A DNA stretch of 64,000 nt from positions 6,545,501-6,609,500 of the forward strand of contig NC_052474.1 in NCBI RefSeq assembly GCF_009730915.1, read 5' to 3'. A model generated the notes under the pieces. It ran no database searches and had not been told where the DNA came from. It saw only the letters and a list, made by a program, of their open reading frames with translations. Shown here piece after piece: positions 1 through 64,000 of this stretch (position 1 is its first letter; each line of letters starts with the position of its first letter). This DNA comes from Dioscorea cayenensis subsp. rotundata. Taxonomy: Eukaryota > Streptophyta > Magnoliopsida > Dioscoreales > Dioscoreaceae. Made by a program: the position numbers and the translations under genes.

Positions 1-79
1 TCTTCGGAATTTTATTAGTGATGTGCACTTTGATCCCTATCATGACAAGATATCTTTTGAATGTAAAATTTTCAACCAG

Positions 80-1230
80 GATTTCCCAGAAAGGCTCCTT
101 TTGACTTACAAACCAGAAGAAGTTACTGAATCTGCTGAGATTGCAGAACCATCCATTGAGGAGCCCAAGGCGATGTCTTCTGATATTGAAGTTGCATCTC
201 CGATTCCTGTGGCTGATCCTATTCCTAGGGCTGAAACTGATGATCTACTGGTAGGCCTTGTGCAAAAGATTTGATCATCTTTATCTCCACATCCACCTTA
301 ATGCCATCCTAATATGATTGTGCAGGGATTGAATAGCTCAGTTCCTGATGCATCAGAAATTGAGGAAAGCAATGCATTAGCTCTTGCAATAATTCCATCT
401 GGTATGTCTTTCAAATTTCTCTTACTAATACTTAATTACTTCATATTTACATAATTTGCATTGACACTGGTAAATGTTAAACTATTTCATTCTCAGTCTC
501 AGATGGTTCTACAAATTTGAATGGTTCTGGTACGATGCAAAACAAGGAATTTGATCCATCAGGATGGGAACTTGCTCTAGTTACGCCAAGCAGCAGTGAC
601 CCACCACCTGTTGAAAGCAAATTGGTTGGTTCTTTCGCTTCAGAACTGATTCAGTTTTCTTTCTTCTGCATTGACTTTGCTTCTTTAATCAAGGCATTTT
701 TTTTTTAATTTTAGTGTGGTGTGGGTTGAGATCATTATATTATCTGTGCAATTGTGTTAGGCTTTTTCCTGTTTAGGTTCTAATCTTGAAATGTTATGGT
801 CAAATCTTGATTTTTTTTATTTATTTTTTAACTCAAGGTGATGTCTATTCTATGCCTGCAGGCAGGGGGATTCGACAAACTTACATTGGACAGTCTATAT
901 GATGATGCCGCTTATAGACAGCAGAACAATTACTATGGAACAACAGCTCCAAACCCTTTCCTTGCACCTGATCCGTTTGCTATGTCAAACCAAATTGCCG
1001 CCCCACCTGCTGTTCAAATGGCTGCTATGGCTCAGCAGCAGCAGCAACAACAACAACAACAACAATGGTCCATGATGCCGCAGCCAAATCCCTTTATGCA
1101 GCCCATGCATCATCCGGCACCAATCACCCCAATAGCATCTAATCCCTTTGGTGATACGGGACTCGGAACATTTGGTGCTTACAATCCTCATCAACAAACA
1201 AATCCTTTCGGAAATCCTCAACTTCTGTAA
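80..1230 (+). CDS. Clathrin assembly protein with ANTH domain (PICALM2-like), C-terminal exons only
   Basis: Plant ANTH (AP180/CALM) proteins bind phosphoinositides and clathrin and help form clathrin-coated vesicles. The ANTH domain itself lies left of the window; only the C-terminal clathrin/adaptor-binding tail is here. Exons inferred: about 80-250 (acceptor at 79 or 89), 326-401, 497-624 and 862-1230, all in one frame across GT-AG junctions. Joined product contains AETDDLLGLN, SGWELALVTP and LAGGFDKLTLDSLYDD, the order seen in Arabidopsis At4g25940/At5g57200 as I recall them. The tail has repeated NPF motifs (EH-domain ligands), DPFAMSN, a run of 11 glutamines after MAQ (codons about 1033-1068), and ends NPFGNPQLL. 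The donor at 625 (GTTGGT) is weak but the junction gives the conserved LAGGF. Family assignment is strong; the exact paralogue is inferred. Confidence 0.88.
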
Positions 1231-1791
1231 CTTAGTTGTGCTTCATATACAATTTTTCAGTGTCATTTGTGGAGCATGTTTGCACTCCCATCATGGCTGT
1301 GATTTCTTATATGAGGTTATATCAATGTATATGGACTTAAGTTACGGTACAAATTTGTAGTGCATGGTTTTTGTATGCTGTGGTAGCAGTCCACAGGCAC
1401 TGTGAAAAAGCAATATTAAATACCCATTCAGTTGTTCTGCTTGTGATTTTAATTAGGGCTCGAGTCAATCTGTATTTATAAGTGGAAGGGTAATTTTTCC
1501 AGATCACTCATGCTTTTAAAACTTCATTTCTGTAATTACTTTTATGACAAGGAGTTTGTACTCTAGATTATTTTTATATAGCTGTTTCCTTATTTTATCA
1601 CAATAGTTCTTTTGTTCATGTGTCTGCAATTTGAAACTTAGATCACCTGCACCTCCAAATGAAAATGTTTTCCTTTTTAATTTCTTACTTCATCACAATG
1701 ACAAAACAGAGAAGCTATATCAACCACAATCTCATAGTCATTAATCATAAGAACAAGTTCACCATGAACTAATATCAAGCATGGGATTTCC
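1231..1791. other. 3' untranslated/intergenic stretch between convergent genes
   Basis: AT-rich DNA between the stop codon of the clathrin assembly gene (+) and that of the PPR gene (-). It should hold both 3' UTRs. I see no conserved ORF or repeat. Confidence 0.6.
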
Positions 1792-3479
1792 TTAACCAAA
1801 CAATGGCATCTTCCTCAACCTATCAAGCTTCAAACCCATACTTATAGCTACATCGCGTTTTCCTCCATCGATAAGAGCTTCTTTTAGATTCCCATACAAC
1901 TGACCTGGAGGCCTAATACCTTTATCCAGCATCTCCTGAAAGTATCTGCAAGCCTCGTCGAGTCTGTTCTCGACACACAGTCCATTGATCAGCGATGAAA
2001 ACATATGCATGCAAGGAAGGATTCCTCTCTCATTCATTTGTTTCCATACTTTCAAGGCCATGTCAACTCTTTCATTGGTACAGAACATACTAACCATCAT
2101 GCTGTATGTATTGATCTCCGGCTCGCAACCAGGCTCCCTACTCATCTTCTGAAAAATATGATATGCCTCGTCTGTTTTCTTGGCTTTTATAAGATGATGC
2201 AGGATGATTTCATAAGTTCGAGCATTCGGACCAATACTGAAACTCTTCATATCATCCACAAACTCTGAAAGCATTCTCAAATTGCAGCACAGAACAGTAA
2301 GCACCAACAACTGCATTATATGTCGGTAACTCAGGCGCAAAGCCTCTAGCTTTGGATAGCTCAAAAAACGCCAGAGCTTCATTCAATCTCTCATCAGATC
2401 CTAATCCATTTATAAGAGAACAATAAATGTGAGGACTTGGTTTGATTCCCTTCATCTCCATCTCATGAAATATTTTAATGGCCTCATCGTGTTTATTCGA
2501 CTTGCAGAAAGCATTGATGAGTATACCATATGTAACAACATCAGGTTCAAACCCAGCATCTAACATCTCTGCATAAACTGAATTCATCTCTGACAAATCC
2601 CTGTCTTTCCCCCAAGCTTCCAAAAGAATGGTATAAGTCTTGAGATCAGGAGTGAACCTCTTCCTCCTCTTCATGTCATTAAAAATCTCCTGAGCTTCAG
2701 CAACATGCTTTGATTTGCTAATAGTATCAATCAAGCAATTATAATCAGATAATTCAGGACTGAGACCATACTTCTCCATCCTCTCAAAAGCATCAATAGC
2801 TTCTTTAATCTTCCGAGCTCTGGCATATCTCCGAACAATCAGTCCGAAAGTCTCTTTCGTCAGTAGACGCAGAACACTCATAGAATCCACCAAACTCCAA
2901 ACCAATCTAAATTGTTTGATCTTGCCAAGTGCTTCAATAAGACAATGAAAACTCTCAGTGGTATGTTTAAAACCAGGCTGCGTCTCAGCCCAACGGAAGA
3001 AGGCCAGAGCCAGCATTCCTGCATTACTTAGTTTCTTCAGCACCTCAACCACAAGCGGAGGAGATACCTGCACTCCAGACTTATCCAGACAAAATGTGAC
3101 CATGGAGCTTGATTGGTTTGAGAGCAAAACACAAATCTTTTCGGCATCTTCCGAGACTCTCCGACTGTCAGAAGCTGGAGTTTCATTGACTGTGGCATGT
3201 CCAACGTAAAACTCAGTGTTTGCCACACCATGTATTGATTTTTGACAAACTTTCCTGTATCTATTTGCTTCAGAGGCATTTCGTCGAACAGTTGGTGGGC
3301 AATGTGATCCGAGAGTGGGACTAAACCTCGGACACTCACAAGAAGGCTCTTTGCGTATGCTGGATGGCGAACTGGACGATCCGAGCTTGAGAGGATGGTG
3401 ATGATAAAGAGGAATCAAAGCTGAGAGAGTGTTTTGTGGATTTGGATAGCAAACGGGCACACATGAAGCAGTGATTCAT
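1792..3479 (-). CDS. P-class pentatricopeptide repeat protein, mitochondrial type (At1g71060-like), with frameshift
   Basis: PPR proteins bind organellar RNA and act in its processing. This intronless gene matches Arabidopsis At1g71060 nearly end to end as I recall it: KKLSNAGMLAL, LGKIKQF, KPSPHIYCSLINGLGS, NARTYEIILHHLI, GMHMFSSLI-like CMHMFSSLI, and the C-terminus DRLRKMPLFG. About ten 35-residue PPR units lie between residues 160 and 540. Two frames are needed: the upstream frame runs to the stop at 2252 (ends FENAFRVCG) and conserved sequence resumes as FVDDMKS in the -1 frame, so one extra base sits at about 2263. The start is also unclear: the frame carrying the conserved body has no ATG near its 5' end, while the ATG at 3479 opens a short basic, Ser-rich leader (MNHCFMCARLLSKS) in another frame. 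Either there are two indels (assembly error or decay) or a 5' intron. Both halves look selected, so I call a gene rather than an old pseudogene. Confidence 0.82.
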
Positions 3480-4343
3480 TGGTGCTGTACAAGAAAGTGC
3501 AGAGAAGCAAAGACTATCAAACAGGGGTTTTTTTCTACTGTGGGGGCGGGCATATATGGATGGGAATTATCTGTACATAACCACCGCTTATACTTTTAAA
3601 AAATATATATTTATCTGAAAAAAACTCTTTCATTACTTTCTGAAAAGTTTTAATGATGATTCGACTATCAATAGACAGTTTGATTTAATTGTTGATAAAT
3701 TCATTAAATATGGTTGATGAATGAATGATTACTGAAGATCAATTTGTTTGTGCTTTTAACTCAACCCTAACTTAATATATAGTATTTGTATACTTAATAA
3801 TTCACAAATATTGGTTCTAAGTAGCAACTCTAGCTTATATACATGCTAATTTAATCTCTTACTACTAATTTGAAAATTATAAATATTTATATATAATTGA
3901 AAGAACTGATATATTATTAAATTACTGAAATTTTTCAATAATAAGTTTTATTTGCCCACCAACTGAATAGAAGATGCGCCTCTTCCATTAAACTAACTTG
4001 TTAAAAATAAATTTACTCAATTTTAAATAAAAATTCTATAAAAAAAATAAATCTGTCATCATTTATATTTTTTATATGTATAAATATTCAAATTCGAAAT
4101 CATTTACGTACACAACCTATGGCTCGGTCATTTGGACCAATTTCTATATTAAAAATAAATTTAATCTTTCACAATTTTGGCGTGGTTTAACTGACCCAAA
4201 CACAAGTTTCTTCTAAAAATGACTTGAAATACCATTTTTTTATTTTTTATTTTTTTAAAAAAATTTCAAACTAAGATTATAACCAAAGAAAGTGGTAAGT
4301 TGTGATATTTGGGAAAGAGAGAAAGAGGATCTCGTTAGCGAAG
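3480..4343. other. AT-rich intergenic region between divergent genes
   Basis: Separates the divergent PPR (-) and Cys/His-protein (+) genes and must contain both promoters. Strongly AT-rich with homopolymer runs; no ORF, recognisable repeat or clear TATA box could be tied to either start. Confidence 0.5.
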
Positions 4344-7001
4344 ATGGCGGGACTCGGAGCCAGTGTGCGATTGCCGCTGGTTTGTTCTCGCGTTGAGCCC
4401 CCTTTCCATAGCGTGGGAGCCGGCAGGACTGCAGTGATCCACAGCCACGCCAATCGGACACCGCTGGCGCTGGTGCTGGCGCTTCGAGGGTGCCCCTCGG
4501 TGATTCGATGCACGATTGGCCCTGATCCAGTCCTGCGAACCTGCAAGAACTGTAAGCAACCGTTCGACCCCTCTGTCAATCACCCTCGAGCATGCCGCTT
4601 CCACACCGCCCATTTTGGTGGTCAGTCTTCCTTCCTCGAGCATGCCAATTCGTAGTTAATTGTTCTTGTTGGATTCTTTTTTCCTTGATTTATTAATCTG
4701 TGGCATGGATTGACTTTCCAATCAATGTGGATGTGTCTGGTACTTCTGGCGTAAAAGAAAGATGTAATTTTGCTATGCCTTTAGACTAAATTTTGAACTC
4801 AACCTTAGTATCTACTTGTTCGGTTGAATATGATTTTGGAGCTGTTGTTCTCTTGCTTGTATGATCCAAAATTTGTCAATTTGGGAAAAATGTGTATGAG
4901 GATTGAAAAACCAAAATGTCCCCTCGAAGGCCAAAATGCATTTTAGGTAGGATTTCGCTATTTTCTTCTATGCAAATGTTTCAAAGGATGCACAACTGTC
5001 TTACATTGGATGAAATTTTAGCTAAAATTGAATCATTGGATTTATGTCATGTGCTCATATTTGACACTTTATTTGTCTTTCATAATCATATTTGAGATAC
5101 AATGGTGCACATGTTGCATGAATTGCTTAATGTATAAACCATTGCCTAAATTCCTATAAGCATAAATGGTACTATATGTTTCATGACAAATCAGACCATA
5201 TGCTCAAGCGAAAAGCGAAGTTCCTGAGCTAACTTAGCAGAAAGCGTCATTCTTTTCTGACCAGTCTACTCAATTTGTAATAAGTATAAGACTTAAGAGA
5301 AAATTTTGTGCAACATAATTTGGTGAGGTTTTGGGTGCTCACCACCTCTTATTGTTGTATGTTACTCCAAAATAAAATAAAATAAAATAAATAAAAAAAT
5401 GTACAAAGCGGAGATAATGCATTAGCGCTGTGAGTTGCTTGATAGTAAAAGAGTTCAAGAATACTTGGGAAGTGGATTTAGATTGCCTTGTAAAGCAAAC
5501 CTGGAGTTGAGTTTGCCCCTTTTGTGGTTGTCTTAGTTACAGACTATTCGATTAAGGAAATAGTTTTGTGATATTTGCATCATGTTCAAGAAAAGAATGC
5601 AGAAAATGGAAGAAACTAGAGAAAACATGGGACAATTAAAAAGGTTGATGAAACAGAAGAAATGATCTGAAATGGCCTTGAAGAAAATTTGTCTTCTAGG
5701 TTGTATTTACATACCCAAAAAAAAAAGAAAAGAAAAGAAAAGGTAATAGTAATAATAGCAATTTGCTATTTTTTGAAATGTTTACAACTACCTTAGCAGA
5801 TTTTACATGCTTGCTTTTGCTTATGCTACAAATTCAGATAAATCAAGACCACTTTATATTTCACACTTGCTAGAATTGTTGCCTATAGCATTATGCTATT
5901 TTTGTGCTGGATACTATAAATAAATGGTCAATTTTATATCATGTGTTTATACTTCACCTTTATATAAAATCAGATTGTAGCTGGAAGATTTATTTTTCCA
6001 ATAAGATTATTCAAGTATAACTTCTTCTCAAAATAGGTCCTCCATAACAATTGCAAAACTAGAAGGTGGCGGAACAATTGTCTCACATTGATCTGGACAT
6101 TATCTAACAATACCGGTCCCTTGTGTTTGGATGGGGATTATAGGGGGATTAAGGTTAATGTCTAAATTGATGTATTCTCCACCCTTACTTGATGTTGTTT
6201 TGTTAAAGTGGAGGAATAAGCAAATAGTCCTCTCACTTAGTATTAGCTAGGAGGAATATAGAAGGAATATTTGACTTTTATTTCCTATATAAGGAATGCA
6301 GTCCCCTTTTTAGGTCTTGTTTGGATTGGTTTATCAAAAAGTGCTTTTTTATAGTTTAGTAGAAGTGCTTCTGAAAAAAAGTGTTTTCTCCAGAGTAAGT
6401 TAAGCACTTTTTGTATTTTCTGTTTGGATTAATGTAGAAGTATAAGCTGTAAAAATAAGCTAAAAACAGTTTTTTTTTCATAAGCTGTTTATGACTAGCT
6501 TTTTAAAAAAAACTGTTTTTCAGCTTTTTTTTACAGCTTTTGCTTTTTCAGAAAAGCCAATACAAACACCATTTTTGGAACCCAGAAGTGCTTAACTTAT
6601 AAAAAAACACTTCTGGGTTTTCCAAAAGCCAATCCAAACAATTCTTTATCCTAACACTTGTTGATTTGCTTTCATTATACTTTGAGAAACAAATACTTCC
6701 ACGTTTACTAGACTGATTGAACTGTTGAAATCTTGTCCTCTATTTCTTTGGTCAAGACACTTTCAGAAGATATTTATTTCTTTTGTGAGTTCAAACATTC
6801 ATCAAAGGTCCTCTGGTTAGTAATACTTCATTCCTTACAATGTCAGGAGAAACAAAGAGGAAATTTGAGAGTGTGTACACTGGAGGGACAATGAACACTC
6901 CTGATTCAGGCCAAGTATTCCAGTACTGGCATTGTTGTGGCTCTGAAGATCCGTTTGATGCTGGCTGTACTGCAGCTCCTCATTGCTCATACGATGATTG
7001 A
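4344..7001 (+). CDS. Small conserved Cys/His-rich plant protein, two exons, probable organelle import
   Basis: Exon 1 is 4344-4620 (ATG context AAGATGGCG), donor GTCAGT; exon 2 is 6847-7001, acceptor TGTCAG; joined length 143 residues. The junction rebuilds HFGG-ETKRKFESVYTGG. The C-terminal 80 residues carry CKNC, HPRACRFHTAHFGG, TMNTPDSG, YWHCCG, PFDAGC and end SYDD. The C-x2-C, C-x2-H, H and CC pattern suggests one or two zinc sites. This C-terminal block is familiar to me as an uncharacterised plant protein, but I cannot give a locus or function. The first 60 residues are Arg/Ser/Ala-rich and lack acids, compatible with a chloroplast or mitochondrial transit peptide (inference). The 2.2-kb intron contains a MITE. 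The next gene is convergent, with its stop 330 bases beyond. Confidence 0.83.
6316..6642. mobile_element. MITE with TTGTTTGGATTGG terminal inverted repeats (intronic)
   Basis: Starts near TTGTTTGGATTGGTTTATCAA and ends CCAAAAGCCAATCCAAACAA, its inverted complement. Sub-terminal AAGTGCTT and GAAAAGCC blocks are also mirrored. A related copy is at about 32201-32797. The target duplication is unclear. It lies in the intron of the Cys/His-protein gene. Confidence 0.7.
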
Positions 7002-7332
7002 TTTGACTCCTGGTAAATCTTTGATCTATGTTTTTCTCACCCTTGTCGAGAGCCCTTCTATTTCTCTTATTCCAGTTAAACTCATAACTCATATTCCTCA
7101 GTCATTGTAGTTATTACCTGAATGTATATTGCAATTCCATGTTCAAACACCATTCAAGCACTACAACAGACATTGTATAATTTCAATGAAAACAAACAAT
7201 ACAACACAGAAGAAGGAAGCTTTGTTTTTCCATGAAAACAAAGAGAAATTACGAGGGGAAAAAAAAACAATAACAACAACAACAACAACAACAACATGAA
7301 GGAAGAAAGGAGAAATAGGAACATGTTGCCCA
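7002..7332. other. Short convergent intergenic region with (AAC)n microsatellite
   Basis: 3' flanks of the Cys/His-protein gene (+) and germin-like gene (-). An (ACA/AAC)n tract of about nine units lies at 7269-7296, close to the germin-like stop and probably in its 3' UTR. Nothing else seen. Confidence 0.6.
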
Positions 7333-8022
7333 TCAGATATTAACTAATTTAGCTTTAGAGGCTCTGACAGTGGCTTCATCAAGCTGGAAGACCTTGGAAA
7401 GAAGGCCGTCAGGAATTGAGGGTGTTGATCGAAAGAGAGACTTGGGAACACTGATTCCTCCTGGCAACTGACTGTTAAAAGCTGCATATGTCTGTGCCTT
7501 CCCCTTGCCAATGTTGCATTGGAAATGCATGAGACCCCGGGGCACAATGAACATCTCACCTTTCTTCACCACCTTGGAGAAGTACTTGTTATCAGCTGTA
7601 ATGATACCGATGAATAGTGTACCCCGAACGACTATCACAAGCTCCGAAGCACGAGGGTGAGTGTGTGGTGCATTGATGCCTCCGGGTGCAAAGTCGACAC
7701 GATTCATGGACATGCCCATGGTGTTGAGGCCCGGGAACTTTACGACAGTGCCGTGTGTAGTGAAGGAGCCGAACACATTGCTGGTATTGCCCTCCTTGGC
7801 TAGGACATCAGAGACGAGATCATCTGCTGTGACTTGTGAGGCCGGTTTGCAGGGATACCCATTTGCAAATCTCTGGCCTGTACTTAAATCAGCAATGCAA
7901 ATGTCATCAACTGGATCAGGATCTGCATGACAAACATATGAGAAGTCTAGTAACAATATGATCATCAGTATCATGGACATCAAGAGAAACAAGGTTGTTG
8001 CAGTGGTAGTCTGGCCTGCCAT
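7333..8022 (-). CDS. Germin-like protein (cupin, secreted)
   Basis: 229 residues from ATG at 8022, normal length for germin-like proteins: homo-oligomeric, Mn-binding beta-barrel glycoproteins of the plant cell wall, often with superoxide dismutase or other oxidase activity. Residues 1-33 form a signal peptide (hydrophobic LFLLMSMILMIILLLDFSYV, cleavage likely after CHA). The mature chain starts DPDPVDDICIADL with the conserved Cys pair (ICIADL, GYPCK). Cupin box 1 is GGINAPHTHPRASELVIVVRG-like, giving His, His and Glu ligands; box 2 is GEMFIVPRGLMHFQCN with the fourth ligand His and Asn. One N-glycosylation sequon, NTSN, follows AKEG. No intron is needed. An upstream in-frame extension lacks homology, and the TATA box at 8086-8092 fits the chosen ATG. 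Substrate or enzyme activity cannot be read from sequence. Confidence 0.95.
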   Translation of the reverse strand: MAGQTTTATTLFLLMSMILMIILLLDFSYVCHADPDPVDDICIADLSTGQRFANGYPCKPASQVTADDLVSDVLAKEGNTSNVFGSFTTHGTVVKFPGLNTMGMSMNRVDFAPGGINAPHTHPRASELVIVVRGTLFIGIITADNKYFSKVVKKGEMFIVPRGLMHFQCNIGKGKAQTYAAFNSQLPGGISVPKSLFRSTPSIPDGLLSKVFQLDEATVRASKAKLVNI

Positions 8023-8085
8023 TCTATTTCTTTTCCTTTCTCTGTGTGTTAGACTGTGTGGTTGGAGATGGCAGTTTGGACATGC

Positions 8086-8092
8086 ATTTATA
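8086..8092 (-). promoter_or_regulatory. TATA box of the germin-like gene
   Basis: TATAAAT on the minus strand, 64 bases upstream of the ATG at 8022, implying a start of transcription near 8060 and a short 5' UTR. Confidence 0.6.
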
Positions 8093-9507
8093 GTTGATTG
8101 AGGGAAGCTAGCTAACAAGAGTGCCAGATGAGCATGAAAATGATATGGGACTGGATGCTTGTGAGCTTTGATCTGTGATGGAGACAATATGGAATTTATG
8201 GAGCAGTTTTGTCCTGGATAGCATCACTTGGTCCATCTGGAGGGGATGGCTTAATTTAGAGATTAGTGGTCTGAAAATAATACTCGTCCGCCCTTCACTT
8301 GTTTTAATGTGTAGAACTATGGGAAGTATAATGTTGGAAATTGATCGCCTAGTGTAGATGACTTGGTAGATGAAAAACATGAGATGACTAAGCAAGTGAA
8401 GATGAACTTTGGTTTCCATCATTTGGATCATTTGCTTTTCATATGTTCTTTAAACAACATGAAATATGACAAACATTAAAGTGAGGTAGAAGATAAAGGT
8501 GAAAATCATAATGCAATCAAACTAGAGATGCTTATACCGGTTGCAGTGTTTAAATGGTTTGTAATATTCATTTTAGCCTTTGCTTTTAAAATATTCAATA
8601 TTCTCTCTCTAAAACAAAAGTATTTATTATTATCCTTATTATTACCATATTAACACATTAAAAAAATAATACTTTTTGAATAATTTCTTTGCGTTGAAAA
8701 ATTAACTAATATTCATTTTAAACTAAAATTGCCATTTTACGGCATTAGAGACTAACAAATTTATCATGGCAGCGAAAAAAAAATTATACAGATTTTTTTC
8801 TTAAAAAGAGTTGCTTGTCATCTATTTGTTAAAAAAAAATAATAATAATACCAAATAATTATATAAATAAATATATACATATACATTAGAACTAAACAAT
8901 TATCTCTCTCGTCTTTTTATTTGTCCCGTTTTAAAAGGGTTATATAGTTTTTTTTGTGTCTTTAAAAAATTTATAAAACATTAAATATTTTTCTAAAAAT
9001 TTACACTATATTTAAGCATATTTTTAAAAACATATTTTAAATAAAAATAAAATTTAAAAATTAATATATTTTTTTATAAATTTTAGATTACCAACTAATT
9101 TTAATAAAATTTTTTCAATTCATATGATTTAGTTGTAATTTAGTTAAAATTGACAAATAAAAAAACCATAGAGTATATTCAAACACGATGATTGCATCTA
9201 ACAATTTGAAAATATAAAAAAACAAAGATGAACATTACATCAACAAATGAAGCATTTTTCAACCATCATACAAACATGATTCCAAGTAGTTTAAGAGGAA
9301 ACCATCAATGAGGTGCAGGTTTAAGTATCAAGACTGATTTAAACTTAAATGCAAGACATTAATAACGAAACTCTTACAAACAAGTCATTAATTAACCTGC
9401 TCCAGGTCTAAGAAAACAGGAAATACAATTAGTTCAATAGAGTAAACACCGCTCTCAAACTCAAAACGGCAAAAAGATTCTAACTTGGAAGGCCTTACTG
9501 GCGTGTT
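8093..9507. other. AT-rich intergenic region
   Basis: Upstream flank of the germin-like gene, then AT-rich DNA with homopolymer runs, then the probable 3' UTR of RACK1 (about 9190-9507). No convincing ORF, inverted repeat or RNA gene. Confidence 0.5.
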
Positions 9508-11812
9508 CTAGTAACCTCTCGTGATTTCCCAAACTCTAATTACACCATCAGTGTAACCAGTGTACAGAGTGCTCCCATCAGAGCTCCAGCTCAAACTTGT
9601 GCAGTGCAGCAGCTGGCAACACAAACTCATTAGATTTCTTTATCAAGGTAAGAAACATTATGTACAGATGCAGTATGCAGGGACAAATTATTAATCAGGA
9701 AATCCAGCACATGTTTTCTAATGGTTCATCATAACATAAGCAAAAAAACATCCTAAATCTGCCGAAGGGAATCTTCTACAATTAAATGGTTCGCAAAACA
9801 TGGAGTTGCAAACTATAGTCTAGCTCTTGTTGAAGCAACACAAACATAATATATCATAACATGATCTTCACACACCATCTAATATAGCAGATCAAAGTAA
9901 AAGCAACAAGATTTTGGTCTAAGAGAACTAAAATTGGGGTGAACTGAATTTAGCCAATTCAAGGTTATTGGCAAAAGAGGCTTAGAAAAGTAGTAGATGT
10001 CTCATCTCAGAATGGAGTGAAACTCTTGAAAATATTAACCAAGGATAGGAAATTGTAGGTCTTCTTTTGCGATGATTAGTAAATAGTGGTCATCAGGCTA
10101 ATAATGGCAGTCAAACATTTCCCACAAGAAAGTGTAAACCTATCTCTGATGCATATAGAACAGTCGATATGATTCTATAAATTGCATTACAGTTAACTCT
10201 GTGAGTAGTTTATATTCTTAAGTTCGGATCAAATGCAAACAATGATTTCCTTATGCATTCATAAGACATATATTAATGCGGTTCTCTATCTTGATTCAAC
10301 ATAGACTATAAAGAACATGTATGCATCAGCTAAAAGCAACTTATATGAATGTTTTGCACCAAAAACTCATGTCAGTGTAAACAATTTGAATAAAAATAAT
10401 AACATAGATCTATAAAAGCTACCAAAAGCTCTAACCCCCAAATGTACCTAACAATACAAAGAAAAACACAACAATGCTACAAATAATCATGCTGAAACAA
10501 AATAACAGAACCACAGCCAATTAAAGTTAACTTTAAGGAAGCCAAAATCAATGATGCTCACAATAAGTTTGTCAACGTGAAAACTAATAGGAACACATCT
10601 TATAGACCATGCAACAAAAACATAACTGAGGCAAATAAAACATGGTAAAACAAGAACACAAAGCAAAACCTAACCAAAAATCTTAGCATGGTTCTTAGAA
10701 GAATAAAAGATTCAGCATTCAGAGACCAATCTACTGATGCAGCATCATACATTCATCACCAACATGTATGCATCCAAGTAAAACTTATACAAAGCATATA
10801 AACTATATTAACCATTAAGAGAAATACTAGACCCAAACAAACAAAATAGACTTAAAACTAAAAGGAAGCAACCACAAAACATACATTTCTACCGATTTAA
10901 AGTCAAATCCCAATATATTACGCAAAGATAAGTTAATATTCGTTATACCTGATTCTTTCCAGTGGTTGCTTCGGGCTTGAGATCCTGCACAATGGACTTA
11001 CTCTCCAGGTCCCAGATCTTGACACTGACCTCAGTAGCAGCACAAAGCCAGTACCTGTTAGGGCTGAAACATAGGGAGTGGATGATGGCTCCAGCCTCAA
11101 GCGAGTAGAGCTTCTTCCCTTCGGCCAAGTCCCAAAGCAGGGTCACCCCGTCCTTACCACCACTAGCACAAAGAGAACCATCAGGGCTGACAGCGACGGC
11201 ATTCACGTAGCCTCCATGGCCGGTGAGGGTGGACCGGAGCTTACAGTTCGTCAAGTTCCAGATCTTTACCGTCCGATCCCAGGATCCAGAGACGATTGTA
11301 GGCTGGTAAGCGTTGGGGCTAAAGCGAACGCAAGAAACCCACCCAGTGTGGCTGTCGGCGTCTTGGATGGTGTACTTGCATTCGCCGAGGGTATTCCAAA
11401 GCTTGATGGTTCGGTCACGGGAGGCGGAGACGATCTGGCGATTGTCAATGGAGAATGCGACCGAGAGGACGTCCTTGGCATGGCCAACGAAGCGGCGGGT
11501 GGTGACCCCGGTGGCAAGGTCCCAGAGACGGAGCTCACCGTCCCAGGAGCCGGAGAGAGCAAACTGGCCATCGGATGAAAGGACCACGTCCTGGACGAAG
11601 TGGGAATGGCCAGTGAGGCGACGACGAGGGACGCCGTACACAGTGTTCGCCGGATCTCCGGTGCCCGTCTCTTTGGTGAGGTGCCAGACAAGGACGGACT
11701 TGTCGCGGGAGGAGGAGACGATCATGTCGGAATTGTCGATCGGAGTGGCGATCGCCGTCACCATGTCAGAATGACCTTTCAACGTGCCCCTGAGGACTAG
11801 AGTATCCGCCAT
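9508..11812 (-). CDS. RACK1: RACK1, receptor for activated C kinase 1 (40S ribosome-associated WD40 scaffold)
   Basis: Two exons: 10949-11812 (288 codons) and 9508-9612 (34 codons plus stop), separated by a 1.3-kb GT-AG intron in phase 0; total 322 residues, close to the usual plant length. RACK1 is a seven-bladed WD40 propeller on the 40S head near the mRNA exit and a scaffold for kinases and hormone/defence signalling. Visible: start [24 protein letters not shown], seven GH...WD units (WHLTKE, LWDLATG, LWNTLG, IWNLTN, LWDLAEG, IWDLESK, VWEI), and the loop [25 protein letters not shown] typical of the family. Exon 2 encodes [19 protein letters not shown] and TDGVIRVW. The end, EITRGY, differs slightly from the GIGRY I recall in other plants. 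Start, intron position and length support an intact gene. Confidence 0.97.
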
Positions 11813-11889
11813 TCTCGGTGCTGGCCGGAGCTCGCAGAGAGGTGGAAAATGGGTACTCCGCTGGCACTGCGCCGCCGAGGGAGGATTTC

Positions 11890-11937
11890 TAGGGTTTGGG
11901 TGAGAAGGCGCTAGCGTTTGGAAAGCGAGTTTATATA
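11890..11937 (-). promoter_or_regulatory. RACK1 core promoter: TATA box and telo-box
   Basis: On the minus strand TATATAAA lies at 11930-11937 and AAACCCTA (telo-box) at 11890-11897, between the TATA box and the ATG at 11812. Telo-boxes near the transcription start are characteristic of plant ribosomal-protein and translation genes, fitting RACK1. Confidence 0.6.
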
Positions 11938-11939
11938 TG

Positions 11940-13480
11940 GGGGACGAGGGTAACCCGGGTTTTTTTTATTTTTGTTTTTATTTTTTTTTTAATGGGAAAA
12001 ATAAATTATTTGTTTATTTTATTATCTATTTATTGTTTCAAAATTTAAATATCCGAAAATTTTTTTAAATAACAGTGGTTTACAATGTTTTAGTTTACTC
12101 CTAATTTTTATTTATTTATTTATTTTTTACAAAAGGAATTTATGTATTACTATTTTATGAAACCTAAAAACAGTTTAATTAATAATTAATTAATCCTTTA
12201 GAGTGACGGGGTGTAGCCTCCAATTCTCAAGTTGTGCTTTGCTACTCAAGATTTATCTTATTAAACTATTATAACTAACGCATTTTTATACTTGTTTGTC
12301 TCTTTGGTATCTTTTTATAAGAAATATTTGTTGTTTTTGTTACAAGGGGATTTGATAAACCTAGATAAATAGATATTTGCTATTAATATATCATATTTTT
12401 TTAAAAAAAAATGTTTATGTTGGAATATTCATTAATAAATTCTTTTAACAATGGATTTTATTTTCATAAAAAAAATTTATAGTTCTTTCGGTTAAAAATA
12501 AAAAAGCTAAAGCATAATTGGTTTTAATTTCTTGACTTTATATAGCTGATAGTAAAGTAACATCCTTAATTTTATTACTGATATTCTGATTACTAGTAAA
12601 AAGATTTTGTAAGAAATGAGATGATATATTTTAAATATATATAATGGATCTAAATATTCAAATAATAATTGGAGGTTTAAAATTTTTTCATATGTTTATA
12701 TTCATTACAAGTAAAAAGAATTTAACTAGGTTCTTCAAACAAAGTGAGGTTGAGGATAAGAAAGCAAATAAAGAAATAACATCAAACTGAGTTTTAATTC
12801 TCTCAACCTCAACTAAAGACCAAAAGAAAATTTAAAAAGAAATTATAATAGTTCACTCAAATGTCCCAACTAGAGAACTTGAAATAGAAAAGCAGAAGAT
12901 ATCATACACATGGTATATTTTAGATGTTTGATAACATATGATGAAAAAAAAAATGCATCTAAGGGTGCATTTGTTATGAAAGGATTTATGTCAATAAAAT
13001 AAATTAATCTTTGGCCAACTTTGGTGTTTTTCAAAGATAATTAACATGACCAAAGGTGGAAATATATATATATATATATATATATAACACGAGGAAGTTG
13101 TTATCGTTTAGGCCAAAGAATAAATTTGTTTCACTAATCAACTAACAATTTTATTGGTTATACATACCTTCTATCTTTATTTTTTTTTATTTAGTTTCAT
13201 CTTTTAAAACAATGTGGACAAGCATCCTATACATATTTTAAATTCTCAAAATCCTGACTTTTCATTTGGAAGTTAATAAATAATGACACTTAACACTTAT
13301 ATGTTGCGAGGATGGATATACTCATTATGAATAATATATAAAATTTACTACATCTCTCAATTTTATATCATAATAGATATAAATTTTCTAGTGAAATATA
13401 TGTAAAATAATATGCATGTGTAATTTTTTTATTTTTTTGTATCTTATTAAAATTTTTCAATAAATCTCACTTTCATCATT
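11940..13480. other. AT-rich intergenic region with TA microsatellite
   Basis: Gene-poor, strongly AT-rich DNA upstream of RACK1. A (TA)n tract lies at about 13063-13086. No ORF of coding character and no clear element boundaries. Confidence 0.5.
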
Positions 13481-14116
13481 AGGCCAGGCCAGGCCAACCC
13501 AAAATATTTAAGCTTTAGCCCAGCCCAAGCCCAAATTCAACGAACTTCATGAATAGTTTGGGCAGAATTGGGCCGACCAAAATTTTAAATATGAAGCCCA
13601 TGGCCCAGCTCATAGGCTTGGCTTTTTGGATCAATTATTGAATCGGGCTAGGATCGGGCGGTTGGATTCGGCTCGAATCAGGTCGTTGTTATTTATTTTT
13701 AACTTTACTTTAATTAATCTCTGTGATAATTTAAAAATAAAAAAAATAAAAAAAATAAAAATGAATAATTTTATTAATTGATTAGTATTATTAAATTTTG
13801 ACTTGAGAAAAATATTGTATAACTAAAATATGGGTAAATTTCAACTAGGTTGACACCTACTCATTCTATCATTGTGTATTATTTGTGATATTTTTTAAAA
13901 TTTATATTATTAATATTTAATAATAAATCCAATGGGTCAGCTCATGGACCAGCATGTTGTAACAGCCCAAAAATAGTTCAAAAGAACCGGCTTAAAAATG
14001 TTATTCATATCCAATCCAAGTTTTGTTTGGGTTGTGCTTGGTCTAACTCATCAAATATTAATTTTGGATTGGGTTTGAATCAGGCTTAGACTAGCTTTGG
14101 GTTGGTCCGTGAGCCA
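13481..14116. mobile_element. Possible GGCC/GCCCA-rich non-autonomous DNA element
   Basis: A stretch rich in GGCC, GCCCA and TTGGGC motifs inside AT-rich DNA. The left end (GGCCAGGCCAACCCAAA) is roughly inverted at the right end (TTTGGGTTGGTCCGTGAGCC). The inverted ends and composition suggest a decayed MITE. No target duplication was found. Confidence 0.35.
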
Positions 14117-14543
14117 AATGATGAGAGTGAGATACATCATGAAAAACATTTTCAAAATAATATATATGTATATATAAAGATTTTTAGAGAAGTGAAGTCT
14201 TCACTTTGCAAATTCATATTTTGACTTTAATTAATTGTTTTATTAGGAATACATTAAATATACTGCACCATCACAGATAAACTGCATTTTATTGACTAGG
14301 AAAAAAAATTGTTTCGTATAAAATAAGAGAAAACAATAATGTTAAAAAATACATACAATTAAGTTTAAGATTTTTAATAGATTCTAAAAGTCATTGGTTC
14401 TCATCTAGAATATATGCACTTCCGGTAGAGAAGGAGGAAGCAGTTTTTATTTTTTAGAGACCAAAAATATTTTAGGGGCAATTACCAAAATTTTTATTGG
14501 CGACAAGTAAAAAGTAAAAGAGGCAACCAATAGATTTTTAGAA

Positions 14544-14575
<32 letters not shown>

Positions 14576-14955
14576 TTCATGAAGAATCAAGTTCCCAAAC
14601 AATAAAGTTTTGCAAAAAAACAAAAAAAACAAAAAAACAAAACTTGTTACTATATAACCAAATTTGTAAAATATCAAGAGACAAACGGTAAAATTTCACA
14701 AATAATTTTTTTTAAATATTATATATACTAACTAGGAAAAAATCCAAGTAACAAAATAATAGATTTTTGAAAAAAAAAATTTATATACTATATATATAAA
14801 AATAAATATATACAATTTCAATAATTCAAACAATATATTTAAACAAATATTTTTAAAAATATATATATATATTTTTAAAGAGTATAAATATGCATCATTT
14901 TGTAATTAAAAAAGCCATAAATTAAAAATATATTTGAATAATCTTTTAGATCTTT
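14117..14955. other. AT-rich intergenic region
   Basis: Low-complexity AT-rich sequence with TA microsatellites (about 14546-14569 and 14857-14871). No gene seen. Confidence 0.5.
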
Positions 14956-14963
14956 GATGTGAG

Positions 14964-15368
14964 TAGGGTTGTAAATGAGTCGAGCTGAGCCGAGTATCAC
15001 CAGGCTCGAGCTCGACTCGAGTATAGTATTCGAAGGCTCGAGCTCGGCTCGCTGAAAAGCTCAAGTAGCTCGAGCTCGGCTCGTTTAAGCTCGATTAGCT
15101 TGTATACATAAATATTTTTAATTTTATATAGTTTATATAATTATGTATTTTTGTGATTTATATATAAATAATTTAATATTTTATATATAAAAGCTCATTT
15201 AGGCTCGCGAGCCTCACGAGCTGAGTATTTTTAGGCTTGAAGCTCGGCTTGTCAACATAAACGAGCAGCTCGAGCTTGGCTTGGCCCGTGAAAAATCGAA
15301 TCGAATTCGAGCATTGACCAAGCCTATCTCGAGTAGCTCACGAGTAGCTTAGCTCATTTACACCCCTA
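14964..15368. mobile_element. hAT-type MITE with 8-bp target duplication
   Basis: 405-bp element. Terminal inverted repeats are TAGGGTTGTAAATGAG at the left and the complement of TAGGGGTGTAAATGAG at the right. It is flanked by perfect 8-bp direct repeats GATGTGAG at 14956-14963 and 15369-15376. An 8-bp duplication and TAGGGGTG ends are typical of the hAT superfamily. The interior is made of reiterated GAGCTCG/CGAGCT blocks with much internal pairing. No coding capacity. Confidence 0.88.
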
Positions 15369-15639
15369 GATGTGAGTGGAGTTGTTTGGTACAATCACCA
15401 TCTCAATGGTTTAGAGGTCACACACTTAACCCAATGCATCTCTGTTTTCTAAATTAATTCGTATATTTCTTCACTGTGTTTTTTAACCCTTCTTAGTTCT
15501 TACCGCGCGCGGTGGCAGAGTTTGGAAGATGTTATAAATTTCCCAATTTCCACCATTAATTAATCAAGTATGATATTGATTATGGTTCAAACCATGCACC
15601 TACAATGGATAGATTTAAAACAAAAATCCAAGGAAAAAA
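15369..15639. other. Intergenic
   Basis: No recognisable feature between the MITE and the first endonuclease-like codons of the LINE. It may include the upstream part of the LINE. Confidence 0.4.
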
Positions 15640-18600
15640 AAACAAAACAAAACTCAATCTGATCCAATCTGGGTACGTTTAGACCGATTTCTACTCTTCC
15701 ACAATTGGCCCTCTTTGAACCCCAGATACTACCAATACGCACTTTCTACACTTGGATTCGACCATACTCCAATCTACCTGGAATTTGGGGCCCACCATTC
15801 TCGCCCCCGAATCTTTAGATTCGAAAAATCCTAGTATTCCATTGAGAATCTAAAGAACTTAATCCAGGAATGGTGGTCCAATAACAACCCCGAAGGCTGC
15901 AGGGCTTTTATCATTTCCAAAAAATTAACTTTCTAAAAGCCAATCTTCGCAGTTGGGCCAAGGACAATTTCGGTAATTCAAATCTCCTTAAAAAAATTTA
16001 TTAATGGGACTCCATTCTATCGATTCCTTAAATGAGATCAAATCTCTTTCTGAAATTGAAGCTACCTGAATCTCCCAAATCAGAGTTGAGCTCCACTCTC
16101 TATTAAAACAAGAAGAGATCTACTGGAAACAAAGATCAAGAATCACCTGGCTCAAATAAGGGGACTCTAACACAAAATATTTTCACCTTATGGCAAATGG
16201 CAGGAGAAATAAAAACTATATCCCCCAAATCCAAGTTCACGAACAATGGGTAGAAGGAAACCAAGAAATTGGCAATTGTTTCACTGATTACTTCAAACAA
16301 CAGATTGGGACCCCTATTAATCTTCGCTTCCTTCTTGATTGGCAAAACCTATTTGCATTTAAAGAAAGAGTGAATCTCTCTCATCTTGAACTCCTGTTCT
16401 CTTATGAGGAAATAAAGAAAGCAGTGTTTGATTTAAATGCTGATAAGGCACCTGGCCCAGATGGTTTCTCATTATTTTTCTTCCAGAAACATTAGGACCT
16501 TATTTAGAAAACCTTTATTAAACTTTGCGATGATTTTTACTACGGCTAGATCAATTTTGAGCGCCTGAACTAGGTCCATATTGCTCTTATCGCTAAAAAA
16601 AAGCTCCCCGACTGAAGTCTCTGATTTTTGACTTATCAGTCTAATTAACTCTACCTGCAAAATCATTTCTAAAATTCTTGCTACTAGCTAGGCTAAGCCT
16701 AGTTATTAATGACCTAGTTGAAGATTCTCAATCTGGATTTATTATGAGATGTATTGCCGATAATATTGTTGCTGCCCAAGAACTTATTTTTAATTTTCAA
16801 AAAAGGAAACTTCTTGGCTTTGCTTTCAAAGTGGACTTTGCCAAAGCCTTTGACACTCTAGACTGGAACTTCCTCCTTGACATCCTTGCAACTAGAGGAT
16901 TTGGCTCAAGATGGCTATCTTGGATCCATACCATACTTAAGACCGCAAAGGCTCAAATCCTTATAAATGGAACCACCCAAGGATTTATTCATTGCAAAAA
17001 AGGATTAAGGCAAGGAGACCCCCTTTCCTCTCTTCTGTTTGCTTTAGCTATGGATGCTCGCAGCGCTATGTTTAAACATGCCATCAACTCTAAAGTGCTG
17101 ATTGGAGTCCAATTGGATCACTCCAACAGTATATGCCATTTGCAATACGCAGATGACTTATTAATATTCTTGGAAGGAGGCCACGAAGATCTTTACATAA
17201 TCAAATTAATTCTCTACATTTTTGAAGGATCCTCGGGTCTATCTATAAACTTCTCAAAAAGTTGCCTCTATTCCACCAACTTTGGGTTCCAACCAAACTT
17301 CTCTTCCGCAACAATCCTAAACTGTAGCAGAGACTGCCTCCCTATCACATACCTTGGAGTTTCACTCTCAGGAAGAAGACCAAAATGCCAAGATTAGACA
17401 AAACTCATTAGAATGGTTCGATCAAGACTCTCTCCCTGGAAAGCAATTTATTTATCTTTAGGGGAACGTTTAACTCTTCTCAACTCTGTTTTATCCTCTA
17501 TTCCAGTTTACTGGATGTCTGTTTTCAAATCCCCAGCTTGGGTGATTCAAGAAATTGATAAAATAAGAAGAGACTTTCTTTGGAAAAGTCCAGATCTTGG
17601 ATCTAAGGGTATCCGCTTGGTTTCCTGGAAAAGATTATGCAGACCTCGTAATTAAGGAGGTTGGGGAATTCTCAATTTTCAAGAATTCAACAGTGCCTTA
17701 CTCGGAAAATGGTGGTGGAAGATCATTAACAACCCAAACAGTTGTTGGGCCAAAATTTTAAGTGCTAATTATTCCATCAAAAAACCTCTTGATACTCTTT
17801 TCCAAACTCCTCCTCGAAATAAATCTTTTTTCTAGGCAGGGATCAATTCCATCCTTCCTTCCTTTCGAGCTTGTATCTCCAAATATATAAGAAATGGAGA
17901 TAGCACATCTTTATGTCACGATCGATGGTTTGGAGGGCGAACTCTCAAAGATATTTGGCCTGATCTTTTCACTGGCTGCCCTGATCCTTGGATGACCCTT
18001 AGACAATTCATTCAACTAGACTCCCCAGAGTACCTCCTTCCATCAAGCTCATTAAACAATATCTCAACATTACTGAATTCAGTGCCGGACTGTTCCAACA
18101 TCCAAGAAGATACACATACTTGGAATTTAGTGAAAAGTGGTAACTTCTCCGTTAAATCCTTTTACAAATTCTTAATTGACGGAGGGAATCGTTGTCCAAT
18201 TTATTCCCAATTCTAGAAACTCAAATGCCCAAGCAAAATCACTTTATTTTGCTAGTTAGTTCGGGAGGACTAAATTCTTACCTTGTCCAACCTTTTCAAG
18301 AGAGGTTGTAATATAATTGCCACAGACACCTGCATTCTCTGCAACAAAAACTCAGAAACAGTAGATCATCTATTCCTCGATTGTGATTACTCAGAGAGAA
18401 TTTGGTCTTTCTTCAGACAAAGTATTAACTCCCATCTTTCACCTCATTCAATTTCCAGTATTTGGTCCTCTTGGATACCTTCTTTAAATTCTAATTTATG
18501 AAATATCTGGGATTTCATTTCTAGAGCAATTATTTGGAATATTTGGTTGGAGCATAACAACCGAATTTTTCAATCTAACTGCTTGCCCTTACATTCTACT

Positions 18601-19012
18601 TTACTCAAGATTGCTAATACACTCTTAACTTGGCGTTTCTATAGCTCCAGACTCTTCTCAGCCGTTCAATCTTGAAGCTTCCCAGAGAATCAAGAGATCC
18701 ATCAACTTCTTAAGCAGTAGACCCACATATCACACCGGTGACCCTGAGAGCAACTTACCCTAGGAGTAATCTCATCTCTTCAGTAGCTTGGGCATACCTG
18801 TGCCTCCAGGAGGATGACTTAGCCCGCCCAGCTTCCTCTCTACTTGTTTATTTTGTATTTACTTTATTGTACCCTCATCCCTGATGAGACTTTTGTCTCT
18901 TTTCTGTTGTTTCGTTTCCTTGTTATTTTTTCTTTTCTTTTCCTCGTCTGTCTTGTTCTCTTGCCTTTTTTTATTTCAGGAAAACTGTGGTTTATCCACA
19001 TTTATTAAAAAC
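15640..19012 (+). mobile_element. LINE (L1-type non-LTR retrotransposon), 5'-truncated and decayed
   Basis: Sense-strand remains of ORF2. About 15690-15800 translates like the end of an AP-type endonuclease (RLDRFL...HTPI-like). Reverse transcriptase begins at 16390 with EEIKKAVFDLNADKAPGPDG, then DFAKAFDTLDW (16833-16865) and the catalytic QYADDLL (17142-17163), then ITYLGVSLSG. A zf-RVT domain with CILCNKNSETVDHLFLDC follows at 18331-18390. The frame is broken by several in-frame stops and shifts. The 3' end has a non-coding tail with TGGTTTATCCACATTTATTAAAAA at about 18989-19012. L1-type elements move by target-primed reverse transcription; this copy cannot. Confidence 0.9.
16190..18501 (+). 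pseudogene. LINE ORF2 reverse transcriptase / zf-RVT pseudogene
   Basis: The open segments 16190-16495, 16678-17397, 17413-17655, 17992-18216 and 18283-18501 together span the RT fingers, palm, thumb-like region and C-terminal zinc-binding domain. Single stops (for example 17396-17398 and 17653-17655) and short frame changes separate them. The YADD motif is intact but the overall reading frame is lost. Confidence 0.88.
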
Positions 19013-19580
19013 CTAAGTTCACCTTCAATACAAAGACAGAATCAAACATAAAATTCCTCACATGAACTCACATCATTACACCAAGTTCTTAACAAGATCA
19101 TTGAAGAATCACACTATAAAACACTCAAGAGAGTGAAACATCTCCCATGAAATCCTTGAAGAGAGATTTTATTTACAAGATCAAGCTGTTCAAACCATTT
19201 CAAGCTACAACCTATATATATATATATATATATATAGTTACATCTTATATATTGATATATATATATATATGCTTGTCAAACATTTAACATGTTACTGTAC
19301 AAATAATATCAAATATAATATATAACAATTGGATACACCAATTAATTAACATCCATTTGAAGCTGAATCTTTTGTGAAGTGAAGCCTCGTTTGCCCCCAG
19401 TGTGACTTTTCTGAAGAGCTGATGCATTTTCTAGGACTGTATCTATAATCTTCCTTTTGTGTTTTCCATATTTTGTGCAGTTTTTTAAATGAATATTGCA
19501 ATTAATTTATTTTTCATGCATGCTTAAGAAAATTAAAGATTGAAAGATAATATAATGAGATGTAGAATTGAGAAGAGGAT
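19013..19580. other. Intergenic, downstream of the MIR159 cluster
   Basis: AT-rich with TA microsatellites at about 19209-19240 and 19255-19270. It lies 3' of the minus-strand microRNA cluster, so the primary transcript may end here; no terminator signal can be assigned. Confidence 0.4.
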
Positions 19581-19584
19581 GAAA

Positions 19585-19790
19585 TGTGGACTTCCCTCAA
19601 ACCAAACAAGGTTTAAACAAGGAAGGAGGTTTAGGCTCCTAGAATTCATGCAAACCACTAGCTTTTATCTCAAACAATTAATTAATGCATGTCTTAATCT
19701 CTCTTTGTTTCATCAAACAAGAACCATGAGATCGATCGATAAAGTACCAGCGGTATATATATCCATGAAATAGCAGCACATTCTTCTTCA
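19585..19790 (-). pseudogene. Decayed MIR159-like unit (distal copy)
   Basis: The 3'-arm block at 19587-19606 is a shortened, mutated miR159 site (complement begins TTTGGTTTGAGGGAAG). It is followed on the plus strand by AAGGTTTAAAC and by the loop-side block GGCTCCTAGAATTCATG, in the same order as the intact units. The matching 5'-arm CATGAAATAGCAGCA is present at about 19764 but the miR159* arm is not recognisable. Probably non-functional. Confidence 0.55.
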
Positions 19791-19937
19791 AAATTAATAA
19801 GAATATATATATATATATATATAGCATGCATGAAAGCTCTAGAATTAATTCTTCTATTTTGAAGTTCTTAAGTTATTTTGTTATAATGAAATGTATACAT
19901 AGAAGTGAAGAAGAAGAAGAAGAATATGGATGTATAT

Positions 19938-20141
19938 ACGTGGAGCTCCCTTCAAACCAAACAAGGTTCAAATTAATATAGGAATGCCTAGGCTCCTATT
20001 TCATGCAAAACACATGGCCTTTCTCAAAATTATATATATTTGTTATGCCATGACCCATGAGAAAGACAAGTGTTATCCATGAGATAGCAGCTTAAGCAAC
20101 CCTCATAAGCCCCTTCATTGGTCTTGAAGGAAGCTCCACAA
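19938..20141 (-). ncRNA. MIR159: MIR159-family precursor, copy A
   Basis: Minus-strand foldback of about 200 nt. The 3' arm (19941-19961) gives a 21-mer starting TTTGGTTTGAAGGGAGC and ending TCCA: miR159 with T in place of A at position 6. The 5' arm (20118-20138) is the imperfect partner, AGCTTCCTTCAAGACCAA on the transcript. A second paired block nearer the loop (20078-20090 with 19993-20005) matches the extra conserved duplex of MIR159/MIR319 precursors, which are processed from loop to base. miR159 directs cleavage of GAMYB-type MYB mRNAs in anther and seed development. The position-6 change could alter targets. Confidence 0.82.
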
Positions 20142-20298
20142 CAAAACCCATACTAATTCTAAAGTAAATAGAAAATCCAAGTGATTCATATATATATATA
20201 TATATATAGAATCGATAATATATATTATCGATCGAGTACTAACGTAATTTCGGATATATTTAATGGAAAGGCTTCTATATAAAAAGAGAATGAGATGC

Positions 20299-20524
20299 AT
20301 GTGGAGCTCCCTTCAATCCAAACAAGGTTCAAAATAGGATGGATTAGGCTCCTGTCTCATGTAAACCACAAGCCTATCTCAAACTTCTCTTTTTCTTCAT
20401 TGAAAAACACATTATATAGTTGAACATATAGTACTCCATGAAAGAGACTAGTGGTGTCCATGAGATAGCAGCCTAAGTCCACCTATGCAAGCCCTTTCTT
20501 TGTACTTGAGGGGAGCTTCACTTC
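20299..20524 (-). ncRNA. MIR159: MIR159-family precursor, copy B (canonical mature sequence)
   Basis: Minus-strand foldback of about 225 nt. The 3' arm (20302-20322) reads TTTGGATTGAAGGGAGCTCC plus A, canonical miR159 apart from CCA rather than CTA at its 3' end. The 5' arm (20498-20522) encodes AGTGAAGCTCCCCTCAAGTAC, pairing imperfectly with it. Near the loop CATGAGATAGCAGCCT (20459-20474) pairs with AGGCTCCTGTCTCATG (20346-20361). This is the best-preserved unit, in the same orientation as its neighbours at a spacing of about 360 nt. Confidence 0.88.
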
Positions 20525-20825
20525 AAAACCCTAATTAATTAAGTTTCTTGAAAACCAATGATCATTGTTTTTCTATGTATATATGTGTGTATATATATGC
20601 AAATGTTGTGATATCATACTTAATTATCATTCATGCATGCAATATAAAAAAGGAGATGAACTAAGCATTAGAAGTTAATTAGGAGAACCTAACTAGCTAG
20701 AACGTCAAGAGATTATATAACCATCCAAACCCAAACTCAGGGCAAGAAGATATATACGTAACCACAAAAGTGAATGAAACGATCGATATTCAAGGGATGA
20801 TGATGAACATGAAGATGGTGGATGC

Positions 20826-20905
20826 ATGTGGAGCTCCCTTCAATCCAAACAAAACAAATTAAGGTTTCTCTCGACCTCATGCATACCACAAACCTAGCTA
20901 TATAC
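20826..20905 (-). ncRNA. MIR159-like half unit: intact mature site without its 5' arm
   Basis: 20829-20849 is identical to the 21-nt mature site of copy B, and the next plus-strand block keeps CTCATGCATACCACA like the other units. No sequence resembling miR159* or the CATGAGATAGCAG block is found between here and 21060. It may be transcribed with the cluster but probably cannot form a normal foldback. Confidence 0.5.
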
Positions 20906-21087
20906 CTCACTATATATCTAATTCTCTTTATATACTATAAAGACTTGTGTATATATATAGAGAGAGAGAGAGAAAGAGAGAAGTAAAGATGAAGAAACAA
21001 TTAAGGTATTAAATAAAACAAAGATTAAGAACAAGTTCATTACCTGAAGTTCCAAGCTTTGATGCTGCAGGTAAATGGAGGGAGGGG

Positions 21088-21094
21088 ATTTATA
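21088..21094 (-). promoter_or_regulatory. Candidate TATA box of the MIR159 primary transcript
   Basis: TATAAAT (minus strand, context CCCTATAAATCCCC) about 240 nt upstream of the first miR159 site. Downstream CTTCAG/GTAATG near 21043 could be a splice donor, as many MIR genes have introns. No coding ORF uses this promoter. Confidence 0.5.
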
Positions 21095-21129
21095 GGGTAG
21101 AGTGGATGGTCGGCTGTATTTTTTCATTT

Positions 21130-22165
21130 TTTTTTCAATATTTACTTTTTTTTGAAATATAAGTCAAACTAGAAAAAGTCTCAATTTTGAAAGTCACATC
21201 TGCATGCAAGCTGGCTTGCCATCCTCTTTGTATTTCTCCATCTATCAATCACCATCTTATGAATGACTGGTAAACATATTAATGTTTCTCATGAGATGAA
21301 AGGTATGTTTTTAAATATTGAAAGTAAACTGCATGGATTTGAACCTTTTATTACTAAACTTAAATGTATATATATAGAACTGCGTTGGTTTTGAAACTGA
21401 AGATTGACGAGAGTTGTATATTGCAATTATGAGAGAAAAGATAATTGGGTGGAGATATTGCACTGAACTTTTAATATTTAAAAGATGTTGATAATTATAA
21501 GGAAGCACTTTGTTTTAGAACTTGATTAATATATAATTTGCTAGTTGATCATCAACTTGATTAGTATTATGGATTGTTTGAATATTATTGATAGGGAGAA
21601 GTAGAGATTAAAACTGCTTCTTAATTTACAGGCTTTGATGAAGAAATCCTTGTGCTTGTTGAATGAGAGTTTATTAAAGTTAATTGCAATATATATAATC
21701 TCATTGTGCACGTTAGCTAGCTTTGATTTTTAGAAACTATATATATATATATATATATGCATAATTAATCAGAGTAAAGCTACAGCTATATATATATAGA
21801 TAATCCTCTGCAGCCATTTTTACTCCTGAAATTATGAAACTTTGCATTTTGCACCCATTTGTACGGATTAGTACCGCTATAAAACAATAGAATCTAGGAG
21901 ATCAACCATCATGGATGTTTATTCAATGACATATGGCCGGCTAAAACAAGTAGTGATTTTGATAATTATTTGTTAATTAATTAATTAACAATTATTATTA
22001 ATTATGTGGCAGACCTTATTGTTGACCGGCAATTAAATAAGCCAAGATTTAACACAAACACTCCAACACATCCAATTGGCACCATGTTTAATTATACCAA
22101 TCAATTCTTCATTCGCTCATACAATTGTGTACCAAAACAGAAATTAAGAGGTTAACTTGCATTTG
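21130..22165. other. Intergenic region upstream of the MIR159 cluster
   Basis: AT-rich, with TA microsatellites (about 21739-21759, 21787-21800). It should contain upstream regulatory DNA of the cluster. No ORF or clear repeat. Confidence 0.4.
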
Positions 22166-22169
22166 GGAA

Positions 22170-22352
22170 GGCTGGATGGTTTTTTCTTTTAAACAAAGAT
22201 AAATGACGCTTGGGTGAGTTAATTATGTCTCCAACGAGTCCTCACTTTGTGGGCAGACATGAGTGTGGAGTGTACGACAACACTTATGAGTTAATTCATT
22301 CAATGAGGATTTGAACCCTTATTTTTCTTTGGGCCGCATGCCACTAATCATT
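22170..22352 (-). mobile_element. Possible SINE-like fragment
   Basis: On the minus strand GGGTTCAAATCC (22306-22317) fits a pol III B-box, preceded by TAGTGGCATGCGG as a poor A-box. It directly abuts a LINE 3' tail. No convincing target duplication, so tentative. Confidence 0.25.
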
Positions 22353-22545
22353 TTTTTTTTTTTTGAATAAAGTGGATAAACCACCGGTTTATTAAAAAAG
22401 AAGAGAGCAGAGGAGTACAACAGAAAAGGCCATGAACAAAAAAAGGCTAAGAGTAAATAACATACTGAAATCCTCACCATAGATGAGGAAAACAATAAGC
22501 AAAAACAAAACAGGAAGAAAGAGAAAATGAAACAAGCTGTCGCTA
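22346..22545 (-). mobile_element. LINE 3'-end fragment (minus strand)
   Basis: Begins with a plus-strand T run, then GAATAAAGTGGATAAACCACCGG, which is the complement of the GGTTTATCCAC...TTTATT-A(n) tail seen at the end of the large LINE. About 200 bp survive, including a pyrimidine-rich tail with a CCTCAT...ATGAGG-like hairpin motif shared by the family. Confidence 0.75.
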
Positions 22546-23079
22546 ATCGTTTGAATCAATTAGTTTTGGCGACTGGTTTTTTAGATTTTAATATTATTAA
22601 AAATTTATGATTGGAAATATCTGTAAATTTTTTTTTACTTTGTTAATATTTTTTGTCTCTATTAATTTTATAACAGTTCAAATGTTTATTCTTTGCTATT
22701 TCAAGTCAACATGTTTTTTTTTACAAATGCGACAAGTGCGATAGTCAGAAATGTGGGTACAACCAAGAATTAAACACCCGGTCGTGCACCTTCACTCGGC
22801 GACACGTGGATTGGATTGTTAGCCTGCTTCCATATGGGGCACCCCTGCACACAAAGGAGACCCTCATCACTCGTACACAATTACACGATACTCACCATGT
22901 GTTGAGTGAGATTTAAACATCTAATGAGCGTACAATGTTCATGTATTTCATATCATTTGGTACACTCATGCAGCATATATTAGAAATCATATATTGTGGA
23001 ATTTGATGTTACATATAGTATGTTTTACATTCTCAGGCTTGGTTAGCACTTCAAGATGAGAGAACCAAAAGAAGCATTC
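22546..23079. other. Intergenic
   Basis: No ORF or repeat recognised. The left edge of the following LTR may lie inside this stretch. Confidence 0.4.
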
Positions 23080-24715
23080 CAGACTTTAAATAAAGGAGTT
23101 GGACCTCTCTCGGCATCATTTGAATAAGGATAAGGCAAACTAAGTGGCTTACGGGTATACCTAGAAGCTACGTAGCTTACTGCCAACCTTACGATCGTAA
23201 GTAGATTCCAGAGAACCTTGCGGGTATGCTTATGCCATAAAGAGTATTTGAGCCAAATCAGAGAACCTTATGGGTACGGCTTACGCCCGTAAGGACTATC
23301 CAAAGGAGTTTGCAACCATAGGATATGCCTGTAAAGGTATTCGCAAGAAGAAACACAGTGAAGTTTACGGTCCAGTGCTTACTGCCGTAAGTTGGACCAT
23401 AACACAAATAAAAGACCTTACATATACGTGACTTACAACCGTAAGTGGTCCCATAAGGCTCGCGACTATCTTCTCCAACTCCCTTACGAGCCACGTCCTT
23501 AAGTCTGTAAACAGCCTGTAAACAGTCGGGTATAAATAAAATTGATGAGGATTTTTAGGGCATTCTATTATTTTCTTTTGGGGCGATTCTTGGAGGCGAA
23601 GTTAGGGAAAAAATGAGATGAATCTTCAGCACTCAAGGGGCTATTTGAAGGGAGATTTTAATCCACATTCAAGGAGATTGGAGGCCCTAGCCGTCAAGCC
23701 CACCTTGGCGGAGTACATGGAAGCTTTCCTAGGGCTTCTTCGGCGATCCTCCGTCGACACGATTGAGAAGGGTGTTTTTATGTTTTTCATGTCTCCTCCT
23801 ATTATTTGGTTCTTGAATGCTTGCCCTCATGTAATAAAGGGCTAATTTATAGATGTTTGTGCATAGTTGAACACTAGGGTTTATATCATTGACATTGGTT
23901 GTTGGATCTTTGTTGCTTTAGTTATTTTCTTAATTGCATCATCTCTATTTGAATTTAATTGTGTGTTTTTATCAAATGATTTCTATTGTGGTGAGAGACC
24001 CTTAGTTTTGATACGTCTGATGTGTTGTGATGAGAAGAGATTCCCACTTAACATAGATATGTCACACTTCGAGAGGATAGTGAGTTCGCCTTTGGGTAGG
24101 GTAGTTTGGAGAGTTAGTCTCCCATAATTCTTCCAAGTGAGTTAGTGATTATCAACGTTCTCTTTGCAATCATGTGGAGTGGATTTTAGGAGAAATCGCA
24201 TTTATGCACTGTATTTGGATTAGGGGTAATCTCTTTCTTTGAGGGAGTTATCTACTTAAGAGATTATCATTAACTCACAGTGAGATTTCATAAAGTGTTA
24301 ATGCGATTGTGTAGATGTCTGTATCAGCTCTGCACCTATTCAGTTGCTATTTGCTTAAGAAATCGGGGTTTAGTATAATTTTAGAAATCTCTCGGTTTAA
24401 TTAGGATTGCATATTTAGACAACCTTTGTCCTATAGTTCATAACCCTAGATAGATGCTATGCATAAACATCGTTTCTACCCTTGATTTCTCTCCTGCTTT
24501 ATTTCCGTTCTTCTCATTTTTGTTTTTTTTTTGTTCACACACACATCACTCGATTACTCAGGCTATTTTTTGGAATTAAAGCTACCACTAGTATTCATTT
24601 TCTTCCCTGTGGACCGACACTCTGCACTTACACACACTTTATTATACGATCGGCATGTACACTTGCGTCCTTATCAACACCCTATTGTGTTGGGATTTTT
24701 GACACCCAATGGCAA
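23080..24715 (+). mobile_element. LTR retrotransposon remnant (gypsy-like LTR plus primer-site relic)
   Basis: A 1.6-kb segment with LTR-like organisation: a 5' part with several CTTAC-N-GTAAG palindromes (23145-23500), a TATA box (GGTATAAATAAAA, about 23529), then sequence ending CTGTGGACCGACACTC...TTGCGTCCTTATCAAC (24608-24684). This resembles the U5 ends of Tat/Athila-type Ty3/gypsy elements. The following TTTTTGACACCCAATGGC resembles a mutated TTTTTGGCGCCGTTGCC primer-binding site. No gag or pol follows because a LINE fragment begins at about 24730. Exact ends and target duplication not resolved. Confidence 0.5.
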
Positions 24716-24735
24716 ATGTTGTATTTGCTTCTTCT

Positions 24736-25520
24736 ATAGGTTCCTAATTGATGGAGGACAACGATGCAAGATAACGCCAACCATCTTTTAAGAGCTTTTG
24801 TCCCCAGAAAATTAGCACCTTTAACTGGCTAACCTGGGACAACAAGATCCTTACCTTAGATAACCTAGTTGCTAAGAGATGCAATAAACTACCAACAATC
24901 TCATATACCTTATGTCACAATGTGACTAAGACTGTGGATTATATTTTCATCTATTGCCCTATAGCAGTTGGTACTTGGAATCATTTCGCTCAAGTACTAG
25001 GGACATGCATAACCCAAATTCCATGTTTGACCTTTGGAATGGCTGGTGCAGGAGGCTTGGACCTGCCCGGCCATAGGTTTTTCTTGGTCCCTGCTAACAA
25101 AAGCAATTGTTTGGCAAATATGATTTAGAAAAAATGAATGCATTTTTAATTCTAAAACATACTCATTATTTTCCTTAATTCTAAGAATTAATCACTTGTT
25201 CCTCTCTTAAGGGTTTGCAGCTCCTGAGGTCAAAAAACACAAGTTGGAGGGTTCTTTCGCTGCGGTAAAGAAGAGTATACAATTTTCAAGAGCTTCCATG
25301 CCCGATCTTGATGATGGTCATCCAGGCATTCACTGGCTAACATGTAGTCCATCTTCTCTAGTTCACATTGCCCTAGGAGGATATTGTCTTTACCCTTAGG
25401 GGCATTCCTATCTTTTGTTATACTCCTGTTGTATCCACTACCAGTAGACCTTTATACTTTTTGTATTCATATTTTCAGTTATTAATGAATTTTTGGTTTA
25501 TTTATTATTTTTAAAAAAAA
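24736..25520 (+). mobile_element. 5'-truncated LINE copy (zf-RVT region and 3' tail)
   Basis: RFLIDGGQRC, then LVAKRCNKLPTISYTLCHNVTKTVDYIFIYCP, is homologous to KFLIDGGNRC and the zf-RVT domain of the LINE at 15.6-19.0 kb. The Cys-x2-Cys is changed to LCHN. It ends in a tail with TTTTTGGTTTATTTATTATTTTTAAAAAAAA at about 25490-25520. Dead copy. Confidence 0.78.
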
Positions 25521-25767
25521 ATATATTTCTTTTAGTCCTTTGAGGGGAGTAAAATTTAAAAGATTGATGTATACTGTTTATTATCTTTAAACTCTTATGC
25601 ATTCTTACCGTAAGAAAGAGCTAAACCCTCAACCTCTCATTTGGGAGGTAGATGAGTAATTATTTTACTATTGTGAACGTGATACTATTCTTAAAATATT
25701 TCCTTGTATCATCACTCTTGTTTTGCTTGGTGACCCACAACTTAATTAAGGCTTCACAAAAGTAGGA

Positions 25768-25800
<33 letters not shown>

Positions 25801-26280
25801 CGTATATATATTCTGAAAAAAATTGGCTTGCATGTAAAACCTATGTTTATAATTTCTTTGCGTGTATACCCCTCTCCCATCGTGAGAAATACTTTTTTTT
25901 TAACTTAAAATTAAGTAGTCACAACAAATGTGCAATGACAGCTTTATCTCTTAATTTTTTCCTAGCGTCCTATATGCAACTCCAGTTTTCAATAATCTTT
26001 ATATATATATATATATATCGAGTACATATGCAAGTCATATATATTATAGATTTTGCATTGATTTTCTCTTAATTCAGCTTATTGAATTCGGATCTAAACT
26101 AACCATAAAAAAATTATAAACTATTTTCTCTTACAACAGGAGAGTTAATAATTTTGAGTTTTCTAAAAATATATTACAAATTTTCATAAAATAATTATAA
26201 AATTGTATGCTTTAAATTATAGGTATAGTAGGAAATAAAACATAGAAAACAAGAACAATAATGAGTTTTAAGTAGATAGA
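25521..26280. other. AT-rich intergenic region with (TG)14 microsatellite
   Basis: (GT)n tract at 25771-25798 and a TA tract at about 26001-26019. No gene. Confidence 0.5.
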
Positions 26281-26283
26281 TAT

Positions 26284-27585
26284 TTTGACCACCAAATTAA
26301 TTCCTTACAATATATATGTAATTCTTAAAAGTTATAAATATCATTGATCGGTGATATCTTTTTAAGAAACTCTTAAACTCCTAATAAAATTTAATTCAAA
26401 TTAAAAAAAAAAGTTTTTTCTTTTTACTTTTTTAAAATAAAAAAGTTTCTAATAATTTTTCAAATCTTAATTAATTAATTTATATAATTATGTATGGCCA
26501 GCAATACAAACTTAAGGATCAATATGATATAAAATTATATTAACTTAAATTATACTGTTCTAGAATAGAAAAATATTTGCTTTGCAAATTTTAATTCATT
26601 TTATTTCTCAAATTGAGGGCAATTATATAATGTTTTGCCGATGTCATTTTTTTGTGTTAATTGACATGAAATTAATGTAGTATGTCATTGTTTCATACTT
26701 ATTTTATCACCAAATTAATTCCTTATAATCTATATATGATTCTTAAAAGTTATAAATATCAATGATCCATGATATCTTTCTAAGAAACTCTTAAACTGAA
26801 TCCTAATAAAATTTAATTCAAATTAAAAAAAAGTTTTTTTCTTTTTGCTTTTTTAAAATAAAAAAGTTTCTAATAATTTTTCAAATCTTAATTAATTAAT
26901 TTACATAATTATGTATGGCCAGCAATACAAACTTAAGAATCAACATGATATAAAATTATATTAACTTAAATTATACTGATCTAGAATAGAAAAATATTTG
27001 CTTTGCAAATTTTAATTCATTTTATTTCCCAAATTGAGGGCAATTATATAATGTTTTGCCGATGTCATTTTCTTGTTTAATTGACATGAAATTAATGTAG
27101 TATGTCATTGTTTCATACTTATTTTATCACCAAATTAATTCCTTATAGTCTATATGTAATTCTTAAAAGTTATAAATATCAATGATCCTTGATATCTGTC
27201 TAAGAAACTCTTAAACTGAATCCTAATAAAATTTAATTATCCTAATAAAATTTAATTCAAATTAAAATAAAAACAAATATAGTCTATTTGTTTTTTTTCT
27301 TTTTGCTTTTTTAAAATAAAAAAGTTTCTAATAATTTTTCAAATCTTAATTAATTAATTTACATAATTATGTATAGCCAGCAATACAAACTTAAGGATCA
27401 ATATGATATAAAATTATTTAACTTAAATTATACTGATCTAGAATAGAAAAATATTTGCTTTACAAATTTTAATTCATTTTATTTCCCAAATTGAGGGCAA
27501 TTATATAATGTTTTGCCGATGTTATTTTTGTGTTAATTGACATGAAATTAATGTAGTATGTCATTGTTTCATACTGATTTTATCT
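26284..27585. repeat. Tandem triplicate of a ~420-bp AT-rich unit
   Basis: The block ACCAAATTAATTCCTTA recurs at 26291, 26709 and 27129, giving periods of about 418 and 420 bp. Each unit contains AAATTGAGGGCAATTATATAATG, a TTTTAAAATAAAAAAG palindromic block and GTATGGCCAGCAATAC (or a one-base variant). Units are highly similar; the third carries a small internal duplication (CCTAATAAAATTTAATTAT). No coding potential. Confidence 0.9.
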
Positions 27586-28716
27586 TTGATAAATAAAAAA
27601 TATAACATATAGTAAAGAAGTGTTATTCAATCTTGAATATTTAGTATTACTACAACTTATATAATTATTATAATTTTAACGTTTAATCAACTAATTAGCT
27701 ATCCAACCTGCTCTAATGACAAAGACAATTGGAAGGATAAATTTTCAAACACCATTAAAAAAAGAATAAATAAGAAAAATAAAAAATCTAGATTTTGACA
27801 ATTTAGAAATTAATAAAAGACAATAGGAAAAGGTCACCAAGTCATTAAAAATGCCAAATTAAAACGGACACTCTATCTATAAAAGTAGATTGGAATGGAG
27901 CCACGCAACACCTCTTTTGATGCTAAAGGACTTAATTTAATTATCAAAAGTACCCATTCATTGCACTCGAAATAAAAAACAAGCATGTGATAAAAAAAAT
28001 TAAAGAAATTAATCAACATGTGAAAAAGGGGAACAATTAATTAAAATAAATTTCTTTAATTATAACTAGGATTAATATTCATGAGAAAATTTTGGTGCAA
28101 AGTTATTTATATAGAGTCCCCATCATTGAAAATCTACGGACATTTCAGGAGAATTATTAGATTACCATCAAATGCCCAAGGTCTCTTTTGTTAAACCTAA
28201 TCTCACTCACTATTTTTTCTTTTTTATTTTTTTATTTTTTTGTAGACTCTACATCTACAAATGTCTGATACACATTCGCAAAATGGCATTATCTAATATA
28301 TATATATATATATATATACTTTCTTATAAAATTAAGATTCTTAAAATATGATAGATGGAGTTAACTATTGATTATGACACATTTGCACTAAATCATTTGA
28401 TGAATTATTTATGTACAACTTTTTTTAATGTGTGGATATGTATATAATCTATAAAACATAAATAAAAGATATAAAATAAACTTAATCTATTTAATTAATT
28501 TCAAGCAAATAATAATAACTAGTTAACTTGCATATTCACACACCAACTAAGAATCACAAATTTTCCAAATAAATGGCAAGTGAGACGAAAATTAGATTGA
28601 TTTGGGATTCTGTGTATAAATACATGTAAAAGTAGGTTCATGTGCATCACCTTAATATTCATTCCTATAAATTATTATTGTACTATTGAAAAATAACTAG
28701 TCCATGTGAATTTTAA
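27586..28716. other. AT-rich intergenic region
   Basis: No ORF with coding character. A TA microsatellite lies at about 28298-28318. Nothing else recognised. Confidence 0.5.
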
Positions 28717-28859
28717 GGGCATAATTTTTTTACATGTCACTCAACTTTGGTTTTAAATTTTATTTATTAAATTTCAATTTATATCAAAATAATTATTTAT
28801 TTTTAATTTATTTTTTTGAAAGATTGCATATGAGTAATAGGATCAAATTCACCTGATGT

Positions 28860-28904
28860 TTACTCTTTTTTAATAAATTTGTGGTTTATCCATTTTATTA
28901 AAAA
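28860..28904 (+). mobile_element. 45-bp LINE stub with 11-bp target duplication
   Basis: A 45-bp insert ending TGGTTTATCCATTTTATTAAAAA, the LINE 3' terminus, flanked by TCACCTGATGT at 28849-28859 and 28905-28915. The inverted partner arm near 33125-33140 lacks the insert, giving an independent empty site. Confidence 0.85.
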
Positions 28905-29336
28905 TCACCTGATGTGACAAAAAAAAAAATCACAATCAGCTCACTTATGACACATCAACAGATGACCGTGTCATTTAAGATATCTGTGTCAGCAAAAGAA
29001 CGTCGCCACATCAGCGTCTTCCGTCGTCCTCATCCTTCACCTTCGTCCTCATCCTTCACCTAATTCAGAGATGAACACAAAAGAGGATGTAGCTTTGATT
29101 ATTAATCGAATGAGAGCAGCCATTTGTTAGCTGAGATGGTGGGTTAATGGAGGAGTGAGATACGGATCGTGGGATGTAAAATAGAAGCAACACCATCTCT
29201 TTTAGGCATGGATGGTCTACATAAGTACAAGAGAAGAAGTAGCAGGGTGTGTATCTCCATTAGAAAGGTGCTTGATGTTACCCATGTCATTAGCAACGCC
29301 CTCTTTCTCATCAGCAAGATCAAGCCCGCTCGAAGC

Positions 29337-29368
<32 letters not shown>

Positions 29369-29801
29369 ATGGTTGAAGAGAAGAAGTATATATAAATGTT
29401 TAATGTTTGTGCATGATAACTGGTGTATGGTTTCTTTCTATCTCTTTTAGGCATGGTTATATATAGTATGAAAGAGAGAAGAAAGAGAACGAGATGTTTG
29501 CATACATGCAATTATTGTATATTATAAGGAGTGATGTTTTTGAGCTTCTTTATTTTATTATGTCTTTAGTGTTTGATTTGTTGTTCTTTATGGTAACATT
29601 GTAAAAATTAATTATCATATCTCTGTTGGATCCCAACAATTATTTCGATTGAAGGACGGTGGATGTGGTGGGAATGTCATGATATGAAGTTCATGCTTAT
29701 CAAATAATTATTTTGTTGTTTTAACCACTTTATTAAGAGATAAACTCTGATTAACAGCTTTTTTTACTTTACATGTCTGCACCTTTGCTTCAAGTTCATA
29801 C

Positions 29802-30087
29802 TGTTAGAGTTAATCTTGTTATTGCATTTATGCATTAAGTTTGCAGTTATGACCCTCTTTGTTTTATAAATTTCATTTGTGTTTAAAATTATGTTAGGAT
29901 TATGTTTAGATAAGTTTGTTAGTTTGAATCTGTTTAGTTTCTTGGTGGCTAAGTAACTTAGTTTGAATTCAGTTATCAATATAAATATAAAAGATAGAAA
30001 TGCGGGGAGGTGAGATTGACCGTGTCAAAAATATTCTCTTCTTCTTTGATTGCTCTTTTGTGTTTTTTTCTCTGCTTTTTCCTAACA
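29802..30087 (+). repeat. 5' LTR of the internally deleted copia element
   Basis: 286 bp, TGTTAG...CTAACA. Differs from the 3' LTR by three substitutions and one T indel. A probable TATA region (AATATAAATATAAAAG) lies near 29980. The primer-binding site, TGGTACCGGAGC, follows directly and resembles the initiator-tRNA-Met site TGGTATCAGAGC. Confidence 0.95.
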
Positions 30088-30128
30088 TTTGGTACCGGAG
30101 CAAGGTTCGGAGTAGACACCAAAAGATC

Positions 30129-30962
30129 ATGTCGGGGTTCATCATCAAAGAGTGAAACAACCGTCGATGCGACATCATTGAAGAGCTCCAACAAGAGACC
30201 GGACGGTGACCCTCCGATGATCCGTTGCTCACGAAGAGCAATTACTCGGCGTGGGCACTCAAGATGAAGGTGTACATGTGTGCGCAAGGTGTGTGGGATG
30301 GTATTGAGCCTATTGATCCAAAGGAAGAGATAGAGACGCGGAAGGATCAGATGGCTCTTACTGCCATCTATCAGGGTATTAGCGAGGAGACGCTCCTTGT
30401 ATTGGCTGAGAAGGAGACGGCCAAGGAGGCATGGGAGATGTTGAAGACAATGCACATGGGCGCCGAGCGCGTCAAGGAGGCAAAGATCCAAACTCTGAGA
30501 AGCGAGTTTGAAGGTCTACGCATGCGTGAAGCGGAGACGGTTGATGACTTTGCAACAAAGTTGACCACAATAGTCAACAAAATTCGTGCATTGGGTGACA
30601 AGGTGGAGGAGGCTTATGTCCTCAAGAAGCTTCTTCGTGCTGTCCCTTCCAAGTTTATTCAGATTGCATCGACGATTGAGCAGTTCAGCAATCTCCAAAC
30701 GATGACCGTGGAGGAGGTCATCGGGTCACTTAAAGCTCATGAAGAGCGATTGCGGGGTTTCGAGGATGAGAAAGAAGAACACATCCTATTGACAAAGGCC
30801 AAATGGAAGGCAAGAGAAGAAGGTGAAGTTACATCGAACTCGTTGAGAGGACGAGGAGGAAACAACTGGCGTGGCCGTGGGCGTGGACGCGGACGCAGTG
30901 ATGATAGAAGTGGAATTGAAGGCACTCATCAAGAGAAGAACTTTGACAAGACCAAGGTGAAA
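30129..30962 (+). pseudogene. copia gag (UBN2 domain), frameshifted
   Basis: Gag forms the virus-like particle of the retrotransposon. The N-terminus (SSKSETTVDATSLKSSNKRPDGDPP, split between frames) runs into LTKSNYSAWALKMKVYM after a one-base shift near 30222. The main frame, 30225-30962, shows QMALTAIYQGISEETLL, AKEAWEMLKTMHMGA, VDDFATKLTTIVNKIRALG and a C-terminal Arg/Gly tract (RGRGGNNWRGRGRGRGRSD). It ends in a TGA exactly where the first Cys of the zinc knuckle is expected (stop, then YNCHYFGHYAYEC). Confidence 0.9.
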
Positions 30963-30965
30963 TGA

Positions 30966-31709
30966 TATAATTGTCATTATTTCGGTCATTATGCCTATGA
31001 GTGCAGATCCAAGAAGAAGGATGAGGAAGCCTATCTTGTGGAGAAACAAGATGATGATGATGAGCCGGCGCTACTCATGACAGAAGTATGTGAGCGCTTG
31101 CAAGACATGAAGCATGCGGCAGAGGAGATCATGTTGCATGAGATGAACATCAAGCCTAGTGTTAGAACTAAGGAAATAGTGTATGGGAACAACTTGTGGT
31201 ATCTTGACACGGGTGCAAGTAACCACATGACCGGGAGCCGAAGCCAGTTCTCAGAGTTGGACGAGACAATAGTTGGGAGAGTCAAGTTCGGTGATGATTC
31301 CGTCGTAAACATCCAAGGAAAAGGCACTGTAATGTTTCAGTGTCAAAATGGTTAGCATCATCTTCTCACAGATGTTTACTTCATACCTAGTTTGTGCAGC
31401 AATATTGTGAGTTTGGGCCAACTTGATGAGCATGGATGCGAGTCGGTGATAAAAGGAGGATACTTGTGTGTCTATGATAAAGGTGGAAGGCTATTTGCAA
31501 GGGTGAAGAGATCAAAGAATAGATTATATATACTCAGTGTTAAGGCAATACATCCTGTGTGTTTGCTTGGAGAACATGGAGATGTGGCATGGCTATGGTA
31601 TGCTTGGTATTATCATTTGAATTTTCGAGCATTGATCGTCTTGAAGAAGAATCTAGTACATGAAGAAAGGAATAAGCACATCGACATTAAATATCATTTC
31701 ATTTTGTGA
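30966..31709 (+). pseudogene. copia zinc knuckle, protease and GAG-pre-integrase, fused to RNase H tail
   Basis: Continues past the gag stop: YNCHYFGHYAYEC (three of four knuckle ligands), then YLDTGASNHMTG, the aspartic-protease site with Asp at about 31204. A TAG after CQNG (31353) breaks the frame; then CSNIVSLGQLDEHGCE and LYILSVKAI form the pre-integrase region. Around 31650 the reading changes directly into ERNKHIDIKYHF, the last conserved RNase H motif, marking the internal deletion joint. Confidence 0.88.
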
Positions 31710-31856
31710 TTGTGTTCAAAAAGGATGACATCGAAGTTGAGTACGACAAAAGCGAAGGAGCAGCTTGAAGACGTTCGACAAAAGCCTTTCATCAAGTTGC
31801 GAGATAAGATAGTCTCGAAGGACATGAGGAAGACATAACAAGATTAAGGGGGTGAA

Positions 31857-32141
31857 TGTTAGAGTTAATCTTGTTATTGCATTTATGCATTAAGTTTGCA
31901 GTTATGACCCTCTTTGTTTTATAAATTGCATTTGTGTTTAAAATTATGTTAGGATTATGTTTAGATAAGTTTGTTAGTTTGAATCTGTTTAGTTTCTTGG
32001 TGGCTAAGTAACTTAGTTTGAATTCAGTTATCAATATAAATATAAAAGATAGAAATGCGGGGAGTTGAGATTGACCGTGTCAAAAATATTCTCTTCTTCT
32101 TTGATTGCTCTTTGTGTTTTTTTCTCTGTTTTTTCCTAACA
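31857..32141 (+). repeat. 3' LTR of the internally deleted copia element
   Basis: 285 bp, nearly identical to 29802-30087. Preceded by a purine-rich priming tract (AGATTAAGGGGGTGAA) and followed by the target duplication CATAC. Confidence 0.95.
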
Positions 32142-32200
32142 CATACAACTCAAAGCTTTATTTGATTTTTGACATTCTATGATGCTGGTGGGGATACCAT

Positions 32201-32797
32201 AGGCTTGTTTAAATTAGCTTGAAAAAAAAGTATGTTTTTCAGTTTGGTAGAAGGACTTTTAAAAAAAGTGCTTATTAAAGTAAATTAAGTGTTTATCTGT
32301 ATTTTTATGTTTGGATAAGTTAATGTAGAAATACTTTTATATATGTGAAGGTATTTGGATTTGCATCCATGAAAGCACTTTTTCAATATCAAATTACTAA
32401 AATGGGCATTCATTGAGTTATTATAATATATCAACTATTATGCATTGAAAATATAGTAATTTTTATTGATAATGATAATAACAACACTAATAATAATAAC
32501 GATGATAATAATAATAATAATAATAACGATGATAATAATGGGGTTGTGAAAAGATTGGGGAAAATTCTTTATTTCATAAGGTTAACTCAGTAATTTCATA
32601 ACCCAAAACAACTTCTGAAAAATGTTTTTCCCAAAAGCACCACATGATCAGTTTATGAAAAAAACAGTATTTCACTTTTTTTTTGAGCTTCTGCTTCTGC
32701 TGAAAAGCCAATACAAACATGTTTTATTGAACCCAGAAGTGCTTAATATATATATAAACACTTTTGGCCTTCCCAGAAGCCAATCCAAATAAGTCCC
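32201..32797. mobile_element. MITE related to the one in the intron at 6.3 kb
   Basis: Left end GGCTTGTTTAAATTAGCTT and right end AAGCCAATCCAAATAAGTCC are imperfect inverted repeats. Sub-terminal AACCCAGAAGTGCTTA and AGCCAATACAAACA blocks are shared with the 6316-6642 element. Its middle includes an (AAT/GAT)n tract at about 32466-32540. It lies inside the inverted-arm composite. Confidence 0.7.
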
Positions 32798-33343
32798 ATA
32801 TGGAGGAACAAATCCAACATGATTCATAGTTTTCTTTTCCCCTCCCTACTCTTCTGAAATTTTGAATCAATATGATCATACTTGAGATGGTGTCCATCAT
32901 GCTCCTCCATTAACCCACCATCCCAGCCCAACAAATGGTTGCTCTTCATCCGCTAGTGGTTGGAGCTTCATCTTTCTTGGTGTTCATCTATGTATTATGT
33001 GAAGGATGGGGAAGAAGAAAGACATTGACGTGGCGTTCTTTTGTTGACATGGACAACTTAAATGACGTGGCCATTTGCTGATGTGCCATAGGTGAGCTGC
33101 TTGTGATTTTTTGGTGGCCACATTAGCGAATTTGATCTAGTTACTCGTTGGTAATCTTCAAGAGAAATAAATTTAAAGATGACCAGTTGAGTAATCATGT
33201 AGATGCAAATTAAAATTTGATGACCAAAATAAAATAAGACTAAAGTTGAGTGACCTACCAAAAAATAAGTAGTTTGTACCTCCATTTTACTGAGTGACCT
33301 GGCCATTGACTTTACCAAGAACTTTGCCACATTTGTTAATATT

Positions 33344-33426
33344 TATATACATCCCTTTAAACACACCAAGTTATCATTTTTAAAATTTTTAAAGCATTTA
33401 AAATGATAACTTGGTGTGTTTAAAGG

Positions 33427-33436
<10 letters not shown>
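33344..33436. repeat. Perfect 37-bp inverted repeat (hairpin)
   Basis: Arms 33344-33380 and 33400-33436 are exact complements around a 19-nt loop, with core CATCCCTTTAAACACACCAA. A (TA)n tract follows on the right. It would form a long perfect stem in either strand. It lies between two transposable elements and matches no gene. Confidence 0.92.
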
Positions 33437-33461
<25 letters not shown>

Positions 33462-34019
33462 TTTCATATATGTTAAATAAAAATTATCAAATATTTTAGA
33501 TTATACATATATTATTGGCAAATATTTTTAAATTTGGTAAATTAAATAACTATATTAATTAATGTCAAAATTAATATTAGTATTAATAATAAACATATCA
33601 TAATATTTATTTTATTTAATAAAAGTTTTTACCAAAACAAATTAACAAGATCAAACCCCAAGGCTTTTTTTTTAAAAAAAATATTACAAAAAAAAATATT
33701 TACTAAATTAGCATGTGTGGAAAACGGTAAAACTTTCCCCATTTTCAGCTTTTTTTAATTTTTTTTATTTTAAAATATAGAAAACGGGAGACACTCTCGC
33801 GTTTTCAAAATTTTTAAATTTTTTTTAATCAATAAAAATGAAAACGGGAGAGTAACTCCCGTTTTCCTTTTTTTTATTTTAAAAAAACTCATGTAGCTGC
33901 TGTTAGGTTTTAAAAATATTCTTTTTATATAATTAATTATTAATTAAAAAATAATCGTTGATATATATATATTAATCTTTTATTTTTTTAAAAAAAACTA
34001 CGAATCTCGAAAAATATTC

Positions 34020-34985
34020 GAAATAAAACGGTCAAAGTTGCACCAGTAATTAATTAATACAAAATAGGATGGTTAAATTTATAACGGTAAGTAGTTAGTA
34101 CAAAGTAGGACGGTCAAACCTACACCATTAGTAATTAACACAAAGTAGGGCTGTCAAACCTGCACCGGTTAATAATTACTACAAAGTAGGACAATGAAAG
34201 GTGCACTGGTCAGTACTTAGCATAAAGTATTTCAATTAAACCTGCACAGGTCAGTAATTGGTATAAAGTAGTTTGGTCAAACTTGTATCGGTAATTATTT
34301 AGGACAAAGTAGGATGGTCAAACCTGCACCTGTCAGTGATTAGCACAAAGTACGTAGGTCAAACCTGCACCGGTCAGTAATTAGTTCAAAGTAAGTTGGT
34401 CAAACCTACACCGATCAGTAATTAGCACAAAGTAGGACAGTCAAACTTGCACATGTCAGTAATTAGTACAAAGTATGTCGATCAAACCTGCACCGGTCAG
34501 TAATTAACACAAAGTAAGACGATCAAACCTGCACCGGTCAGTATTTAGCACAAAGTAGGTCGGTCAAACCTGCATCCGTTATTAATTAGTACAAAGTAGG
34601 TCACTCAAACCTCCACCAGCCAATAATTAGTATAAAGTAGATTGGTTAAAGCTGCACCGGTCAGTGATTAGCACAAAGTCCGCAGGTCAAACCTGCACCA
34701 GTTAGCACAAAGTATGCCTGTCAAACCTGCACCACTCAGTGATTGGGACAAAGCAGGATAGTCAAACCTGCACCAGTTAGCACAAAGTATGTTAGTCAAA
34801 CCTGCACCACTCAGTGATTGGGACAAAGTAGAACAGTCAAACCTACACTAGTCGAGACAAAAGTACGCCCTGATCAAACCTGCACCGCTCAGTGATTAGG
34901 ACAAAGTACGACAGTCAAACCTGCACCAGTTAGTACTTAGCACAAAATAGGTTGGTCAAATCTGCACCAATCAGTAATTAGGACG
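34020..34985. repeat. ~41-bp minisatellite, about 23 units
   Basis: The unit is approximately CACAAAGTAGG-TCGGTCAAACCTGCACC-GGTCAGTAATTAG. CAAAGTA starts recur at for example 34101, 34141, 34182, 34303, 34510, 34551 and 34592. Units diverge by 5-20 percent and a few lack the GGTCAGTAATTAG part (34709, 34781). The array stops just before the 5' leader of the ORF at 35044. Confidence 0.92.
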
Positions 34986-35043
34986 GTCACTTGTATTGGT
35001 TTACTCACTCACTCACCCATACTTCTTCTTCTTGTCTTCAACA

Positions 35044-35738
35044 ATGGCAGAGACTTCACTTGTATTGGTTTACTACAATGGTTCAATCATTGCTAGTGAA
35101 GACACAATTATATTTTCGTCGGAGGATCAATCATATTTTTATGTCGAAGACGACATCTCTTACGAAAATTTAAAGAGATCCATTGAAGAAAGCATTGAGA
35201 CTGCTGATAACCAAGGAGTTTCATGTATCAAATATCGGCTCCCAATTTCTTCAGGATCCGGTAAGATTTGCTATCGGTCATTCAAATTGTGTAATGACCG
35301 AGATGTTCGGATGATGTTCGACTGCCACAAAAGAAATCAAGATATTGGCATTATTGAATTGTACGTGGAGTTCAGCACTGCAACTTTCGAGGGTGCTCCT
35401 TCCCAACAACAAACCGCCCAGATGACGAAGTTCAACGCAATTTGAGACGGGAGAGGATTTCATCACCATGCCAAGTTAATGAACCTGAACGGCTCTCTAC
35501 GGAGTGGAAGGCACAAGATGATCCACCACCCAATAATTATTTTACTAATTCACAACATCTACAAGGCGAAACAAGTTCTTTTCATGATACTCATGAAACC
35601 GAATTCGGCCAGTATGGCCGATCCAGTGGAGACGATGAGGACGATGATGGTGACAGCTTTGGGGAAGACATTGAAGCAAGTGTTGATGCCTTTCAATTAG
35701 AAGAATGCACCCACCTGAAAAATGAGAATGAATTATAA
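35044..35738 (+). CDS. MuDR N-terminal-domain-like protein in a transposon (frameshifted)
   Basis: Starts MAETSLVLVYYNGSIIASEDT, then ISYENLKRSIEES, YRLPISSGSGKICYRSFKL and IIELYVEF. This is the layout of the N-terminal domain in many plant MULE proteins (VLVYYNGSII...ELYVEF). The first frame stops at 35445 (TKFNAI). From about 35420 the +1 frame continues plausibly (DDEVQRNLRRERISSP) through an acidic patch (SGDDEDDDGDSFGED) to a stop at 35738, so a one-base shift or tiny intron is likely. The DDE catalytic region and SWIM finger are absent. The upstream leader contains TCACT repeats. Function unknown; possibly a DNA-binding remnant. Confidence 0.6.
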
Positions 35739-35794
35739 TTTCAATGTATTATAATTAAAGTGTAAAATGAATCATCAGTTTAATTTGCTCTCAC

Positions 35795-36091
35795 CTACGA
35801 GCCAGAGGAAAGGATACGATAGCACGGGTTCGAGGGGATATACTTGAAATCCTGTACCATGCCCATGATTGAAGTAATATCATAGATCCACTGATATTTT
35901 TCATATCCTTGTTGGATGCACGGCATAAAGACCTGTACAGGGTTGCTAGTCATGCTGAACCCCAATTGTATATTCCTGCTTCTGTAAAATCCCTCAGAAG
36001 TGGTGACCACTTCAGATGAACCCTGTTCTGAGACATATCTGGCATGAGGACACAACCAATAAGCCTTAGGATATAGGCACGTGCATAACAT
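35795..36091 (-). CDS. Unrecognised ORF inside the MULE-like composite
   Basis: 98-codon open frame with normal-looking composition (Cys-, Tyr- and Pro-containing: CTCLYPKAYWLCPHARYV, QQGYEKYQWIYDITSIMGM). It lies between the MuDR-N-like ORF and the PMD fragment and shares the PMD strand. I do not recognise it. It might be a divergent exon of the same minus-strand gene or a chance frame. Confidence 0.3.
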   Translation of the reverse strand: MLCTCLYPKAYWLCPHARYVSEQGSSEVVTTSEGFYRSRNIQLGFSMTSNPVQVFMPCIQQGYEKYQWIYDITSIMGMVQDFKYIPSNPCYRILSSGS

Positions 36092-36139
36092 TCTATCTGT
36101 TGTTAACCTACATCATATGACAGCATGCCAAATGTTTCC

Positions 36140-36490
36140 TCAAAGCCACGTGAGAGTTATACTCTGACCTTTCCTTTGCTTCGCCGGTGGGACCACTCCG
36201 AGCAACTCTGCACAAATAACACTTCCTAAGCCGAAAGTCTGCCCGATGACTTTGTGGCGGTTAATGGGTAAGCCAAGTAATAGTGCCACATCTTCCAACG
36301 TGATTGTTGTCTCACCGCATGTAAGGTGGAATGTGTGTGTTTCAGTCCGCCATCTCTCCACTAATGTGCTCACAAGAGCGGCATTAATTCAGAAATTAAG
36401 AATTTGAGCCGCATGATAGATACCGGCTTCTCTTAAAAGGCCTATGATTTGTGGAGGAGGCTCTGCGATAGACACATGTCTACACCTAAG
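36140..36490 (-). pseudogene. Plant mobile domain (PMD, MAIN/MAIL1-like) fragment
   Basis: Minus-strand translation gives RCRHVSIAEPPPQIIGLLREAGIY, then a stop, then INAALVSTLVERWRTETHTFHL and CGETTITLEDVALLLGLPI. The ETHTFHL-x-CGE-x-TITLEDV-x-LLGLP signature is diagnostic of the PMD, found in MAIN/MAIL1 proteins and widely in MULE and gypsy elements. One in-frame TGA and the short length show it is broken. The host MAIN/MAIL1 proteins act in silencing and genome stability; this copy is transposon-borne. Confidence 0.85.
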
Positions 36491-36539
36491 AACCCGATCA
36501 TAATCAATTTCATATTAAATGGAAAAATAAAATAGGTTG

Positions 36540-37560
36540 ACTTGAAAAAAATATAAGACACGAAAAAAATTATAAATCCGAACATATGCCATCGAAAAAT
36601 TAAATATGATTGAAGAGTAAACCATAAACATTGGTGTGCTAATAATATACTAGGTTATCTAAATAAACACGCTTCATCCATAATATAACAATTATTAATA
36701 CAATAAAAAATTAACCTAATAATATACTAGGTTATTTAAAATAATGACTTAATACAATTATTAATAAAAAAATAGCCTAATAATATATTAGGTTATCTAA
36801 ATAAAGATGCTTCAAGGTTAATATAACAATTATTAATACAATAATTAATTATGACATAATAAAATTATTCATAAAACCTAATGACATAATAAAATTATTA
36901 ATAATAAACAAAATTACCTAAAAATGTAGTGGGTTATCTAATTAAACATGATTGGGGTGCTAATAAGATAATTATTAATACAATTAATAATTATGATATA
37001 ATATAATTATTAATATAAAATAATGACTTAATACAATTATTGATAAAAAATAACCGAATAATATATTAAGTTATCTAAATAAACATTCATCGAGGTTAAT
37101 ATAATAATTATTAATACAATAATTAATTATGACATAATAAAATTATTCATAAAACCTAATGACATAATACGATTATTAATAATAAAAAAAATTACTCTCA
37201 AAATATAGTGGGTTATCTAATTAAACATGATTGGGGTGCTAATAAGATAATTATTAATACGATTAATAATTATGATATAATACAATTATTAATAAAAAAT
37301 AACCAAATAATATACTAGGTTATCTAAGTAAATATGTTTCGAGGTTAACAATTATTAATACAATAATTAATTATGACATAATGCAATTATTAATAAAAAA
37401 ATTATCCTAAAAATATAGTGCGTTATCTAATTAAACATGCTTCGGCCGCTAATAAGATAATTATTAATACGATTAATAATTATAACATAAAAAATTATTA
37501 TGTGAAACTAATGTCTTAATATAATTATTAATAAATAATTAATTTCAACGTTAGAAATCC
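36540..37560. repeat. Degenerate tandem repeat, AT-rich
   Basis: Blocks TAATATACTAGGTTATCTAA, GTAGTGGGTTATCTAATTAA and AATAATTATTAATACAAT recur with an irregular period of roughly 120-300 bp (36650, 36730, 36790, 36940, 37060, 37205, 37310, 37420). This forms the right-hand filler of the MULE-like composite. Confidence 0.75.
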
Positions 37561-38202
37561 CGTACACGTGTAAATAGAAAACACCCAAAACAACCGCACA
37601 ATTAGAACTTGAAATAAGATAAAAATAGGGGAAAATGAGAATGGAGGGGGAGATGGTATGAAATGGGAAGTGGGTATTATATAAGAAATAATAATAATAA
37701 AATAATTCAACGGATAAATTTATATCCGTTACTAAAGTGGCTATTACTCAGTGTTGTTTTTTTGCTTTTTAATAAAAGCATTGGTGAAGAAGCCAAAGAG
37801 TGAAGAATATTTTTAAAAGTTAACAGCAACCAACCAAGGAGAGCAATATCCATTTGAGGCTTTTTTAAAATAAAAAAAAAGGAAAACAGGAGTTACTCTC
37901 CGGTTTCATTTTTATTTATTAAAAAATTTAAAAAATTATGAAAACGGGAGAGTTTCTCCTGTTTTCATAATTTTTTAATTAAAAAAAATAAAAAAACTAT
38001 TTTTATATTTTAAAAAAAAATAAAAAAACTGAAAAACGGGAAAAGTTTTCTATGTTTCACTGACCTCAGTATTTTTGGTAAATAATCCCAAACATACATA
38101 ATTTAATAAATATTTTTTTAATATTTAAAAAAAAAGAATGATGATCCATCGTGGCGACTGACGGGAGGCATCATTCCTTCTTCCACTGTTTCGATCAATG
38201 GC

Positions 38203-38216
38203 CACATATATATATA
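38203..38216 (+). promoter_or_regulatory. TATA-like element of AIP1
   Basis: CACATATATATATACTC about 50-60 bases upstream of the AIP1 ATG, and only about 130 bp from the right terminal repeat of the MULE-like element. Confidence 0.45.
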
Positions 38217-38262
38217 CTCAGCAACACTCCATCCCTCAAACACACCGACTTCGAGATCGGAA

Positions 38263-41200
38263 ATGGCGGAGCTATTGGAGACCTACGCCTGCGTCCCCTC
38301 CACTGAGAGGGGCAGAGGGATCCTCATCTCCGGCGATCCCAAATCCGACTCCATCGTCTACTGCAACGGCCGCTCCGTCATCATCCGCAGTCTCAGCTCC
38401 CCTCTCGAGGCTTCCATCTATGGGGAGCACGCTTACCAGGCTACTGTTGCGAGATTCTCCCCCAATGGTGAGTGGGTCGCCTCCGCTGATGTCTCCGGCA
38501 CTGTGCGGATCTGGGGGCGCCATGGTGACCGCGTCCTGAAGAACGAGTTTCGTGTTCTCTCTGGCCGTATTGATGATCTCCAGTGGTCTCCTGACGGGCA
38601 GCGGATCGTCGCGTCTGGCGATGGGAAAGGGAAGTCATTTGTCCGCGCCTTCATGTGAGACGCTTAAATCCCTCTTTAAATCATCTTGAGCTCATGATCT
38701 GATCTGTTTCTTATTGTTTTTCGCGAGATTGTAGATTTTTAGCTTTTTTGCCTTTGATTTGCATGTGAATCTTATTGGTTTTATTTCTTTTTTGAGTATT
38801 CAAATGCAAAATTATTGTTTGCCAGAATGGTACCGATTGTATGTATTTGTTCTGTCAGATTTAGCATTTGAATGTGGCTTTTTTTATCCTGAAAAATCCT
38901 TTTTTTCCTACTCATACTAAGGAATAACCCCATGGTAATGTCTTTCTATAGTTCTCACCTTTTTATACCTTGTGTGGTGGTCTGAACAAGGTACAATGAT
39001 CCCAAAGTTGATGCATTCTTCTTGTAGGTGGGACTCTGGAAGTAACGTTGGAGAGTTTGATGGGCATTCAAGGCGTGTTTTAAGTTGTGCATTTAAGCCC
39101 ACTAGACCATTCCGCATTGCAACATGCGGAGAAGATTTCTTAGTGAACTTCTATGAAGGACCACCATTTAGATTTAAGCTATCTCAGAGGTTTGCTGCTA
39201 TGCTTTTTGTATGAACTGAAGAGAGGCATGGGATTTTTAATTCCTAGATTAAATGATGAAAGTTTTGCTTGACACTGCAGGGAGCATTCTAATTTTGTCA
39301 ACTGTGTGCGATTTTCTCCTGATGGAAGTAAGTTCATCACTGTAAGTTCGGATAAGAAGGGTATAATCTATGATGCGAAGACTGGAGAAAAAATGGGGGA
39401 GTTATCTGCGGCAGATGCACACAAAGGAAGCATATATGCTGTTAACTGGAGTCCTGACAGTAAACAGGTGAATGGTTAAACTTTTATTAGCTGTCACCAC
39501 AAACTTGAATTGAATTGACAAACTTTTATTAGCTATCAATCTAGTGTTCACCCGTTAGAGTTCACCCAGTAGAAAATTATGTGCAAGTTTTAAGTTTTTC
39601 TTCGTTATTATTTACATATGGTGGATGCGGTAAATTATAACTTTTTGTTGCTACAAAAAATTTCATGTCTCTGTTTAATTACGGTAATCATAGTCGACTA
39701 CTTCTCTGGTTAATTTTCGCTTTGGATATATTTTTTCTAGCCTTCAAAATTTAGTTGTTAAGTGAAATGTTTAGTTGTTTGCTCAGCTATAAATTCACTT
39801 GAATGGAAGAGCTTCCGTATTAGGGAAACATTTTTGTGTGCCTTAAAGAAGATTGTGCCGTAGATTACATATCTGGTTGAAAGGAGTATCTCTGTATGCC
39901 CGTGTTGAGATGGCTATGGCGTGGTATTTAAGCATTTCATCATGTCATTCCTTAAAAACTCTTTCACTTGATATTGCTTCTTGCAACCCAGTAGATTCTT
40001 CAGTCAGTGAAAGTTTGTTTTTGTGACAAAAAAAACATTTCATGCTAATATATATCCCATTCAGGTCCTTACAGTATCTGCTGACAAAACTGCAAAAGTG
40101 TGGGAAATTATGGATGATGGAAATGGGAAGCTTAACAGAACATTGGAATGCCTTGGTTCAGGCGGAGTGGATGACATGCTAGTTAGCTGCCTCTGGCAAA
40201 ATGACCATCTAGTCACTGTTTCTCTTGGTGGAACCATTAATATATTCTCAGCCAGTGATCCAGAGAAAACAGTGACAACATTTTCCGGCCATATGAAAAG
40301 TGTTTCTTCTTTAGCCTTTCTTCATCAAAGTGGGCAAAAGATTATCTTATCCAGCAGCTATGATGGTTTAATTGTGAGATGGATGCAGGGTGTAGGATAT
40401 GTTGGTAAGCTACAGAGGAAGGATAGTACTCAAATTAAATGTTTTGCAGCAGTTGAAGAAGAACTTGTTACCTCTGGGTTTGACAATAAGGTGAATACTG
40501 CTTTATACCTTGCTGATTCAGAATGATTTTTTAACATAATGATTTCATTTGTTTCTGTTAATGTGTGCGCTTGTGGAAGCTTGTTATATGTTTAGACATT
40601 GCAAGTTGCATTCTTTGTTTGGTTTGAACTGTCATTGCAACTGCCTTAGTCTTTAGGTGCAGGGAAGGTTCTGCTCTCATCAGAGTAGATGCAAATTATT
40701 TGCTTTTTCCCCTTGGAAAATTATGACACCAATACCAGCTACCGTGTTCTTTTGCATGAATGCTCTGTCTGCAATTGGCGTGTTCACCCTGGCATTAAGG
40801 CTTCCTTCCTGAATCTCTCCTTGGCTAGGTTGATGGCAACGCTCATCACCACACCAGTAAAGTTATCCTCAATTCTCCATGCAATCCATCATGCCTCACG
40901 GTTTAAAATTTGGAACCTGCGTGCAATTAAACTGCCCATGAATGTGACCACCTGGTCATTGTCTAGTGTTATGAAACATGGCTAGAGATCTCAATCTTTA
41001 TAAATTGAAATTATATGATTTAAATATCTAGGAAAAAATTCATTTTTTTCCTTAAGACTTATGTTTTTCTGATTGAAAGTTCTTGTTATGATGAGGTATG
41101 GAGAATTCCATTAAATGGAGATAAATGTGGAGAAGCTGTACATGTTGATGTTGGTTCTCAGCCGAAAGATTTAAGCCTTGCAGTTAAATTTCCTGAAGTT

Positions 41201-42370
41201 GCTTTGGTTTCAACTGACTCTGGACTTGCCATTCTACGTGGTTCAAAACTAGCATCAAGCATTAAAGTTACATATGTTGTGACTGCATCAACAATTTCTC
41301 CTGATGGAGCTGAGGCCATTGTGGGTGGTCAAGATGGAAAGTTGCATATATATAGCATTGCGGAAGATGTTCTGACTGAGGAATCAGTGCTTGAGAAGCA
41401 TCGAGGTGCAATTACTGTTATACGCTATTCTTCTGACGCTTCCATGTTTGCTTCAGCTGATGCCAATCGGGAAGCTGTGGTATGGGACCGCATGACACGT
41501 GAGGTATTATCATGGCCTTATTGTTTTTAACATTTTTACATTTTTAGCTTAACGGCATGTATTTCACATCTAACATCACTGAGCCCTTCTAATGTCTAAA
41601 TTCTAAATTGACTTTATTTGTTTTCCATTGTCATGCTATCATAATATCACCAATTTAATTTTCTGAATAACCATTTTGAGGTTGGCTACATTTCGTAGGT
41701 CAATTGATTTATCAAACTTGATAATGACTTGTGATCATCAGAGTATGCCAAACTTCTATTCTATGCACATGTAAATGCAGTTATTAATCTAGATTGATCT
41801 TCTACGATTGTGCTTTATGTCAGTTAACATTTGCAAGTTAAATCTAGTGTTCTCATCTGTTTTGATGGAAAAGCCGTCATCTTAAGCATATGATCATTGA
41901 GATAAGAATATATTACTTCTCTTGCAATCCAAATAGTGTAATGCAACTAACTACATGGACTGACTACCCCATTTGCCATGTTTTTATGTTTGTATTTTGT
42001 TTTTGTCTCTCTTTTGCAGATAATATTTACTTTGCTTTATCTTCATGCATGTTGTTTCTCTTTTTTGTCAAATCTCTTGAGAATCTCTAACTTAACAACA
42101 TCATATGAACAGGTCAAATTAAAGAACATGCTCTACCACTCTGCCCGTATCAACTGTCTAGCATGGTCTCCCGATGGCCGCATGGTTGCTACTGGATCTC
42201 TAGACACATGCGTGATCATTTATGATGTAGACAAGCCAGCATCAAATCGGATAACCATCAAAGGAGCACACCTCGGAGGAGTTTATGGACTAGCATTCTG
42301 CGATGAGAACAGTATCATTAGTTCAGGGGAGGACGCATGCGTGCGTGTGTGGAGATTACTCCAGCAATGA
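38263..42370 (+). CDS. AIP1: AIP1, actin-interacting protein 1 (WD40, actin filament disassembly)
   Basis: Six exons: 38263-38654, 39028-39189, 39281-39467, 40065-40490, 41096-41503 and 42113-42370, all GT-AG. Joined length is 1833 nt, 610 residues, the size of plant AIP1 proteins. AIP1 works with ADF/cofilin in the cytoplasm to sever and cap actin filaments; loss impairs polar growth. Visible: [20 protein letters not shown], early [19 protein letters not shown], then repeated WD40 units such as [77 protein letters not shown] and [23 protein letters not shown], arranged as two propellers. It ends [14 protein letters not shown]. No frame defects. The right end of a MULE-like element sits just upstream. 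Confidence 0.97.
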
Positions 42371-43543
42371 GTGTTTTTTTCTTTTTTACTTTTGTTTTAA
42401 AGTTTTCAAACTAATAAGCTGTTTGCATCTCTGCTTCCATTCTGTAATTTTTGCTATTTAGGTGTGGCTATTAATGAACTACTTGAAAGGTTAGTGTGTG
42501 TGTTTGTATTAAATCCTTTGGATTTCCAATCCCATTGTTTGCAAATTTCCACAAAAACTCAGTAAATGTTCTCTATTTATTGTTAGTCTTCGGACTTGTA
42601 CAAATTATGCAGGGGGGACCATTGGATGACAAACATCAATTTATGGATAAGATTTTCTACTGGTCAATTATCCTTGGGACCAAGTTCTTGTTGAAAAAGC
42701 TTACTTCTCTATTGGAATTTTGCTTGCACGAGTACTCAAACAGTTAAAGTCATAGGATCCTTTTCATCATTTTATGCAAATTATGTCAACATGAAACTTG
42801 TGGTTCTTGCTAATCCTTTTTGTCTTTATGTGCTGGATATTTCACTGATTGAACATTGCTTAGGATAATGGAGAAAAGGATTGATTAAGAAGAAAATATA
42901 AGAGAGATTTTGTTGATGCTTATCAACAACGTATGAGTTGAATGTTCAATGCTCTCTTATCCATGCAATTCAAGGATGACATTATGGATATCTCAGTCTC
43001 AGTGGCAACACTTTACAATGGTGCACAACTTCCCATAATATAACAGATTTCAGGTCTTCTTTAACTGCGAGGACAATAATGGCCGCAAAGCATTTCAACA
43101 ACCAATCTTTTTTTAAAAAAAAATAAATTTTTGCCATTGCACCAGCTCAGCTTTCTTGACCACTTTAATTTCCATTTTGGCATTTCCTTTTTCTTGATAA
43201 AAATTTTCAATGAATATCCAACCGAAGTTTGACGTAAATGTGGTCTCACTTAATCAAAAAACATAAGTTCAGAATTGTACACAAACACAGATATAATAAC
43301 TATGTTGCAGTTATTGATTTCACAATATAATTAAAAATAAATAAATAAATAAAATTAATTATTAAAAAGAATATAGATAGGAATGTTGTAAAATTGCCAA
43401 ATACCACCGAAAGCTCGTCGCTTCGTTAACGTGAACGGTTACAAAAAACAAAAAAACAAAAAAAGCGCAATAAGTTAACAGATAAACAAATAAAATAATA
43501 ATAAATACATGGGCCCACCACTCAGTCACTCTATACACTATCT
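42371..43543. other. Intergenic: AIP1 3' UTR and upstream region of the beta-glucosidase gene
   Basis: No ORF of coding character. The last 100 bp before the TATA box contain TGGGCCCA (43510-43517), a site II-like element. Nothing else recognised. Confidence 0.5.
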
Positions 43544-43550
43544 TCTCACC

Positions 43551-43560
43551 TATATATAAA
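43551..43560 (+). promoter_or_regulatory. TATA box of the beta-glucosidase gene
   Basis: TATATATAAA about 85 bp upstream of the ATG, followed by a CT/CACT-rich leader (TCACTCACTCGCTCACTCACTCAG), typical of a plant 5' UTR. Confidence 0.65.
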
Positions 43561-43643
43561 CCCTACCCTCCCTCTCTTTCTCACTCACTCGCTCACTCAC
43601 TCAGTGAGTTACTAGTACCGAGTACAGCACTACAGCCTTTGGA

Positions 43644-46600
43644 ATGGGTCTCCATTTTCATCTATTTATCCTCCTTCTGCTCCTCCTCTTCGTCTGCGGT
43701 AGCTCTGCCGAGCATGGCCGGGGTAGGCGCTACGACACCGGCATACTGAGCCGTGGAGCATTCCCGAAAGGTTATGTCTTTGGGACAGCGGCGTCGGCGT
43801 ACCAGGTGGAGGGCATGGCTCGGAAGGACGGTCGTGGCCCCAGTATCTGGGATAAGTTTGTTCACATCCCAGGTGCGAACAATCTAGCTAACCCTCATTC
43901 TTCGCCAGCAAACCAAATTCTTGTTTCTTTTGAGGTTATTTTGGAGTTTGGTTGCTTGATTGCTTGTTTTGTTTGAATTCTCTGATCTTTTTTTTTTGGA
44001 AAAATTAATAGGGGAAATCGCTAATAATGCTACTGCCGACGTTTCTGTCGACGAGTACCATCGCTACAAGGTTTGGCATGTTTTTTTTTTAAGTTTGGAT
44101 TTAATTGGATTTATTATTATTATTATTATCATTATTATTTTGAATTTAGGTGAGAGAGGGAGAGTTTGGTTTCTGATTTTAGGGCATTTTGGTTGTTCGA
44201 TATTACTGTGTGACCTTTTTCTTTTTTAATAGATATGGTTGATGGTTCAATAATGAAAGTATGCATTATTTGCGGTAAAAAAATGTTTTTTTTTTAATCT
44301 TGATTGGCATATTTATAGCATAAAAAGTGTAGATCTTTCAGTAAATAGTCTGTAAAAATGCTAAAAGTTGGTGGTGGCTTGACTTTTGAAAAGACAGACA
44401 TGGGCACATGATTTCCTGCCGACATTGCTGGCTTGTTTTTTATTTTTTGTCATTTTTTGTTTTGAGTCGCTGTAATCTTGTGCAATGTGCAATGATTGTA
44501 TCACTGTTTTTTTTTTCTTATGGGCAGGAAGATGTGAACATCATGAAAGAGATGAACTTTGATGCATATAGGTTCTCAATCTCATGGTCAAGGATCTTTC
44601 CAAGTAATCAGCCAGCTATGTTTGCTAAATATAACCTGGTCTTTTTAGTTTAACAACATGAGATTTAAGTTTGTTTTACTTGACTTTTGTTGTAGATGGA
44701 GTGGGGAAGGTGAATCTAAAAGGGGTTGCTTATTATAATAGATTGATAGGCTACATGCTGAAGCAAGGTTATAAATTTGGAAATTACAAAAGTAATTTTT
44801 ACCCGTTTTATATCTAAATGCTACTTTATTCATTGTTAACACCAGGCATTACTCCATATGCAAATCTCTACCACTACGATCTCCCAGCAGCACTTGAGGA
44901 GAAGTATAAAGGCTTGTTGAGTCCCCAAGTTGTGTAAGTTTGTTTGTCCTTTTCTATATGGTTTGTTTTTTCTTGTTTTTGATTCTTATTCTGTGCCCCT
45001 CTCAGTGACAGCACACTTCTTTTCTTGTCCATTATATGTTTTATGGATGGTACTATTGTCATTGAACTACAGAGAATTTATTGATAACCGAAACACAACC
45101 ACTACATAAATTCCACTTGTCGGTTAAATATTCCTACTTTTTAGACTGAGTATAATAAGGTATGAGAGATCAACAAAAACAAACTAAAGGGGCGCTTTTT
45201 AGTATTATTTCATTTAAATACCATCATATCACGTGCTTTAGTTTCTATTACCTTGTGTAACGTTACGTTTATTGAATATTCTTTCCATATAGAGAGGACT
45301 TTGCAAATTACGCAGATTTCTGTTTCAAAACATTTGGAGATAGAGTGAAGAATTGGTTTACATTTAATGAGCCAAGGGTGGTAGCAGCTCTTGGATATGA
45401 TGATGGTAAATTCGCCCCTGGAAGATGCACAAATTGTTCTGCAGGAGGCAACTCTGCCACAGAACCATATATTGTTGCCCATCATCTCATACTGTCTCAT
45501 GCTGCCGCTGCTAAGAGATACCGTGAGAAGTATCAGGTTGGTTTCATTTTTAAGTGTTGTATATTATCAAAGAAGTAAAGTTGCTAAATTTTTTTAGCCC
45601 AAATTTTATATTGATATTTGGATACAATGCTAACATAAGCTGAACATTTCTTATAAAAAATTAACCTCCTTTCTCACTGGGGACTTGCTATCTTGTGATC
45701 ATGATCTTGGGATTTGGAATTAATATATGCACTTGGTGTATTTGCTGCATTACTTGTGAAAGTTTCAGATTTTGCATGGTGGAGTTTATATGATGGATTG
45801 AAATTAATCTTTTTATGGTCTCAGAAAAATCCTACGAGGGACTAATAGTTATATTCTTGCTGTATGATTCTTGCAGGCTGAACAGAAAGGTAGAATTGGA
45901 ATCCTTTTGGATTTTGTTTGGTATGAACCGCTGAGTGATTCCAAAGCTGATGAAGCAGCAGCTCAGAGATCAAGGGACTTCCACTTGGGATGGTGATTTC
46001 CACTACTTTGAGTTATGAATCTAGCTATACAAAGTTGTAGAAATATATTTTTATCTGGTGATGTTTGGTGCAGGTTTCTTCACCCCATCATCTATGGTGA
46101 ATACCCAAAATCAATGCAGATGATTGTAAAAGAGAGGCTTCCCAAGTTCTCACCAGAGGAAGTCAAGATGGTGAAAGGCTCCACTGACTACGTGGGTATC
46201 AACCAATACACAGCTTACTATATGTATGCTCCCCAAGTTCCTCTGCCTACCGCCGTTCGCTACCAGTTAGACTGGAATGCTGGATTTGCTTGTTAGTTCT
46301 TTAGCTCCAATATAAGATTTTTAAAATCCATGCATAAAACTCTGTTAATTTTTTTTTTTTTTTTAATTCTGCTGAATTTTGCAGATGAGCGCAATGGTGT
46401 GCCAATTGGACCAAGGGTACGTAATAATTAATACTCTTCTTATTAACATTAGATTATTTATTAGTTGGTCTTATGCATGAGCCATTGTCTAGATTGAACT
46501 AATACCAAACTAATTTGCAGGCACACTCTGAATGGCTTTATATTGTTCCCTGGGGGATGTACAAAGCTGTGACATATGTTAAGGAGCATTATGGCAACCC

Positions 46601-46988
46601 AACTGTGATTTTATCTGAAAATGGTATAAAAATGAGAAACGAACTGTTTTATTGATCATTCAACTACACAGAAATCATCATCTCTAACTCACTGAAAATG
46701 CCATGAATAAGTGCAGGAATGGATGATCCAGGCAATGTCACTCTCCGTGTAGGGTTGCATGACACAACAAGACTGAACTACTATAGAAGCTACATTACCG
46801 AACTCAAGAAGGCAATTGATGATGGGGCCAATGTGATTGGATACTTTGCTTGGTCTTTGCTTGACAACTTTGAATGGAAATCTGGCTACACATCACGTTT
46901 CGGTCTGGTGTACATAGACTACAAGAACCTCCGGCGTTACCCAAAAATGTCAGCTTACTGGTTCCGGCAATGGCTTAACAAGAACTGA
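43644..46988 (+). CDS. Beta-glucosidase/beta-mannosidase, glycoside hydrolase family 1 (BGLU44-like)
   Basis: Eleven exons: 43644-43872, 44012-44070, 44528-44603, 44696-44767, 44846-44933, 45293-45536, 45877-45992, 46074-46291, 46385-46416, 46521-46623 and 46717-46988; 502 residues. It closely follows Arabidopsis BGLU44 and rice BGlu1-type enzymes, retaining beta-glucosidases that hydrolyse beta-glucosides and mannosides in the cell wall or apoplast. A signal peptide (residues 1-22, [13 protein letters not shown]) precedes [18 protein letters not shown]. The acid/base Glu is in NWFTFNEP (exon 6), the nucleophile Glu in ILSENG (exon 10), and the glycone pocket WSLLDNFEW (exon 11). Sequons NNAT and NCS are present. 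The 13-exon GH1 gene layout is slightly reduced. No defects seen. The true substrate cannot be told from sequence. Confidence 0.96.
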
Positions 46989-47244
46989 ACCACTTCAGGA
47001 GCCACTATGAATTGCCTCTGTTTCTATCCTCTTGTAGTTGTACTAGTTGGATGGTTAGTGAGTTTTGCATAACTGCAAACCTTGATGAGCTTTAAATTTG
47101 ACTGTCTACTTCTACGGTTAATAAAAGAGAGGAAACTTTCAAGTCTCAACTGGATTGAATTTATTTTTTTTTAAATGGATAAATCATAGCTTTGTTAAAA
47201 TCAATGAAATGAAACGGTGTGGGTGGGAGGTAATTGGTCCATGT

Positions 47245-47284
<40 letters not shown>

Positions 47285-47364
47285 AAAGGCACTTCATAGA
47301 TGGTAATAGGTCAAAAGTTGAAAATATCATTAATATGTATGTATATATATATATATATATATAT
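46989..47364. other. 3' flank with TAA and TA microsatellites
   Basis: Contains the probable 3' UTR of the beta-glucosidase gene, a (TAA)n tract at 47249-47282 and a (TA)n tract at about 47341-47363. Confidence 0.6.
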
Positions 47365-48145
47365 GTCTGTTTGGTTATCAGGAGTGGATTGGGGGAGGAG
47401 TGGAATAGGAGTGAGATGAGAGGGAGTGGAGTAGGAGTGAGAATGAAGAATGTGCTTGGTTGATAAAGATTGAAGAGTGTACTTTATTGGGAATGAGAAA
47501 AAGTAAAGAAAGTAAATATGATAAGATGACATTTATGCTATTTATTCAAATGAATATTATGTAAATTGAAAAAAAATAAATTAATTGTTATAAATAAATA
47601 TTTCAAATTTTTTGTTAATATCATTAGTAATTAATTAACTATAATAAATAACTATATCAAATTGATAATTAATTATATTTTTTAAAATAATTAATTATTA
47701 ATTAATTAACTATAATAAATAATTAGGTAATGAAGAAATATAATTAATTAATTATTATAAATAAATATTTAACTATAATTATTAGTTATTATTATTTCAT
47801 TTTAATTATTAATTATTATTAAATTATCAACTTAATTATTATATTTAATTAAATTAGTATTATTTAATTAATAATTATTGTTAAAATTAATTAATTAATT
47901 ATTATCTAAATTAAATTATTATTTTAATTATTAAATAAAAGGACAAATTAGTCATTATCCCCAAGGAGTGATGGAGGAGTGGAGCAATCCCCCCATTTTG
48001 GGGGGGATTGCTCTCTCCCCACTCACTCCCCACTCACTCCTCATCCACTCCCCTCTCACTCCCACTCATGATCATCCAAACAAAAGCTTGGATTCACTCC
48101 CCTCCCACTCCCACTCCAATCTTGTGAACCAAACACTCCCTAAAT
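47365..48145. mobile_element. G-rich-ended MITE (~780 bp)
   Basis: The left end (CTGTTTGGTTATCAGGAGTGG...GGGGGAGGAGTGGAA) is the inverted counterpart of the right end (CACTCCCCTCCCACTCC...TTGTGAACCAAACACTCCC). Both ends are reiterated GGAGTG(A/G); the middle is TTAATTA-rich. Looks like a PIF/Harbinger-like or hAT-like MITE. An inner CCCCCCATTTTGGGGGGG hairpin lies at 47990-48008. Target duplication not established. Confidence 0.65.
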
Positions 48146-48235
48146 CTTTAAGACATCTCACCAACTTTCCCCTACCAGACTCAATTTTTTAAACAAATAT
48201 AGTCGCTAATTATTTTGTGAATAATATAATATAAT

Positions 48236-49235
48236 NNNNNNNNNNNNNNNNNNNNNNNNNNNNNNNNNNNNNNNNNNNNNNNNNNNNNNNNNNNNNNNNN
48301 NNNNNNNNNNNNNNNNNNNNNNNNNNNNNNNNNNNNNNNNNNNNNNNNNNNNNNNNNNNNNNNNNNNNNNNNNNNNNNNNNNNNNNNNNNNNNNNNNNNN
48401 NNNNNNNNNNNNNNNNNNNNNNNNNNNNNNNNNNNNNNNNNNNNNNNNNNNNNNNNNNNNNNNNNNNNNNNNNNNNNNNNNNNNNNNNNNNNNNNNNNNN
48501 NNNNNNNNNNNNNNNNNNNNNNNNNNNNNNNNNNNNNNNNNNNNNNNNNNNNNNNNNNNNNNNNNNNNNNNNNNNNNNNNNNNNNNNNNNNNNNNNNNNN
48601 NNNNNNNNNNNNNNNNNNNNNNNNNNNNNNNNNNNNNNNNNNNNNNNNNNNNNNNNNNNNNNNNNNNNNNNNNNNNNNNNNNNNNNNNNNNNNNNNNNNN
48701 NNNNNNNNNNNNNNNNNNNNNNNNNNNNNNNNNNNNNNNNNNNNNNNNNNNNNNNNNNNNNNNNNNNNNNNNNNNNNNNNNNNNNNNNNNNNNNNNNNNN
48801 NNNNNNNNNNNNNNNNNNNNNNNNNNNNNNNNNNNNNNNNNNNNNNNNNNNNNNNNNNNNNNNNNNNNNNNNNNNNNNNNNNNNNNNNNNNNNNNNNNNN
48901 NNNNNNNNNNNNNNNNNNNNNNNNNNNNNNNNNNNNNNNNNNNNNNNNNNNNNNNNNNNNNNNNNNNNNNNNNNNNNNNNNNNNNNNNNNNNNNNNNNNN
49001 NNNNNNNNNNNNNNNNNNNNNNNNNNNNNNNNNNNNNNNNNNNNNNNNNNNNNNNNNNNNNNNNNNNNNNNNNNNNNNNNNNNNNNNNNNNNNNNNNNNN
49101 NNNNNNNNNNNNNNNNNNNNNNNNNNNNNNNNNNNNNNNNNNNNNNNNNNNNNNNNNNNNNNNNNNNNNNNNNNNNNNNNNNNNNNNNNNNNNNNNNNNN
49201 NNNNNNNNNNNNNNNNNNNNNNNNNNNNNNNNNNN
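48236..49235. other. Assembly gap, 1000 N
   Basis: Exactly 1000 undetermined bases, the usual placeholder for a gap of unknown size. It removes the middle and 3' part of the peptidyl-tRNA hydrolase gene. Confidence 1.
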
Positions 49236-50440
49236 TTTTAGTAAGATATGTGGGACTTCCTACAGACTCACCACTTGCATTCATAAAAGTTTGTGGTTTA
49301 GCAAGCATAACGGGGCATCACCAATGAAGCCTACACTGAAATAAGCACAACAAATTCTACAAATAAGCTAATATAAAAACACCTATATGTAGTTTATTAT
49401 GTTTATATGATCAATAATGTGGAAATCAAGCATGCCAACACACTTCATTTTAAAACCTAAAACTTTTTTGTTCCCATCAGAATTAGTGTGGCCAAAGTAA
49501 TGTTGGAAAAAGAATATATCATTCAAATAAGATCTTGGTGTGCTAGCACCTACAACTCTGAATGGAGTCTCAAGAGAAAAACAGCAAATGCAGAAGCAAG
49601 ATAAGACCTTTTTCAAACAATGCTTTGAAGCGTATGGTGCTCACAGATATCCCTTCAGCTTCAGCTATGGCATCTATCATCTCAAAACCAACCTGAAGTA
49701 TATCCATTGAAACAATAGAAAGAAAAATGTATACAGGTTAGCTACTCTAAAATGGAAACGCTGGAATACTGTCATAATAACATAACCCATTATTACCAAC
49801 ATCCTAAAGCCTATATTTTTATCCTGAAGACAAATATCTAGAACCATCCATCCAGATCTCTAACCGAGAAATTCCAAAATAACACAACGTGGGGAGTTGT
49901 AGACAAAGGATTTCTCTAAAATTTAAGTCGTAATTGTCATGATAAAGAGGTCAATTAGATATTATTATCTAAAAGATTGCAACTTTCTAAGACTAAAGAG
50001 AACAATAGGAATAGACATTATTGAAGAATTATATATATATATATATTTAACAAAAAACATTGTTTGAGTTCAGAACTAATGCTCTTCTCACAATCCTAAT
50101 ACAACTCAACCCACCAAATAATTTCATGCTTGAATTTCCAATTCTTGAAAAACAGAAAGAGCGCAATCAACTAAATGATTCTAATATTTCTAGCACAAAT
50201 CCGAAGATAAGAATATCTCACATTATAGCGAGTCCCGGTATACATCTTGCCAGGATTCCCAAGGCCTACGAGCAACCATGGCTTGGATTTGGACTGATCG
50301 CTGGTGGAGGATGAAGCGGAGGCGCTGAGCGGTGGCGAGAGGAGCATGAGCTTAGTCCCACGGCCGAAGCTGCGCAAATTATGAGCTGAAGGCAATGGAG
50401 ATCGAAGCCCGTTCAGCAACGACGACGCCCCCAGCATCAT
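49236..50440 (-). CDS. Peptidyl-tRNA hydrolase, organellar (bacterial Pth type), 5' part only
   Basis: Pth cleaves peptidyl-tRNA released from stalled ribosomes. Exon 1 is 50222-50440: a Ser/Ala/Leu-rich transit peptide, then KPWLLVGLGNPGKMYTGTRYN with the conserved GLGNPG and the Asn of the active site. Exon 2 is 49608-49692 (VGFEMIDAIAEAEGISVST, then RFKALFEKG). Exon 3 starts at 49330 (FIGDAP) and continues VMLAKPQTFMNASGESVG before the gap. Between FIGDAP and VMLAKP the sequence CCCCGTTATG is one G short of the expected frame, giving a frameshift near 49311. The rest (the DDLDLP and GGHGGHNG regions expected from the family) must lie in the gap. The frameshift next to a gap may be a sequence error. 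Confidence 0.9.
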
Positions 50441-51380
50441 CCTTCTCTTCTCTCCTATTAAATCCTATAAAAAGACACTGGAAGGGGCTGACGATCATGT
50501 TTTTGATAAAACCCTTGACTTATTTAATTTTTCAAAAAACTCCTTAGATTTCATTTATATGTATATATATAATTAATTCCTTGAAAGGCTTGAAATAATA
50601 ATAATAAGGGAAAAATTCTTGTTCACCCACTAGTAATTTTCAAAAACTTCCCAAAAACCCCTCACTACTTTTTACCTAGGACAAATTTGTCGTTAGTGTT
50701 TAAATCTTCCTACTCACTAGTTCACTTCAATGGGTCACGTGCTTGAAATCCCATTTTGGCCACGAAAAATGAGTGGGAAAGGAAAGCTGAAATCACATCA
50801 GTGTCGACCTTTTGAGAGGGACTTCTGCTTGGTTTTACGATAGGCAAATGCGAGGAGTTACATTCGTACATTTGTTACTCTCGTTTTCATACATGATATA
50901 TATAAATCGGTTTTCTCGAGCAGGAAAAGTAAAATTGATTTCCAGTCGGATTGGTCGAGTCGCACTTCATCTTCAAATGAGGTCATGAGTCGATTTTAGT
51001 TTATCGGCGGGCAGCATGTACCATTGTCGTCCTTCTCGTTTATGGTTGTAAAGTTGTATTACGGCGAGAAGAAACAGATGAAATTCTGATGAGTTCAGTT
51101 TTCGTTTGTAAAAGTTCTTTGCGTTTATGGTTATCTATTTGTATATTTTAAATAATGTTTAGCTATTTGCTATTATCCGTTTAAATATTTTACTAATATG
51201 TTTTAATAATTGTCATATCAGATTTTAATACTTCCCGATCTCAGGTTTAACATTATCTTTACGTGTATAACTATTCGTAAGCGTTTAAATTCTGAAAGTC
51301 TCTAGCGTAAAGCGGTGATCTTTTCGTTTGATCGATCGATTGTTGGCATGTGCGCGTAGCGGTGCGTGAGGTTATGGTAT

Positions 51381-51421
51381 CCGTGCGTAAGAATTAATGG
51401 CGCATTAATTCTTATACGCGG
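51381..51421. repeat. Short hairpin inside the MULE-like island
   Basis: Arms CCGTGCGTAAGAATTAATG and CATTAATTCTTATACGCGG pair almost perfectly around a 3-nt loop. Role unknown. Confidence 0.6.
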
Positions 51422-53789
51422 TAATATAAATTTCGAACGCGATTCGTTCTCGTCGATCGATATCGGCGACATTGTCGTTTAACTTTTCGGATCACGAAGA
51501 GTCAGCCTGTGTGGACTTCGGCAACGTAAATAACCGGAAGAACCCTCGCGTGGACGACCACTCCTCGTCGTCCTCATCATCCTCCTCCTCCTCCTCCCTC
51601 TTCCTCCTCTTCCAGCGGACCAATGGCTCTATCTCGAAAGGATGTTTACGTGAGCCTTCTTCCTTATCTTGAGAATCGATTAGCCGTAATCACACGAACT
51701 AGTTAAACTATCTTTTTCACCTGAGTCAGAGTCCTCTCAATGGTGCACGAATCGGATTCTCCGGCGGTGGATGGCGGGAAAGCAATTAAGAGAGCGTTTC
51801 GACTAGGTATGAAAAGAAAAGTTTTCACGTGTGCGTGATTGCGGAGATTCTCTGTAGGAGGAGATCGTGAAACATCCTTTAAAAGGGCCAGATTTGACGT
51901 TTACCACTTGAGACTTTCATTGCGTTAAAGAAAATGGCGTCGATTGTACTCTAGTTATTACGTTACGTGTTTAACTACTCCCGGGATCGATGCGTTTAAG
52001 TCCTACCATGACACGTTTGATTAATAGTCGTTTTCGTGAATGTGTGTTGTTTAACCTTTTTAATGTTGTGCGTTTCTGCGGTTCGAGTTGATCGCGCTTG
52101 TTATCGCGGCCGTGGAGCATTCGAATGTCAGACACTTGTTTTCACGTTATCACGAGGGTCAGTCGTGAGTGTCGAAAGTCCAGGCGAGGACGTTGTAAAT
52201 GTTGTAAATGTTGTAAATCTTTGTAAATGTTGTAAATGTTAGTAAATCTTTTATAAATAAAAGCGAAAGCAATCGTGTTGTTGTGAACTACGAAATTTAA
52301 AGCAGAGACCTAGTAAAAAACAATGTGGGAAACAGCGTCATTGTAAGCAATAGAAAAAGTTAAACAATACTTTCGAGTTACTCTTTAATGATAATGCAAC
52401 GGTGTTTAAGAAAATACGTAAATATGTTTAAGCGGTGACCCGGGAGGTACCCATCTAGCGGCCGATGTCGAGTAAAGCATTGATTTAAAGCGATAGCATA
52501 TTATTTACATGATATAGACTTTTGAGTTAAAAGCAGATTAACCGTTATTTTAAACACTATATGTATCGTTTAAACATAAAAAGCTAGACGTTTCTACGGA
52601 GACTCATGTTGAGTTGAGAACTTTCATTCGACGATCGGACAGACATGTCTTCCCTCACTGACGATGACATATATTTCGCTCTTTGCCCTTTAGGGATGGA
52701 GGGAAAAATACGCCCGATCGACATCCGCGTCTAATCCCTCTGTGCATACTGACTGTGCATTTTTGTTTTGCGATTCGACTGCTACATTTGTTCTTTACAT
52801 CTTCTACTTCTTCTTACGTCGTCTTCGTTTTGTTCTTCATTTCATTAGGTTTGTATACGATTTGGTTTCGACCGATATATTATGGAGAGTTTTTGTGGTA
52901 TTGCTAGATTCGACGGGGAGGGAAGAGTACTAATATTCACGGCTCGAACTTCTTGGGGATGGTGTTAGTGAGATATAGTGATGGGGTCTCAGTTTCTCTT
53001 ATCGGGGTTAAGTTCATCACACAGAGATGGATATAAAAGCGGTTTACCCCGATAGAAAGCGATGTTGACTTCCATCGGATGTCACGTCCACTCCATCTTC
53101 AAAATGGTCTGTAGTTGATCTTGTGATAGGTAGAGACGGAAAATGTGCTCATTCGCTGATCCTAATGAAAAGCGAGGGTTTTACTCAGATTTGTAGAGTT
53201 CCTTTTTCTTTTAATTATTTCAGGTTATGCAGGGAATTAGATTTATTGTTTAAATATGTCAAAAGTCATTTGGTTAACATATTGTCACTAGTCCTTTTAC
53301 GTTATTAGTTAATTGTTTAAGTATTTAATTTAACGTTTAACTATTTAGTACATTATCGCTTAAACATTATATTCTCAAAAGCTTAACATATTGATCTTTT
53401 CATTTTGGTGGAAGTGTTGGCGAGGGTGGGATTACGCGAGGTGCTCCCATTCGTCCCCTGGGGACCACGACGGTGTGGGATGTCTTACTTCCTCGTCGGA
53501 TCATTACTGAAGTGTTGTCGTTGGATATTGGTCGACGTTTTGGCGAGTGTCGAACATTTTCGAGGATGTACTTGAAATCGTCTGATCAAAAGAGAATTTT
53601 GACTTCAAATTCGCAAGAGCGAAAAACGTCGGGTGATTTGTGGAATGCTTGACTGCCGATGGTTGTCGGTTCGAGCGTCATGCATCAAAAGAGTAGTAAC
53701 AAAAATACTTTTCGGAATCAAGAGCAATCAACCCGGCACACACTTGCGGTGGTGGCGTAGGTTCGGCGTCGCATCGAAAGCGTCGATGG

Positions 53790-55440
53790 GTTAGCGCTCG
53801 AGGTGATTCGGAAGCTCGAGGACAGTCCCTTGTCTGAGGCCATCGACGTTCGGAAGGACATGTTGCGAACATGGTGTCCACATACCATACTAGCAGGCTT
53901 GGTTGGGAAAAGAGCATGCCGGGTGGTCCTCGTGGCGGTGACATCTCCAGCTATGATGTTTGCTGGTATGTGGATAAAAATGTGAGGCAGAATCCGGCGG
54001 CGTTGCGATCGTGGAGAGAGGCGGTGATCGTTTTAAGCGTGCATTCTTTTCTGTGCGTGTATTGTGGGATTCGAGGGCTTGCGGGCACTGCTGCTTTTCT
54101 CGATGGTACCCGGCCTCCTTGGAAAATATCGGGTACACTCTTTGGGTGCCCAGCGAGGAAAGATAGTAACGATGGTTTTTCCGCGTCGCCTTCGGTATAG
54201 TCGAGCAACTGAGACCCGAGTGCAGATTGGACTTGGTTAAGCTATCTAAGTTGGGCGATGCCTTATCACGAGGGTGGAGATTATCAGCTGAGATAATTAC
54301 GCTTCGTGTCGAGACGAGTCGAGGGCCTTGTGGTATGATTGCGAGAGTACTTCCTTCTTAGCGCGTGCGTCATGCTTCGACAGTTTGGAGGCGATTTTAT
54401 GAAAAGCCAGATGTCGGACTTGGGGAAGGCGTTGAGGGAGTGAGTCTTGGTCTATATGCCTAGCGATTCGCGGGCATCCACGGCTAAAGATTTCGATAAT
54501 CTCGTGTAGATGAGCTGCAGTAGCCATGCTCAGCTGACTCATATCTTGGTTGATTATACGTCGGATATGGCACATTGGTCGAGATTGCTCTGTTCGGGAG
54601 GTGATCGTTGGGGTGAGATGTATTCGAGCGTCGTCGAGTCGTTCGATGCTTGGATCAAGGAAGCTATCGTCATTCTACCGTGTGGCGAAAATGGTCGACT
54701 CCATGAAAGAGTCTGCAGAATGTTGATTTACACTTAACATTTAGTATTACCCTTTAAACATTCTCAATCTTTGTTTAATTACACTTTTCTGACTTTAAAT
54801 ATTAATCATTTCGTTTATTTAATTACAATAATGTTTAAACATGTTGTGAATTATTTAACCATCATGTCTTTGTTTAACCTTATTTGCGGGTTGAGTTGAT
54901 GCGCATGTTATGTATACGCGTGGCAAGCGAGCGAAATGGGAGACCTACTTATGACGCAGACATCGTTCGGAGTTAGAGATCATTGTTGAGGATGAGTCGA
55001 AATCTTACGTGTTGGTCGTTGTGTCGATGATCGTACTGAAGTGATTGACGATGCAGCGACTCCGTGGATCTACGCCATCGGAACTTGTCGTGTCGAAGGT
55101 GGCGAAGTTTATGGTATCCTTGCAAACGTGCTTTGCGCGGCCAGAATATGCAGAGCGAGCGCTAGCGTACATGCGATTTATGAGCGGGTACTTCAGCGTC
55201 GACAATTACAAGCTGGCGTACAATGAAGCTATATTCCCATGTACGGCGATAGCGAGGCCTTCGAGGCCCGAAATCGTGAGCACGTTTGCGACCTGCTATG
55301 ACTAGAAGGCGGCTGGTGCGCAGGCGAAAAAGGATCGAGTCCATGGCGTTTGATGTCCACTGAGTTACATTGCGGTCACGCCGAGGATCCGGTCATGATC
55401 CAGCGATCTTGCTATGCGCCATCGCCACTAAGCGTTGTTA
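53790..55440 (+). pseudogene. MULE (MuDR-type) transposase pseudogene with SWIM finger
   Basis: Collinear plus-strand matches, spread over frames, to plant MULE transposases. 53800-53935: VIRKLEDSPLSEAIDVRKDMLR and the AGLVGKRACR region (usually AWLGKEHAR). 53940-53990: DISSYDVCWYVDKNVRQNPAA. 54020-54180: DRFKRAFFCACIVGFEG and LLGKYRVHSLGA, the DDE-core start. 54600-54700: GDRWGEMYSSVVESFDAWIKEA. 55070-55140: the SWIM-like CRRW...CK. 55178-55234: SGYFSVDNYKLAYNEAIFP. 55300-55400: PAMTRRRLVRRRKRIES and a decayed CCHC. Stops and shifts throughout make it inactive. Confidence 0.82.
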
Positions 55441-55509
55441 ATAAAGCCAAGCGATGACAGGGAAACATTGTGTATTTATAGCAATTGAATGATATTTGCA
55501 CGGAGGCGT

Positions 55510-56075
55510 TGTTATTTTAAAGCGGATCTGCCAGTAATTTGAAATATTTCAGGCGATGTTTTAAACGATATATGGTATATTTTAAACAATGAAGCGGAAA
55601 TGTACACAACCTCTGACGTAAATTAAACAATGAAATGAAAGTCGAATGAAATTTAACACCTTGCCTACAATTGAAAACAAAACAAAATTTACATTGAGAT
55701 ATACAAGTTGAGTTCCTTGCAGAAAACAAACAATGAATTGAATTGTGTATTGATGAAGCTGACTTTCCATATTTAGTTAAAGCAATAAGTGCGTTCATTT
55801 AAGCAGAGAAAGTGTTATTTTAAGCGGGTGCACGTAATTTGAAATATTTAAAGCGATGTTTAAGCGATATATACTATATTTAAACAATGAAAGTGAAATG
55901 TACACAATCAGTGAGCGTAAATTAAACAATGAAATAAAACCCAGATGGAATTTAACCGCTTTACTGATTCGAAAACAAACAAAAATTTACATTAAGATAT
56001 ACAAGTCGTGTTCTTGAACACGAAAACAATGAATTGAATTTGTCGATTTACATTTGAAAACAAAATTGGCGGGTC
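55510..56075. repeat. Tandem duplication with ~300-bp period
   Basis: GTAATTTGAAATATTT occurs at 55534 and 55834, followed in both by GCGATGTTT, ATTAAACAATGAAAT, ACAATGAATTGAATT and intervening collinear sequence with about 20 percent divergence. It lies at the 3' side of the transposase pseudogene. Confidence 0.8.
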
Positions 56076-59000
56076 GGATACTCTGAAGGCGTATTCCATT
56101 CGAAAAGCAATTTAACCGCTTGTGGCCTTTGTCTATGCAGATGGGCGCGGTACGCCCTCCTCCTTAAAAGCATCGCGGAGTAGCATCCCAGTAGTCTGGG
56201 TGAGGCGATACATGCTGCGTGGCCGTAACTTCTCGCGCACGTAATGGTGCTTTCGATGAAACCGCTGCGCATGGCGTGGGCGGTAGCGATCGTGCGCTTC
56301 CTTGTTTTTAGGCGTGGGGTTTACGTATGCGTCTTGCTGGCGGGTAACTTTCTTGCAGTCGCCCGACTCGCTAGCTCCATGCTATCGGCAGCAAAAGGTA
56401 GAATAGATTCCAGCGTCCGAAGAGATGTCTGAGTCGAGATTAGAGCTCGAGGTTAAAGTCTCCGTGAGAGATTAGTCGGACGTAATTAAAGAACTTACCA
56501 TGTCAGCCAGCGTCCTTATAAAGTCACACGGACTGCGAAGAATAATACTGTATTAACTTGTTTGCTCGTTGTCGAGACGGCGGCATGTAGGTGGCCGTGT
56601 GGCGATTATCGGAGGATGACAATTTGAACTTCATGCGGAGTTGCGCTTGCACGGCCTTCCGATCCTCGCCATGGTGGCAACCGTGTGTCGTCGTCGCTCG
56701 CTGGCATAAGCGGTATGGCCATGTGATGATGGGCATGACTTCTTGTAAGGATATAGCTCTTTTGCTTTCGGCGACTTTTGTATTATGCGTCTGGCGTCCA
56801 TCAGCATCATCGGTGACCGTCTCCTTCCCTGGCGTGATGCCACTAACTTTCGGCGCGTGAGGTGGCGGCGGCGTCGTTCTTCCTGCGACGAGTCTTCGAG
56901 TTATGCTTGATAACGAGATATTAGAAGGCCCAAGTATTGTAAATATTTAAATGATATTGTCAGTTATTGCATGATATTATATATAATTAAGCGGTAAAGC
57001 GAAAACTTAAATGATAACATAATTGTATTAAACACTATTAGGTAATAGTTAAACACTATAAGAAACTCTTTTAAACAATATCATAAAAAGCGTTACCTTA
57101 CCGAATCCGTAGGCGGTTGAGGAAGATCCTCGTCGACTCTGTCGTATTTATTAAAACGACTCGGAGCCCGACCCATTTCTTCTTCTTGGAATAAAAGCTT
57201 TCGGGCAAATGCGGTCGATTTTTGATTGGCCTTGATCATCTCTCGTTGCTTTCGGTCGGGGTCTTCGTGATTTCATCTCTTCGCCGCCGATGCGGGGCGA
57301 TGGCGACGGCATCAGCTGCGAGCACCAGCGTCAACTTCGTTGTTGTTCTTGTTTGTGGGATTATTAATGCAGCCCGATCTTGAGGACGGCGGCGACGTCA
57401 ACGCTATGACGCTTCCTTACATGGTTCTTGTTGTGGTGGGATTGTGTCACCTTGCAGTGTGATCTTGTCGGCCCTGACCCGCAGCGGCCGGATCGGCGAT
57501 CTTCTCGGCAGTGGCCCGTAGCCAGCATCGTTGGGAGGCAGCACTCAGCTTGTTCTTGACCTTGAGGATTGTGTCCATCTTTGATCCGCAATCTCGGCGG
57601 CCGGTTCCGCAAAGGGTCGGCGAGTTTCATCGAGAAGAGTCAGCGACGCTTCTCGAGCCAGCGGCACCGCCATCGTCTGATGTCCTCGCCGTCGTAGCCA
57701 TGTATCGTCAGCGGACGGCAGGACTCGATATGACCGTCGGTAGCCGATGGTGTTGCTATTGTTTCAGTCGTCGGCCCGGCGGTGGAGACGAGGCGATATT
57801 ATTCTCCTCTTTTTCGCAAGTCTCTCTTGAATGTGGCGCCTTGGAATGACCTTCCCGATGATGTCGTCGTCAAAGTCGAAATTCCGGCGCCTCGTTCGAT
57901 CCCGGGTGCTCGGTTCTTCGAGGGATGGCCTTGTAGCGATTTGCTGAAACGTCCTTCAGGCACCTCCACGACGACAGCCAGAAACTTCGATCGTCAATAT
58001 CTGGCGTGCTGCGTAAGAGATTCTTGGTGACGTCTTACCCTATGTCACGGTGGGTGCTACCAGTCGGAGAAACTGCCGTGAGTCGAGGGGCCCATCGTTG
58101 TCGTGGTAGGAGGGTTGTTGCGATCTGTAGGGGTGAGGGAGGGCTTCTCGTCGAGGAATCGTCTGCGTGGTGGGGTGGAAGTAGGAGAGCAGGCGTCCGG
58201 TAGCGCTGCGATAAGTACACTCTCGTCCTCGCCTTGAGCTGAGTGGTTGGGAGCGATGAGCGTCATCGGGTCGGTTGGCGCTAGACAAATATTTCTTCTT
58301 GACGTTCGTCGGAACCCGATCTCGAGACTATATATTTAAGCGTTATAGAATATAATTAAGCGGAGAGCAGAATATTTAAGCGGTTATTAATAATAGTTAA
58401 GCGGTAAATACTAAAGTTAAACGCTAAAAACAATGTTTAAACATTAAAGACTTATGTTAGACATTGTCCATGATTTATTACCTCTTTTCCATCGGCGATG
58501 ACAAGCTCGTTTCTCTAGTCAGCTTGCTTCGGGTAAGTACTTTCGCTGTATAGCGGCATCCTTGGGATCTTGCTAGAAGCGGACTTTCTTCCCGTTCGAT
58601 CATTTCGTAAAAACCGGGCGTTAAGCGCGGCCAAAGCGACCCTTAATGTACCTGTGTTGATCTTCTTCCGGCGCATCTATCTTGCACTTTCGGGCGGAGC
58701 TTGTGGAATATCCTCCATAAGCCGCACTAAATCGTCGCTGCGCCCATGCGTATCGCCCCATGGTACGGTAGATCATCGGCGTAATCAGCGATCCGATTCG
58801 AGCAGAGCATGATGTATTTGGGAAGAGGGCTGTCCCCAGTGAAAGTACACCGTCGAGTTTGACAAAATTATCTTCTTCTCCCCTACGTCGAACAAGTTGC
58901 GCGAGTGCTCTTGATGGAGTCTACGTGTCTCGTGGGTCTTTGATGAGATCTACAGGCCTTGACGCCGACTGGTTTTCTTCTTACGAGAAGACGGCTGCGT

Positions 59001-60210
59001 CGTCCCGTGCATGCTGAGACCGAGCGAGGAGCCACATCTTGAGGGTCTGAAAGCTTCGGCGAGCTTTCCCGATCCACGAATTTATTGAGTGCGACCATCA
59101 TGCCTTTGCAAAGAAGAATCAAGAAGGGCCCTCTCTTGGTATATGGCTTCGAGCTCGATGAGCAGCCCTGTAAGCGGTGTCCTTGAATAATCTCCCAGGT
59201 GTCGGTCGTGGTAACTTTCGATTCGATTAAGGTCTCACTGGCCGGTGTCGAATAAGCGCCCATTAACTAGGTTGACCGCCGTAATCACAAGCCCTGCGGT
59301 ATTGACAAAAGTTTAAGCGTTAATATAAGGTTTTTAAGCGGTAAACTCTCGGTTATTAAGCAGAGATATAAAATGTTAAGCAGAGACCCATTTTGTTAAA
59401 TAGAGGCAGGGAATACTTAAAGCGAGAGCAACAAATGTTAAGCGTAACATCTCATTTCTTAAAGCGTCAGACCTCATTTGTAAAAGCTGCAACCATGTCA
59501 AGCGAAGCGGGAAATGTACATTATAAATATTACCAAATCATAACAATCGAAAAAAACTATTTCGATAGTGTATCACATCTGAAAATCGCAAAACAAAACA
59601 AAACCCTAACTGAGAAATCTCCTGCGAGACTAACAAAACCCCGGTAGAAATCCCCTACTGAGACTTGATATCTTCGACAAAAAGCAGGGAGCACAAAACA
59701 AAAAGCGAAAAAAATCTTTCTTTGTAGCTGAGCAGGTTAACGTAAAACCATACTCGATACCTTAGATTGCAAGCTGATGAAATGCCCAGACTAGTTCTGG
59801 CGGGGGACTTCTCGCTTGAGATCTCGGGTGGAAAGGGAAAAGGCGATGAAATGGCAATTCTGGAGGCTTGCCGGTAGAGACAACCCGGAGGCGAGCTGGA
59901 AATGGAAAAGGCGAAGGCGTGAGTTGAGAAAAAGCGATTAAGCGGCTCCGATAAATTAGGTCTCTCGGGGTTACCCTACGGAAAACCCCCAGCTTCCTCT
60001 CAAATCGCCCATGAGATAGGGCTGCGACCACGACTCCCCATGCAAGGGCATTTTTACGTCCAAAAATTTGAAACTCACTCCGTTACATCCGTTCTACGGG
60101 GGTTTGGGGGTTTGAAAAAAACATAGACTTTAAAAGGAGGGGTTTTGGGGATTCAAAACTAACGGGGTGTTTTTAGCGATTTCTAAAGCTTAAAGGGTTT
60201 TTGGCAATTT
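56076..60210 (-). other. Unassigned right half of the MULE-like island
   Basis: CG-rich blocks (56100-56900, 57100-58320, 58480-59260, 59640-60060) alternate with AT-rich spacers (56930-57090, 58330-58470, 59290-59480) rich in TTAAGCGG and TTAAAC. Spacer motifs are the complement of those in the left half, suggesting that any gene here was on the minus strand. Open frames of 60-126 codons exist in all phases (for example 58883-59263 on the minus strand), but I recognise no domain; the Ulp1-like protease carried by some MULEs was looked for and not convincingly found. Confidence 0.4.
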
Positions 60211-60213
60211 CCA

Positions 60214-60244
60214 CTAATAATAATAATAATAATAATAATAATAA
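60214..60244. repeat. (TAA)n microsatellite at the right border of the MULE-like element
   Basis: About ten TAA units directly after the element end; a shorter TAA tract is at the left border (about 50593-50607). Confidence 0.9.
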
Positions 60245-60430
60245 GACATTTGAAAAACAATAAAAGCGTGAGGGACGGAGCCGGGTCCAGTGGGCCCCAA
60301 TCGGGCTTGAATAATCGTAGACGTGCCTCTTCTACAAGCTTTGAAAATGAATATAATATAAGCCATTCAAAAATTTAAATACTATGAAAATTTTCCCATC
60401 AACCGACATAAAAAAAAAAAATAGCACTAT

Positions 60431-60832
60431 TGTATAATCAACAAGTAATTCATCTTCAATATAAATTTATATGTAAATTTTCATGAATCGAAAATAAATA
60501 AAGAAAAAAATATAAAAAGAAAAGAAAAGAAATTATACCGATCACCGTCAATTACACCGAGCCTTCTTTACTTGCTTCTTATCTTTCTTCTTCATACACT
60601 CAAAATACATAAATGGAGGGGGTATTTATAGGCTTACAAGGGTTAAATGAACGATCAGGATTGATTCGATATGACGGTTCAAAATACCCTGGAAGGTGGA
60701 ATAGTAATAATACTGGTGATTGCTACAATACCACATGTGCGGCTACTACAGTAAGTCGCCTGCTACAGTGTTGCTCCTGCTGCAGTAAGTCGCTGCTACA
60801 ATAGACATCCATTATTTATAATATTCATAACA
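60431..60832 (-). repeat. LTR of a minus-strand Ty1/copia element (3' LTR)
   Basis: Read on the minus strand it begins TGTTATGAATATT right after a purine tract (AAGGGGGAG, 60833-60841). It has a TATA box (CCTATAAATACCCCC, about 60625-60639) and short repeated CTGTAGCAG/CTGCAGCAG blocks. It probably ends ATTATACA at 60431. The upstream LTR is outside the window, so the outer end is inferred. Confidence 0.6.
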
Positions 60833-61054
60833 CTCCCCCTTGGATGTTTACGACTAAAGGATATGTCTCGTTAAAATTAAACCTTGCTAGAAAAAACCCA
60901 GTGGGATAAAAACCCAAACAAGGGAAAAGAGTATAGTATCCTTTGTGTTTTGAGAGTCACTGCATCATTAAAAACCTTGTCTCGAAAAACCCATTGGGAT
61001 AAAAACCGCTGCAAAGGGAAAAAAAACTACAGTCTCCCCCTCAAATAAATAACT

Positions 61055-61634
61055 TTAATTTATTTCGGGAGTACTTACATCATTGAGTCTTCTCATCCCG
61101 ATTTTATGTATAAGTCTTTGGTAAATGCACTTGGGAAGTGATTTTGTGAATAGATCTGCTTGATTATCATTAGATTGAATCTTTTGAACTTCTATAATGC
61201 TTTTTTTTTGGAGGTCATGAGTATAGAAAAATTTTGATGATATATGCTTCGTTTTATCACCTTTAATATAACCTCCTTTGTATCTAAGAAATACAAGCAC
61301 TATTGTCTAAATTACTGTAGCATTTTGTTGTAGCAGTTGGTAATTTGCATGATGACTATATATGACCAATCATGGATCGCAACTACTGGCATTCTGGACT
61401 TGCTTCATGTAGAGCTAGAATTTCAGCATGATTTGATGAAGTAGCTGTAAGAGTTTGTTTTGTAGAACACCATGAGATAGCTGTACTATTATAAGAAAAT
61501 ACATATCCAGTTTGAGATCGCCCTTTTTGAGGATCAGACAGATACCCAGCATCAACAAAGCCTGTGAGGTTTGATGAAGATTCTTGTGAATAAAATAAGC
61601 TCAGATCTGTAGTTCCTCGTAAATAATGCAGCAC
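61055..61634 (-). pseudogene. copia RNase H, broken
   Basis: First part (61383-61634): MLHYLRGTTDLSLFY, GFVDAGYLSDPQKGRSQTGYVF with catalytic Asp, and HAEILALHEA. After a break the terminal part (61055-61300) has KTKHISSKFFYTHDL, NQADLFTKSLP and HKIGMRRL. The break between them (61300-61383) has stops. Confidence 0.88.
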
Positions 61635-61705
61635 ATCTTTTACTCCTTTCCAATGTCTTCGTGTCGGTATAGAGCTGTATCTTGCTAGAAAATTTACTAC
61701 AAAAG

Positions 61706-62670
61706 CTATATCATTGTATTATTTGCAAGGTATATTAATGCACCAATTGCACTTAGATATGGAGTTTCTGGACCAAGAATGATCTCTCCTTCTTTAGGTG
61801 GACGAAATGGATATTTTTGTATATCAAGTGTCCAGACAACCATTGGTGTACTCAGTGGATAAGCATTCTCCATATTGAATCTCTTTAGCACCTTTTCTGT
61901 ATAGGTTGATTGATGCACAAATATTCCCGAGGGTAAGTGCTCGATTTGTATGGCAAGACAAAATTTGGTCTTTCCTAAATCTTTCATTTCAAATTCCTTC
62001 CTCAAATATGATACTGCAATAGCAATTTTAGAAGGAGTGCCTACAAGATTTAAATCATCCACATATACAGCTATCACAACAAAACCATTAGTATAACTTT
62101 TAATAAACACACATGGACATATACAATTATTTTGGTACATTTCTTTTATAAGATATTCACTGTGACGGTTATACCACATCCGTCCAGATTGTTTTAATCC
62201 ATAGAGAGATCTCTGTAATTTAATAGAATATAAATGATGATGATTTATAATGTATGTTATTGTGTATCCTTTATGGATTTTCATATATATGTCATTTTCA
62301 AGTAATCCATACAGATATTATGTGACAACATCCATCAACTACATATCTAATTTATTACTTGCTACCATGGCAATTAAAAATGGAAAAGTAATTCCATCAA
62401 TTACAGGAGAATATGTTTCTTCATAATCAATACCAGGCATTTGAGAAAACCTTGAGCAACCATACTTGCTTTGTATCTCATAATTTCATTATTTTTATTT
62501 CTTTTTCTCACGAACACCCATGTATAACCGACTGGTTTTATCCCTTCTGGTGTTGGCACTATCGGCCCAAATACCTCACGTTTTAATAGGGAATTTAGCT
62601 CAGCCTAGATAGTTTCTTTCCATTTTGGCCAATCATTTCTTTGTCGACATTCATCAATAGATCGTGGGCC
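61706..62670 (-). pseudogene. copia reverse transcriptase, broken
   Basis: N-terminal part at 62430-62670 (RNDWPKWKETI, stop, AELNSLLKREVFGP, GYTWVFVRKRNKNNEIMRYKA, MVAQGF). Catalytic part at 61706-62284 (LQRSLYGLKQSGRMWY, then VIAVYVDDLNLVG with the Asp pair, MKDLGKTKFCLAIQIEH, RFNMENAYPLSTPM). Stops near 62300-62420 separate the two. Confidence 0.9.
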
Positions 62671-63043
62671 TGGATCATTATCAGTATTTATTTTATATCT
62701 GTAGCAACATTTTAGATGAATATATCATTTATTTTGGTCTCATGCCGATTCATTCTTTGACCATCATCTACATAGCAAATTGAATTTTCAATATTTTCAG
62801 AAATATCATTCACCGTTGATTCTTCATTAACTTGTTCTGAGGGTTTTATAATTGTCTCTCTCTTTTTACATGGGAGATCCCTTTCTTTATTTTTCTGCTT
62901 CCTTTTTCTAAGAGTTGAATCTTTGGCTCCAATTAGTTTTCCACGTTTTTATCGTCGTTTATTTTCTACTTGATTTTCTTTCAATAGAGTCTTAGGAATC
63001 TTAATTCTTGCAGGAGTATTGACAACTGGTATATATGATTTCG

Positions 63044-63970
63044 TTACCATTTTAATATCAGTGAACGCATCAGGTATTCATTTACAATATTTTGTAATTT
63101 AATGATCCTTTGAACTTCAAGTTCACATTCATTGGTGCGAGGATCATATGTATGTAATCGTGATGCATTCCAATCAATTTCTTTTCGCTTGTTTTGAGTA
63201 ATCATTTCTCCCCCTAATGAAGGAAACATTGATTCATCAAAATGGCAATATGCAAATTTTGCAGTAAATACATCTCCTGTTAATGGCTCTAAATATCGTA
63301 TAATTGAAGGAGAATCGTAACCAACATACATACCAAGTCTGCGTTGTGGATTTATTTTTGTACGATTTGGTGGTGCTATTGGCACATATAGTACACAACC
63401 AAATATTCTCATATGTGAAATATCATATTCTTTACCCACAACAAGTTGGTGTGGTGAATATGAATTACATGCAGTTGGTCGAATCCGTATTAAAGCTGCA
63501 ACATGCAAAATAGCATGACCCCATACACTTGTAGGTAATTTTATCCTTAATAACATTGGACGAGCAATAATCTGGAGTCTTTTAATTAATGACTCTGCTA
63601 ACCCATTTTGGGTATGTACATGAGCTAATGTATGCTCAACATGTATTCCAACTGCGATACAATAATTATAAAATGATTTTGATAAAAATTCACCAGCATT
63701 ATCAAGACGAATTGTCTTTATGGGATAATCTGGAAATTGTGTTTTAAGCCTGATAATTTGTGCCAATAGTCTTGCAAAGGCTACATTCCATGTAGACAAA
63801 AGTGAAACATGGGACCATCTAATCGATGCATCAAATAAAACCATAAAATACCTAAATAGTCCGCATGATGGATATATTGGTCCACATATATCTCCTTGTA
63901 TTCTTTCTAAAAATTTAGGAGATTCACCAGTCACTTTAGTTGTTGAAGGTTTGGTTATTAGCTTTCCCAT
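63044..63970 (-). CDS. copia integrase core, long open frame
   Basis: 308-codon open frame with the integrase catalytic triad: Asp in RIQGDICGPI, Asp in IRLDNAGEF and Glu in TQNGLAESLIKRLQ, followed by LPTSVWGHAILHVAALI and LRIFGC-type MRIFGCVLYVPIAPP. The N-terminal HHCC zinc finger probably continues upstream (NNEYACSTCSMGK at the window edge). The C-terminus diverges into linker before the RT. Still open over its core although the RT and RNase H are broken. Confidence 0.9.
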   Translation of the reverse strand: MGKLITKPSTTKVTGESPKFLERIQGDICGPIYPSCGLFRYFMVLFDASIRWSHVSLLSTWNVAFARLLAQIIRLKTQFPDYPIKTIRLDNAGEFLSKSFYNYCIAVGIHVEHTLAHVHTQNGLAESLIKRLQIIARPMLLRIKLPTSVWGHAILHVAALIRIRPTACNSYSPHQLVVGKEYDISHMRIFGCVLYVPIAPPNRTKINPQRRLGMYVGYDSPSIIRYLEPLTGDVFTAKFAYCHFDESMFPSLGGEMITQNKRKEIDWNASRLHTYDPRTNECELEVQRIIKLQNIVNEYLMRSLILKW

Positions 63971-64000
63971 TGAGCATGTTGAACATGCATATTCATTATT

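What the first reader, a model, noticed from the sequence alone, without database searches (positions are those of the whole stretch)
19585..21100. Tandem MIR159 cluster on the minus strand
Four miR159-like sites in one orientation, 240-530 nt apart, two with full foldbacks including the loop-proximal second duplex, behind one TATA box. Most plant MIR159/319 loci are single; rice MIR159c/d/e is, to my knowledge, a comparable cluster. Copy A carries a mature variant (T at position 6) next to a canonical copy B, so one primary transcript may yield two miR159 species.
Basis: partly seen in the sequence, partly recalled or inferred. Interest (0 to 1): 0.85.

Follow-up and report, generated by a model that had tools for sequence, protein, structure and literature searches.

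The report
Yam miR159 cluster with two specificities
A stretch of white-yam DNA holds two working-looking copies (and two decayed ones) of a well-known plant regulatory microRNA side by side, and one copy differs by a single letter that makes it fit a different set of yam genes much better, which suggests a testable division of labour inside one small gene cluster.

Summary
The cluster is real. It lies on the minus strand of a Dioscorea genome, most likely white yam, D. cayenensis subsp. rotundata. Two hairpins pass Rfam MIR159: A (19929-20148, 95 bits) and B (20290-20530, 83 bits); both fold better than all 200 shuffles. C and D are relics: C keeps a perfect mature sequence without a 5' arm; D keeps a weak loop-proximal stem and a decayed mature site. 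Tandem MIR159 clusters are known in maize and sorghum, though the maize one is not among that paper's compact clusters.

The new part is copy A's U at position 6, unique among the five full MIR159 hairpins found in this genome. It improves pairing to seven apparent coding sites (one GAMYB-like MYB, six SPEAR/NOZZLE-like genes) and worsens it for the two classical GAMYB-type sites. At up to two mismatches A's complement finds 12 places, the reversed pattern none. U6 isoforms, and miR159 acting on NOZZLE-like genes, are each in print; I did not find them joined as one co-encoded, target-splitting pair. Expression, cleavage and co-transcription are untested.

The parts
19929..20148 (-). Copy A: full MIR159 hairpin
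   Evidence: Rfam RF00638 95 bits, full model; z -8.06; 20 of 21 mature positions paired
19941..19961 (-). Copy A mature miR159 variant, UUUGGUUUGAAGGGAGCUCCA (U at position 6)
20118..20138 (-). Copy A star arm
   Evidence: paired with the mature site, duplex -38.1, z -8.4 against shuffles; span, ensemble partners 20118-20138
20290..20530 (-). Copy B: full MIR159 hairpin
   Evidence: Rfam RF00638 83 bits, full model; z -5.42; 17 of 21 mature positions paired
20302..20322 (-). Copy B mature miR159, UUUGGAUUGAAGGGAGCUCCA
20499..20520 (-). Copy B star arm (weaker duplex, -26.3)
20829..20849 (-). Copy C: relic, perfect mature sequence (same as B) without its own 5' arm
   Evidence: 32 exact nt shared with B
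19616..19786 (-). Copy D: relic of the loop-proximal stem
   Evidence: weak partial RF00638 match, positions 48-158, 19.5 bits, E 0.18, below the cut-off; z -1.25 for 19575-19800
19587..19606 (-). Copy D: decayed mature site, 20 nt, shares U at position 6 with A
21088..21094 (-). Strict TATA-box-like TATAAAT, candidate promoter element
   Evidence: only one in 19500-21400 of this strand; not shown to work
19506..19511 (-). First AATAAA downstream of the TATA on this strand, candidate poly(A) signal
   Evidence: chance of none in between about 0.06

Best explanation
This is an old tandem MIR159 cluster of white yam. Two hairpins (A, B) look able to be processed; two copies (C, D) have decayed. 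Inferred: one Pol II transcript that starts near 21065 carries both hairpins, and DCL1 cuts each from the loop downwards, as known for MIR159/319, to release two 21-nt miR159 species. Seen in the sequence: the two species differ at one base, position 6, and this base splits their fit. B (A6) fits the two classical GAMYB-type sites better. A (U6) fits an ELPSNQ-type GAMYB-like MYB on C8 with no mismatch at positions 2-21 (G:U at position 1) and six SPEAR/NOZZLE-like genes with one or two mismatches, at positions 15 and 20. Inferred: A represses these transcription-factor genes more strongly than canonical miR159 does.
For: Two hairpins over the Rfam cut-off with strong folds. Between A and B the mature differs at 1 of 21 positions, while the 3' flank differs at 11 of 16 and the loop at 21 of 57 plus 1 gap. 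A and B are sisters on a 13-precursor tree (support 93), with a path of 0.43 against 0.39 for the C5/C17 MIR159 pair. Pairing scores by my own Allen-type script, lower is better: C8 MYB A 0.5, B 2.5; SPEAR C5/C17 A 1.0, B 3.0; SPEAR C8/C15 A 2.0, B 4.0; GAMYB C7 and C9 A 5.0, B 3.0. At two or fewer mismatches A's complement finds 12 places: 5 MIR loci and the 7 apparent coding sites; the reversed pattern finds 0.
Against: No expression, cleavage or transcript data. The seven sites come from two gene families and are not independent. At three mismatches A's pattern gives 36 places and its reverse 35. Counting all non-MIR sites at two or fewer mismatches, U6 ties for fifth of 63 one-base changes (7 sites; top 13), not first. 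Canonical isoforms can still reach the sites: best canonical scores are 2.5 for the C8 MYB, 3.0 for SPEAR C5/C17 (both B/C) and 3.0 for SPEAR C8/C15 (the C17 CUA locus). The canonical pattern reaches 6 coding sites at two or fewer mismatches, though none at one. Pfam NOZZLE matches of the two SPEAR frames tested are below the cut-off. One-transcript origin rests on weak motifs.
Confidence: 0.6

Rival explanations
1. An ordinary tandem MIR159 cluster. Position 6 in copy A drifted neutrally, and its better fit to the SPEAR and C8 MYB sites has no consequence, because canonical miR159 from other loci already handles those genes or nobody does.
For: Other loci in the genome make canonical miR159; canonical isoforms score 2.5-3.0 on the same sites; the sites exist apart from copy A, since ELPSNQ is in 19 of 120 listed MYB relatives. 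Two sister copies, C and D, have decayed, so the cluster is under weak constraint in part.
Against: A is the better-preserved hairpin (20 of 21 mature positions paired against 17 for B). U6 gives the most sites at one or fewer mismatches of all 63 one-base changes (3; next 2) and the most apparent coding sites at two or fewer (7; next 6).
Confidence: 0.33
2. C is not dead: its intact mature sequence pairs with the star arm of B or A in the same transcript, so that the cluster can fold in alternative ways.
For: C keeps 32 exact nt shared with B, and the self-comparison extends the pair no further. Its best partners in the region are A star (-24.2) and B star (-22.2). B mature also pairs better with A star (-37.1) than with its own (-26.3) as a bare duplex.
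Against: In the ensemble of the whole 1551-nt stretch the pairing of C or B mature with A star, and of C with B star, is 0.0.
Confidence: 0.04
3. The whole cluster is decaying: B and perhaps A are on the way to the state of C and D, and the single-copy loci supply the miR159.
For: Two of four copies are relics; B has 4 unpaired mature positions and 5 unpaired bases in its star span and the lowest score of the 13 full hairpins (83 bits).
Against: A and B still pass the cut-off, and the mature differs by only 1 of 21 between copies as far apart as the C5/C17 pair.
Confidence: 0.1

Closest known systems
Maize chromosome 8 MIR159a/b/h/i/j/k cluster and the sorghum chromosome 3 pair (PMC2773440, passages and section 6)
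   Same: Several MIR159 genes side by side in a monocot
   Different: The maize MIR159 cluster is not listed among that paper's compact clusters (under 2000 nt between neighbours); the yam hairpins are about 140 nt apart. Whether the loci are orthologous is untested.
Rice miR159c/d/e (isoform table in PMC2292181; that they form a cluster is recalled, not checked)
   Same: miR159c AUUGGAUUGAAGGGAGCUCCA has the CCA end of the yam cluster
   Different: Begins with A, has A at position 6; synteny untested
zma-miR159e AUUGGUUUGAAGGGAGCUCCA (as a probe in PMC3783389, passages)
   Same: U at position 6 and CCA end; 20 of 21 letters as copy A
   Different: First base A. PMC2773440 reports maize miR159e not expressed in the tissues sampled and perhaps not functional
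Conifer miR159 with U6, UUUGGUUUGAAGGGAGCUCUA (Pinus pinaster PMC6683148; Cunninghamia PMC12027079; passages)
   Same: U at position 6
   Different: CUA end; no cluster or target split described in the passages seen
miR159 acting on NOZZLE-like genes: tomato (cited in PMC6724108) and predicted in Wollemi pine (PMC10473749); passages
   Same: miR159 aimed at the NOZZLE/SPL-type family
   Different: No dedicated isoform or cluster described in the passages seen
Homologous plant MIR clusters (PMC2812943, passages)
   Same: Copies of one MIR family close together on one strand, taken as a sign of co-transcription
   Different: Families named in the passages are miR166, miR169 and miR395, not miR159

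Membership tests
MIR159 (RF00638), copies A and B | match to the family's sequence-and-structure model above its gathering score | tested here: met
   95 and 83 bits against 74
MIR159 (RF00638), copies A and B | stable long foldback with a loop-proximal second stem | tested here: met
MIR159 (RF00638), copies A and B | miR159 and not miR319 type mature sequence in the 3' arm | tested here: met
   UUUGG[A/U]UUGAAGGGAGCUCCA against CUUGGACUGAAGGGAGCUCCC of the miR319-type loci
MIR159 (RF00638), copies A and B | 21-nt mature and star small RNAs in sequencing data | not testable with these tools
   no yam reads at hand; the main text of the Chinese yam small-RNA paper has no miR159 string
MIR159, copies C and D | foldback that pairs mature and star | tested here: not met
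   D only 19.5 bits
Polycistronic plant MIR cluster | hairpins of one family close together on one strand | tested here: met
   A and B, about 140 nt between hairpins
Polycistronic plant MIR cluster | one primary transcript | not testable with these tools
   only TATAAAT and AATAAA positions
Ortholog of the grass MIR159 cluster | shared flanking genes | not testable with these tools
   no grass genome at hand; no rice coordinates found
miR159 target genes for copy A | near-perfect complementarity in a coding exon of a known miR159 target family | tested here: met
   family names partly by motif
miR159 target genes for copy A | cleavage at the site | not testable with these tools
   no degradome data at hand

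The most novel reading that the evidence does not exclude
One primary transcript delivers two miR159 species that divide the target set by a single seed base: A6 keeps classical GAMYB genes down, while U6 holds an ELPSNQ-type GAMYB-like MYB and a SPEAR/NOZZLE-like family of at least six genes. Copy A would then be a sub-functionalised miR159 with its own targets in reproductive development, perhaps with counterparts in maize miR159e and the conifer U6 miR159.
Probability: 0.35. Interest if true: 0.72.

Novelty: new variant of a known kind. Interest (0 to 1): 0.5.

Why it matters
A review of miR159 says that it remains a possibility whether variant miR159 isoforms have sub-functionalised to regulate different targets (PMC6724108, passages). 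This locus makes that testable: two co-encoded isoforms, one base apart, with opposite rank order on named genes of the same genome. The candidate targets belong to families (GAMYB-type MYBs, NOZZLE/SPEAR-like factors) tied to anther, pollen and ovule development, which would matter in yam, a crop with separate sexes (the last point is recalled).

Tried and rejected
C as a working copy with a hidden 5' arm: rejected. B mature with A star as the real hairpin: strong as a bare duplex, but 0.0 in the ensemble. Recent duplication of A and B: not favoured, they differ about as much as the C5/C17 pair. Paralogous segments: the 10-kb stretches round the three single MIR159 loci share with the window only the precursor (two of three) and short repeat-like matches. 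Antisense MIR159 on the plus strand: a shadow of the hairpins, below the cut-off. Synteny with rice: not reached. U6 as the best of all one-base changes by every count: rejected, it ties for fifth of 63 when all non-MIR sites at two or fewer mismatches are counted; most of the higher counts rest on eight copies of one identical site, of which I looked at one.

In some searches I dropped 12 MIR loci from the 44 places. Of the 32 left I had looked at 15 in frame and called 10 coding by my own reading; the other 17 were not inspected. No gene models were at hand.

'Not found in print' rests on ten searches of an open-licence library. Fifteen papers were opened; of these I saw passages found by term and, for PMC2773440, also section 6. 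None was read in full, and no supplements.

Full report
Where it is. The window is G000:C4:6545501-6609500 of a 584-Mb plant assembly. A PPR protein in it is 82% identical to a Dioscorea zingiberensis protein and 97% to an unnamed one. A protein from another place of the same genome is 99% identical to LOC120277917 of Dioscorea cayenensis subsp. rotundata. So the genome is white yam or very close to it.

What is there. Four miR159-like sites lie on the minus strand, in order of transcription C 20829-20849, B 20302-20322, A 19941-19961 and D 19587-19606. Two sit in hairpins over the Rfam MIR159 cut-off of 74: A with 95 bits and B with 83. Each folds better than all 200 shuffles and has the upper, loop-proximal stem. 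A has 20 of 21 mature positions paired, B 17. C has the mature sequence of B but no partner arm better than shuffles within about 300 nt on either side and no special fold. D keeps a weakly recognised upper stem (19.5 bits, E 0.18; fold z -1.25) and a decayed mature site that shares U6 with A. So there are two candidates for work and two relics.

Transcription. The strict TATAAAT occurs once in 19500-21400 of the minus strand, at 21094-21088; the looser TATA motif occurs 30 times, so this argument is weak. The first AATAAA after it on that strand is at 19511, beyond D; the chance of none in between is about 0.06 at the window's rate. One transcript is inferred, not shown. In Arabidopsis, rice and poplar, MIR genes less than 1 kb apart are strongly biased to the same strand, which was taken as a sign of co-transcription (PMC2812943, passages).

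Inventory and age. A genome-wide RF00638 search gave 27 matches, which I read as 13 hairpins, each with an antisense match, plus one partial match on C11. By mature sequence five are miR159-type (A, B, C5:24538304, C17:2197531, C17:4489659) and eight miR319-type. The three single miR159 loci end CUG, CUA and CCU. Only the cluster ends CCA, and of the five only A has U6. On a tree of the 13 precursors A and B are sisters (support 93); their path (0.43) is close to that of the C5/C17 MIR159 pair (0.39), so the tandem duplication is not recent. In A's coordinates the mature differs from B at 1 of 21 positions, the star arm at 5 of 21, the loop at 21 of 57 plus 1 gap and the 3' flank at 11 of 16.

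What U6 fits. A search of the genome with the complement of the canonical CCA isoform, up to 3 mismatches, gave 44 places (reversed control 5): 12 MIR loci and 32 others. I looked at 15 of the 32 in frame. Two are GAMYB-type sites, ELPSFQ on C7 and ELPSLQ on C9. They are named by motif: the C7 frame has no Pfam match and the C9 frame only the end of a Myb domain below the cut-off. One, on C8, lies in a frame with clear Myb domains and the motif ELPSNQ. Six lie in SPEAR/NOZZLE-like genes with EPPSNQ (C5, C17, C8 twice, C15 twice). The two of these frames tested match Pfam NOZZLE only below the cut-off (E 0.06 and 0.18), but a D. sansibarensis relative is annotated as SPEAR family, and all six have an RPPQRGLG[VI]A segment upstream. 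One is in a C2H2 zinc-finger gene on C4.

The Asn codon (AAC) in place of the Leu or Phe codon moves the mismatch: canonical miR159 meets A:A at position 6, and U6 pairs. Scores by my own Allen-type script, lower is better: C8 MYB A 0.5, B 2.5; SPEAR C5/C17 A 1.0, B 3.0; SPEAR C8/C15 A 2.0, B 4.0 (the CUA isoform of C17 3.0); GAMYB C7 and C9 A 5.0, B 3.0; C2H2 A 4.0, B 2.0. One base reverses the rank order on two classes of genes.

Controls. The search with A's own complement, up to 3 mismatches, gave 36 places, its reverse 35, so sites with three mismatches mean little. At two or fewer there are 12 places, 5 MIR loci and the 7 apparent coding sites, and the reversed pattern gives 0. Among all 63 one-base changes of the canonical CCA isoform, on the 32 non-MIR places, U6 reaches the most sites at one or fewer mismatches (3; next 2) and the most apparent coding sites at two or fewer (7; next 6; the unchanged isoform 6). 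By all sites at two or fewer it ties for fifth (7; top 13). The seven sites belong to two families and are not independent. ELPSNQ is in 19 of the 120 listed MYB relatives, among them Dioscorea sansibarensis, Zingiber and Typha; all five listed SPEAR relatives have EPPSNQ, but the four with names are all Dioscorea. So at least the MYB motif is wider than yam, and I read copy A as having come to fit existing sites.

What is known. Tandem MIR159 clusters exist in maize (six genes) and sorghum (two), but the maize paper's table of compact clusters holds no miR159, whereas the yam hairpins are about 140 nt apart. U6 isoforms are in print: zma-miR159e, a wheat sequence under another name, Pinus pinaster and Cunninghamia. 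miR159 acting on a NOZZLE-like gene is reported for tomato (cited) and predicted for Wollemi pine. The miR159 review leaves open whether variant isoforms took different targets. The pieces are known. Their union, two isoforms in one compact cluster with opposite target order, I did not find in the ten searches listed under Tried and rejected.

Verdict. A real cluster with two working-looking and two decayed copies, and one variant that fits a second set of targets. Everything beyond sequence fit and folding is inference.

Noticed in passing
L034 (G000:C4:335777-335797): A C2H2 zinc-finger gene carries TGGTCCTCCCTTCAATCCAAA in frame, a two-mismatch site for canonical miR159.
   Followed up: partly
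L038 (C7:25847155), L040 (C9:4832522), L039 (C8:1719203): Three GAMYB-type sites in this genome, each with one non-Watson-Crick position among 2-13 for canonical miR159: position 7 in two, position 6 in one.
   Followed up: partly
G000 C5 and C17: C5 and C17 share a MIR159 pair, a MIR319 pair and a SPEAR-like pair, as if they were duplicated chromosomes.
   Followed up: no
L048/L049 (C8) and L057/L058 (C15): SPEAR-like genes come in pairs, 23 kb apart on C8 and 356 kb apart on C15.
   Followed up: no
G000:C17:4450087-4450282 and C17:4489659-4489867: A miR319-type and a miR159-type hairpin lie about 39 kb apart on opposite strands.
   Followed up: no
window 10943-11965 (-): A frame that I take for RACK1 (WD40; family by recall, Pfam WD40) lies about 8 kb from the cluster; a possible anchor for synteny with grasses.
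   Followed up: no
window 16160-18216 (+), 30210-31709 (+), 61383-62317 (-): Reverse-transcriptase and gag frames, broken into pieces: LINE-like and copia-like remnants.
   Followed up: no
window 48236-49235: A run of exactly 1000 N (assembly gap), next to a frame that looks like peptidyl-tRNA hydrolase by recall.
   Followed up: no
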